Assembly: GCA_031285505.1 (NCBI GenBank)
Contig: JAITVZ010000125.1
Location: 1-64,000 of the forward strand
DNA: 64,000 bases
Origin: Propionibacteriaceae bacterium
Lineage (GTDB): Bacteria; Actinomycetota; Actinomycetes; Propionibacteriales; Propionibacteriaceae
Direction: 5' to 3'
A program made the position numbers and the translations under genes. Below are positions 1 to 64,000 of this stretch, piece by piece. Numbering within the stretch: the stretch's first letter is position 1; every line of letters starts with the position of its first letter. Below the pieces are notes generated by a model, which worked only from the letters and a program-made list of their open reading frames with translations, did not search any database and was not told the DNA's origin.

Positions 1-482
1 ACTTGGTCGGTGACGGTGTTCAAGTCACGAAGCGTGGTGTCATACCTGTCAGTCACACTATAGGCCGATGGCACATCCAACCCGATAAGGTCGCTGATCT
101 GGTTCGCGATGCTTTGGATACGCGTGTGGATGTCTTGGAACTGGTCACGAGAATCAGTGTGGAACCTGGTCAACTCTTTCAGGGTGTCTTCGGACAGTTT
201 CGCGTGCAGGTCGGTGTCGATCAGGTGATAGCCGTCCTTGAACAGCAAGAAACGCGCTCCCAGTTCGGCCAGGATTTCCCCGAAACTCGCGATGATGACC
301 GCGTGAACCTCACTCACGTAGGTTTTCACTGCTTGAGCGCCACTACCCTGGAACGACTCCAAGCCGACCAGAGCGTCCATCGCTCCCTGGATGGCGGTGA
401 GTTGCTCACCCCAACCACCTAGTTTGGTCTGAACGCTGAACCCTAGAGTGGTCAACTCGTCGTAATCAACACTGAATCCCAC
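1..482 (-). CDS. LXG-domain type VII secretion cargo protein (C-terminus outside window)
   Basis: The reading frame is open from a GTG at 482 to the window edge, giving the first 160 residues. The start has AAAGG eight bases upstream. The N-terminus runs GFSVDYDELTTLGFSVQTKLGG, followed by a helical stretch with L-x-F-x-G (LESFQGSGAQAVKTYVSEVH), which is the LXG-domain pattern. LXG domains target polymorphic toxins to the ESX/T7b secretion system; the toxic domain is normally at the C-terminus, which here lies beyond base 1. Three small genes immediately upstream on the same strand are typical LXG partners, which supports the call. The toxin activity cannot be known from this window. Confidence 0.75.
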   Translation of the reverse strand, partial: MGFSVDYDELTTLGFSVQTKLGGWGEQLTAIQGAMDALVGLESFQGSGAQAVKTYVSEVHAVIIASFGEILAELGARFLLFKDGYHLIDTDLHAKLSEDTLKELTRFHTDSRDQFQDIHTRIQSIANQISDLIGLDVPSAYSVTDRYDTTLRDLNTVTDQ

Positions 483-505
483 ACCAACACCTTTTCTTTC
501 TCGTG

Positions 506-784
506 TCAGCTCATTCGCATGTGCGCTGCGACCCAACGGTCCATGCGTTCAATCGCCGCACAAACCGACCGGAGCCCCTCAAGGTCTTTACCCAGCAAAG
601 CCTTGTACTTGGTCAGCAACGCCTCAACCCGAGCCAGAGCGACCCGGTACTGTCTCATCGTGTCTGACTGACATGCGATCTCAGCGACGTCACTGACCGA
701 GGGGGTCATAGCATCGGTGGATGCGCTGATACTCGATAGTGAGACATCGAATTCTGATTGTTGAACACCGACATCACCAGACAT
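506..784 (-). CDS. small helical LXG partner protein (YwqI/DUF5344-like position)
   Basis: A 92-residue, cysteine-poor helical protein (MSGDVGVQQSEFDVSLSS...). The ATG at 784 is preferred over a longer frame because AAAAGGGGAGGG lies four bases before it. It ends 23 bases before the LXG gene and follows the DUF5082-like gene by 20 bases, so the genes are one operon. In Bacillus ywqHIJ-type loci a protein of this size and position binds the LXG domain as a targeting partner. The family assignment rests on position, size and helical character rather than a clear signature motif. Confidence 0.6.
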   Translation of the reverse strand: MSGDVGVQQSEFDVSLSSISASTDAMTPSVSDVAEIACQSDTMRQYRVALARVEALLTKYKALLGKDLEGLRSVCAAIERMDRWVAAHMRMS

Positions 785-804
785 GTCACCCTCCCCTTTT
801 GCTG

Positions 805-1218
805 TCAGTTCACCGCTGAGCGAATGTCGGCCCACAGGCCGTTGATCGCGTTCGCGAGCCAGCCGATCACCCCACCAAGATCACGAGACTGGTTCTCCAG
901 TTCAGTGATCCTGTGGATCACAGCATCCAGCATCGCGTCTGTCGAAGTGCGATAGGCATCCAAATCCCTGCCCAGGGCGTCTTTGACATGATCGTGATAT
1001 TGGTCACGCGTTTGCCCGGCCCACGTCTCACCTGGATCCTCGTGTTGACGAACCGCTTCTCTCACCTCACCGGTCTCGGTTTTCTCGGTGGCGAGTTGAC
1101 GTTCAGCACTGCGGAGTCGTTCTATCTGATCCTCGATGGCACGCTTGTCGTCTTCTGCGCGGGACTTCTCGGCTGATTTACGGTTGGCTTCACGCCGCAT
1201 CGAGTCGGTGTCAGACAT
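805..1218 (-). CDS. coiled-coil LXG partner protein (YwqH/DUF5082-like)
   Basis: A 137-residue protein, MSDTDSMRREANRKSAEKSR..., rich in Lys, Arg, Glu and Asp. The first 50 residues form a predicted coiled coil (IEDQIERLRSAERQLATEK), and a second helical half contains W-A-G (ETWAGQTRDQY), resembling the W-x-G turn of ESX helical hairpins. DUF5082-type proteins occupy this place ahead of LXG toxins in Firmicutes. The longer upstream frame is rejected because the ATG at 1218 marks the start of conserved-looking sequence. It probably acts as a cytoplasmic targeting partner for the downstream LXG protein. Confidence 0.6.
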   Translation of the reverse strand: MSDTDSMRREANRKSAEKSRAEDDKRAIEDQIERLRSAERQLATEKTETGEVREAVRQHEDPGETWAGQTRDQYHDHVKDALGRDLDAYRTSTDAMLDAVIHRITELENQSRDLGGVIGWLANAINGLWADIRSAVN

Positions 1219-1228
1219 CACAGGAAAC

Positions 1229-1564
1229 CTATGCTGACTGGCTGGCTTGAGTTTGCTCGTTGATCTCGACTGGGTTGCCTCGCAGGAACGTCGTTTTAGC
1301 AAGCCAGTTGTTGATGTTCTCCACCATCATGGTGTTATCCTCGTCTCGGAAACCCTCGAACACGACCCTGGCGATATCCTCATGATTGAAATATCCAAGC
1401 TGGTCACCCACCAACCCCTCTGGATACACGCAACCGCCATAGTCGAACACTCTGGTTTCCCCTGTGATGTTCGCAGCCAGACCACGCGCGACGATCAAAG
1501 TCTTACGGATGGCACCACGAACCACCACAACACTACCCAAAGGTAGAAACTCCACCCTATCCAT
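1229..1564 (-). CDS. DUF4176 family protein
   Basis: A 111-residue protein with the DUF4176 hallmark near the N-terminus: LPLGSVVVVRGAIRKTLIVARGL, then a YGGCVYPEGLVG segment and NHEDIARVVFEGFRDEDN. DUF4176 proteins recur beside LXG toxins and other T7b secretion genes; their molecular role is not established. This is the first gene of the minus-strand operon and ends 10 bases before the DUF5082-like gene. GAAGGGA lies about 13 bases before the ATG. Together the four genes make a compact T7SS cargo module without any secretion ATPase in the window. Confidence 0.75.
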   Translation of the reverse strand: MDRVEFLPLGSVVVVRGAIRKTLIVARGLAANITGETRVFDYGGCVYPEGLVGDQLGYFNHEDIARVVFEGFRDEDNTMMVENINNWLAKTTFLRGNPVEINEQTQASQSA

Positions 1565-2844
1565 AGCAAGCAGAATCCCTTCACCAACACTTCACAGGCA
1601 ACTTCTCAGCAAGCCCCTGAACCCATAGTGGAACGTCAAACCAAGCTACAGCCCAACCGGATAACAGACTAGCACCAACCCGCAATTGCCGAAATAGCGT
1701 TCAGGAACCAGAAACTGCGCCGGGGCCAAGGCCACACACTATGCTCAACACGTCCTGAATGCCACGATTCTTCACCAGCTGAGACAGGCCACTATCCCGA
1801 AGCCAAATCAGGATTAATCGGGACCGCTGACGTTGGGCGCAGTCGCGCAGCCATCTGTGCCCTTGGCCATATCTCGTGCAGCCCCGGCCGCCGTCCCCCT
1901 GACCATAATCTTTGGCGCTCGCCATGATCCCGCCCACGGGTCCAAGCATTGACCGCCAGCGGCCCGACCATCAGCCAGATGACGTCATCGTCGTGGCTCT
2001 AGCTACCTGACACAGACACTCACTTTATCTAACTACAGTCATACGAACGGCCGTAAAGCCGATTCATTGCTCGTCTTACGCAAATAACTGCTGTTTCTCG
2101 CCCGTGAGATGACATATATGCGCACCTACACCATGCTGGGAAAAGCGACCGGCGCCATGAAGGCGGGGGGACATGGCCACCGCAGTGGTGATTGGCGACG
2201 ATTTGACCAGGGGGAATGCCACCAGCGCCTTTGTGCGTCAGCCAGGGGCAAACGGCAGTGGCAGTGGCTGACATCGCCTGGGCGGACGATCTGGCGTCCA
2301 GCGGCAGGTCGTGTCACCATCGGCGGATGCCAACTGGCCGAGGAGTAAGACGGGCTGGACGCCAATAGACCAACGACAACGCCGCAAGGCGCTGCACTCG
2401 AGCTCAACCCAGCAACGAATTGCCGGTGCGAGACACCACTGGCCATAGCCAGTGGGCCGGCGAGCCGCGACCTGCCGACCAGTCAGCATCAATCAGCAAC
2501 CAGGCCAATCGATGATCACACGCCGTCGATTAGCTGACGCCAAAGGGCGGGGAGTCAGCCCCGACTCTCCTCACCCTTGGCCGGTAAATTGCCTCGTTTT
2601 GCAGAAAACGAGCGTGCCAGCAAGAACAAAAACTACACGTGAGCTGGATGCACTGGTGACCCAGAGCCCGTGGCCTACCCCTGATCGGTGGGCGGAGCAC
2701 CGCCGTCGCACCGCTCCATGACAAATCAGCCGACATCGCCACCATGGTTATAGGCATGAGAACTGTTGAACAAGCGTCCATGAATAGCGATTCACCGCCA
2801 ATGACCAACCCGCAGCCACCGTCGACCACCACCGTTGATCGATT
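1565..2844. other. 1.28 kb without a convincing gene
   Basis: Short open frames occur on both strands but none has a plausible ribosome site plus a recognisable protein pattern. The minus-strand stretch around 1770-1990 reads through DDDVIWLMVGPLAVNAW before reaching stops, and may be a decayed gene. The promoter of the DUF4176-LXG operon must lie just right of 1564, and that of the Phd-VapC pair at the other end. Confidence 0.4.
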
Positions 2845-2867
2845 GCTTAGTCAACTATTGACTAAGC
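2845..2867. promoter_or_regulatory. perfect inverted repeat, probable antitoxin operator
   Basis: GCTTAGTCAA and its exact reverse complement TTGACTAAGC are separated by CTA. The palindrome ends 26 bases before the antitoxin ATG at 2894. Phd/YefM antitoxins commonly repress their own promoter through such palindromes, so this is the likely autoregulatory site. Confidence 0.6.
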
Positions 2868-2893
2868 AGCTCAGCAACCGATACGGTGATGCC

Positions 2894-3157
2894 ATGAAAG
2901 CGGTTAATGTGCTCGACGCCAAGACCCACTTCTCCGAACTATTGGCCAGAGCCGAGCGAGGCGAAGAAGTGATTGTCGCTCGGGCCGGTCGACCGGTCGC
3001 CAAGCTGGTGGCGCTTGGCGATCTACCACCGCGGATTCTCGGGAAAGGCTTCGCTGGCCTGCAGGTTGACCTGTCAGACAGCAGCTTCTTCGCTGCCCTG
3101 CCCAACGAAGAGCTCGACGCCTGGGAAGGCGCTGACGACCGCGAGGCGATCGGATAG
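2894..3157 (+). CDS. Phd/YefM-type antitoxin
   Basis: An 87-residue protein beginning MKAVNVLDAKTHFSELLARAERGEEVIVARAGRPVAKLVAL, the standard Phd/YefM DNA-binding fold in which a Lys-to-Phe helix precedes the EEV-IVARAGRPVA strand. The C-terminal half (LPNEELDAWEGADD) is the acidic toxin-binding tail. A longer frame upstream is rejected because family similarity starts at the ATG at 2894, downstream of the palindrome at 2845-2867. The last base of the stop codon is the first base of the toxin's GTG, so the pair is translationally coupled. It should neutralise the neighbouring VapC and repress the operon. Confidence 0.85.
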   Translation: MKAVNVLDAKTHFSELLARAERGEEVIVARAGRPVAKLVALGDLPPRILGKGFAGLQVDLSDSSFFAALPNEELDAWEGADDREAIG

Positions 3158-3555
3158 TGAGATATCTGCTAGATACCCATGTCATCATCTGGATGACGAT
3201 GGCGCCCGATCGTCTCCCTGAAAGCTTGCGCCAGCGACTGACCTGGCCGGCCGCGCAATTGTTCGTCTCAGCCGCCAGCGCCATGGAGATCGCCACCAAA
3301 GTGCGCATCGGCAAACTGGAGGCAGCCAAGCAGCTGACCGAGGAACACTCATGGGACCAAATGCTCAGGGATTACCGAGCGATCGAACTGCCGATCTCAC
3401 TGCGCCATTCACTCTTGGCAGGCAGCCTTGACTGGCAACACCGTGACCCCTTCGATCGCTTCCTGGCCGCCCAGTCAATCCTTGATGATCTGCCACTGGT
3501 CACGGCCGACCGGGACTTCGCTGGCTTGACCGGTCTGACGACCCTCTGGGAGTGA
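3157..3555 (+). CDS. vapC: VapC-family PIN-domain toxin
   Basis: A 132-residue PIN ribonuclease: MRYLLDTHVIIWMTM has the first catalytic Asp (LLDTH), SAASAMEIATKV supplies the conserved Glu, and DPFDRFLAAQSILDDLPLVTADRDF carries the later acidic residues. PIN toxins of this type cleave RNA, often tRNA, when not bound by their antitoxin. The GTG start overlaps the antitoxin stop by one base. Length and motif order match the LLDTHVxxW subgroup that pairs with Phd-type antitoxins. Confidence 0.88.
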   Translation: MRYLLDTHVIIWMTMAPDRLPESLRQRLTWPAAQLFVSAASAMEIATKVRIGKLEAAKQLTEEHSWDQMLRDYRAIELPISLRHSLLAGSLDWQHRDPFDRFLAAQSILDDLPLVTADRDFAGLTGLTTLWE

Positions 3556-3707
3556 CAGCTCTCGCTGATCTGCCGGTCTAACGAGTATCTGGGCCGGTCG
3601 GCGCCCCCTGCCTTGCCCGGTTTGACGCTGAGCTGACCGGTCGTGCGCTGGCCGATCCGGCCGATCTGACGATCCCCCTAGGGCAACACGGCCACCCCGC
3701 CAGCGCC

Positions 3708-4643
3708 CTACCCGCCCATCCGATCCTGGTTGGCCTCATACCAGTCGTTCATTGGGCCGAAGAGCAGCTCATAAAGCGCCGCTTGGCGATCCATTTCGCC
3801 CGTCTCCTGCTCCGTGAAACTGCTGGGATCACCGGCTGGCAGATCGGGGAAGTCAAAGTTGATGTTCGGCGTCGGCCGCAACAATTCGGTCGGCATATCC
3901 TCGTTGGGGTGCTCGTCGAACCAATCCCATTGCGCCTCCTGGATTGCTGGATCCCAATTGGGGCAGGCCTCCAGCAATTGCGACAACTGCTCGGGGCTGA
4001 TCGTGCCCGGCAGCAGGATCGTCGGCGACTGCTGATAATCCTTCAGATCGGTCGGCATCGTTGAATCCTTGAGGGCGGGGAAGCCGTTCTCGCGGGCACA
4101 AGCGGCCCACTCGTTGTTGACGTCGACCTGTTGCTGGGTCTGCTCAGGATCCATGCCCGGATCATCGGCGTTCCAGGCAGCTTGCTGGTCATAACCCGTC
4201 TGGTCGAGACACTGCCCGTAGATCTGCGAGTGATCGACGCCATCGACCAGCAAACCGATCCCCTCCCCGTTCTGGAAATCCTCCATCGCTTGCTGCTCGG
4301 CGGCGCTGGCCTCGGTCGGCACACTGGTCATCCCAAAATCCTCGCCGCGAACGACATAGGGCAGGGCATCTTGCATGGAAGAGCCATAACCGACTGTGGT
4401 CAGCTCACCCTTGGAATTCTCCTGAAGATACACCGGCACGCCGGCGTCATTCATGCAGTCGTAGAACTCCTTGGCCACCAGCACCAGTTGATTGCCGCCG
4501 GCCGCTCCGGCCTGGCTGCCACCCAGCGTCGGTAGATCCGGATTGCCTGCCGTGCAGGCTGACAGGCCGATCAGAGCGACAGCGACCACCAAGGCGCTCT
4601 TACCCCAGCCTGATCCACGACGATTACCCCGGCGTTGTGCCAT
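3708..4643 (-). CDS. hypothetical secreted lipoprotein
   Basis: A 311-residue protein with an Arg-rich n-region (MAQRRGNRRGSGWGK), a hydrophobic core and a lipobox LSAC, so the mature protein should be lipid-anchored outside the membrane at Cys29. The mature part is acidic and rich in Gln, Asn and Pro, with four cysteines (DCMNDAGV, GQCLDQTG, WAACARENG, EACPNW) that could form two disulfides. No catalytic motif is visible. The promoter region carries the 21-bp motif at 4711-4731, shared with the divergent zinc ribbon gene and the MFS gene at 10.3 kb. Confidence 0.65.
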   Translation of the reverse strand: MAQRRGNRRGSGWGKSALVVAVALIGLSACTAGNPDLPTLGGSQAGAAGGNQLVLVAKEFYDCMNDAGVPVYLQENSKGELTTVGYGSSMQDALPYVVRGEDFGMTSVPTEASAAEQQAMEDFQNGEGIGLLVDGVDHSQIYGQCLDQTGYDQQAAWNADDPGMDPEQTQQQVDVNNEWAACARENGFPALKDSTMPTDLKDYQQSPTILLPGTISPEQLSQLLEACPNWDPAIQEAQWDWFDEHPNEDMPTELLRPTPNINFDFPDLPAGDPSSFTEQETGEMDRQAALYELLFGPMNDWYEANQDRMGG

Positions 4644-4710
4644 GTCGATCCTCTCATCAATGAGACAGTTGCATTATATCAATTCTGGACGGCAGGCGGC
4701 CCGCGCCAGA

Positions 4711-4731
4711 CCTAGACGATTAATTCCAAGG
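4711..4731 (-). promoter_or_regulatory. shared 21-bp motif, copy 1
   Basis: On the minus strand this reads CCT-TGGAATTAATCGTCTA-GG, pointing toward the lipoprotein gene that starts at 4643. It matches the copies at 4808-4828 (plus strand) and 11942-11962 (minus strand) at all but one to three positions, always oriented toward the next start codon. It may be an operator or part of a promoter. Confidence 0.5.
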
Positions 4732-4807
4732 CAGCGAGGCCTGTCGGACACTCGGCGTTCTAGTGGCCTTGCCACAACACCATCTGACCGTCACCGATAC
4801 GACCAAT

Positions 4808-4828
4808 CCTTGGAATCAATCGTCTACC
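4808..4828 (+). promoter_or_regulatory. shared 21-bp motif, copy 2
   Basis: The core TTGGAATCAATCGTCTA is identical to the copy before the MFS transporter. It lies 45 bases before the zinc ribbon gene's GTG, in the opposite orientation to copy 1 about 76 bases away, so the divergent pair may be co-regulated. Confidence 0.5.
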
Positions 4829-4873
4829 ATATAGGGAATGACTGTTGTGCCAGTCGTGAGGAGGAATTACATC

Positions 4874-5086
4874 GTGGAGCAAAGACAGTTCGTTTGTGTC
4901 AAATGTGGCTGCAACCAGTATGACCAAGACCAATTTCAAGCAACTGGCGGTAACTTTGCCAAGTTCATGAATATCCAAAACAAGAAGATGATCACCATCA
5001 GCTGCCGAAACTGCGGCTATACAGAGCTCTACCGTGCATCTACCAGCACCGGCGCCAACGTGCTTGATTTCCTGTTGAATGGTTGA
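4874..5086 (+). CDS. small zinc ribbon protein (DUF2082-like)
   Basis: A 70-residue protein: EQRQFVCVKCGCNQYD, then CRNCGYTELYRAS. The CxxC...CxxC arrangement gives four zinc ligands, and the ending GANVLDFLLNG is typical of the DUF2082 (zinc-ribbon nucleic-acid-binding) group. The GTG at 4874 is chosen because GAGGAGGAAT lies upstream at proper spacing; an ATG twelve codons earlier lacks this. Function in the family is unknown. The gene is convergent with the helicase and divergent from the lipoprotein gene, with which it shares the 21-bp motif. Confidence 0.75.
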   Translation: MEQRQFVCVKCGCNQYDQDQFQATGGNFAKFMNIQNKKMITISCRNCGYTELYRASTSTGANVLDFLLNG

Positions 5087-5149
5087 TCAATAGCGCCGGC
5101 CCAAGCCACTCCCAGTGGCGTGACACCTCATACAAGTGAGCCCCCAAAC

Positions 5150-7804
5150 CTAACCGTCCTGGCGACTGACGTCGGTCACCCGCATCACCAAACGTTCCGC
5201 CCGATCGCTGGCCGCTGGATCGACCAAGGCCTGGATCGACCAATCGTGGTTGCCCTGCGGGTCGGCGATGATCTGACGGACCGCCCACAAGGGTTGACCG
5301 GGCTTGACCATGAACAAAGCCGGGCCGCGGGCCGCCGCGTCGGTGCCGATGGTGTCATGCTCATCCCAGTAGTCCGACAGCGCTTCGTCCCACTGATCGC
5401 CGGTCCAGGCCGACGCCGACCAGGCGTCACCAGTCCAACCGTCGACCGATCCAGCCCAAGGATCGAGCCAATCGCCCGGCGCCACCCGGCCGACCGGCGG
5501 GGTCCAGCCGGGCGCCGATGACGCCTCCAGCCAAAGGCGATTGGCCTCATCCTCCAAGGCTTCCAAGGCGTCGACATCGTCATCGGCGGCCAACAACACC
5601 CGGCGGAAGAGGGCGTTGCGGATCAGGGTGGTGAAGACCTTGGCATTGCCGGTCAAGGGGCGTTCCGGCGCCGGTGGTCGCGGCCCAGTGGCGTCGCCGG
5701 GGTGGCTCAAGGCGTCCCACTCGTCGAGCAGCGACGAATCGGTCATGGCCACCACCTCACCCAACCAGTCGATCAGGTCGGTCAACTCCGGGGTGCGACT
5801 GGCCTCGGGGATGGTTTGCCGCAAAGCCCGATGGGCATCCGACAGGTAACGCAGCAACAGCCCTTCACTGCGTTGCACCTTGTAGAAGGCGGCGAATTCA
5901 CCAAAGGTCATGGCCCGCTCGAACATGTCGCGGACGATCGACTTCGGTGACAGCCGGGCCTCGGCGATCCAGGGGCGGGTTTGGCCAAAGACCGCCAAGG
6001 CGCCTTCGAGCAGCTCGGCCAGGGGCCGGGGCCAAGTGACCTCATCAACCAGCCGAATCCGCTCGTCGTAATCAACCCCGTCGGCCTTCAACGAAGCGAT
6101 CAGCTCGCCGCGGGCCTGATTCTGCTGGGCCAACAAAATGACAGTCGGATCTTCCAAGGTGGACTCGACGATGCTGACCATGTCCAGGGCGAAATCCGGC
6201 GATGCGGCGTCGAGCAGCTCGAAGGCCGCCAAGGCGAAGGCCGACAGCGGCTGGTTGAGGGCGAAGCCATCCTGCAGCTCCTCGGCCAGATCATAGTGCC
6301 GCCCGCCGGCGGTCGGTCGATCGCGGCGCACCACCACGCCGGCCCGGAGCAGGGCCTTACCCAATTGAACGGCTCGCAGCAGCAGGCGACGCCGGCCCTT
6401 GGCGTCAGGCACGGCGGCGTCGATGATGTGGACCAGGGCGGCAGCCGTGTCTTGGTCGCGTTGCAGCAGATGCAGCAGCATGGCGTGGCTGACCATCATC
6501 GTCGGGTGCAAGGTCTCGGGCGCAGCGGCGATCAATTTGTCGAAGGAGGCCTCGGAATAATTGGCCCGACCCGGCGCTGGCTTGGCCTTACGCATGCTGC
6601 GCAGCTTCATGGCGTCACCGCCGGCCTTCAACTCCAAGCGGGTGTTCTCGACCTCGTGATCGGGGGCCTGGGCGACGACATAGCCAACCGTGTCGAAGCC
6701 AGCCCTCCCCGCCCGACCGGCCAATTGATGGAACTCCCGGGCTCGCAACAGCCGTTCGCGGTGGCCGTCGAACTTGACCAAGGAGGCGAACAGCACCGTC
6801 CTGATCGGCACATTGATGCCCACTCCCAAAGTGTCGGTGCCGCAAATGACCTTGAGTAGACCCAGGCCGGCCAGCACCTCGACTAGGCGGCGGTATTTCG
6901 GTAACAACCCGGCGTGATGCACCCCGATGCCAGCGTCAAGCAGACGGCGCAGGGTCGGCCCGAAGCCCGGTGAGAAGCGGAAATCGGCCATCGCCTGGTG
7001 GATGGCGCGGCGTTCATCCGGGGTGATCAGTGGCATCGACATCAAGGCCTGAGCCTGTTCGGTGGCGCCCTTCTGCGTCGGATGGACGACATAGATCGGC
7101 GCTTGGGCATCATGGACCAAGCTGGCGATGGTGTCGTGGATGGCAGTGCGTTGATAGCTGTAGAGCAAGGGCACCGGCCGGGTGGCCTCGCCGATCTGCT
7201 CGGTGGCCCGCCCGGTGCTGGCGGTCAAGGCGTCGACCAGGGCGCTGACATCGCCAAGCGTGGCCGACATGATCATGAATTGGGCTTGAGGCAACTCCGA
7301 CAAGGGCACTTGCCAGGCCCAGCCGCGATCCCGGTCAGCGATGAAATGGAATTCGTCAGCCACCACCAGGTCGATGTCGGCGCTCGACCCTTGGCGTAAG
7401 GCGATGTTGGCCAGGATCTCGGCGGTGCAACAGACGATCGGCGCTTCCGGGTTGACGGAAGCATCCCCGGTGACCATGCCGACCAGATCCGGCCCGAAGA
7501 TCTCACACAAGGCGAAGAACTTCTCTGACACCAACGCCTTGATCGGCGCCGTGTAATAGGAGCGGCCCCGAGCTGCCAGGGTGGCGAAGTGCCCGGCGGT
7601 GGCGATCAGCGATTTACCCGAGCCGGTCGGGGTGGTGATGACAGTGTTGTCACCGGCCAAGGTGGCGATCAAGGCGGCCGCCTGATGATCGTAGAGCGCC
7701 AAATCATGATCGCCGACCCAGGATTCGAAGGCGGCGAAAAGAGCATCCGGATTGTGGGCCTCGGCGCCGCGGGGCAAGCGATCAGTCAGTAGCGAAAGGG
7801 TCAC
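5150..7804 (-). CDS. DEAD/DEAH-box helicase with DUF3516 C-terminus
   Basis: An 884-residue superfamily 2 helicase. Visible motifs are Walker A TPTGSGKS (Lys64), motif II as DEFH in VVADEFHFIADRDRGWAW, motif III SATLGD, GTDTLGVGINVPIRTVLF, and motif VI QLAGRAGRAGFD. The rest, after about residue 400, is the alpha-helical DUF3516 region found on actinobacterial Ski2-like helicases, probably RNA helicases. The final 200 residues contain a Trp/Asp-rich segment (GDWLDPWAGSVDGWTGDAW). It is a single, complete gene with a short 3' gap to the zinc ribbon gene. Substrate and partners are not evident from context. Confidence 0.88.
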   Translation of the reverse strand: MTLSLLTDRLPRGAEAHNPDALFAAFESWVGDHDLALYDHQAAALIATLAGDNTVITTPTGSGKSLIATAGHFATLAARGRSYYTAPIKALVSEKFFALCEIFGPDLVGMVTGDASVNPEAPIVCCTAEILANIALRQGSSADIDLVVADEFHFIADRDRGWAWQVPLSELPQAQFMIMSATLGDVSALVDALTASTGRATEQIGEATRPVPLLYSYQRTAIHDTIASLVHDAQAPIYVVHPTQKGATEQAQALMSMPLITPDERRAIHQAMADFRFSPGFGPTLRRLLDAGIGVHHAGLLPKYRRLVEVLAGLGLLKVICGTDTLGVGINVPIRTVLFASLVKFDGHRERLLRAREFHQLAGRAGRAGFDTVGYVVAQAPDHEVENTRLELKAGGDAMKLRSMRKAKPAPGRANYSEASFDKLIAAAPETLHPTMMVSHAMLLHLLQRDQDTAAALVHIIDAAVPDAKGRRRLLLRAVQLGKALLRAGVVVRRDRPTAGGRHYDLAEELQDGFALNQPLSAFALAAFELLDAASPDFALDMVSIVESTLEDPTVILLAQQNQARGELIASLKADGVDYDERIRLVDEVTWPRPLAELLEGALAVFGQTRPWIAEARLSPKSIVRDMFERAMTFGEFAAFYKVQRSEGLLLRYLSDAHRALRQTIPEASRTPELTDLIDWLGEVVAMTDSSLLDEWDALSHPGDATGPRPPAPERPLTGNAKVFTTLIRNALFRRVLLAADDDVDALEALEDEANRLWLEASSAPGWTPPVGRVAPGDWLDPWAGSVDGWTGDAWSASAWTGDQWDEALSDYWDEHDTIGTDAAARGPALFMVKPGQPLWAVRQIIADPQGNHDWSIQALVDPAASDRAERLVMRVTDVSRQDG

Positions 7805-7898
7805 CCCCCTATCGTTTCATGCCGGGGCAAGCTGGATGACAAGCGCGATTGACCTGAGTCGCCACCCCGGCGCTGCGCCAATCCACCAAATTGGCAAG

Positions 7899-8028
7899 GC
7901 CTTGTTGGATCAGGTTGACATGCCCTCGGGTGCTGCACCGACGCAGCGTGATCCGGCCCCCCAATGACCCGCCAGGATCATCGCACCGCCGACAACCCCG
8001 GCACCAGGTCAACGCTGGTCTAACAGAG
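7899..8028. repeat. dispersed inverted-end repeat, divergent copy A
   Basis: The segment contains GTTGACATG near its left end and GTCAACGCTGGTCTAACAGAG-like sequence at its right end, plus the internal GCACCGACGC block. These match the 119-bp elements at 54983-55101 and 62329-62447, though this copy is about 11 bp longer and more diverged, mostly in the left arm. Confidence 0.55.
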
Positions 8029-8137
8029 CTATTGGCCAAATGTTGGTAACCAGCGCAATGTGGTGGATCAACGCCGTCGGGCGGCTCTCCCCCCTGTTTT
8101 CGCCTCGGGATTGGGGGTATCGACTGACTCAGGTCAA

Positions 8138-8869
8138 TTAACGGTCGATGATTGCCTGCAAACGCTCGACGAACACCCCCAGATCAGCGGGGGCATTGTC
8201 CCTCTGACCGTTGGACGAATAGCGACTCAACGATGAGTCGCTGCGACAAACCGTGATTGACCAGTTGGTGTAGGCGCCTGTCTCACCATTGGTTGAATAA
8301 TGCTCAGGATAGTAGTGGCTCCAATCAGGGAGAGTGTCATCAAGCAGCACCGTCACATCCGCGATGACATCGGACGTCAGAGCGGCACTGTTTTGTGGGT
8401 TCGACACCCCCAAAACCGACTGCGCCGATGCCCAGGCAACCTGCTCATCATCCGCATTCAACCAATACTGCTCCGGAAAAGACGCATCCGGTCGCCATAG
8501 CTCAACCAGCAATTGGCGCCAACCCTGCAAGTCGTCTGGTGCCACCACTGAATCGTCGCCTGGATTGTGCAACAGGAACTGCCACTGATCCCGTTCACTG
8601 GCCTGATCTCGCCAGGTGTTCAGTGCTTGTCGCAACTCCTCCGGTGTCCAGCTTGTCCGACCAGAGCGGAGGATGGCTTCGCTCAGATCGACGCGATAGG
8701 TATCTGCCGGTGTGATCCCTGCGCACTGGAGCAGCGGCGCCAGAACCTGTTGGCTTGTCAGGTCGTCCGAGCGCTCATCAATTGAGCAACTGGGTGTTCC
8801 TGATGCTCCGGGAACACACGCGTTCAGCCCCATGAATAATGTTAAAGATAGCATAATAATTCCAATCAT
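8138..8869 (-). CDS. secreted lipoprotein, candidate immunity protein
   Basis: A 243-residue protein with a short signal peptide MIGIIMLSLTLFMGLNAC; the lipobox LNAC puts the lipidated Cys at residue 18. The mature part has paired cysteines (SCSIDERSDDL and LQCAGITPAD) and no enzyme motif. The longer frame overlaps the upstream gene by over 100 bases and is rejected, although the ribosome site at 8869 is weak. It starts 95 bases after the WXG100 metallopeptidase gene on the same strand. Toxins acting outside the membrane are often neutralised by lipoproteins, so an immunity role is inferred from position and location only. Confidence 0.6.
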   Translation of the reverse strand: MIGIIMLSLTLFMGLNACVPGASGTPSCSIDERSDDLTSQQVLAPLLQCAGITPADTYRVDLSEAILRSGRTSWTPEELRQALNTWRDQASERDQWQFLLHNPGDDSVVAPDDLQGWRQLLVELWRPDASFPEQYWLNADDEQVAWASAQSVLGVSNPQNSAALTSDVIADVTVLLDDTLPDWSHYYPEHYSTNGETGAYTNWSITVCRSDSSLSRYSSNGQRDNAPADLGVFVERLQAIIDR

Positions 8870-8964
8870 TGGCGCTCTGGTCTTGGCCCTGCTGTGATGC
8901 CCTGGCTGACGGGTTGGGGCGGTCAGACCAGGTGAAATGTAATCCGCTGTCCGGCAACCACTGG

Positions 8965-10158
8965 TCACTTGATCAGTTCCTCGGCCATCTGATCGGCGAA
9001 CTTGTGGCCATTGGGAAACAGTTCCTTGGTGATGCTCAGACCCTCCCCACCGATCACTTGCTTGGCCGAATATCCGGCCCAAAACTCTGACGAGGCATTG
9101 TCGCCTCCACTATCCCAATAATTATCCTCATGACCATACTGGTTGATGCCCTGGCCACCGATGACATTACCGGTCATGGCGCCGAAGATATCCGAGGCGA
9201 CATTGGCATCCGGCCCGGAGAGAAGCTGCCTGTCGAAGTAGTTGACCAGGTCATTCATGACGGCGCGGTCACCATCAGAAAGGGTGCTGGTGGTCTTATT
9301 CATCAGGGCATCGACAATCCGGGATTGCTGCTCGGCATCATCGGTGAACCGATCGAGGCGACCAACAATCGCCCCGCGGACATCAGCGCGAAGTGCATCG
9401 TCTAAATCCAAACCATTGATTTGGTAATCCTTGGTGACGGCACTGAACCACTTCTCTTTGTCGTCGACACCGTGGGCCAACTCATGCCAAATCGTGTAGT
9501 TCGAACCGCGCTCATTGTTGGCCTCGTTCTGCAGATCGACGTAGGCGGTGTCAATAATCGGGTAATAGACACCGGAGTCACCGTTGACCAGATGGAGCTT
9601 GTCCAGATTCTCCATATAGAGCGACCGCCAAGGCTCGGGGGTGGCGTCGAGCTGTTCACAGAGCCGTTCGATCGCGGCAGCTTGCTCTTCTTCGGTCAGT
9701 CCGGCGTTCTTGAACTGATCCGCCATGATCTTCTTGACCTGGCGCTCGATCTCATCGTATTTATCCGACCGTTGATAGCCGTCGGTGGGTGTGTCGGATG
9801 GCCCGGAGTTCTCAGAGACTGGGTCCAGTCGTTCCGGCGCGGCTTGATACCCCAACCACAGCAGGTTCACAGTTGGCGATGTGGCTTCAGCCTGACTTGT
9901 CTGGCGCTGATCGCTCGCCTGAGTCGACAAGGTGTCCGCCATCGTCATCAAACCCGCCGCACTCCTCGTCAGGCGCTGACGATGGTATCCGTGCCACTGC
10001 TGCTGAAATCTTCCGATGTCGAATCCATGCCAATTGTGTGACGCCTCATCCACCAATCGATCAATCTGCGCTTGGAGCTGTGACAGTCGCTGGCTTTGGC
10101 CCCGCAGATCACGCGCCGACCCTTCGACCTCGTCAGGCGACATTCCGACCTTAGCCAT
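8965..10158 (-). CDS. WXG100-like N-terminus fused to HExxH zinc metallopeptidase
   Basis: A 397-residue protein. Residues 1-100 form a helical hairpin with a literal W-x-G turn (NWHG, Trp43-His44-Gly45), the ESX/WXG100 secretion pattern. After a Ser/Pro/Thr linker, residues 130-397 hold a zinc protease signature: YTIWHELAHGVDD gives His225, Glu226 and His229, and SSEFWAGYSAK supplies a plausible third ligand at Glu358. The fold resembles HExxH domains seen in polymorphic toxins. ATG at 10158 is preferred because of GGGGGG five bases upstream. A lipoprotein gene follows directly. Likely a type VII-secreted effector; its substrate is unknown. Confidence 0.75.
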   Translation of the reverse strand: MAKVGMSPDEVEGSARDLRGQSQRLSQLQAQIDRLVDEASHNWHGFDIGRFQQQWHGYHRQRLTRSAAGLMTMADTLSTQASDQRQTSQAEATSPTVNLLWLGYQAAPERLDPVSENSGPSDTPTDGYQRSDKYDEIERQVKKIMADQFKNAGLTEEEQAAAIERLCEQLDATPEPWRSLYMENLDKLHLVNGDSGVYYPIIDTAYVDLQNEANNERGSNYTIWHELAHGVDDKEKWFSAVTKDYQINGLDLDDALRADVRGAIVGRLDRFTDDAEQQSRIVDALMNKTTSTLSDGDRAVMNDLVNYFDRQLLSGPDANVASDIFGAMTGNVIGGQGINQYGHEDNYWDSGGDNASSEFWAGYSAKQVIGGEGLSITKELFPNGHKFADQMAEELIK

Positions 10159-10294
10159 GGACACCCCCCGGTATCTCGTGTTGGCCAGAAGATTAGCGAC
10201 ATGGCATGACGCCGGTCAATGGGTCGAACTACCCAAACTGATCAAAGGAAACTGGGGCGCCGAGACAGCGGCGCATCGAGACTGTCAGGTGGAA

Positions 10295-11938
10295 TCACCG
10301 CCGCCGTCCACCCTGGCCGGTCAGACAAGCACTGAGCCCAGCCACCACCATGAACACCAGGGCCGGCAACCACAGACAATCGGCCATGGCGCTGGCATAA
10401 CCTTCGGCGCCCGCTCCCGTCAAACCGCCAGGCTGGGCGGCGCCAGCCTGATCGGGATCAAGCCCGCGGCCCAACAAACGCAGATTCATCACGGTACTCA
10501 TCGCCGCCGCGCCAACGGTGCTGCCGATCTGACGCATGGTGTTATAGGTGCCCGCCCCCGCGCCGGCATCGGCCAAAGGCAGGTTCTGGGTGGCGCTGAG
10601 CGACAGGGGGCTCCAGATGCAGGCATTGCCCACGCCCAGCGTCACTCCGGGCAGCAAGGCCCACCAAATGTTGCCGTCAGCCGTGAAATAGAGCATGTAC
10701 CAGAGCAGCGACCCGGCCATCAGCAGGCCGCCAAACAAAGCCACCTTGTTGGCGCCGAGTCGAGCGACCACCCGGGCGCCGACCAGGGGCGCCAGGATCG
10801 CACCGATGATCGCCGAGGGCATCTGGAACAAGGCCGACAGCATCGGACTCATACCCCGATCAACCTGGATGAAGTAGAGCAGCGGCAGCATCATCCCGGA
10901 GATGGCCAGGCCGACCAGGAAGATGGCTGAGTTGGCCAAGGCGAAATCCCGGTCGCGGAACAGCCGCAGTGGCACCAAGGGGTGGCGGGCACGGGACTGC
11001 TGGAGAACGAAGGCGACCAGCGCCACCAGCCCCAACCCGATGACGACCGGGACCGAGATCGGACCCCAGATGGACCCCCAGTCATAACCGACACCTTCTT
11101 GCAAACCGAAGATCAGGGCGAAGATGCCCAGGCCGGACAGTAACACCCCCAGCCAATCGAAGTCGGCGTGCTGGTGCGGCAGTCGGGGCAAGAAACGGGC
11201 CGCCAGAATCAAGCCGACCACACCGACCGGCAGGTTGATCAGGAAGATGGCCTGCCAACCGATGGTTTGCACCAGCAGGCCACCGATCATCGGACCGACC
11301 AAGGTGGCGATGCCGGCCACCGATCCCCACAAACCCATGGCCGCGCCGCGCCGCTCCGGTGGAAAGATCTTGACGATGATCGCCTGAGTCTGCGGTGTCA
11401 TCAAGGCTCCACCGATGCCTTGGACCGCCCGCGCGGCGATCAAACTGGCGATATTGCCGGTCAGACCGCAGGCCAGTGAGGCGGCGGCGAAGATAGCCAT
11501 GCCGATCATGAAAATGGTCTTCTGGCCGAAGCGGTCGCCCAACCGCCCAGCGATCAGCATCGGCGTGGCCAGACCAAGCAAGTAGGCACTGGTCACCCAG
11601 ATGGTGGCGGTCAGCGAGGCGTTGAGCGATGACTGAATGCTCGGATTGGCGACGCTGACAATGGTGGTGTCAAGCATCAGCATGAAGAAGCCGATCAGCA
11701 GTGCCACCACTGCCCGCCAAGGGCGGAAGCCAGCTGGCAAGTCGGCGTCGGCGGTGGTGGTGGGGCTTGGCGGATTAGTGGTCGGGGCCGTTCGGCCGCC
11801 AGCTGAGTCGGTGTCGGCGGTGGTTGGGGCTTTGGGCGAGGTGTCGTTGGCCAGTGTTCGGCGTGAGCCGAGGTCGGTTGGCGCTTGGTCTGATGTTGGA
11901 TCGATTGGGGTTTGCTGTGTAGTTGTCATGGCAGCCAT
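10295..11938 (-). CDS. DHA2-family (EmrB/QacA) MFS exporter
   Basis: About 547 residues. After a long Thr/Pro/Ala-rich cytoplasmic N-terminus (residues 1-60), the sequence shows the 14-helix DHA2 pattern: LLIGFFMLMLDTTIVSVANPSI (motif D1), GRLGDRFGQKTIFMIGM (motif A), and GPMIGGLLVQTIGWQAIFLINLPVG (motif C). These proteins export drugs or other amphipathic compounds using proton motive force. The start could be 11938 or 11929; neither has a strong ribosome site. The 21-bp motif at 11942-11962 ends three bases before the ATG, which suggests control by binding at the start region or a later start. The gene is alone on its strand. Confidence 0.88.
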   Translation of the reverse strand: MAAMTTTQQTPIDPTSDQAPTDLGSRRTLANDTSPKAPTTADTDSAGGRTAPTTNPPSPTTTADADLPAGFRPWRAVVALLIGFFMLMLDTTIVSVANPSIQSSLNASLTATIWVTSAYLLGLATPMLIAGRLGDRFGQKTIFMIGMAIFAAASLACGLTGNIASLIAARAVQGIGGALMTPQTQAIIVKIFPPERRGAAMGLWGSVAGIATLVGPMIGGLLVQTIGWQAIFLINLPVGVVGLILAARFLPRLPHQHADFDWLGVLLSGLGIFALIFGLQEGVGYDWGSIWGPISVPVVIGLGLVALVAFVLQQSRARHPLVPLRLFRDRDFALANSAIFLVGLAISGMMLPLLYFIQVDRGMSPMLSALFQMPSAIIGAILAPLVGARVVARLGANKVALFGGLLMAGSLLWYMLYFTADGNIWWALLPGVTLGVGNACIWSPLSLSATQNLPLADAGAGAGTYNTMRQIGSTVGAAAMSTVMNLRLLGRGLDPDQAGAAQPGGLTGAGAEGYASAMADCLWLPALVFMVVAGLSACLTGQGGRRR

Positions 11939-11941
11939 GAG

Positions 11942-11962
11942 CCTAGACGATTGATTCCAAGG
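11942..11962 (-). promoter_or_regulatory. shared 21-bp motif, copy 3
   Basis: The minus strand has the TTGGAATCAATCGTCTA core seen at 4808-4828, flanked by CCT and GG as in copy 1. It lies immediately before the MFS transporter start. Confidence 0.5.
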
Positions 11963-12086
11963 GCGGGTCGTCGCGGTGATGGTCAGGTGGCGATGTGGCA
12001 AGTCCCGGCTCCTCACTGCCCCATCCCTGCGCCCCGGACGGTCTCTTCGTCCACCTAATCAATGGGTCGCTCCGCTCGCCAGCCGA

Positions 12087-12953
12087 TCAATGGCCTTGCT
12101 CGGCCAACAGCGCCATGACTGCCTTGCCAAATCCTGATTGGCTGTTGAGGTCGGCCTGCTCGAATCCCTCGGCCAACACCAGGGGATGGGCGTTGCCCAT
12201 GGCGAAGGGCCGTCCGGCCAGCCGGAGCATCTCCAAATCGTTGGGCATGTCACCGAAGGCCGCCAGCTGTGACGCCGCCAGACCATAATCAGCCAACAAG
12301 TCCTGGAGTGCCGACGCCTTCGACACGCCGGGAGCGCTCAGCTCCAGGAAGCCGTTGTCGTGGACCAGCGAGAAGGTCAGGTTGAGCCGCCCAGCCACCA
12401 ATGGATCGACTCGACTGAACAGCTCATCGGTGGGCAGTGGACGCCCCGCACCACGAATCAGCAGTTTCAGGGGCAAGCGCCCCTCTGGCTTGATCAAGGC
12501 CCGTGGCTGTTCAACCACCAGATCAGCGGCCATATCACTGGCTTCGGCATCGGGCAGTTCAGGATAATCGGCCATTCGGCCCCAGCCCTGATCGTATTCG
12601 GCGGCAAAAGTCAGATCGCGCCACTCCGCCCGCAGATCGGCGATCAAGGCCAAAGTGTCATCCCCCGGCAAGGGTGACAGGCGGCGAAAGCCCTGGACAC
12701 CCAACTTCGAGACAGCCGCGCCGTTCGAAGCGATCAGGTCGATGTCCAGACCGGCCAGTGGCTCGATCAGGCGCACCCAACGGGCGGGACGACCAGTGGC
12801 GAAAACGATCCTGACACCGGCGTCTTGGGCCCGATGGAGCGCCTCGACGTTCAGGGGCGTCGGCCAATGATCGGCGCCCAAGAAAGTTCCGTCGAGATCA
12901 GTGGCGATGATGGCGATGGGGGCAGGCGTCGCCTGCCTCGAACTGCTGGTCAT
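12087..12953 (-). CDS. HAD-superfamily Cof-type sugar phosphatase
   Basis: A 288-residue Cof/IIB HAD hydrolase. IIATDLDGTFLG holds the nucleophile Asp and acid/base Asp; VFATGRPARWVRLIEPL supplies motif II; K in VSKASALQDLL is motif III; and FGDMPNDLEMLRLAG is motif IV with the Mg-binding acids. Such enzymes dephosphorylate sugar phosphates or related small molecules. The frame extends to a GTG at 12971, but the ATG at 12953 begins closer to family similarity; no clear ribosome site decides. It lies downstream of the sugar-importer operon but beyond a terminator hairpin. Confidence 0.85.
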   Translation of the reverse strand: MTSSSRQATPAPIAIIATDLDGTFLGADHWPTPLNVEALHRAQDAGVRIVFATGRPARWVRLIEPLAGLDIDLIASNGAAVSKLGVQGFRRLSPLPGDDTLALIADLRAEWRDLTFAAEYDQGWGRMADYPELPDAEASDMAADLVVEQPRALIKPEGRLPLKLLIRGAGRPLPTDELFSRVDPLVAGRLNLTFSLVHDNGFLELSAPGVSKASALQDLLADYGLAASQLAAFGDMPNDLEMLRLAGRPFAMGNAHPLVLAEGFEQADLNSQSGFGKAVMALLAEQGH

Positions 12954-12991
12954 GGCATCAATAGTAGTCACGAGCGAGATGACGGGAAGGT

Positions 12992-13039
12992 AAAAAACCC
13001 GGCGGTGGCCACAGGAGAGGATAGTGGCACACCGCCGGG
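12992..13039 (-). terminator. rho-independent terminator after chvE
   Basis: On the minus strand a 10-bp GC-rich stem (CCCGGCGGTG paired with CACCGCCGGG, with an inner GCCAC/GTGGC helix) is followed by a run of six T. It sits 55 bases after the chvE stop and separates the importer operon from the HAD gene. Confidence 0.85.
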
Positions 13040-13093
13040 CCTGAGACGCTTCACATGGGGGATTCCAGTAAGGCGTCGTTCATGGGGCGACGA

Positions 13094-14323
13094 TCAGGCG
13101 TCGCACTCGGCCGGAGCCGGATCAGCGGTGCAGACCGAACGGGTGGCATCGTCGACATAAACCTCAGCGGCGTTGTCGGCGGTCACCACCTGCGGGGCCA
13201 ACAAATCGGTCGGCACGATCTTGATCCCGTTGTCGTAGGTGGCGGTGTCGTTGACCGTCACCGGCTCGCCCTTCTGCAACTGATCGACGATCTTGACGAT
13301 CTCGGCCACCAGCTTCGAGGTGTCCTTGTAGATCGTCATGTATTGCGTGCCCTTCATGATCAGCGGGATCGAGGCTGTCTCTGAGTCCTGGCCTGAGATG
13401 ACGGTCTTGTCCTCGGCCTTGCCGGCGCTTTCCAGCGAGGCGATGGCGGCGCGGGCCAGCGTGTCATTTGGCGACAGAACGCCGTTGAGCTTGGCGTCGG
13501 TGTAGTTGGCGCCGAGAATGGTGTCCATCCGCTTCTGGGCGTTGGCCGCCAACCAACCCTGAGTGGCCACCTGCTGCTGGGTGACCTGGCCCGAGCGGAC
13601 GATCAGAGCGCCGCAATCGATGCCCGGCTGGAGCACGCTCATCGCGCCTTCGAAGAAAGGGGTGGAGTTGGCGTCATCCGGCGAGCCGGCGATCAGCTCA
13701 ATGTTGTAGGGCGGTTCGCCTTGATCAGCCATCATGCCGTCAATCACCGCTTGACCCTGCAACTGACCGACCTTGTAATTGTCATAGGCCACGTAAAGGT
13801 CGACCGACTCGGTGTTCATCAACAAGCGGTCATAGGCGATGACGGTGATACCGGCCGCCTTGGCTTGATCGAGCTGTCCGCCCAGCTGGGAGCCGTCGAC
13901 CGCGCCGACCACCAGGACCTTGACGCCCTGGGTGATCATCGAGGTGATCTGGTTCTGCTGCTCTGACACGCCATTGGTGGCGAACTGGACCATCGGCTCG
14001 TAACCGGCCGCCTTCATCTGATCGTTGAACATGCCCTCGGCCTCGACCCAGTTCTGTGAGGTCTTGGCCGGCAAGGCGATACCGATCTTGGCGCCAGCGT
14101 CGAAGCCAGTCGATGGGGTGATGGTCGACTCAGTGCCTTCGGAACCGGTCGCCACCGAAGCGGAGGCGTCCTGCAGGCATTGCGTCAGGGCGGCCACATC
14201 AACATCGTCCGACCCACCAGTGTTGGCGCCACTGGAGCCGTCACGGTTACTGGCGCCACAGCCGGCCAGCATCAGCGTGCCGGCCGCCGCCAAGGCGATG
14301 GCCATTTGGGGGAATTTCTTCAT
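13094..14323 (-). CDS. chvE: ChvE-type multiple-sugar ABC transporter binding protein
   Basis: A 409-residue lipoprotein: MKKFPQMAIALAAAGTLMLAGC gives signal peptide and lipobox (Cys22). The body is a type I periplasmic binding protein of the ChvE/xylose class: KIGIALPAKTSQNWVEAEG, VLVVGAVDGSQLGGQLDQAKAAGITVIAYDRLL, and YNIELIAGSPDDANSTPFFEGAM. It should capture aldoses outside the cell and deliver them to the permease encoded just upstream. AAAGG lies five bases before the ATG. It is the last gene of the three-gene operon and is followed by a strong terminator. Confidence 0.92.
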   Translation of the reverse strand: MKKFPQMAIALAAAGTLMLAGCGASNRDGSSGANTGGSDDVDVAALTQCLQDASASVATGSEGTESTITPSTGFDAGAKIGIALPAKTSQNWVEAEGMFNDQMKAAGYEPMVQFATNGVSEQQNQITSMITQGVKVLVVGAVDGSQLGGQLDQAKAAGITVIAYDRLLMNTESVDLYVAYDNYKVGQLQGQAVIDGMMADQGEPPYNIELIAGSPDDANSTPFFEGAMSVLQPGIDCGALIVRSGQVTQQQVATQGWLAANAQKRMDTILGANYTDAKLNGVLSPNDTLARAAIASLESAGKAEDKTVISGQDSETASIPLIMKGTQYMTIYKDTSKLVAEIVKIVDQLQKGEPVTVNDTATYDNGIKIVPTDLLAPQVVTADNAAEVYVDDATRSVCTADPAPAECDA

Positions 14324-14368
14324 GGTTACCTTTTCTGTGATGATTCCGGAACGATTCCGGCGATTGGG

Positions 14369-16009
14369 TCAGACCGGTTGGCCTGGGTTGGAAGAACTGG
14401 GGCCAGCCGGGCCACTGGCACTGCCGGGCGAACCGCCGGTCCGATCCGGCGGCTGGCTGATGCCGGGCGACGCCGGCTTGTCGGCTGAATGGGCCGAATC
14501 AGCGGGCGGCGGGATCGTGCCAGCGGAGCCAGTGCCGGCGGCACTGGTCGCCAGCGCCGGAGCCTGGATGTCTGGCTGCAACTCCGGGGCCTGATCGAGC
14601 GCCATCTGCTTCTTCGGATTGAGCCCGCGCATCAAGGCGCCGATCAGCGAGGGATGGCCCTGGCTCTTCGAATAGAGGTCGAAGGCCACCGCCACCAGCA
14701 GCACCAGGCCCTTGATGATCTGGGTCATGTCCGAGCCGACATTCATCAACTGCAGGCCATTGTTCAACACCGCCATCACCAGACCGCCGATCATCGCGCC
14801 GGTGACGGTGCCGACACCGCCGGAGACCGCGGCCCCACCGATGAAGACAGCGGCGATGGCGTCCAACTCCCAGCCGACACCATCGCTCGGCCCGGTGGAA
14901 TGGGAGCGGCCGACGAACATGATCGCCGCCACCGCCGCCATCAGCGACATGTTGAACATCGACAGGAAGTAGACCTTCTTGGTGTTGATGCCGGTCAAAG
15001 CGGCCGCCGCCCGATTGCCACCGACGGCATAGACCGACCGGCCCAGCGGCGTGCGGGTCGAGATGAAGTTGTAGATCAAGACCAGCACCACCAGGATGCA
15101 GCCAGTCACCGGGAAGGAGGTGCCAGTCCGACCCGAGCCGAACAAATAGGTCAGATAGCCAATGACGGCGACGATCACCAGCAAGCGGACGATGACCGTC
15201 CACAACGCCGGAGCCGCTGAACCCAGCTTGACCATCCGGGCATGGCGGCGCAGTTGCAGGAAGATGATCAAGACGGCGGCCACCACCCCGAGCAAGAGGG
15301 TCGAGTTGTTCAAACCGGTGGTCGGCCCGAACTCCGGCAGGTAGCCGCCACCGAGGTATTGGATCTGCTCAGGCACGCCGATCGACTCGGCCTTGCCAAT
15401 GAATTGGTCGAGGCCGCGAAAGAGCATCTGGCCAGCCAAGGTGGTGATGAAGCCCGGCACGCCAATGAAGGCCAACCAGGCCCCCTGCCAAGCGCCGATG
15501 ACCGCGCCGACCGCCAAACCGACCAAGACGCCGCCCCACCAGGGGATGCCGAACTGGTGGATCAGGAAGGAGAACAGCACCGCCACCCCAGCGCCGATGA
15601 TCAAGCCAGCCGCCACACCGATCGACACCGCCGCCAATCGACTGCTGCCCGCCCGAATCAACCGCCGGGCGATCACCACCCCGCAGGCCACGCCGACCAC
15701 CAGTCCGACCGGGATGCCGATGATCAGATACCAATCCGACCCGCCGCGCAACGACAAGGCCATACAGATGCCGACCACCGCCGCCACCGATCCGGGAGCC
15801 AGGTCGATCTGGCCGGTGATGATGACGAAGAGCATGCCGACCGCCATGATCAGCACATAGGAGTTGCCGTTGAGGATGGCCTGGGCGTTGGTCGAGGTCA
15901 ACACCTTGCCATCGGTGCGCCACTGGAAGAAGATGACCAGGGCCACCAAGGCCAGCAGCATGCCGTACTGGCGCAGATTGTTGCCCAACAGGGCCCGGAG
16001 TTGTGTCAT
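14369..16009 (-). CDS. mmsB: multiple-monosaccharide ABC transporter permease
   Basis: A 546-residue MmsB/GguB-type permease of the ribose/xylose family. It has about ten hydrophobic spans, with family signatures NGNSYVLIMAVGMLFVIITGQIDLAPGSVAAVVG near the start and AIAAVFIGGAAVSGGVGTVTGAMIGGLVMAVLNNGLQLMNV near the end. The last 75 residues after NPKKQMALDQ are an added Pro/Ser/Gly/Ala-rich cytoplasmic tail not expected in the family. It begins two bases after mmsA ends, with its AGGA inside the end of that gene, so expression is coupled. Confidence 0.9.
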   Translation of the reverse strand: MTQLRALLGNNLRQYGMLLALVALVIFFQWRTDGKVLTSTNAQAILNGNSYVLIMAVGMLFVIITGQIDLAPGSVAAVVGICMALSLRGGSDWYLIIGIPVGLVVGVACGVVIARRLIRAGSSRLAAVSIGVAAGLIIGAGVAVLFSFLIHQFGIPWWGGVLVGLAVGAVIGAWQGAWLAFIGVPGFITTLAGQMLFRGLDQFIGKAESIGVPEQIQYLGGGYLPEFGPTTGLNNSTLLLGVVAAVLIIFLQLRRHARMVKLGSAAPALWTVIVRLLVIVAVIGYLTYLFGSGRTGTSFPVTGCILVVLVLIYNFISTRTPLGRSVYAVGGNRAAAALTGINTKKVYFLSMFNMSLMAAVAAIMFVGRSHSTGPSDGVGWELDAIAAVFIGGAAVSGGVGTVTGAMIGGLVMAVLNNGLQLMNVGSDMTQIIKGLVLLVAVAFDLYSKSQGHPSLIGALMRGLNPKKQMALDQAPELQPDIQAPALATSAAGTGSAGTIPPPADSAHSADKPASPGISQPPDRTGGSPGSASGPAGPSSSNPGQPV

Positions 16010-16011
16010 GA

Positions 16012-18231
16012 TCAGTCCTGCGTGGTGGTGGGAATGGGTGATGGCGTTTGGGCTGGCCCGCGGCTGGCACTGGGCGGATAGGCCGGTGGGCCGGGCCGAG
16101 CCGGCGTCAACCCCGGACTTGGGGACGACAGCGGCGCCGGAATGGAACCCGCGGAGGCGGAATTAGCCGCCGGTGCTTGGTCGCCAGGCGTCGGCCAATG
16201 GACCACGGCCGTTGGCCGGGTGTGCCACACCGGCGTCAACGGGGCGTCGAAGACCGGGGATGTGGGGGCCGCCGGGCGAGTCACCATCGCGTCAGGTGCG
16301 CCGGTGATTGGGGTTGAGGTCGGTGACTGCGTACGCGTCACCATCGCTGCGGGTGAGCGGCCTGGTCCTCCCGTAGGGGTCGGCGCGACCATGGCCGTCT
16401 GGCCAGTCGTCGCCGGGATGTCCGCTGCGGGCACAGGGTCGGGTGCAGAGGCGGGCGCAGCGGGTGTCGGTGTCGCCGGTGCAACGGGCCCAGGCGTGAG
16501 TGTAGCGACCGCCGTGGCGGGTGACGCTGGCGCGCTCGGCGTGGGTGTAGCGACAACGGCGGTGTCGGTCATCTGGCGCATCAGCGACTCCTGGGTGGCC
16601 GACTTGGCCTCGACACAGCCGGTGATCTGCCCTTCGAAGACGGTGTAGATCCGGTCGCAAACCCCGAGCAGCTCCGGCAGCTCCGAGGAGATCATCACCA
16701 CCCCTTTGCCCTCGTCAGCCAGGCGATTGATCAGCGCGTAGATCTCGTATTTGGCGCCGACGTCGATGCCACGGGTCGGCTCGTCGAGGATGGCCAGCAC
16801 CGGCTGGGTGAACATCCACTTGGCCAGGACCACCTTCTGCTGGTTGCCACCGGACAGGGTGGAGACGATCACGTCGATGTTGGCCGCCTTGATGCGCATG
16901 TCCTGGCGGTATTGCTCGGCGGCGACGATCTCCTCCTGGGGATGGATCACCCCATGCGGCGCAATCCGCTTGATGCCGGCCGAGACGATGGTGTCAGCGA
17001 CGTTGTCGAGCAGGTTCAACCCCAGGACCTTGCGATCCTCCGGCACATAGGCGACACCATGCTCAATGGCCGCTCGAACATTGCTTAGCACCACCGGCAC
17101 ACCGTTGATGCGGATGCTGCCGTCGCGCCAGATGCCATAGGTGCGACCGAAGATCGAGCGGGCCAACTCGGTGCGCCCGGCGCCCATCACCCCGGCGAAA
17201 CCGACGATCTCACCGCGACGGACATGGAAGGAACTGTGCTTGCAGACCAACCGGCCGGCGATCTGCGGATGCTCGACCGTCCAGTTGTCGACCTCGAAGA
17301 AGACCTCGCCGATCTGCGAGTGATGCTCCGGGAAGCGGGCGTCCATCGGGCGACCGACCATCGCCTTGATGATCCGATTCTCGTCAGCGCCATCGGCCAG
17401 CACATCGATGAATTCGACTGTCCGACCATCGCGGATGACGGTGATGGTGTCGGCGATGGCGGCGATCTCGTTGAGCTTGTGGCTGATCATGATGGCGGTC
17501 AGGCCCTTGGCCTTCAAGCCACGCAGAATATCGAGCAGGTTGGCCGAGTCATCCTCATTCAGGGCTGAGGTCGGCTCATCGAGGATCAGCAGCTGGACAT
17601 CCTTCGACAGGGCCTTGGCGATCTCGATCAATTGCTGTTGGCCGACACCGAGATTCTTGATGGCGGTGTCCGGATCGATGGTCAGACCGACACGGGCCAT
17701 CAGGTCCAAGGCCGCCTTGCGGGCCGCCGTCCAATCGATCACCCCGTGATTGACGACCTCATTGCCCAAAAAGATGTTCTCGGTCACCGACAGCTCGGGG
17801 ATCAAGGCCAACTCCTGGTGGATGATGGCGATGCCCTTGGCCTCCGAGTCGCGGATCGAATGGAAGGCCTGCGGGGCGCCGTTGTAGATGATCTCTCCGG
17901 AATAGGAGCCATGCGGCCAAACACCGGAAAGCACCTTCATCAGCGTCGATTTGCCAGCGCCGTTCTCGCCGCAGATTGCATGAATGACGCCGCGGCGCAC
18001 GGTCATGGTGACATCATTGAGGGCCTTGACGCCCGGGAACTCCTTGGTGATGTGGCGCATCTCCAGGATCGGTCCGGAGGCGGCGGCCTGGGCATAATCG
18101 GGGCGCGAGGCGGTTGGCAACGCAGCGGTCGACGGCGTGGTCGGCGCGACCAACCCGGTTGGCGCGGTCGGCGATGCCGGGGTCGCAGTGACGCGTTCGG
18201 CAGTCGACCCTGGCTCGTCGTCGCAGCTCAT
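16012..18231 (-). CDS. mmsA: multiple-monosaccharide ABC transporter ATP-binding protein with long disordered tails
   Basis: A 739-residue tandem ATPase. The first cassette has Walker A GENGAGKST and signature LGVGQQQLIEIAKAL; the second has VMGAGRTEL in the Walker A position and LSGGNQQKVVLAKWM, the usual asymmetry of MmsA/XylG/RbsA proteins. The normal protein is about 510 residues. Here about 50 residues precede it and about 180 Pro/Ala/Thr-rich residues follow it (after about residue 558). The ATG at 18231 is chosen for AAGGATGTTGAG upstream; the longer frame adds 24 residues. First gene of the importer operon. Confidence 0.9.
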   Translation of the reverse strand: MSCDDEPGSTAERVTATPASPTAPTGLVAPTTPSTAALPTASRPDYAQAAASGPILEMRHITKEFPGVKALNDVTMTVRRGVIHAICGENGAGKSTLMKVLSGVWPHGSYSGEIIYNGAPQAFHSIRDSEAKGIAIIHQELALIPELSVTENIFLGNEVVNHGVIDWTAARKAALDLMARVGLTIDPDTAIKNLGVGQQQLIEIAKALSKDVQLLILDEPTSALNEDDSANLLDILRGLKAKGLTAIMISHKLNEIAAIADTITVIRDGRTVEFIDVLADGADENRIIKAMVGRPMDARFPEHHSQIGEVFFEVDNWTVEHPQIAGRLVCKHSSFHVRRGEIVGFAGVMGAGRTELARSIFGRTYGIWRDGSIRINGVPVVLSNVRAAIEHGVAYVPEDRKVLGLNLLDNVADTIVSAGIKRIAPHGVIHPQEEIVAAEQYRQDMRIKAANIDVIVSTLSGGNQQKVVLAKWMFTQPVLAILDEPTRGIDVGAKYEIYALINRLADEGKGVVMISSELPELLGVCDRIYTVFEGQITGCVEAKSATQESLMRQMTDTAVVATPTPSAPASPATAVATLTPGPVAPATPTPAAPASAPDPVPAADIPATTGQTAMVAPTPTGGPGRSPAAMVTRTQSPTSTPITGAPDAMVTRPAAPTSPVFDAPLTPVWHTRPTAVVHWPTPGDQAPAANSASAGSIPAPLSSPSPGLTPARPGPPAYPPSASRGPAQTPSPIPTTTQD

Positions 18232-18370
18232 CTCAACATCCCTTGCTGTCCCGGGTGGCCATCGACCACCTTGGCGACCTGATATTTTGATGAAAGTGAA
18301 CACCTATCAGGCCAAGCGCTGCATCTGTCACGAAGAACGCTCTTTTTTAACCTATGTAGACTTCCTTAGG

Positions 18371-18385
18371 ATGTCAAATTGACAT
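18371..18385. promoter_or_regulatory. perfect palindrome in the mmsA upstream gap
   Basis: ATGTCAA-A-TTGACAT is a perfect 7-bp inverted repeat about 140 bases before mmsA, within an AT-rich patch of the 285-base gap. It is a candidate operator for the sugar importer; no adjacent regulator gene identifies its protein. Confidence 0.4.
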
Positions 18386-18504
18386 AGTTTCACTTCACTG
18401 TGATATGAGCAAAGTGGCGCGGTACTCCCAACGCCGACCGCTGTCCCAGTGCTGCTCCCCAGGCCCCGGACCCCTGCCCCAAGCCGCCTGGCAGTGGACA
18501 AGGG

Positions 18505-18510
18505 TACACT
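18505..18510 (+). promoter_or_regulatory. -10 element, probably for a leaderless antitoxin mRNA
   Basis: TACACT ends six bases before the antitoxin ATG at 18517, so transcription should start at or next to the ATG. No ribosome site precedes the start, which fits a leaderless transcript, common in Actinobacteria. Confidence 0.45.
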
Positions 18511-18516
18511 TTAGCC

Positions 18517-18801
18517 ATGTCTGTTATTCACACATACGAGACTGGTATTCCCGTCGGTTTGCGGGAGCTTCGCGCCCAACTCGCTCGTGTCATCGACACC
18601 ATCAAAGACGGCCACAGTTACACCGTGACTGAACACGGTCGACCAGTGGCCCGCCTCATCCCCATTGAGAACCGCTCGACCTACGATCGCCTCGTCAACG
18701 AGGGTGTCATCCAACCCGCCACACGCACCATTCCTCGTCCCAAGGAACCGATCGTTGCCAAGGCAACTGTCAGCGATCTCATCTCTGAGCAGCGTCGATG
18801 A
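18517..18801 (+). CDS. Phd/YefM-type antitoxin
   Basis: A 94-residue antitoxin: GIPVGLRELRAQLARVIDTIKDGHSYTVTEHGRPVARLIPIE has the Phd/YefM DNA-binding fold, and the C-terminal part (IPRPKEPIVAKATVSDLISEQRR) should wrap the toxin. Its ATG follows a -10 box by six bases. It overlaps the PIN toxin gene by four bases (ATGA), a coupled arrangement typical of these pairs. Confidence 0.85.
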   Translation: MSVIHTYETGIPVGLRELRAQLARVIDTIKDGHSYTVTEHGRPVARLIPIENRSTYDRLVNEGVIQPATRTIPRPKEPIVAKATVSDLISEQRR

Positions 18802-19229
18802 TCGGCTACGTCGACACTTCAGCTGTTGTGCCCTTGATCATCCATGAGCCCAGCAGCGATCGCTGTGTTGACCTGTGGATGCGCTGCGATATTCGCCTGT
18901 CGTCCGTCATCGTCGTCGCTGAAGCCATGGCGGCCATCGCCATGGCCCATCGACTCGATCGCCTCACCGACCAACAACACGCCCAAGCCTGCGATCTCCT
19001 TGAGGCCCAGTTGGACGAGTTCACTTTCATCACACCCACACTGACCATTGCTCGCGCCGCTGGCCGTCTGGCCGATGATCATGGCTTGCGTGGTAATGAT
19101 GCCATCCATTTGGCGAGCGCCCTGGCCGTCAACGAGCCACATCTGGTCATGATCTCCGGTGATCGCGTGCTGCTTGAGGCAGCGGCCGTAGCCAATCTCG
19201 CAACGATAGACACCAATCAGGCGATATAA
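18798..19229 (+). CDS. vapC: VapC-family PIN-domain toxin
   Basis: A 143-residue PIN ribonuclease. GYVDTSAVVPLIIHEPSSD holds the first Asp, SSVIVVAEAMAAIAMAHRL the Glu, and HGLRGNDAIHLASALAVNEPHLVMISGDRVLLEAA the distal acids. The pattern YVDTSAxxxL is the second main VapC subgroup. Translation is coupled to the antitoxin by an ATGA overlap. It is the first of two toxin-antitoxin pairs that precede the LacI fragment and defence genes. Confidence 0.87.
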   Translation: MIGYVDTSAVVPLIIHEPSSDRCVDLWMRCDIRLSSVIVVAEAMAAIAMAHRLDRLTDQQHAQACDLLEAQLDEFTFITPTLTIARAAGRLADDHGLRGNDAIHLASALAVNEPHLVMISGDRVLLEAAAVANLATIDTNQAI

Positions 19230-19358
19230 GGCCAGTTGCACCGGCGCAACTCCAACCACCTTATTCGACCTCATCACCCCCCAAGGGTGAGAAATCCTCG
19301 ACGCGAAGTGTTGAACGCCGCCCATCCGAGGGCGCCAGGCGTGGAGACACCTTGACCC

Positions 19359-19691
19359 TTACTCAGCTGACATCAACTGCCCAGCCAAAGTCAGCGCACG
19401 CTCCAACTGGGCGTCGCCCAGATGGCCAATAGTCGGCCCGATAGCTGAGCGACGAATAGCCGAGATTTTGTCGACCTCCAGCCAACATGGTTTGGTCAAC
19501 CCATTAGCACCATCCGGTTGGACTGCCACCCGGTAATGGGCCTCTGGGTCCAGCACATTGGTGAACGGAATCACCACCACGGATTCACCGGTCGAAAACC
19601 GGTCATTCTGGAATATCAAGACCGGCCGGGGCTTCGCCGAATATGGCCTACCAGCCGCCAAGACCACCGACCCGAAGGCGGCAATCACCAT
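19359..19691 (-). CDS. PemK/MazF-like endoribonuclease toxin
   Basis: A 110-residue protein with the PemK/MazF beta-barrel pattern: FGSVVLAAGRPYSAKPRPVLIFQNDRF, ESVVVIPFTNV, and KPCWLEVDKISAIRRSAIGPTIGHL. The Arg-Pro-Val and KPCWLEVDKI segments form the expected RNA-binding face. Such toxins cut mRNA at short sequences. It overlaps its upstream antitoxin by seven bases. Confidence 0.8.
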   Translation of the reverse strand: MVIAAFGSVVLAAGRPYSAKPRPVLIFQNDRFSTGESVVVIPFTNVLDPEAHYRVAVQPDGANGLTKPCWLEVDKISAIRRSAIGPTIGHLGDAQLERALTLAGQLMSAE

Positions 19692-19906
19692 TCACCCCAG
19701 GGTGCCCGCACCTCGTCCAACCAGGTCAATTCCTGTGTGTCATTCGGCGGCACCGCTGACAAACTCAGCGGAATCATTCGATCGCGCACGGTCTGAACGG
19801 CCAACATTCGCATGACTGTCGGTGCATCCAAACCCACAGATTGAGCGATCTCACTGAAGCGCTTTTTCAGGTCTTCGTCCATGCGAACCGTCAATGTCGT
19901 GCTCAT
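19685..19906 (-). CDS. ribbon-helix-helix antitoxin (RelB/DinJ-like)
   Basis: A 73-residue protein, MSTTLTVRMDEDLKKRFSEIAQSVGLDAPTVMRMLAVQTV, with the beta-strand then two helices of a ribbon-helix-helix DNA-binding antitoxin. The start at 19906 has GGAGG seven bases upstream, which decides against the longer frame. The C-terminus (TWLDEVRAPWGEW) should bind the toxin. It sits 67 bases from the duplicated LacI 3' end. Confidence 0.8.
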   Translation of the reverse strand: MSTTLTVRMDEDLKKRFSEIAQSVGLDAPTVMRMLAVQTVRDRMIPLSLSAVPPNDTQELTWLDEVRAPWGEW

Positions 19907-19973
19907 TGTCGCCTCCATTGTGCCCATCTGAGATACAAAGTCTATCAACTGAAGACAATGCGTGGCGCGGTGC

Positions 19974-20275
19974 GACACACCACCCGCCCGCCCGCCGTCA
20001 CTAGCCGGACGCCCGCACCACCAAAGCCGGACGGATGACCTCTGGAGCGACCTCTCCGGGCGCGACGCCATCTTCGATCAAGCGCAGCAGGATCCGGGAG
20101 GCCCGGTTGGCCAACTCGGCGCCGGGATTGGTCACTGAGGTCAGGGTCGGCGTGGTCGAGGTGGCGATGTCCGAATTGTCGACACTGACCAGCAACACTG
20201 CTGATTCGCCGGAACCCGCCGCATCACCCGCAGATACCCGCCGACCAGAAGGCCCTTCATCGCCGAAAAACGCCT
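19974..20275. repeat. direct repeat of the LacI gene 3' end, left copy
   Basis: Bases 19974-20208 match 24317-24547, and 20221-20275 match 24656-24707, with about 90% identity. The right copy carries about 108 extra bases between the two blocks. The repeat includes the last 76 LacI codons, the stop codon and about 25 bases beyond. Confidence 0.9.
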
Positions 20276-20290
20276 TGGCGGCCATCACAG
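20001..20290 (-). pseudogene. LacI-family regulator, C-terminal fragment
   Basis: The frame encodes ESAVLLVSVDNSDIATSTTPTLTSVTNPGAELANRASRILLRLIEDGVAP, nearly identical to the C-terminus of the intact regulator at 24340-25599. It lacks the DNA-binding domain and most of the sugar-binding domain and has no ribosome site. It is a remnant created by duplication of the 3' end, with three accessory genes between it and the intact gene. Confidence 0.88.
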
Positions 20291-20374
20291 TCATGACTTA
20301 GACTATTTCATGAGATTTTTGGACACAATTAGGCCTTATATGCTAGTGTCATTTGCGACGAAGGAGAATCAGCC

Positions 20375-21697
20375 ATGCTCTTGAGCTTCACTGTCAGCAA
20401 CTTCTGCTCCATAAGGAATGCACAAACCCTCTCAATGCTGAGGCCCGGTCAGGGCACCACCTCCCGGTTGGCGCTCGGTGAAGACCCTGCGGGTGGGGAC
20501 ATCTCGCCTCTGGCAGTAATCTTCGGAGCCAACGCTTCCGGAAAGTCGACACTCATCGCCGCCATGAGCTACACCATGTGGCTCGTCACCTCTTCAGCCA
20601 CCCGAGAGGCGACGAAGCCCCTGCCGATGCACCCGTTCCTACTTGACGACCAGTTCAAGTTTGAGCCATTCAGCGTCGAAACCCGTTTCACATGTGGCGA
20701 GCGGGAGTTCATCTATGCCTTTACGGTAACTAATGGCGAAATCAACACCGAGAATCTGCGCGAGGTGATCCGTCGTCCAACGCGGAGTTCGACCCAGACT
20801 TTATTCAACCGCACCATGCAGGGTGAAACCATTCAGGTAACAACGGCACCAACTCTCAAGGGTCACAAGAGAACGATCATCGCGGCCACGCGTCCAAACT
20901 CCTTGTTCCTCTCAAAGGCGGCTCAGGAGAACTACTTGCCGCTTATGGATGTCTACCGCTGGTTCGCCGACTTCACCTTCGGTGTTGGTCGCGGATCCCT
21001 GGCAACTACTCCCACTCAGTCGTCACTCGACCGCTTCGAATCGGACCCAGAGTTCGCCGCCTGGGTAGCCGACCTGCTCTTACAAGCAGACCTCGGAGTG
21101 ACCGATATCAGACTCAGCACGGCATCACGACCACCGAAGCACTTGGTGTCAGCCCTGACAGCAGCAATGGAGACGGAAGATCCGAACGAAATCGCTCGAA
21201 TCGAGGAGGAACTCGCCCGGTCCTCAAGACACCCGATCCTCAATCACCGCTCGGTCACAGCGGGCACACTTGGCCACCCTCTCCCATGGAACACCGAATC
21301 GAAAGGCACTCATCTACTCTGGGACCTGAGCAGTGACCTCTATCAAGCTCTGAAGACCGGCCGGACTTTCATCATGGATGATGAACTGAGTGACATGCAT
21401 CCACTGATCGTCAAATCGATCATCCAGGCATTTCAGAGTTCCACGAGCAACCCCCACGGCGCCCAACTCATCTTCACCTCTCACGACGTGACCCTACTGG
21501 GCACCTGGGCCGGTCAGGGTTACCAGTTGGAGCGCGATCAGATCTGGTTCACCGAGAAGGATTACGCCAGTGGAGCGACATCGATAATACCGCTGACAAA
21601 TTTCCGCACGCGGAAAGATGAAGACACAGAGCGTTTGTATCTCCAAGGACGACTCGGTGGAATGCCAGTAGTCGGCTATCTGCCCCCTGTTGATTGA
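20375..21697 (+). CDS. AAA family ATPase, RloA/AbiLi-like
   Basis: A 440-residue ATPase. FTVSNFCSIRNAQTLSML starts the AAA_15-type fold, VIFGANASGKSTLI is Walker A (Lys57), and GRTFIMDDELSDMHPLIVKSII with LIFTSHDVTLL is the ABC-like Walker B and switch region, as in OLD/RloA ATPases. Paired with RloB, this matches the two-component AbiL/RloAB phage-defence arrangement. AAGGAG lies eight bases before the ATG. A small AT-rich region with a TATGCT box lies about 35 bases upstream. The partner gene begins within 11 bases of the stop. Confidence 0.82.
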   Translation: MLLSFTVSNFCSIRNAQTLSMLRPGQGTTSRLALGEDPAGGDISPLAVIFGANASGKSTLIAAMSYTMWLVTSSATREATKPLPMHPFLLDDQFKFEPFSVETRFTCGEREFIYAFTVTNGEINTENLREVIRRPTRSSTQTLFNRTMQGETIQVTTAPTLKGHKRTIIAATRPNSLFLSKAAQENYLPLMDVYRWFADFTFGVGRGSLATTPTQSSLDRFESDPEFAAWVADLLLQADLGVTDIRLSTASRPPKHLVSALTAAMETEDPNEIARIEEELARSSRHPILNHRSVTAGTLGHPLPWNTESKGTHLLWDLSSDLYQALKTGRTFIMDDELSDMHPLIVKSIIQAFQSSTSNPHGAQLIFTSHDVTLLGTWAGQGYQLERDQIWFTEKDYASGATSIIPLTNFRTRKDEDTERLYLQGRLGGMPVVGYLPPVD

Positions 21698-21707
21698 AGA
21701 AGCCACC

Positions 21708-22379
21708 ATGGGGGATCACAAAGCGACCAGTCGCGAGCGTCGAAAACCGAACAGCCAGCGTCAAGCAAGCCGCCGCTTTCTAATCGTGTGCGAAGGCCAG
21801 ACCGAGGCGGCATACCTTCGCCAATTAAACAGAATACTAAGAGGCATTATCTCCATCGATCCGGTGATTGATCACTCATCACCTCAGTCGGTCGTGAACC
21901 GGGCCATATTGCTAAAGAACGGGGATCGCCGATTCGGTATTGCCGCGGCTGAAGCCGACACTGAGGTTTGGGCAGTCTTCGATTGGGATCAGCACTCCGA
22001 GCAAGTCCAAGCCGCCTGTTTGGATGCCAAATGGAATGGTGTCAAAGTGGTTCTGTCTAATCCATGTATCGAGGTTTGGCTCCACTGGCATTATGCCGAG
22101 TACATGAGACTTGGCTGTGATCAACATCGGGCACAGGCAGATCTCAAGAAAACACGCCCTGAGTATGTGAAAGGCCGCCGCACTCCGGAAGTGCCTCTCT
22201 CCGGTATCCGCGAGGCTGTCAATCGAGCGCGGCTGGCTGAGCAAAAGCATCAAGCAGAGGGACGGTCCTTCCCTGAAGATCGGCCATCGTCTAGCATGTA
22301 TATCTTAATCGATGCCCTCACCAAAGCCTGGGCGGACGCCCGGCCTGACGATCACTGCCCTCTGTGGCCAAATCCATAA
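21708..22379 (+). CDS. rloB: RloB family protein (AbiLii-like Toprim nuclease)
   Basis: About 223 residues. RRFLIVCEGQTEAAYLRQL carries the Toprim-like glutamate, VWAVFDWDQHSEQV the acidic D-x-D pair, and NPCIEVWLHWHY the family signature after it. RloB proteins pair with an RloA-type ATPase, and the pair corresponds to AbiL abortive infection. The ATG at 21708 has GAAGAAG upstream; a TTG at 21690 would instead overlap the ATPase gene. It converges on the DUF262 gene 55 bases away. Confidence 0.82.
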   Translation: MGDHKATSRERRKPNSQRQASRRFLIVCEGQTEAAYLRQLNRILRGIISIDPVIDHSSPQSVVNRAILLKNGDRRFGIAAAEADTEVWAVFDWDQHSEQVQAACLDAKWNGVKVVLSNPCIEVWLHWHYAEYMRLGCDQHRAQADLKKTRPEYVKGRRTPEVPLSGIREAVNRARLAEQKHQAEGRSFPEDRPSSSMYILIDALTKAWADARPDDHCPLWPNP

Positions 22380-22434
22380 CCTTGGCCTGCTGCTGGGGCC
22401 GGTCCACCATCGTAAACCAGCCTCCGTCCCAGGC

Positions 22435-24144
22435 TTAGACGTCATCCTCAGTGTGTAGGAAGTTGTTCAGTGTCTTAGCCAGGGCCAACCGTCGCCGGTC
22501 CCGAAAAACCTCGAACTGATCGCCCTGATCCAGACCTTCCGAGAAGTCGACAGCCTGAGCCAGGAGATCCGTCGACTCAAAGCTCTGAGCATAGTCGTGG
22601 GGAGCCTTGTCGCTAATCACCTTGTTCGTTTTGGCGCCGATGAAGGCCAGATTGGCGATGTCATCAATCTCACGCGAACCGAGCTCTGGGCGCAGGGCTT
22701 TCATGTAAGCCTTGGGGAAGATGTGATGATACTCAATCCGGTTGGCCTTGTCAGCGTAATTGGCCGCGATGTTCAACTTGGTCTGCCAATCCCGGGCGCC
22801 GCCGCTGGCGAACGCGATAAAGAGGGTCTTGAACACTCCGCTGAGGGTGCTCCGCCCGATCAGATCATCCGCCGAGAAGCCCAGCTTACCGAACTGCTGA
22901 CGCAGGCGACTGGTCAACTCGGTGGGCCCGCCGCCGTCCCGGATGACCGCCAGGTCCTGGTCAAGGATGGTCTCGGTCGAACCCCGTGAGTAGCGACCCT
23001 TGGCATTGGCGATCAGCAACCAGCGGCGATAGGACCGCTCCTCTTCACCGGACAACACGTAATCGCGGCTGTGGGCCCAGGCCGCCGTCGCCACGATCAG
23101 GAATGGTGAGGTCAGTTGGTTCGAGTTGGCGATGCCGCAGTTCTTCTGCAGAAAGTCGATGGCATGATTGGTGGCGTGCTGTGCCTTTGCCCAGGCCCAT
23201 TTCAGCTGATCCGCAGTGAATCCGGCGACGACATGGAAATGCGACTGATTGGTCAGCAACGCCACCATGACCCGCAGGGGCACAGCGTAATCAAGCTCGA
23301 ACCCCCGCTTCGACAACTCACCCAGATAATCGTCAAACAACTGGAGTGAACCCGGCCACTTGGCTGTCACTTGCGCCATCGCCAGGTCGGCGCTGCGCAG
23401 CTTGGCGCCCAAAGAGTTGACTCGCACGAAAATCTCCGTCACCTCCTCGTAGGACTTGTCCTCCTCCAGGATGTCCACCCGATATTCATAGTCTCGGATG
23501 GCCCGAAGAGTGGCGAGACGCTGGAGGTAGCGCTCATATTTGGGATCATCCCAGCCTGTCACACCAGCCTGTTTGAGTATCTCCGTGTCGGACTGGGTAA
23601 AGACATCCGTGACACATACCCAATTGGGTAGGGCAGCCAGACGCTTGGTGTACACGATGAACGCCCGCCGGTTGGCTCTGCGCGACAGTTCATCGTGGCC
23701 GAGATCATCGGTCACGTCATTCAGATCGTCTTCCGGCTCGTCCGCACCGGAATCGGCGGCCTCAGTGACAACCTCCAACTGATCTGGATGATCGAGGTTG
23801 AACAGGATGTCAATCGGTTTGACCCGGTTTCTGACCGTGACTTTCTGACCCTTGAGCACCGCCGTCAACGAGGTCAGGCGCTGTTGGCCATCGAGTAACA
23901 ACAAGGGTTTCGTTGTCACTGGCGCATGATCCGTGTCGACGGCCAAGCTGTGCGTGCCGGTGATGGCGGTGCTCGGCTGCCAGGCCAGGATCACCCCCGA
24001 CGGGTAACCGCGGTAAAGGCTATCGAGGAGGTCCCGCACCTGGGTCTTCGTCCACACGTAACGCCGCTGCATCTCCGGTAGCTGCAACTCACCCTGGTCG
24101 ATTTTCGCGACCAGCTCCCACACCTTCATATCAGTCTTCGACAT
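22435..24144 (-). CDS. DUF262 protein with C-terminal HNH-like motif (GmrSD/BrxU-like)
   Basis: A 569-residue protein. KIDQGELQLPEMQRRYVWTKTQVRDLLDSLYRGYPSGVILAW and LLLLDGQQRLTSLTAVLKG are the DUF262 ParB-like nucleotide-binding core; near the C-terminus RIEYHHIFPKAYM with IANLAFIGAKTNKVISD is the HNH/DUF1524-like nuclease pattern. GmrSD-like proteins of this build restrict modified phage DNA. The ATG at 24144 starts with GATAGGA upstream. The start is 172 bases from the LacI 3' repeat at 24317, so this gene forms the right end of the module between the two LacI copies. Confidence 0.82.
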   Translation of the reverse strand: MSKTDMKVWELVAKIDQGELQLPEMQRRYVWTKTQVRDLLDSLYRGYPSGVILAWQPSTAITGTHSLAVDTDHAPVTTKPLLLLDGQQRLTSLTAVLKGQKVTVRNRVKPIDILFNLDHPDQLEVVTEAADSGADEPEDDLNDVTDDLGHDELSRRANRRAFIVYTKRLAALPNWVCVTDVFTQSDTEILKQAGVTGWDDPKYERYLQRLATLRAIRDYEYRVDILEEDKSYEEVTEIFVRVNSLGAKLRSADLAMAQVTAKWPGSLQLFDDYLGELSKRGFELDYAVPLRVMVALLTNQSHFHVVAGFTADQLKWAWAKAQHATNHAIDFLQKNCGIANSNQLTSPFLIVATAAWAHSRDYVLSGEEERSYRRWLLIANAKGRYSRGSTETILDQDLAVIRDGGGPTELTSRLRQQFGKLGFSADDLIGRSTLSGVFKTLFIAFASGGARDWQTKLNIAANYADKANRIEYHHIFPKAYMKALRPELGSREIDDIANLAFIGAKTNKVISDKAPHDYAQSFESTDLLAQAVDFSEGLDQGDQFEVFRDRRRLALAKTLNNFLHTEDDV

Positions 24145-24316
24145 GATCGAAATCCTATCGGTAGCGTCTTGGATTGGGGTCAGGGGCGTCAAGCCGGGCA
24201 GTGAAACCGCGCACCCGCCGCTAATCCAGCCCACCCACCACTACGAGTGTATGAAAAACGCGGGGGTATTCAACGTTTTAGCCGCCATATTCGTACACTC
24301 GCGAATCGGCACTGCC

Positions 24317-24707
24317 GACACACCACCCGCCCGCCGTCACTAGCCGGACGCCCGCACCACCAAAGCCGGACGGATGACCTCTGGAGCGACCTCACTGGGC
24401 GCGACGCCGTCTTCAATCAGGCGTAGCAGGATCCTCGATGCCCGCTTGGCCAACTCGGCGCCGGGATTGGTCACTGAGGTCAGGGTCGGCGTGGTCGAGG
24501 TGGCGATGTCCGAATTGTCGACACTGACCAGTAACACTGCTGATTCGGAGTCAGCAGCCGGGGCAGTCCTGTCAGGCAGGGGAATACGGCCCGTCGAGGC
24601 GAAATGCCCTGACCCGGCACTGCCACCGTCGGCAACAATATGGGCCACCAGGCCTGCATCACCCGGAGACACCCGACCAAAAGGTCCTTCATCGCCGGAA
24701 AACGCCT
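24317..24707. repeat. direct repeat of the LacI gene 3' end, right (original) copy
   Basis: This is the original copy, inside the intact LacI gene and its 3' flank. It matches 19974-20275 in two blocks (24317-24547 and 24656-24707). Bases 24548-24655 are absent from the left copy. Confidence 0.9.
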
Positions 24708-25599
24708 GCCGGTCAGCCGACGCCGGGTCCTCGACAGACTGCCGACCGATCAACGGCCATTGGCCTGTCTGCCTCACCCCCGGCAGATCCCCAGCCTGAC
24801 GCAAGGCCACCAAGGCCCCAGCGGCCATCAGGTCGGACTGAGCGAACACCGCGTCGATTGTCGGATCAGCGGCCAATACCAGGCGCATCGCCTCCTCACC
24901 CCCTTGACGGGTGAAGGGGCCATGGGCGATCGGCCCAGGCTCCAAGCCGTTCTCCTCCAGGGTTTGACGCCAACCCGCCAGGCGATCGCGAACCGGGTTC
25001 ATGTCGACCGGCCCGGCGATGCAGGCGATATTGCGCGCCTCGCGGCTGATCAGGCGCTCGGCCGCCAACTGACCAACCAACCAATTGTCAACGTCGACGA
25101 AGGGCCATGTTTGCCCCGATTGCTCATCAACCGACACCCAGGGACGGCCGATGAAGACCACCGGCACCCCCGACTCGGCCAGCAAATCGGCCAATTCGCT
25201 TGAGCCGTGCTGCGAGACGACGATGGCTCCATCGACCACCCCCGGTCGCAGCCGCCCGGCCAGCTTTTCGACCGGTTCGTCGGGGTGGACGATCAACAGC
25301 ATCACCTGATAACTGCTGCCATGGAAACCGTCGGAGATGCCCCGGATGACCAGGGACAAGAAGGGGTCACCCAACACCAGGGAATCTGGCTCAGGGATGA
25401 CCAAGGCCACTGCCCCAGCCTTAGCACCAGCCAGCGCCTGAGCCGCCTGATGGGGGGTGAAGTTGAGCTTGGCCGCCGCCGCCCGCACCCGCTCGGCCGT
25501 GTCGGACGCCACTGATCCAGAACCACTCAAGGCCCGTGAGGCCGTGGCTCGGCTGACGCCAGCCGCCTTGGCCACGGCATCGAGAGTTGCCCGTGTCAT
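24340..25599 (-). CDS. LacI-family regulator (CebR-like) with an unusual insertion
   Basis: A 419-residue LacI regulator. TLDAVAKAAGVSRATASRALSGSG is the helix-turn-helix; LVIPEPDSLVLGDPFLSLVIRGI and the later SVDNSDIATSTTPTLTSV belong to the sugar-binding domain. Family members are about 340 residues. Here about 75 residues (roughly 24545-24790) are inserted just before the AVLLVSVDNSDIA strand, rich in Gly, Ser, Asp and Pro. GGAAGGTGG precedes the ATG at 25599. It is the likely repressor of the adjacent cellobiose genes, whose divergent promoters carry two LacI-type operators. Confidence 0.87.
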   Translation of the reverse strand: MTRATLDAVAKAAGVSRATASRALSGSGSVASDTAERVRAAAAKLNFTPHQAAQALAGAKAGAVALVIPEPDSLVLGDPFLSLVIRGISDGFHGSSYQVMLLIVHPDEPVEKLAGRLRPGVVDGAIVVSQHGSSELADLLAESGVPVVFIGRPWVSVDEQSGQTWPFVDVDNWLVGQLAAERLISREARNIACIAGPVDMNPVRDRLAGWRQTLEENGLEPGPIAHGPFTRQGGEEAMRLVLAADPTIDAVFAQSDLMAAGALVALRQAGDLPGVRQTGQWPLIGRQSVEDPASADRQAFSGDEGPFGRVSPGDAGLVAHIVADGGSAGSGHFASTGRIPLPDRTAPAADSESAVLLVSVDNSDIATSTTPTLTSVTNPGAELAKRASRILLRLIEDGVAPSEVAPEVIRPALVVRASG

Positions 25600-25663
25600 C
25601 GTTGTCCACCTTCCATTAGGCCTTGTCAGAATAGCCTGATCGTTGTCCAGCTGTCGGTCGGCC

Positions 25664-25884
25664 TCAGGCAATGGTCAGATCATCAGTGGCCGTGGCGACC
25701 AAGCAGCTGCCGATCAGCCAGAGCGCATCCGTCGTTAATCGCGCTGCCCGGCGCCCGATCCGCCAGGGGCGGTCGCCGATCCGTCTGTCCGGCCCCACCC
25801 ATGTGATCGCAGAGCCGAGCGCCGGTCCGGTCTCGGCCAGCCTGAACCAGGGGAGCGCCCAGCGGCAACATCGGCCAGTGTGAC
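25664..25884 (-). other. possible gene remnant between LacI and the permease
   Basis: The minus strand reads GPALGSAITWVGPDRRIGDRPWRIG...TTDALWLIGSCLVATATDDLTIA to a stop, with protein-like composition but no start of its own. It could be the tail of a lost gene of the sugar locus. The family was not identified. Confidence 0.3.
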
Positions 25885-26814
25885 TCAACCCTTGACCGCA
25901 CCGGCCATGATGCCGGCCACCAGTTGCTTGCCCGCCACGAAGAACAGGATGATCAACGGGAAGGCCGACAGCACCACGCCAGCCATCATGATCGTGTAGT
26001 TCTGCATGTTGCCGCCAGCCAAGTTGGCCACCGCCAACGTCAGCAACGGGTTGTTGCTGGAGTTGGTGCCGATGATCAGCATCGGCCAGTAGTAATTGGT
26101 CCACTGGGCGACGAAGGTGAACAGGGCCAGCAAGGCCCCGGCTGGCAGGGCCGCCGGGATGGCCACATGGTAGAAGGTCTTGATCATCGAGCAGCCATCG
26201 ACCCGGGCCGCCTCGATCAGCTCGTAGGGCAGGGCGGCGGTGATATATTGCGTCATCCAGAAGACGCCGAAAGCGGTCACCAAACCGGGCAGGATGACGG
26301 CGGCCAGCGAACCGTAGAGGCCCAGCTTGCTCATGATGATGTAGAGCGGGATGGCCGACAGTTGGGCTGGGATGGCCATCGTCGCCACGACGAAGACCAT
26401 CAAGGGCCCGCGACCCTTGAAGCGCAGCTTGGCGAAGGTGTATCCGGCCAGGGTCGAGAAAGCCACCACCGACACCGACATGATGACCGCCACCATCAAG
26501 GTGTTAAGGAAGGCCTTGACGAAATTGAGGTCGTTGAAGGCCGTCACCAGATTGCTCCAGAGCATCGAGCCGAAGCCGAGCCCCGGGAAGTCATGCATCT
26601 GGTCGACGGTCAGGCTGCTCAACTGCACCGCGTAGTAGAGAGGATAGATCGACACCAGGATGACCAGCCCCAGCAACAGGTAGGTCGGCCAGCCGGGGCG
26701 ACGACCCTCGCTGGTCAGGCTCATCTTCCGATTGCGTTTGGCGACCGCCCGAGCGGCGCCCTTCCCGGCGACGGCGGCGGCGAAAGCCACCGACGGTTGC
26801 GTCTTAGCACTCAT
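25885..26814 (-). CDS. carbohydrate ABC transporter permease (MalG/CebG-like)
   Basis: A 309-residue CUT1 permease with six hydrophobic spans. The EAA loop is ELIEAARVDGCSMIKTFYHVAIPAALPA, and FSTLAGYTFAKLRFKGRG is the usual MalG pattern before it. The basic N-terminal 40 residues are cytoplasmic. AAGGAGG lies before the ATG, which overlaps the preceding permease stop by four bases. It pairs with the MalF-type permease to import sugars delivered by the downstream-encoded lipoprotein. No ATPase gene is present, as is usual for actinobacterial CUT1 systems served by a shared MsiK-type ATPase. Confidence 0.9.
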   Translation of the reverse strand: MSAKTQPSVAFAAAVAGKGAARAVAKRNRKMSLTSEGRRPGWPTYLLLGLVILVSIYPLYYAVQLSSLTVDQMHDFPGLGFGSMLWSNLVTAFNDLNFVKAFLNTLMVAVIMSVSVVAFSTLAGYTFAKLRFKGRGPLMVFVVATMAIPAQLSAIPLYIIMSKLGLYGSLAAVILPGLVTAFGVFWMTQYITAALPYELIEAARVDGCSMIKTFYHVAIPAALPAGALLALFTFVAQWTNYYWPMLIIGTNSSNNPLLTLAVANLAGGNMQNYTIMMAGVVLSAFPLIILFFVAGKQLVAGIMAGAVKG

Positions 26815-27857
26815 CGTGAAACCTCCTTGGTCTGCTTCTTGGTCTTGGGCGCCTTGACTTCACCGGAGGACATCCGCGACGTCAGCAAGAAGCTGACGAT
26901 GCCGAAGACCACCACCACGATGAACAGCAGCCAGGAGATGGCGGCGGCGCGGCCCATGTTGGAGGAGTTCGAGGAGACGAAGCCGGTCTTCCACATGAAC
27001 TGGGTCAGGGTCAGCCATTGGTTGGAGTTGCCGCCGTAGCCGGCGCCGATGGTGTACATCTGAGGCTCGTCGAAGATCTGCAAGCCGCCGATCACCGAGG
27101 TGATGATGACGAAGATGAAGGTCGGCCGGATCATCGGCAGAATGACTGAGGTCAACTGCTTGAGGCGCCCGGCGCCGTCGATGACCGCTGCCTCGAGCGT
27201 CTCATGGGGCACGGCCATCATCGCCGCCAGCAGCACCAACGTGTTGTAGCCGATCCAGCGGAAGTTGACGATGCTCGAGACCGCCACCCACGAGGCCAGC
27301 ACATCGGAGTGCCAGCCGATTGGGCCGATGCCGAACCAGCCCAGCACGGTGTTGATCGTGCCGGTCTGGTCGGCGAAGAGCATCCGGAAGATGATGCCGG
27401 CCGCCATCGGCGCGATGATGTAGGGGAAGAGGACGCCCATCCGCCAGAAGGTCTTGGCCTTGAGGTTGCTGGTCAGCAGGTAGGCCAGGATGACGGCGAT
27501 GATCAGTTGCGGCACCGACGACAACAAGAAGATCGCCACAGTGTTACGCAAGGCGGTGTAGAAGTCGGGCTGCTGCAGCACCCAGGCGAAATTGCCCAGC
27601 CAATCGGTGCCGTTGGGGCAGCTGGCGCCGGCGGCCTGCTTCTCGCCCATGGCGCAGGCGACGCCAAGGTCACCCTGCATCGAGTTCCAGTGGCGGGTCG
27701 ACAAGAAGATGGTGTAGATCAAGGGAAAGAGCCCCATGACCGCGAAGAGGATGAAGAAGGGGGCGATGTAAGCGTAAGGCGAAGCCTTGAGGTCGAAGCG
27801 GCTCCACTTGGCGCGTCGCCTCAACGCGTCTTCGGTGAAGAGTTTGGGTTGGGACAC
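26811..27857 (-). CDS. sugar ABC transporter permease (MalF/CebF-like)
   Basis: A 348-residue CUT1 permease. It opens with SRFDLKASPYAYIAPFFILFAVMGLFPLIYTIFLS, and has the EAA loop ETLEAAVIDGAGRLKQLTSVILPMIRPTF. Six to seven membrane spans are visible. The GTG at 27857 is chosen for AAGGAGG seven bases upstream; the frame extends further but into the intergenic region. It follows the binding-protein gene after a 358-base gap that contains a stem-loop, which could set the ratio of binding protein to permease. Confidence 0.9.
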   Translation of the reverse strand: MSQPKLFTEDALRRRAKWSRFDLKASPYAYIAPFFILFAVMGLFPLIYTIFLSTRHWNSMQGDLGVACAMGEKQAAGASCPNGTDWLGNFAWVLQQPDFYTALRNTVAIFLLSSVPQLIIAVILAYLLTSNLKAKTFWRMGVLFPYIIAPMAAGIIFRMLFADQTGTINTVLGWFGIGPIGWHSDVLASWVAVSSIVNFRWIGYNTLVLLAAMMAVPHETLEAAVIDGAGRLKQLTSVILPMIRPTFIFVIITSVIGGLQIFDEPQMYTIGAGYGGNSNQWLTLTQFMWKTGFVSSNSSNMGRAAAISWLLFIVVVVFGIVSFLLTSRMSSGEVKAPKTKKQTKEVSR

Positions 27858-28167
27858 CGGGTCCTCCTTGTCCTGGGCGGGTGCGAAACGATGGCTGGTG
27901 GCCGAGTCCAGGCCCGACCGCCGCTGGCGGCCCGCCGAGCCGCCATGGCTGACGCCGGAACCGTCCAGCACGATGGATGACGGGTGGACTCGACCGGTCA
28001 AGCACCGGCCGAGTCTCCCGCCCAGACTGGCGAACTGCATGTGATGGTGGGGGCGAGGGCGAGCCTCACCCCCACTCAAGTTTCGCCAGCGACGGCCTCA
28101 CCACCGCTGGCGGATTGAGGCGGGGCATCAAGCCCCCTACCCCAACCCAGGGGTTAGCGACCCCGGG

Positions 28168-28205
28168 GATGTCTGACCCCTCCCCCCCAGGCGGGATCAG
28201 ACATC
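28168..28205. terminator. stem-loop after the sugar-binding protein gene
   Basis: GATGTCTGA pairs with TCAGACATC, with inner CCC/GGG pairs, 10 bases after the binding-protein stop. No T-run follows on the minus strand, so it may be an mRNA-stabilising or partial-termination hairpin between the binding protein and permease genes. Confidence 0.6.
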
Positions 28206-28214
28206 AGCCCAGGA

Positions 28215-29546
28215 TCACAGGTTGCCGACCTCCGTGACCCAGGCGTCCCACGCCGTCGCGGCGTCAGCCGTCTTGTCGACGTCGATCGTGTTCAAATTGG
28301 TGACCAACGCATCATTGATGTCGAAGTAAGCGCCGCCCTTGAAGGGAACAACAGTGACAGCCTCGGCGCGGTTGCCGAAGATCTCGCCGACCGGCGCGTT
28401 GTTGAGGAAGGCGTCAGTCTTGCCGGTGACGGCCGAATCAGCTTGGGCCTCGACAGCCGACGGGTAATTGGAAGCGGAGGTGAACACTGCCACCTGCTGC
28501 TCGGGAGCGGTCAGCCACTCGACCAGCTTCTTGGCCTCTTCCTTGACCTTGGACTGCTCAGGCACGACCAGGTAGGAACCGCCCCAGTTACCGCCACCAG
28601 TGGAGTCGTCATAACCGGAAGGGAAGACATCGGCGATGTCCCAACCGACAAAGTCTTCACCAGCGCCGCCCTTGACATTGTTGATGATCCAGGCCGGGCA
28701 AAGCATCGTGGCAAAGCCGGTGGCCGACTTCATACCAGCCGACCAGTCCTCGCCCCACTGCTGCAAACCAGCTGATTGGGCGGTCTGGGCTGACAGGAGG
28801 TCGTAAGCAGCCTTGACGTCGGCGTTGTCGGTGGCGATGATCGACTCATCGGCTTCCGAGATGTAGGCCTCAGTCATTTGGTTGACCATACCCTGCCAAA
28901 TACCGGCGAAGGAGTCGAACCAGTAGGCGCCAGTGCCGGCGGCCATGAACTGCTGGCCAACCTCGAAGTAGTGGCTCCAGTCACCCTTGAGCAAGGTGGC
29001 GACCGACTCACGATCGGATGGCAGGCCGGCGGCCTCGAAGAGGTCGGCGCGGTAGCAGATGCCCTCCGGGCCGATGTCAGTGCCGGCGCCAATCAGCTTG
29101 CCGTCAGCGGTGGTGGCCGAAGCCGACTTCCAGTCCTGGTAACGGTCAGACGGGATGACGTCGGACAGGTCGACCAGCTTGTCGGCGTTGGCCATCAGCT
29201 CGGGCATCCAGTCGATCTCGGTCGCCTGGATGTCGTAGGCGCCGGAACCGGTGCCCAGGGCAGTGGTGAAAGCGGTGCGGGCATCGCCGGACTGAGCCGA
29301 GACCGTGACGTCGATGACGATGTCCGGGTTGGCGTCCATGTACTTCTGGTACAGGTCGGCGCCCGGCGCGGTGTCGGTCGAGGCGGCGTAACCGAAGTTG
29401 TTGAAGGTGTTGATGGTGATGTGGGTCTTGCCATCGGCGGCCGCGCCACCGTCACCGTTGTTGCTGCCACAGCCGGCCAGAGCCATGCTGCCGGCAACGA
29501 CCACCGCTGAGAGGGCGGCAATCCGCTTTGTTTGAATAGAACGCAC
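28215..29546 (-). CDS. extracellular sugar-binding lipoprotein (CebE-like)
   Basis: A 443-residue CUT1 binding protein: RSIQTKRIAALSAVVVAGSMALAGC supplies signal peptide and lipobox, followed by a Gly/Asn linker. Family patterns include TINTFNNFGYAASTDTAPGADLYQKYMDANPDIVIDV and GGGNWGGSYLVVPEQSKVKEEAKKLVEWLTAPEQQ. GTG at 29546 has AAAGGAG eight bases upstream. It is the first gene of the importer operon; the palindromic operator at 29651-29664 lies about 105 bases upstream. With a cellobiose phosphorylase divergently transcribed, cellobiose or cello-oligosaccharides are the likely ligands. Confidence 0.9.
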   Translation of the reverse strand: MRSIQTKRIAALSAVVVAGSMALAGCGSNNGDGGAAADGKTHITINTFNNFGYAASTDTAPGADLYQKYMDANPDIVIDVTVSAQSGDARTAFTTALGTGSGAYDIQATEIDWMPELMANADKLVDLSDVIPSDRYQDWKSASATTADGKLIGAGTDIGPEGICYRADLFEAAGLPSDRESVATLLKGDWSHYFEVGQQFMAAGTGAYWFDSFAGIWQGMVNQMTEAYISEADESIIATDNADVKAAYDLLSAQTAQSAGLQQWGEDWSAGMKSATGFATMLCPAWIINNVKGGAGEDFVGWDIADVFPSGYDDSTGGGNWGGSYLVVPEQSKVKEEAKKLVEWLTAPEQQVAVFTSASNYPSAVEAQADSAVTGKTDAFLNNAPVGEIFGNRAEAVTVVPFKGGAYFDINDALVTNLNTIDVDKTADAATAWDAWVTEVGNL

Positions 29547-29650
29547 TTTGATGACTCCTTTGTAGTCATTGACTGTCGTGATGCTTCCCGGGGTTCGGAC
29601 CGCCTGGATCCGACCCAGCAGGCTGGTTCGGAGGTGTTGGCCTTCAACTA

Positions 29651-29664
29651 TGGAAGCGCTTCCA
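29651..29664. promoter_or_regulatory. LacI-type operator 1
   Basis: TGGAAGCGCTTCCA is a perfect 14-bp palindrome with the central CG typical of LacI-family operators and close to the CebR site TGGGAGCGCTCCCA. It lies in the divergent promoter region, nearer the binding-protein gene. Confidence 0.8.
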
Positions 29665-29806
29665 AAGCAGACTGTACACAGTGGTTTCGCGCTGGTCCAG
29701 CTAATTACGTACTTCCGACACAATTGTTACCGATTTGTTATAAACCAATGCCGGTTCCGCTCGGCCATCTACCTACTGACGCTGGCTGTCCATGACGGAT
29801 TGGCCG

Positions 29807-29820
29807 TGGAACCGCTTCCA
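29807..29820. promoter_or_regulatory. LacI-type operator 2
   Basis: TGGAACCGCTTCCA differs from operator 1 at one base. It lies 89 bases before the phosphorylase ATG and 142 bases from operator 1, so each divergent promoter has its own site and looping is possible. Confidence 0.75.
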
Positions 29821-29909
29821 TAACCTGGCCAGTCTGAGCTAGCCTGTTGTCTGGCGTCGGGGGGCGGCTCATGGTGATTCGCACGGCTCGACGCCCAAGT
29901 GAGGGCAAC

Positions 29910-32408
29910 ATGCAATACGGACACTTCGACGACGACGCCTACGAATACGTCATCACCGACCCCAACACTCCGCTGCCGTGGATCAATTACCTCGGGCAGG
30001 AGGACTTCTTCTCGCTGCTCAGCCACCGTGGCGGTGGCTACTCTTTCTTCCGCGACGCCAAGATGCGCCGCTTGACCCGCTTCCGCTATCAATCGATCCC
30101 GGTCGACAACGATGGCCACTTTTTCTTCATCGACGACGGCCAATCGGTCTGGTGCCCGACCGGCGCGCCAATCACCACTGGTCTGGACGCCTGGCAATGC
30201 CGTCATGGCTTGGGCTATTCCCGCTTCCACTCGCGCCACGGCGACATCGAGGCTGAGATCACCTACTTCGTGCCACTCGGGGCGACCGCCGAGGTCCAAT
30301 TGGTCCGCCTGACCAACCACGGCGCCGGCCCGGCCAGGCTGCGGCTGCGCTCCTATGTCGAGTGGTGCCTCTGGGACGCGCTAGATGACATGCTCAATCT
30401 GCAACGCAACCTTTCCACCGGCGAGGTCGAGGTCGACGGCTCAACCATCTACCACGTCACTGAATACCGCGAACGCCGCAACCACTACGCCTTCTACTCA
30501 GTCAACGCCCCGGTGGCCGGCTTCAACACCGACCGTGGCGCCTTCATCGGCTCACCCTGGCAACCCCTGGCGGCGGCGGTCGGCGCCAGAGCCACCGAGG
30601 CAGGCGACGAATTGGCCAGCGGTTGGCACCCGATCGCCTCGCACACCCTCAACGTCGACCTGGCGCCCGGGGCGTCTCAGGAATATGTCTTCGTCCTCGG
30701 CTATGCCGAATGCGCCGACGACGACAAATGGCAGCCGCTGACCACCGAGCAGCGCTCAGCCCCGATCAATGAGCTGTTCGGCGGCGCGACCATCCCCCGG
30801 GCAGCAGCCGTCAACAAGACGCCGGCTCAGGCCTTGATGGCCCGCTTCCAGACCATCGACCAAGCTCAAGGCGAGTTGGCCAAACTGAGCGCCTATTGGA
30901 TGGACCTGCTCGGCCAGTACCAGCTCCAATCGGGCGATCCACAAATGAATCGTGGCATCAACTTATGGAATCAGTATCAATGCATGGTCACCTTCAACCT
31001 GTCGCGCTCGGCCTCTTATTTCGAGACCGGCATCGGCCGAGGCATGGGCTTCCGCGACTCCAACCAGGACCTCCTGGGCGTGGTGGCGATGGTGCCGGGC
31101 CGGGCCCGCCAGCGCATCCTCGATCTGGCCGCCACCCAATTCCCGGACGGTTCGGCTTACCATCAGTACCAGCCACTGACCAAGCGCGGCAACCATGATC
31201 TCGGATCGGGCTTCAACGACGATCCGCTCTGGTTGATCTGGGGGGTGTCGGCCTATTTGAAGGAGACCGGCGACTTCTCGATCCTCGACGAAATGGTCGA
31301 TTTCGACAACGATCCGGCTCTGGCCAAGCCGTTGCTCGACCACTTGACGGCCTCCTGGAGCCACTTGCGGGCCAACCTCGGCCCCCACGGCCTGCCGTTG
31401 ATCGGCAGGGCCGATTGGAACGACTGCCTCAACCTCAACGCCTTCACCACCACGCCGGGCGAGTCCTTCCAGACGACTGTCAACCGCGAAGGACGGGTGG
31501 CAGAGTCGGTCTTCATCGCCGGCATGGCCTGTGCCACCGGGCCCGATCTGGCCGATCTGCTCAACCGCTGTGGCCAACCCGATCAGGCCTTGATGGTGCG
31601 GATGGACGTCGACGCCATGCATGAGGCCATCACCAAGCACGGCTGGGACGGGGCTTGGTTCCGGCGCGCCTACGACGCTTTCGGCGCCCCAGTCGGCTCG
31701 ATCGACAACGACGAGGGTCAGATCTACATCGAGCCGCAAGGCATGTGCATCATCGGCGGCGCTGGCCTCGACGACGGTCGGGCGGCTCGGGCGCTCGACT
31801 CGGTGGAAATACGCTTGGCCAGTCAGCACGGCATCGCCATCGTCGCCCCGCCTTACACCCGGTATCACGTCGAGTTGGGCGAGATCTCCTCCTACCCGCC
31901 GGGTTACAAGGAGAACGGCGGCATCTTCTGCCACAACAACCCCTGGGTGATCATCGCCGAGACCATCGCCGGCACGCCCGATCGGGCCTTCGATTACTAC
32001 CGGCGCATCACCCCGGCCTACCGCGAACCCATCAGCGAGACGCAGATGACTGAGCCATATGTCTTCCCCCAGATGATCGCCGGACCAGCCGCGCCCCGCT
32101 TCGGCCAAGCCAAGAACTCCTGGCTGACCGGCACCGCCGCCTGGACCTGGCACGCCGCCGCCTGCTGGCTGCTCGGTGTGCGCCCCAGCCTCGATGGGCT
32201 GGTGGTCGATCCGGCGATGCCCAGCTCATTCGGCGACTACACCGTCACCCGGCGCTATCGCGGAGCGACTTACGTGATCGAGGTTCACGGCTGCGGCACT
32301 CACTCCAAGGGCAAAGGCACGCTGACTGTCGATGGGCAGCCGCTGGTCGGGGACACCCTGCCGGTGGCCGACGCCGGTCGGACTGTCCAGGTGGTTTGGC
32401 AGGGCTGA
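29910..32408 (+). CDS. cbpA: cellobiose phosphorylase (GH94)
   Basis: An 832-residue enzyme that splits cellobiose with phosphate into glucose 1-phosphate and glucose. It matches GH94 cellobiose phosphorylase throughout: MQYGHFDDDAYEYVITDPNTP, PWINYLGQEDFFSLLSHRGGGYSFFRDAKMRRLTR, ETGIGRGMGFRDSNQDLLG, and GRADWNDCLNLN with the catalytic acid Asp505. GYKENGGIFCHNNPWVI is the phosphate/sugar-site region. The ATG at 29910 has GAGGG upstream and begins exactly at family similarity; the longer frame is rejected. It has no signal peptide and acts in the cytosol. Its last 43 bases are duplicated at 33229. Confidence 0.93.
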   Translation: MQYGHFDDDAYEYVITDPNTPLPWINYLGQEDFFSLLSHRGGGYSFFRDAKMRRLTRFRYQSIPVDNDGHFFFIDDGQSVWCPTGAPITTGLDAWQCRHGLGYSRFHSRHGDIEAEITYFVPLGATAEVQLVRLTNHGAGPARLRLRSYVEWCLWDALDDMLNLQRNLSTGEVEVDGSTIYHVTEYRERRNHYAFYSVNAPVAGFNTDRGAFIGSPWQPLAAAVGARATEAGDELASGWHPIASHTLNVDLAPGASQEYVFVLGYAECADDDKWQPLTTEQRSAPINELFGGATIPRAAAVNKTPAQALMARFQTIDQAQGELAKLSAYWMDLLGQYQLQSGDPQMNRGINLWNQYQCMVTFNLSRSASYFETGIGRGMGFRDSNQDLLGVVAMVPGRARQRILDLAATQFPDGSAYHQYQPLTKRGNHDLGSGFNDDPLWLIWGVSAYLKETGDFSILDEMVDFDNDPALAKPLLDHLTASWSHLRANLGPHGLPLIGRADWNDCLNLNAFTTTPGESFQTTVNREGRVAESVFIAGMACATGPDLADLLNRCGQPDQALMVRMDVDAMHEAITKHGWDGAWFRRAYDAFGAPVGSIDNDEGQIYIEPQGMCIIGGAGLDDGRAARALDSVEIRLASQHGIAIVAPPYTRYHVELGEISSYPPGYKENGGIFCHNNPWVIIAETIAGTPDRAFDYYRRITPAYREPISETQMTEPYVFPQMIAGPAAPRFGQAKNSWLTGTAAWTWHAAACWLLGVRPSLDGLVVDPAMPSSFGDYTVTRRYRGATYVIEVHGCGTHSKGKGTLTVDGQPLVGDTLPVADAGRTVQVVWQG
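32356..32398. repeat. 3' end of cbpA, original copy of a 43-bp direct repeat
   Basis: This segment, inside the final codons of the phosphorylase gene, recurs at 33229-33271 with 41 of 43 bases identical. The DinJ-YafQ pair lies between the copies. Confidence 0.85.
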
Positions 32409-32505
32409 GGGGGGTCGGGGTTGGGTTGGTGGGCCAACTGCCTCGAAGCCAAGTGGACCGAACACCGCTGCCCGCTTGAGTGGCCAGACAAGCCGGGATG
32501 CGCGG

Positions 32506-32835
32506 TCACGCTACCGGTGATTTCTGACAGCCTTCCTGGCGCCCGATGCATCGGAAAAGACCAGAGTGTGATCCCGTGCGCATGGCGACCAGAACAAGAC
32601 AGTCATGATTGCGCTCGTAGACAAAGAGCCAATCGGGACGAATGTGACACTCGTGGGCACCGGCATAATCACCGAACAAGACATGATCACGATAGCCGCT
32701 CGGCAGTTCATCACCTTTCAAGAGAAGCGAAACTGCAGCATCAAGGAGGCTCAGGTCAGCGCCACGCTTGCGCAAACGTTTTAGATCCCGCTTGAACTGA
32801 CTGGTCTGACGTAACGCCAACGATTGATCATTCAT
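32506..32835 (-). CDS. yafQ: YafQ/RelE-family mRNA interferase toxin
   Basis: A 109-residue RelE-superfamily toxin: LALRQTSQFKRDLKRLRKRGADLSLLDAAVSLLLKGDELPSGYRDHVLFGDYAGAHECHIRPDWLFVYERNHDCLVLVAMRTGSHSGLF. HECHIRPDWLFVY and RTGSHSxLF are the YafQ catalytic region. It cleaves mRNA on the ribosome. The ATG at 32835 overlaps the antitoxin gene by eight bases. Confidence 0.88.
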   Translation of the reverse strand: MNDQSLALRQTSQFKRDLKRLRKRGADLSLLDAAVSLLLKGDELPSGYRDHVLFGDYAGAHECHIRPDWLFVYERNHDCLVLVAMRTGSHSGLFRCIGRQEGCQKSPVA

Positions 32836-33103
32836 CAAGGTCTGTTATCAATTCACCAAATGACGAATAGGTCTTGGCTGGCATACGGCCTGCGGCAATG
32901 GCTTTACCTTCGGCTATTGCCGCCCCGGTGTCCGCGTTGTAACGCGGTTGACTCACCTCGAAGGGAATACCTCCACAGGCAACGAATCGATGGATGAAGA
33001 TATTCACTGCCTGCGACAGGGTGATCCCCAGTGGCGCCGCAGTGGCTTCAGCCTCGGCCTTGAGGGCAGGATCTATTCGTGTTGTCAGTGTCGCTGTCTT
33101 CAT
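32828..33103 (-). CDS. dinJ: DinJ/RelB-family antitoxin
   Basis: A 91-residue ribbon-helix-helix antitoxin: TATLTTRIDPALKAEAEATAAPLGITLSQAVNIFIHRFVACGGIPFEV is the DinJ pattern of strand, helix, helix and GGIPFEV. The C-terminus binds YafQ. AAAGGGGACAT precedes the ATG. The pair lies between the phosphorylase stop and the duplicated phosphorylase 3' end. Confidence 0.88.
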   Translation of the reverse strand: MKTATLTTRIDPALKAEAEATAAPLGITLSQAVNIFIHRFVACGGIPFEVSQPRYNADTGAAIAEGKAIAAGRMPAKTYSSFGELITDLDE

Positions 33104-33228
33104 ATGTCCCCTTTAAACCCATCGATGACGATTGTTCATCATTCGCGGATAATTTGTCGACAGGAAGCCATCTCATGTCCTAATCGGCCCCAACCGCTTG
33201 ATTTCCAGGATTTGACCAGGGTCTCGCC

Positions 33229-33271
33229 CCCTGCCGGTGGACGACGCCGGTCGGACCGTCCAGGTGGTTTG
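33229..33271. repeat. duplicated 3' end of cbpA
   Basis: This matches 32356-32398 at 41 of 43 bases. In this copy the frame reads GTG GTT TGA, so it would end the protein two codons early. It is isolated from any start codon. Confidence 0.85.
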
Positions 33272-33278
33272 ACCAGAC

Positions 33279-34307
33279 TCAGATCGCCGAATAGATCAAA
33301 CGAGCGTCGTTGATGTGGCGCAGATCGTGGAGGTTGTCCGTGGTGGCGGCGCCGGCGGTCACCAGCAGATAACGCTGGCCGTCGACCTCGGCCAAACTGG
33401 CCAGCGATTGACCGGCGGTGGTGGTGTAACCGGTCTTGGCGCCGATGATGGCGAAGCCGTCGCCTTGGCCATTGTCCGCCTGGAAGAAGGTCGAGGTGAC
33501 GCTCACCCCGTCGGGATGGAGGTTGGTCGGGGCGCTGGTGTGGCCATGGGCGGTGAAGATGCTGGCGAATTCCGGGATGGTCAAGGCGTGATTGAGCAGG
33601 GTGACCATGTCATGGGCGGTCAAATAGAGATCCGGGTCATAGGCGCCGCTGGCGTTGGTGAAGTGGCTGCCCGTCATGCCCAGTTCGGCGGCCTGATCAT
33701 TCATCAGATCAGCGAAGCTGGCCTCGTCACCGGCGACGGCTTCAGCCAAACCGATGGCACAATCAGCACCCGATGGCAGCATCATGCCATAGAGGAGGTC
33801 GCGCACATTGACCATCTCTCCCGGCTCGAAGCCAGATGTGGTCAGGTCAAGCTCAGCCGCCTGGTTGAAGATGTCAGCGCTCAAGGTGATGGTTCGATCC
33901 AGCGGCAGATCAGCCGCCAGCACCACCACTGCCGTCATCATCTTGACCAGCGACCCCGGAGACATCGCCTGATCGCCCGCCTGATCGAGCAGTGGCGCGT
34001 CCGGTTGGCCGAAACGGGTCAGATAGGCGCTGGTCGAATTGAGCGACAGGCTGTCCAAGGTGGGGCCGACGGCGCCATTGGCCAAGGCCGGCAAACCACC
34101 TGGTCTTGACCCACCGGGGCCATCCAAGGCCGACCAACCCCACCAGCCGAGCGGCAATGCGATCACCAGGATCAGGATCGGCAACAGCCATCGCAGCGGG
34201 TGGTGGCCCGGTTGGTTCCGCCGACCCGGTTGGCTCGGTTGGCTCCGTCGGCTCCGCTGTTTGGCTGGAGCCGGCCGGAGACGAGTGGCGGGTGGAAGCT
34301 GGGGCAT
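33279..34307 (-). CDS. D-alanyl-D-alanine carboxypeptidase (peptidase S11)
   Basis: A 342-residue membrane-anchored penicillin-binding protein. A basic 40-residue N-terminus precedes one membrane span (LLPILILVIALPLGWWGW). The active site has SPGSLVKM (Ser-x-x-Lys), LPSGADCAI (second motif) and GAKTGYTTTAG (KTG triad). It trims D-Ala from cell-wall pentapeptides outside the membrane. ATG at 34307 has GGAGA eight bases upstream and is preferred to the ATG six codons earlier. Its 3' end lies eight bases from the duplicated cbpA fragment, suggesting it was the native neighbour of cbpA. Confidence 0.88.
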   Translation of the reverse strand: MPQLPPATRLRPAPAKQRSRRSQPSQPGRRNQPGHHPLRWLLPILILVIALPLGWWGWSALDGPGGSRPGGLPALANGAVGPTLDSLSLNSTSAYLTRFGQPDAPLLDQAGDQAMSPGSLVKMMTAVVVLAADLPLDRTITLSADIFNQAAELDLTTSGFEPGEMVNVRDLLYGMMLPSGADCAIGLAEAVAGDEASFADLMNDQAAELGMTGSHFTNASGAYDPDLYLTAHDMVTLLNHALTIPEFASIFTAHGHTSAPTNLHPDGVSVTSTFFQADNGQGDGFAIIGAKTGYTTTAGQSLASLAEVDGQRYLLVTAGAATTDNLHDLRHINDARLIYSAI

Positions 34308-34518
34308 CAGTTGATCTCCGAACATGTGGTGGCGTCAGCAGTCAGCCTAACCAGCGCCAGGGCCGCCCGAGCCTGGAACGATCCAGTCTGCAGGGGGAAT
34401 TCGGGGGATGCGTCAATCGGCTTCATCCATCGGCAGGAAGGAAATGCTGACAGACATCGGGAAGAGGCGAAAGTACGTTGCTTTTGTGGGCAGTATGATG
34501 ATCCTCAGGAGGTACGTC

Positions 34519-34764
34519 GTGAACACAGCCACCCTGTCAGCCAGAGGCCAGATCGTCATCCCCGCAGCCGTGCGCCGGGCCGCGAAATTCAGGCCCGGCG
34601 ATCGACTGACGATCATTATCGGTGAGAATGACGGCGAGATCCGGATCCGTCGCCAAGAAAGCCTCGATGAAATCGCCGACCGCCTGTCGCGTTATGCCAA
34701 ACCCGGCATTGAACCATTGCTGGACGTCCACGAGTTTTACAATCAACGCGAGCCGCGGGTGTGA
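34519..34764 (+). CDS. AbrB/MazE-type antitoxin
   Basis: An 81-residue protein: NTATLSARGQIVIPAAVRRAAKFRPGDRLTIIIGENDGEIRIRR is the swapped-hairpin AbrB DNA-binding fold. AGGAGG lies seven bases before the GTG at 34519, which excludes a 37-codon longer frame. The C-terminal half (DEIADRLSRYAKPGIEPLLDVHEFY) should bind the PIN toxin encoded three bases downstream. Confidence 0.87.
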   Translation: MNTATLSARGQIVIPAAVRRAAKFRPGDRLTIIIGENDGEIRIRRQESLDEIADRLSRYAKPGIEPLLDVHEFYNQREPRV

Positions 34765-34767
34765 CCC

Positions 34768-35169
34768 ATGCCAGCATCACTTGACACCAATGTCCTCTTG
34801 CGATTCGCCATGAAGGATGTCCCAGATCATTATGACCGTGCCCGGGCGCTGCTTGGTCGCCAGGGGGCGTCATTCGCAGTAGCGGATGCCGTTTGGATTG
34901 AACTTGCTTTCGCCTTGGACCGCCATTACCAACTCGACCGACCGGCCATCGTCGATGTCATCACCACTCTTGTCAGCATCGACAATCTGGAGGCAAACAG
35001 CTCTCTCATCGAAGCGGCCTGCGCCTCGTTCGCCGTGCACCCCAAATTGAGTTTCGCCGACTGCTACCTCGCCGCCAAAGCAGCTGACTGCCAGCGGGTA
35101 CCCCTCTACACTTTCGATGAAAAGCTCGCTCATCAGCATCTCGCCGCCGAATTGGTGCCATTGCACTGA
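34768..35169 (+). CDS. vapC: VapC-family PIN-domain toxin
   Basis: A 133-residue PIN ribonuclease: SLDTNVLLRFAMKDVPDHY has the first Asp, ADAVWIELAFALDRHY the Glu, HPKLSFADCYLAAKAADCQRVPLYTFDEKLA the distal acids. It is the AbrB-paired type of VapC. Its stop codon lies in the first of two 26-bp direct repeats (35166-35191 and 35225-35250). Confidence 0.87.
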   Translation: MPASLDTNVLLRFAMKDVPDHYDRARALLGRQGASFAVADAVWIELAFALDRHYQLDRPAIVDVITTLVSIDNLEANSSLIEAACASFAVHPKLSFADCYLAAKAADCQRVPLYTFDEKLAHQHLAAELVPLH

Positions 35170-35250
35170 GTTTCAGGGGCGCGGGCTAGTGCTGGTCCCA
35201 CCGGCGACAATCGCTTGATGCCAGCTGAGTTTCAGGAGCGGGGGCTAGCG
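35166..35250. repeat. pair of 26-bp direct repeats at the end of vapC
   Basis: CTGAGTTTCAGG starts at 35166 and again at 35225, followed by near-identical GC-rich sequence through 35191 and 35250 (23 of 26 identical). The first copy holds the vapC stop codon. The rest of the gap to 35417 shows an AT-rich patch near 35325 that may hold the glycosyltransferase promoter. Confidence 0.6.
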
Positions 35251-35416
35251 TCCTGCGCCATTTGTTCGTTGCTGACTTGGGGCGGCCTCGGTGGCCTTGG
35301 CAACCAACATGCCTCATTGATAGTTTTCTGATATATTAATCCGAACGCCATCGTTTCCTCCGGAGCACCAGCGATGGCGCCACCGACCAAGCAGTCAGAG
35401 GACAGAGATTTAGGCC

Positions 35417-38251
35417 ATGGTTTCAAATCGCAGCAGTTCGAGCCATTCTGGCGACGCCGCCACCAACAAGACGAAGCCCGGTCGGGTCAAGCACACCAGC
35501 TTCACGGCCAACACCACCAGTGGCCGAAGCGACCAGTTGGATGATCAGGGCATCGCTCCAGTCAACATCAGCGGCTCCCACCCGGTCACGCCCACTGTCA
35601 GCAGTAGCGCAACCCATTCAGCCCAAGTGGCCAAAATCCGACCGGCGGATGCGACCGATTCGGCCCGCCCGACCCGTCCAGCCAACAAGCACCAAGAGCC
35701 TCAGACTTCCAGAACCAGCCCAGCCCCTCCGTCCACCAAAGCTAGCCCAGGCAATTCGGCTCAGGCCCACCAAAGTCATCGGGTTCGCGGGGACAACCAA
35801 GCCCACCCGGGGCATACGAACCATCCGGCCAACACCCGGCCATTGGTCTCGGTGGTGGTGCCGGTCTACAACGTAGCGCGCTATCTGGAGCAGTGCCTCG
35901 ACTCGATTTTGGCCCAAACCCTGACCAACTTCGAGCTGATCTGTGTCGATGACGGCTCGACCGATGATTGCCCGACTATTCTCAAGGCCTATGCCTGTCG
36001 TGACCGGCGGGTGCGGCTGATCACCAACAGCAATCACGGCTATGGCTACTCAATGAATTGTGGCCTTGACCAGGCAAAAGGCGATTGGTTGGCGGTAGTG
36101 GAATCCGACGACTGGATCGAGCCGACTGGCTTGGCCAGCCTGGTTGAAGCCGCCCAGACCCACGACGCTGAGGTGGCCAAGGCCAACTTCTACCTCGATT
36201 GGACCCGGCCGACACCGCGCCGCGAACTGTTCGAGTATTTCGACGAGGATGAGGACGGGCGGGTGATTGAGCCGGCCAGTTGGCGTGGCGGCGAGATCCT
36301 GCGGCGCAAACCGTCGATCTGGTCGGCCATCTATTCGCTAGCGCTGATTCGCCGTCACCGCCTGCGCTTCCTGGAGACCCCGGGCGCTTCTTTCCAGGAC
36401 ACCGCCTTCACCTTCCAGGTGTTCGCCTTGACCAAGCGCCTGGTCTGTCTGGGCCAAGCCTTCCTCCACTATCGCCAAGACAACGAAGCGTCATCAATCA
36501 ACTCCAAAGGCAAGGCCCTGGCGGTTTGCGACGAATATGAGGCGATTGAGGCCTTCGTCCGGCGACTCAGCGCCGACAACGTCGAGCAGACCGGCGGGAC
36601 CGGCCCTGCAACCACCGACAGCCCGGGTATCAGCGAGACCGCGGTGCTCAGCTCATCCGTGGTCACGCCAGACCAGGCCAGTGCGACCGCCCCCAGCCGC
36701 CCGCTGCGCTCGCCGCTGATGGATGTGATGATCCAAGCGCTCTATGACACACTGATCTGGAATTACGAGCGGCTTGACCAATCGCTGAAATTCCCCTTCC
36801 TCAAGCTGGCGGCGGCCTGGTTGCGGCGGCTGCTGACTGAGCGGGGCAACCTTGACGGCTTGTTCGCCAGTGAGACTTGGAAACCCGCGGCCTACGCCTC
36901 GATCTGCGCCGATCCCTTGGGATATCACACCTGGCGTGAAGATGAGCGGGCGGCTCGCGATGGGGTGGCGGCCACCCTGCGCGGCGTGCCGGCCGACTTC
37001 ATCCCCCACCCCCGCTCGGCTGACCCCCAATTCTCGATCGTCGTGCCGGTTTACAATGTCGCCCCCTACCTGCGCGGCTGTCTCGAATCGCTGGTCAACC
37101 AGTCGCTCGCTGATATTGAAGTGATCTGTGTGGATGATGGCTCGACCGATCAAGGGCCGGCCATTCTGGCCGAATACCTGCGCCGCGACGGTCGCATCCA
37201 AGTGATCACCCAGGCCAACCACGGCCTGGCGACCGCCCGCAACCGGGGCATCGCCGCCGCTCACGGGCGCTATGTCCTGTTCGTCGACTCTGACGACTGG
37301 CTGGCCGAAACGGCTTGCGCCAAGCTTGCCACGGCCTTGGCTGACCGCCCAGCTGAGGTCGTCGTCTTCGGCAGCTCGCCCTACCCCGGATCACCAGCGG
37401 TCCCGGCTTGGCTCGATGACGTCCTGCCGGTGACTGACCACTGGCGCCGCCGCCTCAGCCTCGACGACGTGTTGACTGACAAGACCTTGCAGACCTTCTC
37501 GTGGCGTCACGCCTTCGAGCGCGATTTCCTCAACCGCCACCGCCTGCGCTTTCCCGGTGACCTGCGCTTCGGCGAGGATTTGGCCTTCGGGCTACTGGCC
37601 TTCCCCCAGGTGCGGCATGGGGCCTTGTTCATCGCCGATCAGCTCTATCACTATCGCCATTGGCGGCCGGCGTCGCTGATGGCCAAAGCCCAGGCCAATC
37701 GACACAGCTTCGCCCAATCACAGTTGCACCTGATCGAAACGGCGGCCAGTCTGATCGCTGGTCAAGGCCGCCATCCCGATGGCCTCTGGCTGGGCTACTT
37801 GCTCGATCAGGCCTATGGGGCCCTGACCCATTGCCCGGAGCCAAACCGGACCATGGCGGTCAACCGCTTCCTGATGATCGTGCGCCGCTACGGCCTGAGT
37901 GGCTGCGCCGACCATCTGACCGAATCACAGCGTGCCTTTTGGCAAGACCTGCAGCACCAACGCCACGGCGCCCACCTGCTCAACCAGCTCAAAGGGCGAC
38001 TGACCCGCCGCCTCCGCCAGGTGGCCCCACCATCACGGGCTCAGCTGAGCCGCCTGGCCGGTGACCTAAATTGGCAGATCAACCGCCAAAGTGGCTCAAT
38101 CGAGTGCCAAACCCAGCAACTCGACCGCAGCGCCGCCGCCCTGGAGCGCCAAACCGCTGCCTTGGAACGGATCGCCGCCGCCTTGGAAGGACTTGAGGCG
38201 CCGGTGAAGGATGTGGATGCGACAGGCAGCAAGATCGCCGCGCCAGTGTGA
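35417..38251 (+). CDS. two-domain GT2 glycosyltransferase
   Basis: A 944-residue protein with about 140 disordered N-terminal residues, then two GT-A domains: PLVSVVVPVYNVARYLEQCLDSIL...ICVDDGSTDDC and VVESDDW in the first; QFSIVVPVYNVAPYLRGCLESLV...ICVDDGSTDQG and VDSDDW in the second. Both keep the DDGST and DxD-like motifs. Between them lies a low-complexity Thr/Ser/Gly segment. The last 50 residues form heptads with repeated SAAALERQTAALERIAAALE, a short coiled coil. Such tandem enzymes build cell-surface polysaccharides or teichoic acids on the cytoplasmic face. Confidence 0.88.
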   Translation: MVSNRSSSSHSGDAATNKTKPGRVKHTSFTANTTSGRSDQLDDQGIAPVNISGSHPVTPTVSSSATHSAQVAKIRPADATDSARPTRPANKHQEPQTSRTSPAPPSTKASPGNSAQAHQSHRVRGDNQAHPGHTNHPANTRPLVSVVVPVYNVARYLEQCLDSILAQTLTNFELICVDDGSTDDCPTILKAYACRDRRVRLITNSNHGYGYSMNCGLDQAKGDWLAVVESDDWIEPTGLASLVEAAQTHDAEVAKANFYLDWTRPTPRRELFEYFDEDEDGRVIEPASWRGGEILRRKPSIWSAIYSLALIRRHRLRFLETPGASFQDTAFTFQVFALTKRLVCLGQAFLHYRQDNEASSINSKGKALAVCDEYEAIEAFVRRLSADNVEQTGGTGPATTDSPGISETAVLSSSVVTPDQASATAPSRPLRSPLMDVMIQALYDTLIWNYERLDQSLKFPFLKLAAAWLRRLLTERGNLDGLFASETWKPAAYASICADPLGYHTWREDERAARDGVAATLRGVPADFIPHPRSADPQFSIVVPVYNVAPYLRGCLESLVNQSLADIEVICVDDGSTDQGPAILAEYLRRDGRIQVITQANHGLATARNRGIAAAHGRYVLFVDSDDWLAETACAKLATALADRPAEVVVFGSSPYPGSPAVPAWLDDVLPVTDHWRRRLSLDDVLTDKTLQTFSWRHAFERDFLNRHRLRFPGDLRFGEDLAFGLLAFPQVRHGALFIADQLYHYRHWRPASLMAKAQANRHSFAQSQLHLIETAASLIAGQGRHPDGLWLGYLLDQAYGALTHCPEPNRTMAVNRFLMIVRRYGLSGCADHLTESQRAFWQDLQHQRHGAHLLNQLKGRLTRRLRQVAPPSRAQLSRLAGDLNWQINRQSGSIECQTQQLDRSAAALERQTAALERIAAALEGLEAPVKDVDATGSKIAAPV

Positions 38252-38925
38252 GGCGCAGGCTTGGCGCGGTCAACGCCAATCTGTTCCCCAGCGGCAGGCG
38301 AGCCCCGGGTCAGCCACTCATCCGACGTATTCCACTGGCAGATGATCGCTCGGCCCATCGCAGCGATGCAAGGTGACATAGAGGTACAGAGCGGCGCCGC
38401 CGGCAGCTTTGATCAAGTGTCTAGATTGCCCGCTGCCGTCGGTGGCGCAACAGGCTCTTACCCCAAATCACTACGAATACTTTAGGGTATCTCGATGTTT
38501 AGGTCATTTACATGTTCCTCGTGTTAGAGTTAGCGGGTTCAGCTTCTCAGACGCGGCCACACCTGAGACCTTCGGATAAGCAGCTGGACAAATATCTGAA
38601 TACATTGTGCCTCTGAGGAATCCTCAGGGGCACGGCGTGTTTTCAGTACCAAGAAATGACCGCAATGTAACTTAGATCCATGTAGCTCACTAGTAGCTAC
38701 TGCAGCCAGAGAGTGCGAGACGACTCATATGGCGACCGATCGATTCGTCGGCGATAGAAAATGTCTCCCTTCGCGTTCTTGCCTCGCGCGAGGGTAAGGA
38801 AGGGGTAGGCATATGATGTCGCATGACTGCCGAGCACTGCCGCTCGATCACACTGACGGCGGCCGACGCCGATTCGACTGGGCAATGAATTATCACGGAT
38901 CGCGCTGCAGGATCGACCTGTTCCG
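38252..38925. other. 674-base gap before the unknown two-gene locus
   Basis: No convincing gene. The AT content is higher than in surrounding coding DNA, and a hairpin lies at 38607-38633. The promoter for the 792-residue protein probably lies in the right half. Confidence 0.4.
38607..38633 (+). terminator. terminator-like hairpin
   Basis: GTGCCTCTGAG pairs with CTCAGGGGCAC around a GAATC loop, with one G-U pair; GGCGTGTTTTC follows. It may terminate transcription from the glycosyltransferase gene and insulate the next locus. Confidence 0.55.
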
Positions 38926-41304
38926 GTGATCAAGGAAACCACAACTGCAAAGCGGTCACGCCCGTCGCACTCCATGCCTGGCCCGATGACTCAGGAAGTC
39001 ACGCTGGAGGAACCCTTACCAACTCGCGGCCAAACAACCCCCGATGGGGCCGCAACCGCTGAAAGGCCCAACTTCGAATGTGATTCGGCCTATCGCGCCT
39101 TGGGCGCCTTTGACCTGGCCCAAAGTGACGAAGATGAAGCCGGCCGGACCCGGCTCGATCAAGAGGGTCGCTCACCAACGAAGCGCATCTACGGCGCCTG
39201 GAAGACCGCATTGGAGGACTTGTCGTCGCGCCAAACCGATCTCCTCATCACCCCTGCCCGGAGCTCTTTTGCCCTCTTCTATGCGGCCTGGCATGGCGGC
39301 GTTTACCCCGGCACCGCGCAAACCACACCAGGCTTCTCGCAGTTCTTCAAGAAAGACCCAGAGGGGCAACGCCGCATCATCTCGGATCAATTCATCACCC
39401 TGGCCAGCCAGGCCGATCCAGACCTATTGGCGCGCCCACAAGACAGAGATGACCCCAAAGTCTTCATTTTGGATGATTTCCGGCTGAATCGCATCAAACT
39501 GGACGACACCTGCCGCAAGACCTGGATGGCGTTACTGGCCAGCCAGCACACGACGACTGGAGAGCCTGTTATCCAGGGCGATGCCGTGTTTGACACCGTT
39601 TATGACGCTATAGCTGACGGGGTGAGCGACGGGCTTGACGGGCAGGACACGGCAACAACCAACACGGACCTGCTAGCCCAATTGAAAGCTGATGACCTCC
39701 ACGACGGATGGATCAACAACCGCTACATTCATGCAAAGCCAATTCCCGAGCAGCGCGACCTGGACCCTCGGGGGCGGAACCCCTGGCACCGTCATCATCC
39801 CTTTCTCGCTGATGTTGCGGCCCGTCGCACGGCAGTGCTCCACCGCTACATGAATCAAGTCTGCCTGGCCAACTCGACACCTCTGGTGGCCTGGTCCCCC
39901 CTGACCGATCCCGCCGCCGTGCCGTTCGAACAGTTCAGCGCACTGCTCTATGACCAAGAATCCTGGCACTGGGTGGAGATCACCGCTGCCGCCAACGAGG
40001 GCCATGGACGACGTGATTTTGTCCTACTTCCGCAGGGCCTCCTGGGCGAGAGCATCAGTAAGGCGCTCGGCGAGAGTGTCGGCCTGGTGGACTATGTGGC
40101 CATCTATGCCAGCACCTCTCCCGAGGGGTTTGAGACTCGCTTCAGTTTGTCGCCAATGGTCCGATTGAAGGCTTTGGATGACACAGCAGTCACAAACTGG
40201 GTCGGGAAGCTCCTAGGCCGATCTGTGAAAGAGATCATGTCCGATTATGACGTCCGCCGTGGCGAATTGGCCGCTGGCGAAGCGCCATCGTCCGGCGAGG
40301 ATGGTCCTCTCGACGACAACACATATTATTCTCCCGCGACCTTCTGCGACCAGATCACCAAGGAAGGCGTGCAGCTGCTGTCATTCATGCTCGGACGCCG
40401 GGTCATGGAGGCGATGACGGCCCACCTCAAAAACAGGGTGGCCGAATTGAGAATCGCTGATCCCCAGCAGGCAGACAGCCTGATCCGGCCAGAAAACCGG
40501 GAGTACGCTCGCCTTCTGGTCGGTGACAAGCTGTTCCGCTTGATCGATGGCGCCGAGCCGGGAATGCAGTGCCCCTTACCCGATGAATCGTTGCTGGCTG
40601 AATCAGCAGAAAGATCGATCTGGGAGCCCCGGACGCTGCCCGAAATGTGGCCGGGTCTTGATCCGAGTGTCACCAACATACAGATCGGTGACGATCCGCT
40701 TGGTCGAATGCTGTCGGATGAGAACACCCAGTGGATTATTCGAGATCACCACGGTCTTGGTGACTACTCCGTCGAGGACGAACCCGGCGAGGAAACCGCA
40801 TCCCAGCCAGACCTCAACATTTACGACGAACTCATGGGGTATTGTCGATTGAGCCGTGAGTGTGGGGTGAGTGACTCCACTACCGATACCGCCGATCCCG
40901 CGAATGGCCATGTTCCCTGGAAAGATCCGTCGGGCCAATGGCACGCTTGCAGTAATCTGGAATGCCGCCAGTGGAAGGGGGGGATCCTGCATCGCCGCTC
41001 TGATAAGACACGCACCCTGACGCAGATCAAGAATAAACTTGCGAAACGTTGGCAAGCCCGCCACTGCGACCAAGCTGAGGTGGCAGCCCAATCGCTGCCC
41101 TCCAACCCGCAGGCTCATCTGACCCCGCCACGACTTCGCCTCTATCTACTGGTGCTCGGCGCCATCGGCTTTGCCGTGCCGACGGTCAGGAAGTCGGACG
41201 ACGGTATGAGTTTGGAAGAAGCCTTCGCCAGAGGTGAGTCCGGTCGGCCGACATATTCCAATCCTCTTGGCGGGCTATGGGCGCCGGGGTCGCTGACAAG
41301 CTGA
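38926..41304 (+). CDS. 792-residue protein of unknown family, partner of the RES-domain gene
   Basis: I do not recognise this family. The start is taken as GTG at 38926 with AGGA upstream; ATGs at 38974 and 38986 are alternatives. Residues 1-75 are low complexity. Conserved-looking patches follow: LSSRQTDLLITPARSSFALFYAAWHGG (about 100-130), NPWHRHHPFLADVAARRTAVLHRYMNQVC, and VGKLLGRSVKEIMSDYDVRRGEL. CSNLECRQWKGGILHRRSD near residue 685 could bind metal weakly but lacks a second Cys pair. There is no signal peptide or clear membrane span. It precedes the RES-domain gene on the same strand by 206 bases. Confidence 0.7.
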   Translation: MIKETTTAKRSRPSHSMPGPMTQEVTLEEPLPTRGQTTPDGAATAERPNFECDSAYRALGAFDLAQSDEDEAGRTRLDQEGRSPTKRIYGAWKTALEDLSSRQTDLLITPARSSFALFYAAWHGGVYPGTAQTTPGFSQFFKKDPEGQRRIISDQFITLASQADPDLLARPQDRDDPKVFILDDFRLNRIKLDDTCRKTWMALLASQHTTTGEPVIQGDAVFDTVYDAIADGVSDGLDGQDTATTNTDLLAQLKADDLHDGWINNRYIHAKPIPEQRDLDPRGRNPWHRHHPFLADVAARRTAVLHRYMNQVCLANSTPLVAWSPLTDPAAVPFEQFSALLYDQESWHWVEITAAANEGHGRRDFVLLPQGLLGESISKALGESVGLVDYVAIYASTSPEGFETRFSLSPMVRLKALDDTAVTNWVGKLLGRSVKEIMSDYDVRRGELAAGEAPSSGEDGPLDDNTYYSPATFCDQITKEGVQLLSFMLGRRVMEAMTAHLKNRVAELRIADPQQADSLIRPENREYARLLVGDKLFRLIDGAEPGMQCPLPDESLLAESAERSIWEPRTLPEMWPGLDPSVTNIQIGDDPLGRMLSDENTQWIIRDHHGLGDYSVEDEPGEETASQPDLNIYDELMGYCRLSRECGVSDSTTDTADPANGHVPWKDPSGQWHACSNLECRQWKGGILHRRSDKTRTLTQIKNKLAKRWQARHCDQAEVAAQSLPSNPQAHLTPPRLRLYLLVLGAIGFAVPTVRKSDDGMSLEEAFARGESGRPTYSNPLGGLWAPGSLTS

Positions 41305-41434
41305 TCGTTGGGGGCTCCCCCAATACGCCATCAGTCCAGCCTTGCAGGCCAAATGAGCGAATTCAGTCCAGCACCGGTTATTGATGCGACGCCGCATACT
41401 CTTGCTTAACGCAACCTCAATGACAAATTACTGC

Positions 41435-41463
41435 TTGCACAGAGCTGGCGCGCAAAGTATCCT
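41435..41463 (+). promoter_or_regulatory. sigma-70-type promoter for the RES-domain gene
   Basis: TTGCAC at 41435-41440 and TATCCT at 41458-41463 are separated by 17 bases, the optimal spacing. It lies 47 bases before the ATG, so the RES gene can be expressed independently of the upstream gene. Confidence 0.55.
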
Positions 41464-41510
41464 GTTTGACTAAGACCAAACCGGTGTCGAGGTCGAAGAG
41501 AGGAACTACC

Positions 41511-43172
41511 ATGGGGGGCATGGCAGTCGGGAATGCTGCAACTGTGGTAGACGCCCTTGAGGACTATCTCCAGTTCGTCGCGAACAATTGTCTGCCGACA
41601 GCAGGTCATTATGAGGCAGTGAGACTGTGCGACGCCACAAACGGCAAGTATCAGGAGTTACGGACTAAACAAACAGCCCTGGTCCGGTCACTCAAATCGA
41701 TGGCTGATCACGGCGATGACCGCACTAAGCTCGACGCCTACCAGCTGGTCGCCGGGCTCTGCGACCTCATCACCACCTGCTCGCAAGCCACCGTCTGGCA
41801 GTCAGATGACCAACGCATCCACGCCCTCGGTTACCTACTGCTAGACCTGTACAGCTGGTTCGTGCCATGGGACACCTTCAAATGCACACCCATGCCGGGA
41901 GCGATAGCCCAGTCGGGGGTGCCTCAGCTCCTACCCGATTTAGCGGCCGGAATCATGCATCGCTGCCTCCAACTCATGCGCTCTCAAAGGCCCCCTACTG
42001 GCGGAGACCCCGTGGCTGGCATCAAACAGGCATTGGGCGCCATCTTGGAACACATTCACCCAGGGGTCGCCAGTCCTTCAAGAGCAGCTAACATCATCCA
42101 GGATATCCTCAATAATTTGATACCAGCAGCAAAACCGCCCTGGCATTCAGAGGGCGAGCCCACGCCGGCCAAGCCCACGCCGGAGGACCGTTATCGGGTG
42201 TCGGACGGCCTCAACTGGTGGAGCTGCGCAAAGCTGCAAGGCCCTATTTGGGAGACTGTCGCCAGCATCCTAGAAGATCGGCTGAAAAATGACCCCAAGC
42301 GCGACTACTTCAAGGGGTGGCCTGGCCTCATTTTTGCCTACGATCTGGCTTGGCCTGATAATAAGGAACAAAAGCAGGGCAGTGGTCACGATGTAACATA
42401 TGATCTCGCTGCCTGGATTGACAAGAAACTCAAGTTAAGGTCCCACTGGCACGAAAATGCGGCGGACTGCGACAAGGCACGGGGCGATATCCTGAAAAAT
42501 GTGAGCGATCCTCACCCTGGTTCAGATCCAAACGGCACCCCACAGGATGGCTTCCACAAGTTGAGCCAGGACATGTACTGGCGGGTCCACCGAACTGGGG
42601 GCAATCCATTTCAGGGCGCAAGGGACTGGTCAAACGACCCCGCCGCAGCACAGCCACCAACCGGGCGATACACATTGCCCTTGGAGGAGGATGCAGCCTC
42701 GCTCTATCTTGGGATGACAGCGGAATGTGCCCTGCGTGAAATGTTCGCGGACAAGCTGGTGCTCGATCTGCCATCGGTGGACCGTTCCCTGTCACTGATC
42801 AATTGGAGCGGCGCTAAAGCGGCTCGCATCCTCGATATCGACGTCATCGCCAAGAGGGCAGGAGTTGCTGACCAGCTGGAGTACATGACCTGGGGGCAAA
42901 CGGCACCGATCGCGATAGAAGCGCACCAAGAGGGCTTTCACGGCATGATCTACAAGAGTGTCAAGGTCACGACCGACCGCAATGTTGTGCTCTTCACTCG
43001 AGGGGCCACCCCCACCGTGCCCGGCGTGTTCGCCATCGAGCGCACGCAACAACTGTTCGCCTCGACCGAATTCTGGACTTACGTCAAGGCGCGGGCCTGC
43101 GAGGGGGCGCTGACTTTTCTCGGCCGGATGCCCGACGATGTCAGGTTGAAGAAGGTGGCCAGCGCGACATAA
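41511..43172 (+). CDS. large protein with C-terminal RES (NAD-consuming) domain
   Basis: A 553-residue protein. Residues 1-340 match no family I know; they are largely helical with a Trp-rich patch (NWWSCAKLQGPIWETVASI). Residues 350-520 fit the RES domain: MYWRVHRTGG (Arg358), GRYTLPLEEDAASLYLGMTAECALREMF (Glu410), and EGFHGMIYKSVKV followed by NVVLFTR (Ser483), so the R, E and S residues that name the family are present in order. RES toxins such as MbcT and Res degrade NAD+, but are normally about 150-230 residues and paired with a small Xre-type antitoxin, absent here. GAGG precedes the ATG at 41511; a TTG 15 codons earlier is possible. Confidence 0.75.
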   Translation: MGGMAVGNAATVVDALEDYLQFVANNCLPTAGHYEAVRLCDATNGKYQELRTKQTALVRSLKSMADHGDDRTKLDAYQLVAGLCDLITTCSQATVWQSDDQRIHALGYLLLDLYSWFVPWDTFKCTPMPGAIAQSGVPQLLPDLAAGIMHRCLQLMRSQRPPTGGDPVAGIKQALGAILEHIHPGVASPSRAANIIQDILNNLIPAAKPPWHSEGEPTPAKPTPEDRYRVSDGLNWWSCAKLQGPIWETVASILEDRLKNDPKRDYFKGWPGLIFAYDLAWPDNKEQKQGSGHDVTYDLAAWIDKKLKLRSHWHENAADCDKARGDILKNVSDPHPGSDPNGTPQDGFHKLSQDMYWRVHRTGGNPFQGARDWSNDPAAAQPPTGRYTLPLEEDAASLYLGMTAECALREMFADKLVLDLPSVDRSLSLINWSGAKAARILDIDVIAKRAGVADQLEYMTWGQTAPIAIEAHQEGFHGMIYKSVKVTTDRNVVLFTRGATPTVPGVFAIERTQQLFASTEFWTYVKARACEGALTFLGRMPDDVRLKKVASAT

Positions 43173-43432
43173 GCCGTCGCAGTGATCGCCCCGGCAGCAC
43201 CATGACACAAGGCGGCATAGATCAGCGGGTCGAAACCCACTAGAAGTGAGAAGCCGACGACCGGACCCGCTTCGGCTCTTTGATAGACCATCTGCCTCAG
43301 CTGCGGCCGATCGGCGCCCACCACGACACCGTCCAGGGCAGCGCCACCGCTAGCGATGGCCGGAGCTATCATAACCAGGCCGACTGGCAGCACATCCTCT
43401 ACCCTGATCCGGCCAACACACAAACCTGCCAA
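43144..43432 (-). pseudogene. fragment of a DapA-family aldolase gene
   Basis: The minus strand encodes LDGVVVGADRPQLRQMVYQRAEAGPVVGFSLLVGFDPLIYAALCHGAAGAITATAYVAL, which follows the dihydrodipicolinate synthase/N-acetylneuraminate lyase pattern (GIKDS-like strand, then G-D-D and GadGaIs-like motifs). It lacks the N-terminal lysine region and C-terminal helices, and its end overlaps the last codons of the RES-domain gene. It is probably a remnant cut by arrival of the RES locus. Confidence 0.55.
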
Positions 43433-43472
43433 TCCCTCGGGGCGCCAAACAAGAGCCCCGCCCGGCCTCTCC

Positions 43473-43511
43473 TATAGCTGTAAGCTATATCTATTGCATT
43501 GTGTGCAATGC
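43473..43511. promoter_or_regulatory. two adjacent palindromes upstream of the DUF6541 gene
   Basis: TATAGCT-gta-AGCTATA (43473-43489) and GCATTG-tgtg-CAATGC (43496-43511) lie in an AT-rich patch 29-67 bases before the ATG. They may be operators overlapping the promoter. Confidence 0.4.
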
Positions 43512-43539
43512 TCATTTTGAAAGCTGAGGCCGCCCAAGC

Positions 43540-45837
43540 ATGTCCCCTCTGTTGCCATATTGCCTGGTCGGATTGGTCGTGGTCTTGGTGCCCGGGCTGG
43601 CCATCGGCGCCGTCGCCCGCCAACGCGGCTGGCGCTTGTTCAGCCTGGCCCCTTGGATATCAGTCAGCGTCATCGCCTGTGCTGCCATCGTGGCCGACTG
43701 GGTCGGTCTGGCTTGGGGTTGGTTGCCAGTGGTCGCCTTGGCGATCATTGCTGGTGGTGCGGTCTGGTTGATTTGTCGTTTTGCCGTCGCCGGTGGCCGA
43801 CCCAAAGCAGTCGGCCGACGTCAGGCCACGGGTCAGGGTGGAGGCATCAGCGGCGCTGAGGGTGACCGGATGGCTGCCACCAGCGGGGCTAGTAGCGCTG
43901 GTCGACCCAGTGCATTCGACGGCGGCATTGCCCATTCGGACGGGCGGGTCGACATCACGCCGTCAAGTCCCAGCCGCCACCGCCGCAACCCCTGGCTGTG
44001 GGGGGCTTGGCTGATCACCGCCACCTTCGGGACGGTCGAGTGGCTGCGGCTGATCGGGCCGGCCGACTCGATCTCGCAAACCTATGACGCCATCTTCCAC
44101 CTGTCGGCCCTGCGCTGGATCATCGATTCCGGCAATGGCTCTTCCCTGACTTTCAGTGCCGGATTGGTCAGCGACCAGTCGTTCTTCTACCCGGCGGCCT
44201 TTCACGATCTGACCACGTTGATCGCGCAACTGCTTGGGTCGACCAATGTCGTTTATGCCTGCAACGCCTGCGTCTGGCTGATGATGGCCGTCATCTGGCC
44301 GCTGGGCATTTTCGCCCTGATCGACGCCCTCTTGCCCGCTTTGAGCCGCACCGGCCTGCTGGCAGCCGCCATCATCATCAGTGGCAGCGCCGGGCTGCCC
44401 TTGCTAATGCTGTCCTGGGGGGTGCTCTACCCCAACTGCCTGGCATTCATTCTGCTGCCGGCGGGCTTGGCGCTAGTAGCCCGGCTCCTGGGGTTGAACG
44501 CCGGCTCGGCAATCCTCGGCGACAGGGCGGTGTTCAACGCCGCCAACCCGAAGGCCAGCCTCGATGGCACCGCAGTCGACCCCACAGTCTCCCCCTTGAG
44601 CACTGCCATCATCTTCAAGGCGCCTACCCCCCCAGCTCACAGCCTGGGCATCACCACAACCGATGGCCCGATCGGCTCGAACGACACCGCTGCTGCACAG
44701 GTGCTGGCCCGCAGCGGCACGCTGGTCGATGGCTTGTTCCTCGTGATCGGCCTGCCGGGATTGTTCCTGGCCCATCCCAGCGGTCTGCTGGCCTTGATTG
44801 CCATCAGCAGTCCACTGCTCCTGGTTTGGGCCTGGCGTGGCCTGTGGCGCAACTGGGTCGGGCGCCAGATCATCGATCGGCGGCGACTGTGGATCAGTGG
44901 CAGTTTGCTCATCGCTTTTGTGATCATCTGGCTGTTCGCCCGCACCGGTGAGGCCCGACCGCCGATCAACAGCTGGGAGGCGTCCGTCGGCGAGTTTCTG
45001 CTGGCGGCGCCGGGCCAGCTCCAACCGGCTTGGTTGCTCGGTGCTCTGATAATCACCGGCCTTTACTGGCTGGTGCGACGCCGCCAGTATCACTTCCTTC
45101 TGGGCCCGGTGATGGTGCTGCTCATCCTCTGGCTGGCAGCCTCGGCCATGCCCGCCGGCGACTGGCGTGACCTGCTGACAATCGGTTTCTACGACGATGC
45201 CATCCGCCTCGGTGCTCTCAGCACTGTGATATTGCTGCCAGTGGCGGTGATCGGCGTCGAAGCCAGTCTGGAACGCCTGCGTCAAACCCTGGCACGGCGG
45301 GGGATCACCAGTTGGCAGGCCGCCATTGACTTGGCGGTGTTGCTGGTCCTCTTCATCGGCATCGCCATGTCATCGGCCCTCAACGCCGCCATTGAGCAGG
45401 GGCGCTGGTCATACGCCATCGCCGCTGACTCCCCGCTGCTGGACAGCGACGAATACGCCCTGATCATGCAACTGGATGAGCAGATCCCGACGACAGCCGT
45501 AGTGGCCGTCGACCCCTGGAACGGCTCATCGCTGGCCTACCCTTTGGCCGGGGTTCCCACCAGCAGCCACATGGTGGACTTCGCCAGCGAAGCCGACCAA
45601 GCGATCAACGCCGACCAAGGGCTCATCCAGTTCCGATTGCGCTATGCCGCCAGTGACCCGGCCGTTTGCGCCGCCCTCGACCGGACCGGTGTCAGCTACG
45701 CCCTCAGCTTCGGCTACCGCGAGGTCCACGAAGGTCAGCATCCAGCTCCAGGCTTCGACCAACTGAGCAGCGCCGAGGGATTCGTAGAAGTCGACCGCGT
45801 CGGCCAAGCGGCGCTTTACCGGATCGACGCCTGTTAG
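43540..45837 (+). CDS. DUF6541-type multi-span membrane protein
   Basis: A 765-residue integral membrane protein: MSPLLPYCLVGLVVVLVPGLAIGAVARQRGW begins the first of about 14 hydrophobic spans. EWLRLIGPADSISQTYDAIFHLSALRWIIDSGNGSSL and the C-terminal VVAVDPWNGSSLAYPLAG match the convergent paralogue at 47121-50297, including the final ALYRIDAC. DUF6541 proteins resemble lipid-linked sugar transferases by topology and lie in actinobacterial surface-glycan loci; activity is not established. Two low-complexity loops (residues about 85-145 and 345-390) are inserted between spans. Confidence 0.8.
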   Translation: MSPLLPYCLVGLVVVLVPGLAIGAVARQRGWRLFSLAPWISVSVIACAAIVADWVGLAWGWLPVVALAIIAGGAVWLICRFAVAGGRPKAVGRRQATGQGGGISGAEGDRMAATSGASSAGRPSAFDGGIAHSDGRVDITPSSPSRHRRNPWLWGAWLITATFGTVEWLRLIGPADSISQTYDAIFHLSALRWIIDSGNGSSLTFSAGLVSDQSFFYPAAFHDLTTLIAQLLGSTNVVYACNACVWLMMAVIWPLGIFALIDALLPALSRTGLLAAAIIISGSAGLPLLMLSWGVLYPNCLAFILLPAGLALVARLLGLNAGSAILGDRAVFNAANPKASLDGTAVDPTVSPLSTAIIFKAPTPPAHSLGITTTDGPIGSNDTAAAQVLARSGTLVDGLFLVIGLPGLFLAHPSGLLALIAISSPLLLVWAWRGLWRNWVGRQIIDRRRLWISGSLLIAFVIIWLFARTGEARPPINSWEASVGEFLLAAPGQLQPAWLLGALIITGLYWLVRRRQYHFLLGPVMVLLILWLAASAMPAGDWRDLLTIGFYDDAIRLGALSTVILLPVAVIGVEASLERLRQTLARRGITSWQAAIDLAVLLVLFIGIAMSSALNAAIEQGRWSYAIAADSPLLDSDEYALIMQLDEQIPTTAVVAVDPWNGSSLAYPLAGVPTSSHMVDFASEADQAINADQGLIQFRLRYAASDPAVCAALDRTGVSYALSFGYREVHEGQHPAPGFDQLSSAEGFVEVDRVGQAALYRIDAC

Positions 45838-45848
45838 CGGACGTCGCC

Positions 45849-45887
45849 GGGGAATCATTAGCCGACCGCCGCCGAGGATGACTCCCC
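45849..45887. terminator. hairpin downstream of the DUF6541 gene
   Basis: GGGGAATCAT pairs with ATGACTCCCC (nine of ten pairs) around a GC-rich loop, 12 bases after the stop codon. No T-run follows. Confidence 0.35.
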
Positions 45888-45998
45888 CGATCACGCCACC
45901 CAACAGCCGCCAGGAGGCTAGCCACTCGCGCCTAAACAGTTTGCCGAGCATCGCGGCCCTCGCCACGGTTTTCATGGCAACTGTTGGAAATTTCACAA

Positions 45999-47102
45999 AT
46001 GTCCCAGAAACTCCCTCATGGTATAGGCATGGCTCCAATCTCAAACCTGCCTCCAGCACCGGCCGAGTCTCATCCTTTTCTGGCGTTACGCCGGGATCCA
46101 GTGTTCCGGGCTGTGTTTGGCAACCAGATGCGCCCCGGGCCGCTTCGGTCCCTGTTGTCCAGCATCCTGCGTCTGCCCAGTGAGGAGCTGCAACACCTGG
46201 AGATCATTGATCCTCGGTTGGGGCGCAGACACGTCGACATGAAGGAGACCGTGGTGGACGTGCGCGTTCAAACACGCAGCGGCCGAATCATCTCAGTGGA
46301 GATCCAGTTACAGAACGAGTCCGGCTTCAATGATCGATTGATCTACTACGGCAGTCGGATCCATTCCGAACAACTGAAGCCCGGCCAGGGCTACGCGACA
46401 ATCTCCCAGACGATCGTCATTGCCATCACGAACTTCGTCGTGTTCCACGACCAAGGCCCTTACACCACCAAACTGAGTATGACCTCAGACGACGGCCGTC
46501 GTCGGCTCTCAAACTCTCTGCAGGTATGGGTGCTTGAGCTGCCCAAAGTGCCGGAAACGACGGATGAATCACTATTATGGGATTGGCTATCACTGGCGAA
46601 GGCTTCAAGCCAAGAGGAGTTGGACATGATCGACACCAGAAACCCTGACCTGGCCGAGGCTGTCTGCACGGTCAGCTTTTTCAACGCTGAGTACACCGCC
46701 CGCTACTTTGCCCTGCGCGAAGAGATGGCTGAACACGACCGCGCCCAATCCCGCATCGAGGCCCAAAGACAGGGTCGAACTGAAGGGCTGGCTGAGAGCC
46801 GGGCCGAGGGGCTGGCTGAAGTGCTGGCCGAAGGGATGGCCGAAGGGCTGGCCCAGGGGTTGGCTGAAGGCCGGTTCGAGGGGATGGCCGAAGGTCGAGC
46901 CGAAGGTCGAGCCGATCTCATCAGACGTCTCCTTGCCGGTGGCCTTTCAGCTGCGGACGTCGCCCACCTGACCAGCATCGACCTGGAGGAAATTGAGCGT
47001 CTGATTCCCCGCCTTGAACCTGAGGTCGATGAGTCACCAGTGGAGCGTCCCGGTGCGACCACTGAGCGGGAATGCGCACCGTCTTCGCCGGAAGACAGGT
47101 GA
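45999..47102 (+). CDS. Rpn-family PD-(D/E)XK nuclease / putative transposase
   Basis: A 367-residue protein. FLALRRDPVFRAVFG starts the family pattern, and ETVVDVRVQTRSGRIISVEIQLQNESGFNDRLIYYGSRIHSEQL holds the nuclease core (D...E-x-Q). Rpn proteins are recombination-promoting nucleases related to IS transposase-like genes. The C-terminal third has degenerate repeats of AEGLAEG/AEGRAEG followed by a small helical domain (LIRRLLAGGLSAADVAHLTSIDLEEIERLI). The start could also be ATG at 46029. It lies between the 3' ends of two convergent DUF6541 paralogues, 18 bases from the second. Confidence 0.85.
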   Translation: MSQKLPHGIGMAPISNLPPAPAESHPFLALRRDPVFRAVFGNQMRPGPLRSLLSSILRLPSEELQHLEIIDPRLGRRHVDMKETVVDVRVQTRSGRIISVEIQLQNESGFNDRLIYYGSRIHSEQLKPGQGYATISQTIVIAITNFVVFHDQGPYTTKLSMTSDDGRRRLSNSLQVWVLELPKVPETTDESLLWDWLSLAKASSQEELDMIDTRNPDLAEAVCTVSFFNAEYTARYFALREEMAEHDRAQSRIEAQRQGRTEGLAESRAEGLAEVLAEGMAEGLAQGLAEGRFEGMAEGRAEGRADLIRRLLAGGLSAADVAHLTSIDLEEIERLIPRLEPEVDESPVERPGATTERECAPSSPEDR

Positions 47103-47120
47103 TGACCCCCTGCTCATCGC

Positions 47121-50100
47121 TCAGCAGGCGTCAACCCGGTACAAAGCGGCCGCGCCGACTCGAGCCAGCTCGGTGAAGCCGGGGGCCTGGGCGAGGTTGT
47201 CCAGACCAGGGGCGGGATGATCACCGCCATCGATGCTGCTCGATGGGAAGTCAAGGGCGTAGCCGATCCCCAGGTCAGCCAGTGCCGAGCAGACCGTTGG
47301 CTCACTGGCGGCGTCACGCAAATGAAATTGGATGATCCCCAAATCGGGGCTGGCGGCCTGATCCTGGTTATAGACCCAGGCGACATCATGGCTGCTGCTG
47401 GCCAGACCAGTCAGGGGGTAGACCATCGACGATCCATCCCAGGCATCGGTGGCGATGACGGCGTCAGCCTCGACCAGGCCCGGCAGTTGGTCGATCAGGG
47501 CCTGCTCATCGCTGGTCAGCAGCGGCGAATTCGCCAACAGGGCATAGGACCAATGCCCTTGACTGATCGCTTGGCTGATCGCCCCGGCCTGGCTGCCCAG
47601 CAGCAGGCCAAGCAGTGCCAGTAAGACGACTACGGCGCTGAGCCCCGGCGCTGGCCGGTTGATCCAGGCCCGAAGACGCTCTATCAGGCCGACCACCAGC
47701 CAATTGAAAGCGATGATGGTCAACGGGGCGATCACCACCACAGCCAGCCCGGCCAAGCGGTGGGCGTCAGCCGCGAACCCACCGACCAGCAGATCGCGCC
47801 ACCAGGAGTCACTGCCGCCCGAGGCGACCATCGACAGGGAGGCGGCGACCAGCGCCGGCAGCAGCCACCAGCGATATCGCCGCTGACGACAGGCGACATA
47901 GAGCCCCACCACCGTCAGACCGGCAATCAGCCATGACGGCCACAGCCCACCCATCGCCCCAGTCAGCAGGTCACCGAAAGACGTTGTCAGACTGGTGATT
48001 GGCGCACGTGATTCTGGCTTGGGCATCAGCCACCAATAGGCGGCCACGCCCGCCAGGCCGACCAGCGCCAGCAGGGCGAACAGGGGCCAGCGATGCGGGT
48101 GGCGCTCGAAGCCTTGGCGATAGCGCCGCCAGCACCAGACCAACCACAGCGGCGCCGCGCAGGCCAGCAATGCCTGAAATCCGTTGGGATGTGCCAGATA
48201 GAGACCGATCATCCCGAAGCCCAAAGCGATCCATTCGGCGGCGACGGGTCCGGCCGTTGGTCGGCCTGCGGCGACGGGGCTGGCCGACAGTTGGTGGACG
48301 GCGCGATCAGCAGCGGTCACTGAGCGCTCCGGGGCGGACTGGGCCGCCTGGGCTCCAGCCTTACGCCAACCTACTTGTGATCCCCGTGCCATCGACCGCC
48401 CTGCGGGCAAGGCGCCGCTCGCGCCAATGGCGGCTGATCCGGCCAGCCCGAGGCGCCGGATCAGCAAGGCCAGGCCAGCGGGCATCAGAACGATCGATAG
48501 GCATTGTGGATAGAGCACCCCCCAGGACAGCATCCAGATCGGCAGCGGGGCGAACGAACAGGCGAGGACACCAGCCCCGATCAGACCGACCCGGCCCAGT
48601 CGCGGCGCCAAGGCATTGACCAACGCGAACAACGACAACGGCCAGATGATGGCCATCATCACCCAGGCGACCGCATTGGCCGCGAAAACCACCGAATCGG
48701 CCCCGACCAACTGAGCCACCAGGGCAGCTAGGTCATGGAAGGCCGCCGGATAGAAGCTGGCCGGGCCGGTGCCGGCCATGGTGTTGAAATCTAGTGAAGA
48801 GCCGTTGCCGGTGTCGATGATCCAGCGAATGGCGCTGAGATGGAAAATGCTGTCATAAGTTTGTGAGACGGCATCAGCTGCACCCAACAGTCGAGCGAAT
48901 TGCCAGCTCGCCAGAATCATGGCCAGCAGCAGACCGGCCAGCTGCGCCAGTGATCGGGTCAAACCAGCGGCAGCGATAGGGGCGGCAGCCGAGGTCGAGC
49001 TGATCGCCTGCCCGGAGTCGTCGGATTGCGTTATCGGGCCATATCCAGCTGGGTTGACCGCAGTCAATGGGTTTGTTTTTTCCTCAGATGAATGGCTGAC
49101 TGCCGCGGCCAATCCGTCAGCGCCGAGGCTGCCCGCTGCAGCGCTGTGACGATGATCTGGTATCTGCCCCGCTTCTGGCCAGGCATCACTGATGCCCAAA
49201 CTGGCGGCCAATCGATCGCCCGATACCGTCGACAACTGTTCCAGTCTGGATAAATCACTGACCTGGCTGGCGCTGGCCGTGGCTTCGAGTGCCCAAGGCT
49301 CAAGACCGGGATTGAACCAGCGCCCGGCCACGGAGCCATCAGCGCCAGTCGCAGCGGTGTTGACGGCTTCTCCCCCGGCCCCCTGCGCTGCTGCCGGATC
49401 GGCCTGACCCGTCACTGGCGACACAAACGCTGGATCAGGCCCATCCCAGAATCTGCTGGCGGACTGGCCACCGACATCTCCCCAAGGACGCTTGGCCGCC
49501 AGATCGTTGGCTCGGAGACGATTGGCCATCAGCTCCGCCCGGGCCGCCGCTATCATTTCGCTGGCGCGACTGACACCGGCCACGCCTGCCAAGGGGCCAG
49601 TTGCGACCCACGCCGCTGGAGTCGCATCGACGTCGCCAGCGCCCCAATGGTCGGCAGTCTGCGGCGGCGGCTCGGGTTGAGGATTGTCGCTGATACGGTC
49701 AGTCTCGCCGACCCTGGCGGCACTGGCCGTGGCCCCACTGCCCGGCGAGTCAGGCGTCAGGGCTCGGTCGACAAGAAAACCATTGGGGATCTGGCCACTG
49801 GCAGGCTCAGCACTGGACCCCGGAGTCACCAGTTGGCTGGCGCCTGCCGCCGGATCCGGCTGGCAAGCCGCCCTGGACGCTGGAGCCCCGGACAAACCGG
49901 CATCAGCCGCCACGGCGACGGGTTGGCCGGCGGCCGCGGGCAGACCGAGAATGGCCTCCTCGGTCAAGAAATTGCCGGGCTGCTGGTCACTACTGCCGCC
50001 AGCGACCAGGCCGTCGGGCTGAGGGAGACCAGGCGCCCTTGCTTCTCCCGGGTGGCGAAAGAGGTAGTCCCATCGGAAAAGCAGGCCGAGCGCCAGCAGA

Positions 50101-50297
50101 ATCACCAGTGGCAACCAACCCCATTGCAGTCCCACCCAGCGGGCCAGCACCGCCGCCACCGCGATCAGGGCGATCGACAGCCACGGGGCCACCGTCAGCC
50201 AGGTCCAGCCGCGCAATCTGATCAGCCAACCGAGCACCAGGCCCGGCGCCAGCACCAATACCAATGCGACGGCGCAATAGGGTAACAACGCGAAAAT
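47121..50297 (-). CDS. DUF6541-type multi-span membrane protein with probable ATT start
   Basis: A 1058-residue paralogue of the 43540 protein. Translation is placed at ATT (50297): AAAGGAG ends seven bases before it, and the resulting M-F-A-L-L-P-Y-C aligns without gaps to MSPLLPYC of the paralogue. The alternative TTG at 50288 has poor spacing. Spans 1-4 are followed by an inserted 300-residue Ala/Gly/Pro/Asp-rich segment (about residues 75-385), then the conserved core SWQFARLLGAADAVSQTYDSIFHLSAIRWIIDTGNGSSL. It follows the TagH-like ATPase gene, and probably takes part in surface-glycan assembly. Confidence 0.8.
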   Translation of the reverse strand: MFALLPYCAVALVLVLAPGLVLGWLIRLRGWTWLTVAPWLSIALIAVAAVLARWVGLQWGWLPLVILLALGLLFRWDYLFRHPGEARAPGLPQPDGLVAGGSSDQQPGNFLTEEAILGLPAAAGQPVAVAADAGLSGAPASRAACQPDPAAGASQLVTPGSSAEPASGQIPNGFLVDRALTPDSPGSGATASAARVGETDRISDNPQPEPPPQTADHWGAGDVDATPAAWVATGPLAGVAGVSRASEMIAAARAELMANRLRANDLAAKRPWGDVGGQSASRFWDGPDPAFVSPVTGQADPAAAQGAGGEAVNTAATGADGSVAGRWFNPGLEPWALEATASASQVSDLSRLEQLSTVSGDRLAASLGISDAWPEAGQIPDHRHSAAAGSLGADGLAAAVSHSSEEKTNPLTAVNPAGYGPITQSDDSGQAISSTSAAAPIAAAGLTRSLAQLAGLLLAMILASWQFARLLGAADAVSQTYDSIFHLSAIRWIIDTGNGSSLDFNTMAGTGPASFYPAAFHDLAALVAQLVGADSVVFAANAVAWVMMAIIWPLSLFALVNALAPRLGRVGLIGAGVLACSFAPLPIWMLSWGVLYPQCLSIVLMPAGLALLIRRLGLAGSAAIGASGALPAGRSMARGSQVGWRKAGAQAAQSAPERSVTAADRAVHQLSASPVAAGRPTAGPVAAEWIALGFGMIGLYLAHPNGFQALLACAAPLWLVWCWRRYRQGFERHPHRWPLFALLALVGLAGVAAYWWLMPKPESRAPITSLTTSFGDLLTGAMGGLWPSWLIAGLTVVGLYVACRQRRYRWWLLPALVAASLSMVASGGSDSWWRDLLVGGFAADAHRLAGLAVVVIAPLTIIAFNWLVVGLIERLRAWINRPAPGLSAVVVLLALLGLLLGSQAGAISQAISQGHWSYALLANSPLLTSDEQALIDQLPGLVEADAVIATDAWDGSSMVYPLTGLASSSHDVAWVYNQDQAASPDLGIIQFHLRDAASEPTVCSALADLGIGYALDFPSSSIDGGDHPAPGLDNLAQAPGFTELARVGAAALYRVDAC

Positions 50298-50309
50298 GGT
50301 CAGGCTCCT

Positions 50310-51149
50310 TTACCGATCATGGCTCGGTTGGCCATCTGACAAGCGGCGATAAAAGTCCAAGCCGGCCTCGATCGGCCCGTCGAAGTGGGCCGAGCCATGG
50401 TCGATGACAATCGCCCGGTGGCAGAACTGAGCGGCGGTTTCCAGCGAATGGGTGACGAACAGCAGCGTCAACCCTTCGCGGGCGATGATCTCGCGCATCC
50501 GCGCCGAGCTCTTGGCGGCGAATTCCCGATCACCAACCGACATCACCTCATCCAGTATCAAAATATCGGGATTGAGTGAAGCCGAGAAAGAGAACCCCAA
50601 ACGGGCCCGCATGCCCGATGAGTAGGTGCGCATCGGCTGATCGATGTAGGGGCCGATATCGGCAAAGTCGATGATATCGTCGAGCCGAGCAACGATCTGG
50701 CGTTGGCTCAAACCCCACAAGCGGCCGCGCATGATCAGGTTGGCCCGGCCGGTCAGTTGATCATCGAAGCCAGCGCCGATATCAAGCAAGGCGCTGACCC
50801 GGCCATGCACCGCCACCTCGCCAGTGTTTGGTGTTGTCACACCGGTGATGATCTTCAAAGCGGTCGATTTGCCAGCCCCATTGCGACCGAGCAAAGCGAC
50901 CGATTCGCCGTGGTTGATGGTGAAACTGAGATCGCGATTGGCATGAACCATCTGATGGGGCACCGGCCAGATCAACGAGCGAAGATGATCGCGCGGGCTG
51001 CGATATAAACGATAAGTCTTGGTGACATGCTGGAAGTCCACCGCCACCAGCGATCGGCTGGCCCGGGTCTGGGTGAAATGGGGCCGACTGTCAGTCAATG
51101 GCGTCGCCAAGGATGATCCGACCGTCGCCGGGGAAGATCTAAAGGGCAT
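50310..51149 (-). CDS. tagH: polysaccharide/teichoic acid exporter ATP-binding protein
   Basis: A 279-residue ATPase of the TagH/Wzt class. VAVDFQHVTKTYRLYRSPRDHLRSLIW is the family entry segment, LLGRNGAGKST Walker A, YSSGMRARLGFSFS the signature, and ILILDEVMSVGD Walker B, with the LEVMSVGD-like ending typical of polysaccharide exporters. It lacks the C-terminal carbohydrate-binding domain seen in Wzt. It overlaps the permease gene by 11 bases. Together they flip an undecaprenyl-linked polymer across the membrane. Confidence 0.88.
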   Translation of the reverse strand: MPFRSSPATVGSSLATPLTDSRPHFTQTRASRSLVAVDFQHVTKTYRLYRSPRDHLRSLIWPVPHQMVHANRDLSFTINHGESVALLGRNGAGKSTALKIITGVTTPNTGEVAVHGRVSALLDIGAGFDDQLTGRANLIMRGRLWGLSQRQIVARLDDIIDFADIGPYIDQPMRTYSSGMRARLGFSFSASLNPDILILDEVMSVGDREFAAKSSARMREIIAREGLTLLFVTHSLETAAQFCHRAIVIDHGSAHFDGPIEAGLDFYRRLSDGQPSHDR

Positions 51150-52029
51150 CAGCCACCTCCGTCGCCAAACGCCGCTGCACCAGAATCGCCAAGACGATCA
51201 GCACCACCATGACGCCGACAAAGGGCCAGAGCAGGTTGGGCCGCTGCCAAATCCAGTAGCGATCAACCAATGAGGCCCGCACTGAGGCGACGAAGAAGCT
51301 CATCGGATTGATCGAGAATATGACCTGCAGCCAGGCCTGGTGGACGCTGTTGACGTCGAAAAACACCCCGGACAGCCAAAACAACGGCGTGCCGAGCACC
51401 CGCACCAAGTTCTGGAAATCCTTGCTGATAGCGGTGATTGGTGCGGCGAAAATCGACCAGGTCATCCAGAAGCCGTACATGACCAGCACCACCAGCGGCA
51501 GTTGAACGATATAGATGCTCCAGCCGGTGCCGGAGACGAACATCAGCGCCAATACCAAGAGCATCATGAACAAAAAGACCAGCAAACGGGCCAGGGTGAA
51601 GAAGTTGGAGATGACCGTCAGGGGGAATTTGATCCGGTTGACCAGGTAGGAATATCGCTGATAGACCGTCGCTCCTGACATCAGCATGCCTGAGCAGAAT
51701 TGCCAGGGCACCACTCCAGCGGCTAGCCAGGTGACATAGGGCACCTGCTCCACCGGGCTCGAGGTTTTCAATCCGACCGACAGCGACAACCAGAGCACAC
51801 CGACATACATCGCCGGGCTGACCAGAAACCAGAACCAGCCAAGGATGGCGCCGTCGGCCTCCTTGCGCACCTCAGTGACAGCCAGGTGCCAGACCTGATT
51901 GCGCCAACGCCAATTGTCGCGAAAGAAGCCCACCAGCGTCGACCACACGGCCCCACGTCCCTCTCTGCCGATCACAGTCGACGGCCGAATCGACCTGCGA
52001 CTAGATATATCTGAGTGATATGGTAGCAC
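51139..52029 (-). CDS. tagG: polysaccharide/teichoic acid exporter permease
   Basis: A 296-residue ABC-2 permease with six spans: EVRKEADGAILGWFWFLVSPAMYVGVLWLSL, VPYVTWLAAGVVPWQFCSGMLMSGATVYQRYSYLVNRIKFPLTVI and the late GTPLFWLSGVFFDVNS are TagG/Wzm patterns. The GTG at 52029 is used, although a GTG at 51948 has a better ribosome site (GAGGGACG) and would trim 27 residues. It is the first gene of the exporter operon. Confidence 0.87.
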   Translation of the reverse strand: MLPYHSDISSRRSIRPSTVIGREGRGAVWSTLVGFFRDNWRWRNQVWHLAVTEVRKEADGAILGWFWFLVSPAMYVGVLWLSLSVGLKTSSPVEQVPYVTWLAAGVVPWQFCSGMLMSGATVYQRYSYLVNRIKFPLTVISNFFTLARLLVFLFMMLLVLALMFVSGTGWSIYIVQLPLVVLVMYGFWMTWSIFAAPITAISKDFQNLVRVLGTPLFWLSGVFFDVNSVHQAWLQVIFSINPMSFFVASVRASLVDRYWIWQRPNLLWPFVGVMVVLIVLAILVQRRLATEVADAL

Positions 52030-52350
52030 TTAACTGGCAATTACCAATGCTCCTGGATTGTCATGATTCCGGGATGAGTTGACGCCCAGGTGGCACCCTG
52101 CTCCCGCGCTGAGGATCCAGTGCATGCCAGGCGACCGAGCCGATATCTCTATCAGGTGGGCGAATATGGATACAGGCCAGTTATCAGGTGGCGTCAACTG
52201 TGGGGATCTCCGGTTTAAGCCACCCAAGATCCGGCGATCACTGTGGAGATTGAGCGCCGATGTTGGATCAGTGGAAGGAATTTGGTGAGGTGACTCAGTG
52301 TTAAAAGGATGGTAGATGATCGATCAACGCTCCCCAATCCGAGGCAAGGC
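52030..52350. other. divergent promoter region between tagG and the GT2 gene
   Basis: A 321-base non-coding gap, AT-rich near 52010-52080. TAACTGGC at 52031 has its reverse complement GCCAGTTA at 52176, 137 bases apart. Nothing else stands out. Confidence 0.4.
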
Positions 52351-53856
52351 ATGAAGCTGAGCTTTTTGCTGCCGGTCCACAACCGGGCCGATCTCTTGCC
52401 AGCGACCATCGGCAGTCTGCTCACGCAAACGATGCCGGCTGATGATTACGAGATCATCGTCGTCGATGATCATTCCAGCGACGGCTCGGCCGATGTGGCC
52501 CAGCAGTTGCTGATCGCCAGTGGCCACCCCCATCACCGGGTCATCCATTTGGCTGGACGGGCGCGGCTGCTCTCCAACCACCAAGTGACGAAAGCCACGG
52601 GAGTGTCGGGCAACGATCCCCTAGCCGCCACCGAAACACCGTCCACCCTGGTCAACCCCGGAAACTTGTCGCGGACCGCGGCGGAATCGCCGGGCGATGA
52701 TCCCGGGATTGCCCCGACGACAGGCCTTCCCTCCGGAGGCGCCAGCACCCCGCGCAACCTGGCCTTGCGTCACGCCCGCGGTGACTGGGTCTTCTTCGTC
52801 GATTCCGACGATCTGGTCGCCCCGGAACTGGCCGAGCGGCTCTGGCACTGGGGGCAAGCGCATCATGCCGACATCGTGGCGCTGCGCTACGACGATCCTG
52901 ATCGGCCGATGCTGTCCCCGGCTGGGGGCGGTCAGCCCTCATCCAGCGCCGCGCCATCATTGCCTGCGTCGCCCGGCCGTCTGGATCACCGGACCGCTGA
53001 CCAGTCGCCACCGGTAGGGCCACTCGACCGCCGGGACAACAGCACAACCGCCACTCTGACCGCTGCCCTGCCCGTGCCTGCCAGCAGCCTGCGGCCACCG
53101 ATGGCCTTCGCCAGTCGGGGCAATCGAGCCCGCGCCGATCTGCTGGCCGACCACTGGCTCTATGCGACCATGGCCCACAAGGGCTATCGCCGCTCCCGCC
53201 TCTTGGCCAGCGGGGTGCGCTTCGATGAGTCCCTGGCCCTCTATGAGGATCTGGTGTTCAATATCGATCTGCTCTTCGGACGAGCGTCTGCTGATGACGC
53301 CTGTCTGCCACCGCCGCGACTGGCGACACTGGCCGACCAGCCCTACTATCACCTGACCGATCATGGCGGACCGCGCCTGCACGATCAGCCGCAGGCTCTG
53401 GCCCGGACCATGGCCGCCTTCACGACCGCCCTCGACCGGGTCCAGCGGTCGCCCTGGTATGACGATGCCACCCGTCAGCAGGTGGCGGCAGTGCTGATCA
53501 ACCGCTGGCTGCGCCACGGCCCGACCCGCTGGCCAGGCGGTTCGGCGACTCCTCCGCAAGCCACCCCATTGACATCACCAGTGGGACCACTTTGCTCAAA
53601 TCCCCACCGCAGCACCAACACCACCTCCAGGCTCCGATCCACTGCGAAACAACAGCATCGACCTCCCCCCCACTGCCAGGACCCCTGGCCGAGCGATGAG
53701 TGGCTCAATCGATGGTCGCGCCTGCTGAGGCATTTCCCCCGGGCAGCTGATCGTCGGCTCAGTCGCCGCTCACGGCTGTTGGTTTGGGCACTGCGACCCG
53801 CCAAACGCTGGCGACTGTGTTTGATCGGTCAGCTGTTGAAGCGGTGGCCGCGATAG
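52351..53856 (+). CDS. GT2 glycosyltransferase with low-complexity insertions
   Basis: A 501-residue GT-A enzyme. MKLSFLLPVHNRADLLPATIGSLLTQTMPADDYEIIVVDDHSSDGS and GGASTPRNLALRHARGDWVFFVDSDDLV are the family core with the DSDD metal site. Three segments interrupt the fold: about 60 residues before GGASTPRNL, about 70 Pro/Ser/Ala-rich residues after DRPMLSP, and a Pro/Thr-rich segment near residue 420. GAGGCAAGG precedes the ATG at 52351; an ATG at 52309 has no spaced ribosome site. It probably adds sugars to a surface polymer exported by TagGH. Confidence 0.83.
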   Translation: MKLSFLLPVHNRADLLPATIGSLLTQTMPADDYEIIVVDDHSSDGSADVAQQLLIASGHPHHRVIHLAGRARLLSNHQVTKATGVSGNDPLAATETPSTLVNPGNLSRTAAESPGDDPGIAPTTGLPSGGASTPRNLALRHARGDWVFFVDSDDLVAPELAERLWHWGQAHHADIVALRYDDPDRPMLSPAGGGQPSSSAAPSLPASPGRLDHRTADQSPPVGPLDRRDNSTTATLTAALPVPASSLRPPMAFASRGNRARADLLADHWLYATMAHKGYRRSRLLASGVRFDESLALYEDLVFNIDLLFGRASADDACLPPPRLATLADQPYYHLTDHGGPRLHDQPQALARTMAAFTTALDRVQRSPWYDDATRQQVAAVLINRWLRHGPTRWPGGSATPPQATPLTSPVGPLCSNPHRSTNTTSRLRSTAKQQHRPPPHCQDPWPSDEWLNRWSRLLRHFPRAADRRLSRRSRLLVWALRPAKRWRLCLIGQLLKRWPR

Positions 53857-53860
53857 CCCC

Positions 53861-54835
53861 TCAGCGCCCCAGGGCCTCCTCCACGGCGGCGAAGGTCGGC
53901 TGATCGAGCGGACCGAAAGCCATCGCGCCGAGGTTTTCGGCCATCTGTGACTGGCTGGTGAATCCCGGCAATGGCACGGCGAAGTCACTGCGGGCCAGGA
54001 TCCAGCCCAGCGCGCCTTGCGCCAAAGTGCGACCGCCTGAGGTCAAGAGCTGACGAATCGCTTGCAGACGGGTCCAGTATTCATCGGTCGGCACGCCACC
54101 ATCGAACCATTTCAGCCAATCAGGCTGGGTGCCGCGGATATCGTCGAGTCGGACGGGATGTTCGGCCGAATAACGCCCGCCCAACAGGCCCATGGCCAGT
54201 GGCGAGCGGCAGATCGCCCCCAGGCCCGACTCAGCACAAGCCGCCAGGGCCGCCGGGTTGTCATCGAAAACGTTCAACTGAATCTGGGCGCAGGTGGCAT
54301 GCTCACCCAAGGCGAAGCGCCGAATCTGATCGGGATTGTCGTTGGACACGCCATACCAGCGGATCAACCCTTGGCTGACCAGCCCCTCAAAGACGCCGGC
54401 AATATCATCAACTTGCCGGTCGGTCAGGTCGAAGGTGTGCAGTTGGTAGAGGTCGATCACTGATCGCCCCAGCCGGTCCAGCGACGCTCGCACTGCCTGC
54501 TCAATGTATTCAGCGGTCAGATTGGGGCCGAGAGCGGTTTGGCTGGCCTCATCAAACGAGTTGCCGACCTTGGTGGCGATCTTCACGGCCGGGAAATCAT
54601 GCAACAAGGGGGCCAGAGCCCGCTCCGAATGGCCCATGCCATAGATGTCGGCGGTGTCGATGAAATCGGCGCCTTGCTCAGCCGCCCAATAGAGGGCCCG
54701 CTGGGATTCAGCGGCGTCACCGCCGGCATAACCGTTGGGCTGGCCACCGGTCGTGCCGCCCAGCGCCCAGGCACCAATGGAGATGGCCGGAACGGTCATG
54801 CCCGAGCGGCCCAGGGTTCGAGTTGGATAGGTCAT
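53861..54835 (-). CDS. aldo/keto reductase
   Basis: A 324-residue NADPH-dependent reductase. DFIDTADIYGMGHSERALAPLL carries the catalytic Asp and Tyr, IATKVGNSF the Lys, and LYQLHTFD the His of the AKR tetrad. IRWYGVSND and the late ARSDFAVPLPGFTSQSQMAENLGAM form the cofactor site. The substrate is unknown. It is convergent with the GT2 gene, four bases apart. Confidence 0.9.
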   Translation of the reverse strand: MTYPTRTLGRSGMTVPAISIGAWALGGTTGGQPNGYAGGDAAESQRALYWAAEQGADFIDTADIYGMGHSERALAPLLHDFPAVKIATKVGNSFDEASQTALGPNLTAEYIEQAVRASLDRLGRSVIDLYQLHTFDLTDRQVDDIAGVFEGLVSQGLIRWYGVSNDNPDQIRRFALGEHATCAQIQLNVFDDNPAALAACAESGLGAICRSPLAMGLLGGRYSAEHPVRLDDIRGTQPDWLKWFDGGVPTDEYWTRLQAIRQLLTSGGRTLAQGALGWILARSDFAVPLPGFTSQSQMAENLGAMAFGPLDQPTFAAVEEALGR

Positions 54836-54982
54836 GTCTCCCCTTAAATCAACTGTGATTCCAGACAGGCATCGAAGCTGCCAACCGGCGATCGCAGCCG
54901 GTCAAGATCAGGTTAGTCCCAGGAGGTGACAATTCTGGACAGCGACGCCGAATCACCGATTAGTGACGACCATCAGGTCAGG

Positions 54983-55101
54983 CTCTGCTAGACCCCGGTT
55001 GACATGAGCCGATGGTGCCGCGGCCACTCGGCGCGGCCAAGGCCACCCATCACCGCATCGCTCGTCAACCCAGGTTCCATGTCAACGCTGGCCTAACACA
55101 G
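54983..55101. repeat. 119-bp inverted-end repeat, copy B
   Basis: The left end CTCTGCTAGACC...GTTGACATG and right end CATGTCAACG...CTAACACAG are about 24-bp imperfect inverted repeats (18 of 24 paired). The interior matches copy C at 62329-62447 with high identity and equal length. The rest of the 565-base gap (54836-55400) shows no gene. Confidence 0.75.
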
Positions 55102-55400
55102 CCTCAGGTCAACCGCTCGCAGATCTGCCAACAGTTCATCGCCACTCCAACCAGCACATCTCCTGGCGCGCAATGCATGTTGTTTGACAACCACAACCGG
55201 CCCCACCCTGGCTAAGGAACCGATGAATAATGCTGTGTCGTCAGATGGGCGCTGGGGCGAGTGAGACTCGATTCCTATATCTAATACACGGGCTGGACGT
55301 CCATCTCCAGACAAGGGGTCGAAGATCGCCCGTCCCGGGGATCAGATGCCGGCGCATGATTGATCACTGTTTGCCTACGAAAGCCATGGCCATCAGTCGG

Positions 55401-57353
55401 TCAGACCAGCCGCGATTCGTCGAAAGCGGGTGAAATCGACATCGACGACTGGGGATCAAAGCCAGGGCCCTGCGAGAACGCTCCGGCTTGGCCTGCATGC
55501 CCGCCTGGGCTCATCGCTCCACCTCGACCCATCGATGCGGTCTGGCCCGCCTGCTGGGCCTGCGCTGCCTGGGCCGCCTGCTGGGCCTGCGCTGCCTGCG
55601 CCGCCTTGGCCGCCGACCGCTGGGCGGCCCCATTTGCCCAGGCGCCGATGCGACGACGATTGGCAATCAGCACCAGCACGGCGGCGATCACCAGCAAAGC
55701 GATGACGCCGATCAGGATGAACCCGACCAGAGTCATGCCCTTGGCCGACAGCTCGACACTGCGCCCATCGGTGAAACCATCGACAGTGGCTGATGAACCA
55801 TCGGCTGAAACTGAGCCGTCGAGCACCTCCAGGCTGAGACTGGCCGGCACCTGGATCAGCCAACTGGCCTTGCCATCGATCGCCCCCGGCAGCAGGTCGG
55901 TGATCGGCAGACTGGCGGTCAGCCGATAATGATCGGTGAAACTGGTGGCATCGGTGTCGCGGGTCAATTCAAAAAGGCTGGCCGGCATGATCATCGCCAG
56001 ATGGCTGGCATAACTGGCCGGATCGTCACCGCTGATGGTAATGGTGTAGACGACCTCGGAGTCATAGGCGGTTCGCTCAAGCCTGCCAGCCGCCGGCGTC
56101 GGGGTGAAGGCCGTCTCCAAGGCCCCGTCGGCCTGGCTGTCGATGGCTGGATCGACGTGGATGTCGATGGTGCTGCTGACCGAATGGTCATAGGCGATGG
56201 CGGTGTTGGCCTCGACCGCCGCCACCGGCAGACCGAATTCGAAGACATAGGTCTGAGAGCTGCCTGGATTGATCGCCAATTGACCGCCTTGACCACTGAC
56301 CCCCGACACGAAGCTGCCATCACCGATGTCCTTGACTTGCCAACTGGGTGGCAACGTCCAGATCGATTGGATCTGGCCATAACCGGCTGGTGAGCAAACC
56401 GCCGCACAATCAGCCATATCGACCAATTGGGCTTGGAAACGAGCGGCATTGTCGGGCGAAACACTGACTTCCAAACTGACTTGGGCATCACTTGAAGCCA
56501 GAGCCTGATTGGTCATGATCGCCAATTGATCGGCATGGTTTGTTTCGAATGCCAGATGCCAGATATGGTCATCGCCGCTTTGCTCATCGGTCAGGGTCGC
56601 CCCCGTCGGCGTCGCCGCCGCCAAAAAATCATCGATTGGCTGAGGATCGTCGGCATATCGCGACTGCGTCATGACATAACTGACCGTGCGCTTGAATGAT
56701 TGATCGTCAGTGATGGTCGAATCCATATCGACACTACTGAAGCCATGATCGTCCAATTGATCGAAGGCCAACCCACCCCAGACAGAAACATCATGCGATT
56801 CGCCCTGATAAACCAGCTCATTGTCACCCAGGGTGAAGATTGACGCCTGCCGACTTTGATCGACCACGCCATCATCGACCAAAGCCTGGGCCAACCAGGC
56901 CATCAAGTCTTTAGAATCAAAGTTCTCGTGCCATTTGGCCCCGCTGACTAACCCGCCCTGTGGCATAGCCAGATCGACTTCGACATCGCCATCTTGGCCA
57001 CCGGCGGCCAAAATGGCCGTGACTTTGTCGCGGTATTCCTCGACCGTGGCGAAATTGATGGTGAACACGCCCGTATAAGAGCCGTCGCCATGGGCAGTCG
57101 ACCCCGAGTAATCCAAACCATCCGGTTTGTGAGCGGCGATGGTGGCATCAATCGCCTCGATGCCACCAGCCGCGTAATCCATGGCCGAGGCATCAACCTT
57201 CACGGTCATCACCCGGCTGCCCACCGGGCCGTCGTTGAGGTTGTAGACAGTGTCGATGTCAGCCTCACAGGCCGCCAAGAGCAACGCCAAGAGTCCGGCC
57301 AGCAGGCCAATCGTCAGTCGTTTCAGTTGTCGCCTTGATGATGCCGTCTCCAT
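55401..57353 (-). CDS. membrane-anchored lipoprotein, LppM/DUF3153-like
   Basis: A 650-residue protein. The signal peptide ends in the lipobox LAAC (RLTIGLLAGLLALLLAAC). The first mature domain (EADIDTVYNLNDGPVGSRVMTVKVD) resembles LppM-type domains, tentatively. Two further beta-rich regions follow, then one membrane span (LVGFILIGVIALLVIAAVLVLI), and a cytoplasmic tail of Ala/Gln repeats (AAQAAQAQQ) and Gly/Met-rich sequence. It is anchored by both lipid and helix. GGAATGGGAC precedes the ATG at 57353. Function unknown. Confidence 0.65.
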   Translation of the reverse strand: METASSRRQLKRLTIGLLAGLLALLLAACEADIDTVYNLNDGPVGSRVMTVKVDASAMDYAAGGIEAIDATIAAHKPDGLDYSGSTAHGDGSYTGVFTINFATVEEYRDKVTAILAAGGQDGDVEVDLAMPQGGLVSGAKWHENFDSKDLMAWLAQALVDDGVVDQSRQASIFTLGDNELVYQGESHDVSVWGGLAFDQLDDHGFSSVDMDSTITDDQSFKRTVSYVMTQSRYADDPQPIDDFLAAATPTGATLTDEQSGDDHIWHLAFETNHADQLAIMTNQALASSDAQVSLEVSVSPDNAARFQAQLVDMADCAAVCSPAGYGQIQSIWTLPPSWQVKDIGDGSFVSGVSGQGGQLAINPGSSQTYVFEFGLPVAAVEANTAIAYDHSVSSTIDIHVDPAIDSQADGALETAFTPTPAAGRLERTAYDSEVVYTITISGDDPASYASHLAMIMPASLFELTRDTDATSFTDHYRLTASLPITDLLPGAIDGKASWLIQVPASLSLEVLDGSVSADGSSATVDGFTDGRSVELSAKGMTLVGFILIGVIALLVIAAVLVLIANRRRIGAWANGAAQRSAAKAAQAAQAQQAAQAAQAQQAGQTASMGRGGAMSPGGHAGQAGAFSQGPGFDPQSSMSISPAFDESRLV

Positions 57354-57493
57354 GTCCCATTCCTCACTATCGGATCCACCGTCGCCCAGTGGCCACCCCT
57401 GCGATGACATCCGATGACTACAAGTATGCCTCGCAGGCCCAGGCCTCACCGGCCGCAGTGGACCTCAGGCCATGGTGGAGACGGTGCGGGCCA

Positions 57494-60400
57494 CTAGCCC
57501 AAGGTGTTGAGGAATTGAGCCAACAACAGCCAGGCGCTGATGCCAACGAACAAGGCGCCAAAGAGGACTGCCACTCCAGCGCCAATCGCATGAGGCAACA
57601 AGGGTGATTTTTCGAATTGATGGAGTCGATTGATGCCGAGATAGATCGTCGACTCGCTCATCACCAGATAGCCCACCAGCACGAATAGACCAACCACAGT
57701 GAACAACCACCAGCCGACGCCGCCGGGAATGAAGCCCAAGCCCAGCACAACCAGCATCGGTAATGTCCACAAGACATTGGCCGCATATTCGACCCCACTC
57801 AACTCACCAAAAGCAGCGTTGCTGCCCCGCGAACGCAGGGTCAAATGTGCCAAGAGCATGCGCAGGAAAATCGCCAGGATAATGCCGACAAACGACAGGG
57901 CGAACAGCGCCAATACAGTTCCACCGGGCAGATGAAGCCTATCGAGCCATTGATCCAGGCCGGCCCCGCCGAAGCCGCCTAAACCACCAAGCCCAATCAG
58001 AGCCCCAAAAAAGGACTCAATCAATGGCGCGATAGCCTCATCGACCACGTCGGTGTAGTTGCGCACAATCAACTGGGTGACCAAACCGGCCATCAATAGG
58101 GCGTTGATGATCAACCACAACCAATGCAATGGGCCCTTGCCCGGCCGACTGGCCTGGTTCAAAGCATCGACGGCCCGACCGCGCCACAGCGAGCCGATGA
58201 CGGCCAATGGCCCGGAGCCACCGCTCGTGGCCACCGCGGTCGGCGCCTGGCCTGGCTGCGCTGGGAAAGCGCCCGATTGGTCAGCGCCGACGAAAACACC
58301 TGGTGTGACGCCAGCGGCGCCAGGGACACCAGCAGCACCAGGAGCGGCAGCGACGCCGGGATAGGCAGGATTGGCCGCCTGGGCAGGATAGGCAGGATTG
58401 GCCGCCGTTGCGGCATAGGCAGACGGTGCCATCGGCGTGGCATAAGCGCCGGGCATGGCGACGACCGGTGTCGACGCCTGAATGCCGCTATACCCCACCG
58501 GGCCACCAGACAGCGACTCAGTGACGACTGGAACCCCGGTTGGTGCCGCATAAGACGATGCGGTCGCAGTGGCATCGGCTGCCTGGGTTGCATCTGGCGA
58601 AGCAGCCGGATCAACGCTGGCTGCAGCCAAAAGCGGGTTGCCGCTTGGGGCAGCGTAAGAAGGGGCCGTCAGATCACCAGAACTGGCGGTGCCGGGTGCG
58701 AACGCAGCGGCAGCTGGAGCACCAGGATAGGCGCCGGCAGCCACAGCACCAGCAGCGGCCAATCCAGCCGCACCCAGGCCGGCCGCTCCAGCGGCTGCAG
58801 CCACCTGGCCGGTTCCGACGTCAGCAGCTGAATAAGCCGGCGCCACACTGTCAACTGCCACCATGCCCGAGCTGTCAGCCGATGGTGGCTGCGCAGCGGT
58901 TGTCGCGAAGTTCGCCCCCTGTTCAGTCGTGGTATCCACGGCGGGCGCAGCCGACGCGATCGGCGACCAAGCTGGGGGCTCCAGCGTGGCGTTCTGGCCG
59001 ATGGGCGCGGTCGGATCGGCCATGATCACCGTTGGTTCCGCCCCGGCGCGGGTCGCAGTGTTGGCGGGTTCGATGGGATCGGGCATGACCTCCGTCGGCT
59101 CGCCGTTCGGGGCCGGCAACACCTCCGTCGGCTCGCCCGTCTGGGAGTAGAGGACCGGCGTCGGTTCAGAGCCGGCAACGGCCCCGCTTGTGGCTGCCCC
59201 AGCCGCCTCGGGTAGAAGCACCGTCGGTTCACTGGCCGCTGCCCAGGAAGCCCGATCGGCCTGGCCCGAGAATATGCCATGGGCTGGCTGCGCCTCAACC
59301 TCAGCCTGATCGGCTTCACGAGCGGCGAAGGGGTTGATCGGCGCGACATGACCATCACCATCGGTGTTGGCCACCGTCGGCGTTGGCATCTCATCGACCA
59401 AACCACTCCAGGTGGTGCCGACAACGGTTTGATCGACCGGGGCGATCTCCTGGCCATCGGGCGCGGTGGCTGTGTCATCCGCCATCGGGGTGGCTGAAGC
59501 ATCGGCCACCGGCTCACTCATCTGACCGATCGTTGGCACCGCCGCCGCGACCTCGTCGGGCGCGGTGGCGGTGGCGGTGACAGGCGCAACGAAGGCATGG
59601 CTCGGATCAGCCGGCGTCCAAGCCGGAACCTCGACAGTGGCCGGGGAGACAGTTCCCCATTCGGGCACGCCGCCCGACTCCGGGGTGACGGCCTCGGTGG
59701 CGGTGACGCCGACCGGCTCGGCTGTGTCAGAGGCCTCGGTCGCGCCATCACTGGCCCCGCCATCACTGGGCATTGCCTCAACAACCGGCGCTGCGTCAAC
59801 TGGTAGATCCATAGTCGGCTCATCAATCGGCGCTACGTCAACTGGCAGGTCAACGGTTGGCTGATCAACCGATGCCGAGTCAGCGGCCCAAGCGGGCGTC
59901 TCACCGTCGACTGGCGCTGACTCAACCGGCGCCACCCGGTCGCCTGACACTGACTCAACTGGTGCTTCCAGTGCCTCATGATCAATCAAAGCTGTTTCAT
60001 CTGGCCCCACGGCAAACGACTCCGACGCGACTGACCCGGATTCGATTGGGCCGACTTCGGCTGACCAAGAATCATTTGGCAACGACTCGGCTGGCGCCGG
60101 CTCAGTCGGGCTCGCCCCGCCTGACACGAGCTCATCTGACGACATCTCCCCAGCCTCTGACTCGGTCACCACCACCGCCTGCTCAACCGCTGGCGCTGAC
60201 GCCGGCTCGGGGCTGACCTGGTCGTTGGCCTCGGTCATTGACGTCACTGCGTCAGCGGCCTCGACCGCAATGGCTGGCGTCTCAAACGATTGGTCGACCA
60301 TCGAGCCATCGTGGCTGGTCGATCCATTGGTGCTGGCCGAGCCATCGGTGCTGGCCAATCCTTCGACCGCTTGACCATCGACGACCGAGCTGTCCACAGG

Positions 60401-62131
60401 CTGATCAGTCCCGGCTACGGCCTCATCACCGTGAGCGTCGACAGGATCGGCCGACGGCTGCAGCTCGGTGACCGCATCGTCGGACGAACCGTCGCCCGAC
60501 AGGACGTTCTCGGCTGGGGCTTCGGCCTGATCATTGACAGCGCCCATCACCTGCTCGGCGTCCGACCAACTGCTGTCGCCCGTAGTTTCGGGCTGCTGCG
60601 CGGCAGCGGCTGGCAGATCATCGCCGGTCAAACCCGGCACATCATCGACAGGCGACAGCCCGGTCTCAGCCTGCCCATCGGCAGCCGCTGCATCGCTAAC
60701 AGCTTCGGCCGAAGCGACTGGCACATCGCTGATCGGCATCAGACGGGTCGCATCGATGATGCCTTCGGGGACCGCATCGCCGATCAGGCCAGCGGTGACA
60801 ACATCACCGGCTGAACCAGCGTCGACCACTGTGTCGGGTTCGAAGCTGTGTCTGGCCACTTCGGTCTGTGGTGCTGCGGTGACGACTGGCTGACTGACAT
60901 CTGCTGGATCCGCTTGATCCGGCTGGGCCGGTTGCTCGGACCAGTCCGCCTGAACCATCTGGTCCGGCTGGCCCGCCTCGTCGCTGTGATCGACACTCGG
61001 CACGGCAGTGGTTTCAACCGGCGCCCAGGGTGCGAAAACAGTCGGGCTGTCATCAACTTCGGCTGTGTCCGCCGTCGCGCTGTCTGGCTGGTCGACCGCC
61101 GACGCTGCTTGCTCGGGGGCCAGTCCCTGCTCGGCAACTCTGACTGGCGTTGTTTCGGCGCTCTGATCGACCGGAGTCGAGCTGGTCGCCAACGGTACCC
61201 AAGAGTTCGCCTGCGCGATGGCTGTCGACTCAGCAGGGATTACGCCTGCAGATTGAGAAGCAAAAGCTTCCGCGGCTCCCGTATCAAAGGCTACCGAAAG
61301 GGGGGTTTCTGCCAAAGCGGCCGGAGTCCCTTCAGACAGTGCGTCCGTGGCGCCGGCTGCTGGGGCGTTGAAATCGGCCAGTGTTTCCGTGCCTGGCCAA
61401 GAATGGGCTGGCCGATGGGTTGGAATGACCGGATCAGCCGGCCAGGTTGACGGTGTCGGATCAGCCAGACGCGGCTTCGGCTCGTCCTGATACGGCCGGT
61501 CGATCGGCTCCACCGTGGCGGCGGCGTTCCAGGGGTTGGCGTCGCGCAAATCGCCCCAGGTGCCGCCGGATTCGACCACCTGGCTTGGTGAAAACTCTGA
61601 CTGTGCTGGCGTCGTGCTTTGATCGCCGACATCCGCTGGCATCGCCCCTGTGCTTTGAGCCACCGCAGCAGAAGTGCTGGCCAACGGCGCCCAGGAGGTC
61701 GCCTGCCCGATGGCGGCTGCCGGATCGGCCGGTGTCGCCTCCGGGATGAAGGCTTCAGCCGCAGCTGACTCGCCGGTGAAAGCATCAACCGGCGCTGTCT
61801 GCTGCTCGTAGGGCGCAGTCACCACTGGTGTGTCAGCGGCTGGAGTCGAGACGAGGTCCGGCTGGCCGATCGACTCAGCCTGGGGCTGGGGCTGACTGCC
61901 GGTCAGAGGCAACAAACCGGCCTTGCGCTGGGCCACCGCTTCCGCCAAGGCTGGGTCACCGAGGTTGGCCAGCCAATCCAACAGGCCATCATAGGTCGCC
62001 GGATGGGCCACCACCGCCAGGCGCAGATCGGGACGGTCGGCGGCGATGTGCATCAAATCCAATTGGCTGGTTGCTGGATTCCTGACCGCTTGAGCAGCCG
62101 GATCTGTCAAATCCGCTTCGGGAAAACTCAT
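57494..62131 (-). CDS. 1545-residue LRV-domain membrane protein with acidic low-complexity region
   Basis: Residues 1-70 (DLTDPAAQAVRNPATSQLDLMHIAADRPDLRLAVVAHPATYDGLLDWLANLGDPA) match the variant leucine-rich repeat module of actinobacterial proteins. Residues about 80-1320 are Asp/Glu/Ala/Pro/Thr/Ser-rich with internal repeats: two related blocks of about 130 residues near the start, PTVDLPVDVAPIDEPTMDLPVD, and four EPT-x-x-L/M/I motifs near residue 1000. The last 230 residues carry five hydrophobic spans ending LLLAQFLNTLG. GAAAGAGG precedes the ATG at 62131. It may be a scaffold; its role is unknown. Confidence 0.75.
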   Translation of the reverse strand: MSFPEADLTDPAAQAVRNPATSQLDLMHIAADRPDLRLAVVAHPATYDGLLDWLANLGDPALAEAVAQRKAGLLPLTGSQPQPQAESIGQPDLVSTPAADTPVVTAPYEQQTAPVDAFTGESAAAEAFIPEATPADPAAAIGQATSWAPLASTSAAVAQSTGAMPADVGDQSTTPAQSEFSPSQVVESGGTWGDLRDANPWNAAATVEPIDRPYQDEPKPRLADPTPSTWPADPVIPTHRPAHSWPGTETLADFNAPAAGATDALSEGTPAALAETPLSVAFDTGAAEAFASQSAGVIPAESTAIAQANSWVPLATSSTPVDQSAETTPVRVAEQGLAPEQAASAVDQPDSATADTAEVDDSPTVFAPWAPVETTAVPSVDHSDEAGQPDQMVQADWSEQPAQPDQADPADVSQPVVTAAPQTEVARHSFEPDTVVDAGSAGDVVTAGLIGDAVPEGIIDATRLMPISDVPVASAEAVSDAAAADGQAETGLSPVDDVPGLTGDDLPAAAAQQPETTGDSSWSDAEQVMGAVNDQAEAPAENVLSGDGSSDDAVTELQPSADPVDAHGDEAVAGTDQPVDSSVVDGQAVEGLASTDGSASTNGSTSHDGSMVDQSFETPAIAVEAADAVTSMTEANDQVSPEPASAPAVEQAVVVTESEAGEMSSDELVSGGASPTEPAPAESLPNDSWSAEVGPIESGSVASESFAVGPDETALIDHEALEAPVESVSGDRVAPVESAPVDGETPAWAADSASVDQPTVDLPVDVAPIDEPTMDLPVDAAPVVEAMPSDGGASDGATEASDTAEPVGVTATEAVTPESGGVPEWGTVSPATVEVPAWTPADPSHAFVAPVTATATAPDEVAAAVPTIGQMSEPVADASATPMADDTATAPDGQEIAPVDQTVVGTTWSGLVDEMPTPTVANTDGDGHVAPINPFAAREADQAEVEAQPAHGIFSGQADRASWAAASEPTVLLPEAAGAATSGAVAGSEPTPVLYSQTGEPTEVLPAPNGEPTEVMPDPIEPANTATRAGAEPTVIMADPTAPIGQNATLEPPAWSPIASAAPAVDTTTEQGANFATTAAQPPSADSSGMVAVDSVAPAYSAADVGTGQVAAAAGAAGLGAAGLAAAGAVAAGAYPGAPAAAAFAPGTASSGDLTAPSYAAPSGNPLLAAASVDPAASPDATQAADATATASSYAAPTGVPVVTESLSGGPVGYSGIQASTPVVAMPGAYATPMAPSAYAATAANPAYPAQAANPAYPGVAAAPGAAGVPGAAGVTPGVFVGADQSGAFPAQPGQAPTAVATSGGSGPLAVIGSLWRGRAVDALNQASRPGKGPLHWLWLIINALLMAGLVTQLIVRNYTDVVDEAIAPLIESFFGALIGLGGLGGFGGAGLDQWLDRLHLPGGTVLALFALSFVGIILAIFLRMLLAHLTLRSRGSNAAFGELSGVEYAANVLWTLPMLVVLGLGFIPGGVGWWLFTVVGLFVLVGYLVMSESTIYLGINRLHQFEKSPLLPHAIGAGVAVLFGALFVGISAWLLLAQFLNTLG

Positions 62132-62328
62132 TGCCAACCTCTTTCGATGAGTGGAGACCAAGGCGCCAGGCCGGATCGTCGCCGATCAACGCACGTTTTC
62201 AAGGCGCAACCCTGGCCAACGACAATACTAACGATTATGCCAGTCTTGGGCGATATATTGTTGCCTTTTTTACCAACAATTGTCCTAGCGGAGCGACGAT
62301 CCATGGGAGCTGTGCAGAGCATATTCTG

Positions 62329-62447
62329 CTCTGCTAGACCACAGTTGACATGCGCCGACGGTGGCGCACCGACGCCGCGCGGTCAAGACCACCCATCACC
62401 GCATAGCTAGTCAACCCAGGTTCCATGTCAACGTTGGTCGAACAAAG
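62329..62447. repeat. 119-bp inverted-end repeat, copy C
   Basis: CTCTGCTAGACCACAG...GTTGACATG on the left and CATGTCAACGTTGG...AACAAAG on the right. Same length as copy B and the clearest inverted ends. It lies between the divergent LRV protein and permease genes, in a 632-base gap (62132-62763). Confidence 0.75.
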
Positions 62448-62614
62448 CCAGACATGTTCAGAATTGTGGTGTGCTCCGAGACGGGCGGGGACCAGGTTTT
62501 CACGCGCACTCCCCCTTGGCCCGCTCATCAGTGTGCTCAGAGGCGGACCCGGACCAGGTGCCGGGTGTGGTGGTTGGTTGAGTGGTGTGATTGGCCGAGC
62601 GTGCTTGCGATGGT

Positions 62615-62667
62615 TGGGTCTAGTTTCGCCGCCGGTGGAGGTGGTCAGGCAGTCGCAACTAGACCCA
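62615..62667. promoter_or_regulatory. perfect 11-bp inverted repeat before the permease gene
   Basis: TGGGTCTAGTT (62615-62625) and AACTAGACCCA (62657-62667) are exact reverse complements, 31 bases apart, about 97 bases before the permease start. It could be an operator pair or a leader stem-loop. Confidence 0.45.
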
Positions 62668-62763
62668 CAAGCTGGCTAACTCCGTTTGGGCCAACCCAGA
62701 CAGGGGAAAATCCATCCTTCAATCACCCCTGCTTGCCGGCCAATTGATTTCTTAGGACAATCT

Positions 62764-64000
62764 GTGTGTTCAGGAACCAAGCTGATCAACGTGCTAGTCA
62801 TCATCAACGCCGTCAAGGCAATCACCCGGTCCAAGGGCCGCAACATTTTGATCATGCTGATCGTGGCCGTCATCGCGGCGGCTTCGACCATCGCCTTGTC
62901 GATCCAACGAGCCGCTGAGCGGGCTGAGACTGAAGGCCGCGCCAACCTGCAAATCACTGCGACCATCGGCTTGGATCGCCAATCACTGTTCGAGTCAGCT
63001 TCGGGCGACTCATCGGACGACACTGAGTCGAGCGACGCCGCCGAGTCGGATCCTGGGGCCAATATGGACTCGATCCGCCAAGCGATGGAGCAATATCCCG
63101 ATCTGAGCCTGGACCAACTCCAGGGCTACGCCGATTCGGCCTATGTCAAGGACTTCCTATATTCGTCAACCCTGTCATTGGACACGGCCGAGGGCCTAGA
63201 GGCAGTGTCGGACGACACCGACAGCTCATCGAGCGACGATTCCAGCGAGGACTCGACCGACGACTCATCAGCAGACAGCGGTTCCACAGACGCTGGGGCG
63301 ACTGCGGGCGAAGGCGATCGACAGGGCCCCACCTTTGGATCATCCGGCCCGATGATGTTCGGTGGCCGGTCGATGGGTGATGTCAGCCTGATCGGCTACG
63401 GCTCAGAGGCAGCCATGACCGACTTCGTTGCTGGCGATGCCGCCTTGACTGATGGGTCGATGATCGATCTGACCGCCGCCGACAACGCCTGCCTGGTGTC
63501 AAGCGAATTCGCCAGCTTCAACTCATTGGCAGTCGGTGACGCCATCACCTTGACCAATCCGGCGGCCACCGAAGAGACCTACACCTTGACCATCGCTGGC
63601 ATCTACGAGAATGACAGTGCTTCATCGACCACGACCAGCGGGCCTGGTGGGCAGATCTTCTCGACCTCCCAAGACGCCGCCAACCAGATCATCGCCTCTT
63701 ATCCGAGCGTGGCGGCGATCAGCGACAACTCCACGGCAGTGGCGACAGAGACCACTGATTCGAACGGTGATACCGTTTCCACCGCGCTGAGCGCCAGCAC
63801 ATCAGCCAGTTACGTCCTGGCCAGCCCAGATGACTACTCTGCCTTCCAGGCAGAGTTAACCGCCAATGGGCTCGACAGCCACTATCAACTGAGCTCCAGC
63901 GATCTCGACAACTATGAAGCCAGCCTGGTGCCGTTGCAGAACCTGTCGTCCTTCGCACAAACGCTGCTGTGGATCATCCTCGGCGTCGGTGCAGTCATCC
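62764..64000 (+). CDS. FtsX/MacB-like ABC transporter permease (C-terminus outside window)
   Basis: The frame is open from GTG at 62764 (TTAGGA seven bases upstream) or GTG at 62791 to the window end, 412 residues. The first span is AITRSKGRNILIMLIVAVIAAASTIALSIQRAA, followed by a large extracellular domain and a second span starting FAQTLLWIILGVGAVI at the edge, the MacB/LolC topology. The extracellular domain has two Ser/Asp-rich acidic inserts (about residues 80-95 and 140-180). Proteins of this type act in peptide or lipoprotein export or cell-envelope signalling, usually with an ATPase gene nearby. Confidence 0.8.
   Translation, partial: MCSGTKLINVLVIINAVKAITRSKGRNILIMLIVAVIAAASTIALSIQRAAERAETEGRANLQITATIGLDRQSLFESASGDSSDDTESSDAAESDPGANMDSIRQAMEQYPDLSLDQLQGYADSAYVKDFLYSSTLSLDTAEGLEAVSDDTDSSSSDDSSEDSTDDSSADSGSTDAGATAGEGDRQGPTFGSSGPMMFGGRSMGDVSLIGYGSEAAMTDFVAGDAALTDGSMIDLTAADNACLVSSEFASFNSLAVGDAITLTNPAATEETYTLTIAGIYENDSASSTTTSGPGGQIFSTSQDAANQIIASYPSVAAISDNSTAVATETTDSNGDTVSTALSASTSASYVLASPDDYSAFQAELTANGLDSHYQLSSSDLDNYEASLVPLQNLSSFAQTLLWIILGVGAVI

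Follow-up and report, generated by a model that had tools for sequence, protein, structure and literature searches.

What does a gene for a RES-domain protein of unusual length do next to a gene for an even larger protein, and do the two form one system? This question was raised by two adjacent genes, P1 and P2, in a 64,000-nucleotide stretch of a Propionibacteriaceae genome (the window). ORF calling in the window showed that both reading frames are real and present as the initial annotation had described them, with the following layout.

38926..41304, + strand: P1, the 792-aa partner protein, with a GTG start (ORF; leave-one-out family profile, E = 1.6e-15; family model and Foldseek).
41305..41465, + strand: gap between P1 and P2, 161 nt (206 nt to the ATG at 41511) (promoter scan, Rfam).
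41466..43172, + strand: P2, the RES effector protein, 568 aa from a TTG start or 553 aa from the ATG at 41511.

Residues of P2 are numbered from the TTG; the initial annotation implied a start at ATG 41511, and its R358, E410, and S483 are R373, E425, and S498 here. The G+C contents of P1 and P2 are 0.59 and 0.58, respectively, compared to 0.64 in the flanks. The proposal that the RES gene has its own promoter is unsupported, because a sigma-70 scan, which covers actinobacterial promoters poorly, returned no promoter-like site in 41305–41510 and a chance-level count in the region (three sites versus 2.1 expected). The gap had no Rfam match.

P2 resolved into four parts.

41466..42185, + strand: residues 1–240, N-terminal region, weakly conserved, with a layout like that of the relatives (alignment).
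42249..42455, + strand: residues 262–330, site corresponding to the cis antitoxin-like module, namely its G-W ... L-W part (leave-one-out family profile).
42558..43010, + strand: residues 365–515, RES domain with R373, R401, Y414, and E425 (Pfam, alignment, profile comparison).
43011..43169, + strand: residues 516–568, C-terminal tail, W-x-Y ... R-x-P-D (alignments, family profile).

The RES domain proposed initially is real, as PF08808 matched residues 372–512 above its curated cut-off (35.6 versus 23.2 bits, E = 1.2e-8). In an alignment of 15 fused and stand-alone RES sequences, R373, R401, and E425 were invariant and Y414 nearly so, and a profile of this alignment matched MbcT (6fkg) at 4.4e-13. 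Two of the active-site residues named at the outset, the Arg and the Glu, were thus borne out, whereas the Ser (S498) is found in P2 but is not conserved across the group. Computation on these sequences shows a RES domain with predicted active-site residues intact, and P2 would break down NAD+. P2 is the sole RES gene of its source genome. In the RES tree its domain is one of the two longest branches and falls outside the grouping of seven other fused RES domains. The C-terminal tail is common to the family and absent from the stand-alone RES toxins examined.

The region that precedes the RES domain in relatives of P2 is homologous to stand-alone antitoxins of the Xre/MbcA/ParS type that are encoded directly upstream of ordinary RES toxins. 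A profile of this module, run against 118 whole genomes, hit seven places outside the source genome, six of them directly upstream of a RES gene. The stand-alone proteins matched Xre_MbcA_ParS_C (2.2e-4 to 0.041) and Rv2175c_C (best value 4.6e-4); the reverse profile, in turn, placed seven fused proteins above 1055 background ORFs. By this homology, an antitoxin module is fused in cis before the RES domain in the relatives. The leave-one-out profile of the module did not reach P2; a leave-one-out profile of the whole family aligned P2 residues 262–562, so that only the part of the module from residue 262 is aligned, and the window copy has no recognizable counterpart of the relatives' HTH/wing (YPxFQF). 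The earlier statement that no Xre-type antitoxin is nearby therefore holds for a separate gene adjoining P2 but misses the module fused in the relatives, and the 340-residue N-terminal region is only partly "of no known family", its pre-RES counterpart in the relatives being an antitoxin homologue. P2 has the R/R/Y/E core of RES-Xre toxin–antitoxin modules (MbcTA, NatRT, ParST, GndRX), and in its relatives RES is directly preceded by a module of the Xre/MbcA/ParS type. The family differs from them in that this module is fused in-chain (and unrecognizable in the window copy), in that the RES protein is two to three times as long as usual, and in its constant partner with phosphoribosyltransferase (PRTase) and winged-helix parts. 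A standard RES-Xre module, with a separate antitoxin gene and a RES gene of ~150–260 aa, was rejected: no such antitoxin gene adjoins P2, and P2 has 568 aa.

P1 had zero matches in Pfam, NCBIfam, and PADLOC, no PADLOC model matched any of the 11 partners recovered (P1 and its homologues), and their alignment was nowhere conserved well enough to support a scan of the collection. The partner had been called unassignable, which can be corrected: the PRPP-loop motif, an AlphaFold model, and HGPRT matches identify the P1 homologues as putative PRTase-like proteins with a C-terminal winged helix. By comparison with this family, P1 is predicted to consist of a PRTase-like domain, a middle alpha/beta region, and a C-terminal winged-helix-like domain, with two landmarks.

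39460..39522, + strand: P1 residues 179–199, PRPP-loop position, VFILDDFRLNRIKLDDTCRKT (alignments with relatives).
40993..41250, + strand: P1 residues ~690–775, winged-helix-like part of the C terminus (...LGAIGFAVPTVRKSDDGMS...GES), with approximate boundaries (alignments; family model).

The motif sought was hhhh(D/E)(D/E)xxx(S/T)GxT. Relatives carry VILLDDTRVSGGTL and similar sequences at the position of P1 residues 179–199; the motif is canonical in the homologues L018, L031, and L014 and near-canonical in L006 and L035. The window P1, the most diverged member of the family, retains the acidic pair only, with a degenerate S/T-G-x-T part and a short insertion, and about half of the members, P1 among them, have degenerate loop residues. 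Pfam Pribosyltran scored 0.05 and 0.29 at the loop of partners, individually below threshold. With hhalign, the loop alone gave E values of 0.001–0.025 to every PRTase family tried, and controls and shuffles gave ~0.6–1. Similarity to the type I PRTase fold was judged at family level using an AlphaFold model of the L018 homologue (pLDDT 75). Foldseek matched this model to HGPRTs mostly with probabilities of 0.87–0.99, but with weak E values (0.05–0.2); the partner family model matched a viral PRTase (0.97) and a winged helix (0.93), and its winged-helix-like region is arranged helix-helix-strand-strand. At the level of these models, the partner family shows a predicted PRTase-like fold plus a winged helix. 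A first prediction from five partner sequences was poor, with a pLDDT of 47, and its structural matches served only as a lead. A role of P1 as a nicotinamide-salvage antidote was rejected on the ground that nicotinamide PRTases belong to another fold (type II).

The degenerate loop bears on whether the window copy is a decaying relic within a real family, one that still has an intact RES domain but no longer a PRPP loop or a cis antitoxin module. Loss of the S/T-G-x-T part in P1 and of the HTH/wing in P2 would fit such decay, as would the long RES branch; against this, the frames are open across 792 and 568 codons and P2 retains all core RES residues. We consider a relic improbable.

Homologues of P1 place the pair in a wider setting. 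Eleven loci, nearly all from Propionibacteriaceae, encode P1 or a homologue, and a RES protein is adjacent to or fused with the partner in nine of them, including one (L033) where partner and then RES form a single 1509-aa chain and another (L032) where the two genes lie tail to tail. Co-occurrence of homologues of both proteins, set beforehand as a test of the pairing, was thus found, and the association of partner and RES is recurrent and extends to fusion. That P1 and P2 are chance neighbours could draw on nothing beyond adjacency at a single locus and is already refuted by this recurrence; in addition, any RES gene occurs in only about one in five genomes of the class (32/148). The two remaining loci combine the partner with a metallo-beta-lactamase (MBL; L035), which is like RTasMBL and LmuA (6e-8 and 1e-7), and with a KAP NTPase, which resembles PDC-S20/QatA, plus a doubtful RES-like protein. 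The RES-like protein of L036 is a weak hint only, the catalytic Glu position being replaced. The locus comparison shows a constant partner with putative effectors exchanged (RES, MBL, KAP NTPase).

Five of 19 genomes of the genus contain the partner, patchily and at different sites. No partner homologue was found in plasmid records, and no credible one in viral contigs, whose sole match (L005; 19 residues, in a reading frame on the strand opposite phage genes) was treated as chance. Because class-wide and phylum-wide samples (395 and 396 genomes) contained no further partner, the family appears to be restricted for the most part to Propionibacteriaceae, except for L018. L018 is a short contig binned as Spirochaetia.

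This distribution and the exchange of effectors weigh on two further explanations. The pair may be a variant toxin–antitoxin module outside immunity, in which P1 is a further antitoxin or regulator that acts on the RES toxin in trans; its retention would then reflect selfish maintenance or dormancy under stress, as for MbcTA or NatRT. Effector and cis module descend from RES/Xre-MbcA-ParS parts, presence is patchy and at differing sites, and known RES systems work in persistence or stress (PMC11535050, PMC12457610). We nevertheless find it unlikely, though less so than decay, as the partner also occurs with defence-type non-RES effectors, is far bigger than usual antitoxins, and is found on no plasmid record. 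Alternatively, the pair may serve metabolism by regulating the salvage of NAD or nucleotides, with the PRTase-like protein as an enzyme and the RES protein trimming NAD+. This would explain the canonical PRPP loop kept in some members (L018, L031, L014), but the sporadic distribution, the degenerate loops of about half of the members, and replacement of RES by MBL and KAP proteins make it very improbable.

AbiL (AbiLi/AbiLii) and GmrSD-like genes lie 14.5 kb from P1–P2 in the window, and the DISARM genes drmB/drmC adjoin one homologous pair (L006); most other partner loci sit among housekeeping genes, not in defence islands. Membership in DISARM (drmA, drmB, drmC plus methyltransferase) was rejected, as P1 and P2 match no Drm model and drmB/drmC are merely neighbours at L006. 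Phage defence is the purpose that we favour for the pair, at somewhat less than even odds.

The combination of a PRTase-like domain with a winged helix in a defence-like setting is shared with effectors of type III retrons (PMC12548924), but in P1–P2 the apparent sensor is the PRTase protein and the apparent effector is RES. A type III retron was rejected, since no reverse transcriptase was seen by eye among ORFs around P1 and P2 or at related loci and there was no Rfam or PADLOC match. The L035 protein, which matches LmuA and RTasMBL, resembles the metallo-beta-lactamase effectors found in Lamassu and DRT systems; these systems differ in that no SMC-type LmuB or reverse transcriptase was seen here and the constant gene encodes a PRTase-like protein. 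NAD-depleting abortive-infection systems such as Thoeris, DSR, and short pAgo are based on TIR or SIR2. The logic proposed for P1–P2, a sensor partner releasing an NAD-degrading effector, is the same, but the effector family is RES.

We therefore favour, with a probability of about 0.62, that P1–P2 represents a rare sensor-effector family comprising a RES NAD+-degrading effector (P2) and a PRTase/winged-helix regulator or sensor (P1); the two-gene system is apparently undescribed so far. P1 would keep P2 silent and free it on detecting a trigger, possibly a nucleotide, PRPP, or nucleic-acid change in phage infection or stress. P2 would then break NAD+ down by hydrolysis or phosphorolysis, and the cell would thereby be arrested or killed. 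NAD+ breakdown by P2, inhibition and release of P2 through P1, and the nature of both trigger and benefit are inferred here; at least some of the inhibition probably acts in cis, because most relatives have the antitoxin module in the RES chain. The initial suggestion of a sensor-effector defence system is supported in part: its sensor-effector reading fits a constant partner with variable effectors, and defence would be a possible function.

RES toxins are widespread, and a 2024 study stated that no RES toxin–antitoxin system had been implicated in immunity (PMC11535050); P1–P2 provides a concrete system for testing such a role. The family is notable for a RES effector with a large sensor-like partner, an absorbed antitoxin module, and replacement by defence-type effectors, and its PRTase-fold protein would join the candidate bacterial infection sensors. 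More tentatively still than phage defence itself, the family may be a modular immune system in which infection is sensed by a PRTase-winged-helix protein (e.g. via PRPP or nucleotides), which then sets free one of several exchangeable effectors, in most cases an NAD+-depleting fusion of antitoxin and RES. If true, RES enzymes would have their first known part in immunity, and a new class of sensor would be added.

Both open reading frames of the two-gene locus proposed in the initial annotation were found:

38926-41304 (+), P1, partner protein of 792 aa
41466-43172 (+), P2, RES protein of 568 aa from TTG or 553 aa from ATG 41511

The assignment of a RES domain to P2, the sole RES protein of this genome, was borne out by a Pfam score far over the cut-off. 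The active-site residues had been numbered from ATG 41511 and correspond to R373, E425 and S498 from TTG 41466. Across 15 aligned RES sequences, both fused and stand-alone, R373, R401 and E425 never vary and Y414 hardly does; S498 is not conserved. A profile of the fused and stand-alone RES sequences matched MbcT, an NAD+ phosphorylase (PMC12457610), at 4.4e-13 in a search of solved structures. The separate promoter claimed for P2 was not seen in a sigma-70 scan.

A single-sequence search of 97 relatives yielded one P1 homologue, on whose contig the following gene codes for a second RES protein and DISARM drmB and drmC lie upstream. Stepwise-built profiles raised the count to ten loci in addition to the window, in the same genus (L006, L013, L014, L036), in other Propionibacteriaceae-family genomes (L031 to L035) and on a contig binned as Spirochaetia (L018); no further partner loci appeared in class and phylum samples. 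A RES protein is present in nine of the eleven loci, window included, in these layouts:

L006, L013, L014 and window: short gap between partner and RES genes
L018 and L031: overlapping genes
L032: tail to tail, 34 nt apart
L033: single 1509-aa chain
L034: the L033-type chain split in two, possibly by a frameshift or as two overlapping genes

The varied layouts and the existence of a fusion argue for a functional link between partner and RES protein. The RES frame of L031 (657-1823) has a single in-frame stop just past the first RES motif and may be a broken gene or an assembly error. Within the genus, 5 of 19 genomes carry the partner, at differing sites. A plasmid search returned no homologues, and a viral-contig search none beyond 19 residues of viral contig L005 (5001-5057) with a 74% match to P2 residues 236-254; the frame of this match, which is probably due to chance, runs antisense to phage genes.

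Just before the RES domain, the relatives share the consensus I-x-V-x-D-W-x-G-x-x-x-Y-P-x-F-Q-F ... G-W-x-x-A-x-W. A profile of this region hit seven places outside this genome among 118 whole genomes of the class, six of them directly upstream of a RES gene. In Pfam these upstream proteins hit Rv2175c_C and/or the toxin-binding C-terminal domain of the Xre/MbcA/ParS type, below curated cut-offs. The reverse profile, from stand-alone antitoxins, ranked seven fused proteins (E <= 0.01; L018 and L031 at about 1e-6) above 1055 background ORFs, and L031 shows HTH_17 (1.5e-4). On this evidence the RES effector family is, judged by sequence, an antitoxin-RES fusion, as seen in relatives. The RES-domain tree joins seven fused domains in one group (92/94), suggesting that the fusion arose once, but it leaves window P2 on a long, unresolved branch.

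Membership of P1 and P2 in the family was confirmed by leave-one-out profile matches (P1, 1.6e-15; P2, 4.9e-6, residues 262-562). The window copy is a diverged member: its RES residues are intact, and no antitoxin HTH or wing was recognisable in P2 with the leave-one-out profile. Inhibition has possibly shifted to P1 in this copy, or the copy may be eroding.

Nothing in Pfam, NCBIfam or PADLOC matched P1. A PRPP-loop motif, as in phosphoribosyltransferases (PRTases), is visible in its homologues (L018, VILLDDTRVSGGTL; L031, LAVDDVEITGATM; L014, LIADDTCISGETM). Pfam Pribosyltran matches to L018 (0.05) and L035 (0.29) are not significant alone, nor is the sole match of the partner-family profile among PDB sequences, PRPP synthase at the PRPP loop (E 0.66). 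By hhalign, the family aligned at the loop with each of five PRTase groups from these genomes (E about 0.001-0.025), against about 0.6-1 for unrelated alignments and column shuffles. The L018 partner model (11 sequences; pLDDT 75, pTM 0.81) retrieved many hypoxanthine-guanine PRTases with Foldseek (probability mostly 0.87-0.99, E 0.05-0.2) and, on searching the viral library, a PRTase from Tupanvirus (0.97) and a winged-helix protein (0.93); its C-terminal helix-helix-strand-strand segment, as modelled, fits a winged helix. PRTase and winged-helix proteins are found among the effectors of type III retrons (PMC12548924). Because the S/T-G-x-T part of the loop is kept in only about half of the members, and window P1 retains the acidic pair alone, we infer a ligand-sensing or regulatory PRTase fold and not an enzyme.

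P1 and P2 have GC contents of 0.59 and 0.58 against 0.64 in flanking genes, in keeping with horizontal gain. The pair is flanked by a glycosyltransferase-like gene and a gene for a large membrane protein, in the following setting:

20375-24234, defence cluster (AbiLi, AbiLii, GmrSD-like), 14.5 kb from P1/P2
34408-35169, AbrB/MazE-type antitoxin, then PIN-domain protein, a VapBC-like toxin-antitoxin pair
38605-38635, 14-pair GC-rich hairpin 5' of P1 that may serve as terminator for the glycosyltransferase-like gene before it
45984-47102, PD-(D/E)XK nuclease-family transposase (Pfam 6.8e-35) with repetitive EGxAEG-type tail
43540-45837 and 47121-50288, two similar large membrane proteins flanking the transposase, in opposite orientation

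The cluster comprises an AbiLi-like AAA ATPase (PADLOC 2.8e-76), AbiLii/RloB (3.7e-24; Pfam RloB 1.2e-30) and, on the opposite strand, the GmrSD-like protein (Pfam GmrSD_N 2.9e-28, PADLOC HEC-05 1.8e-43).

In L035 (6624-9597) the gene after the partner encodes a protein of metallo-beta-lactamase fold, matching PADLOC RTasMBL (6e-8) and LmuA (1e-7). In L036 (3820-9928) the partner is followed by a degenerate protein with a mere, doubtful hint of RES similarity, plus a KAP NTPase matching PDC-S20 (4e-27) and QatA (4e-18), possibly a separate system type. A constant partner with swappable effectors is typical of defence systems; this exchange, though seen at just two loci, is the strongest argument for defence. 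The main rival is an ordinary toxin-antitoxin role. Published accounts of RES-Xre systems describe NAD+ phosphorylases, hydrolases or ADP-ribosyltransferases (PMC12457610, PMC11535050); according to PMC11535050, none had been implicated in immunity. The literature searched, a partial coverage (few subscription papers, no bioRxiv), mentions no pairing of a RES protein with a PRTase-like protein, which does not prove novelty.

Our computations show the effector family and its active-site residues, the partner fold at family level, the association and, in relatives, the cis antitoxin. The RES effector would destroy NAD+, would be held inhibited by the cis module and the partner, and would be released on a trigger, with growth arrest to follow. 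Phage defence is the reading we favour for this family, at a probability of about 0.4.
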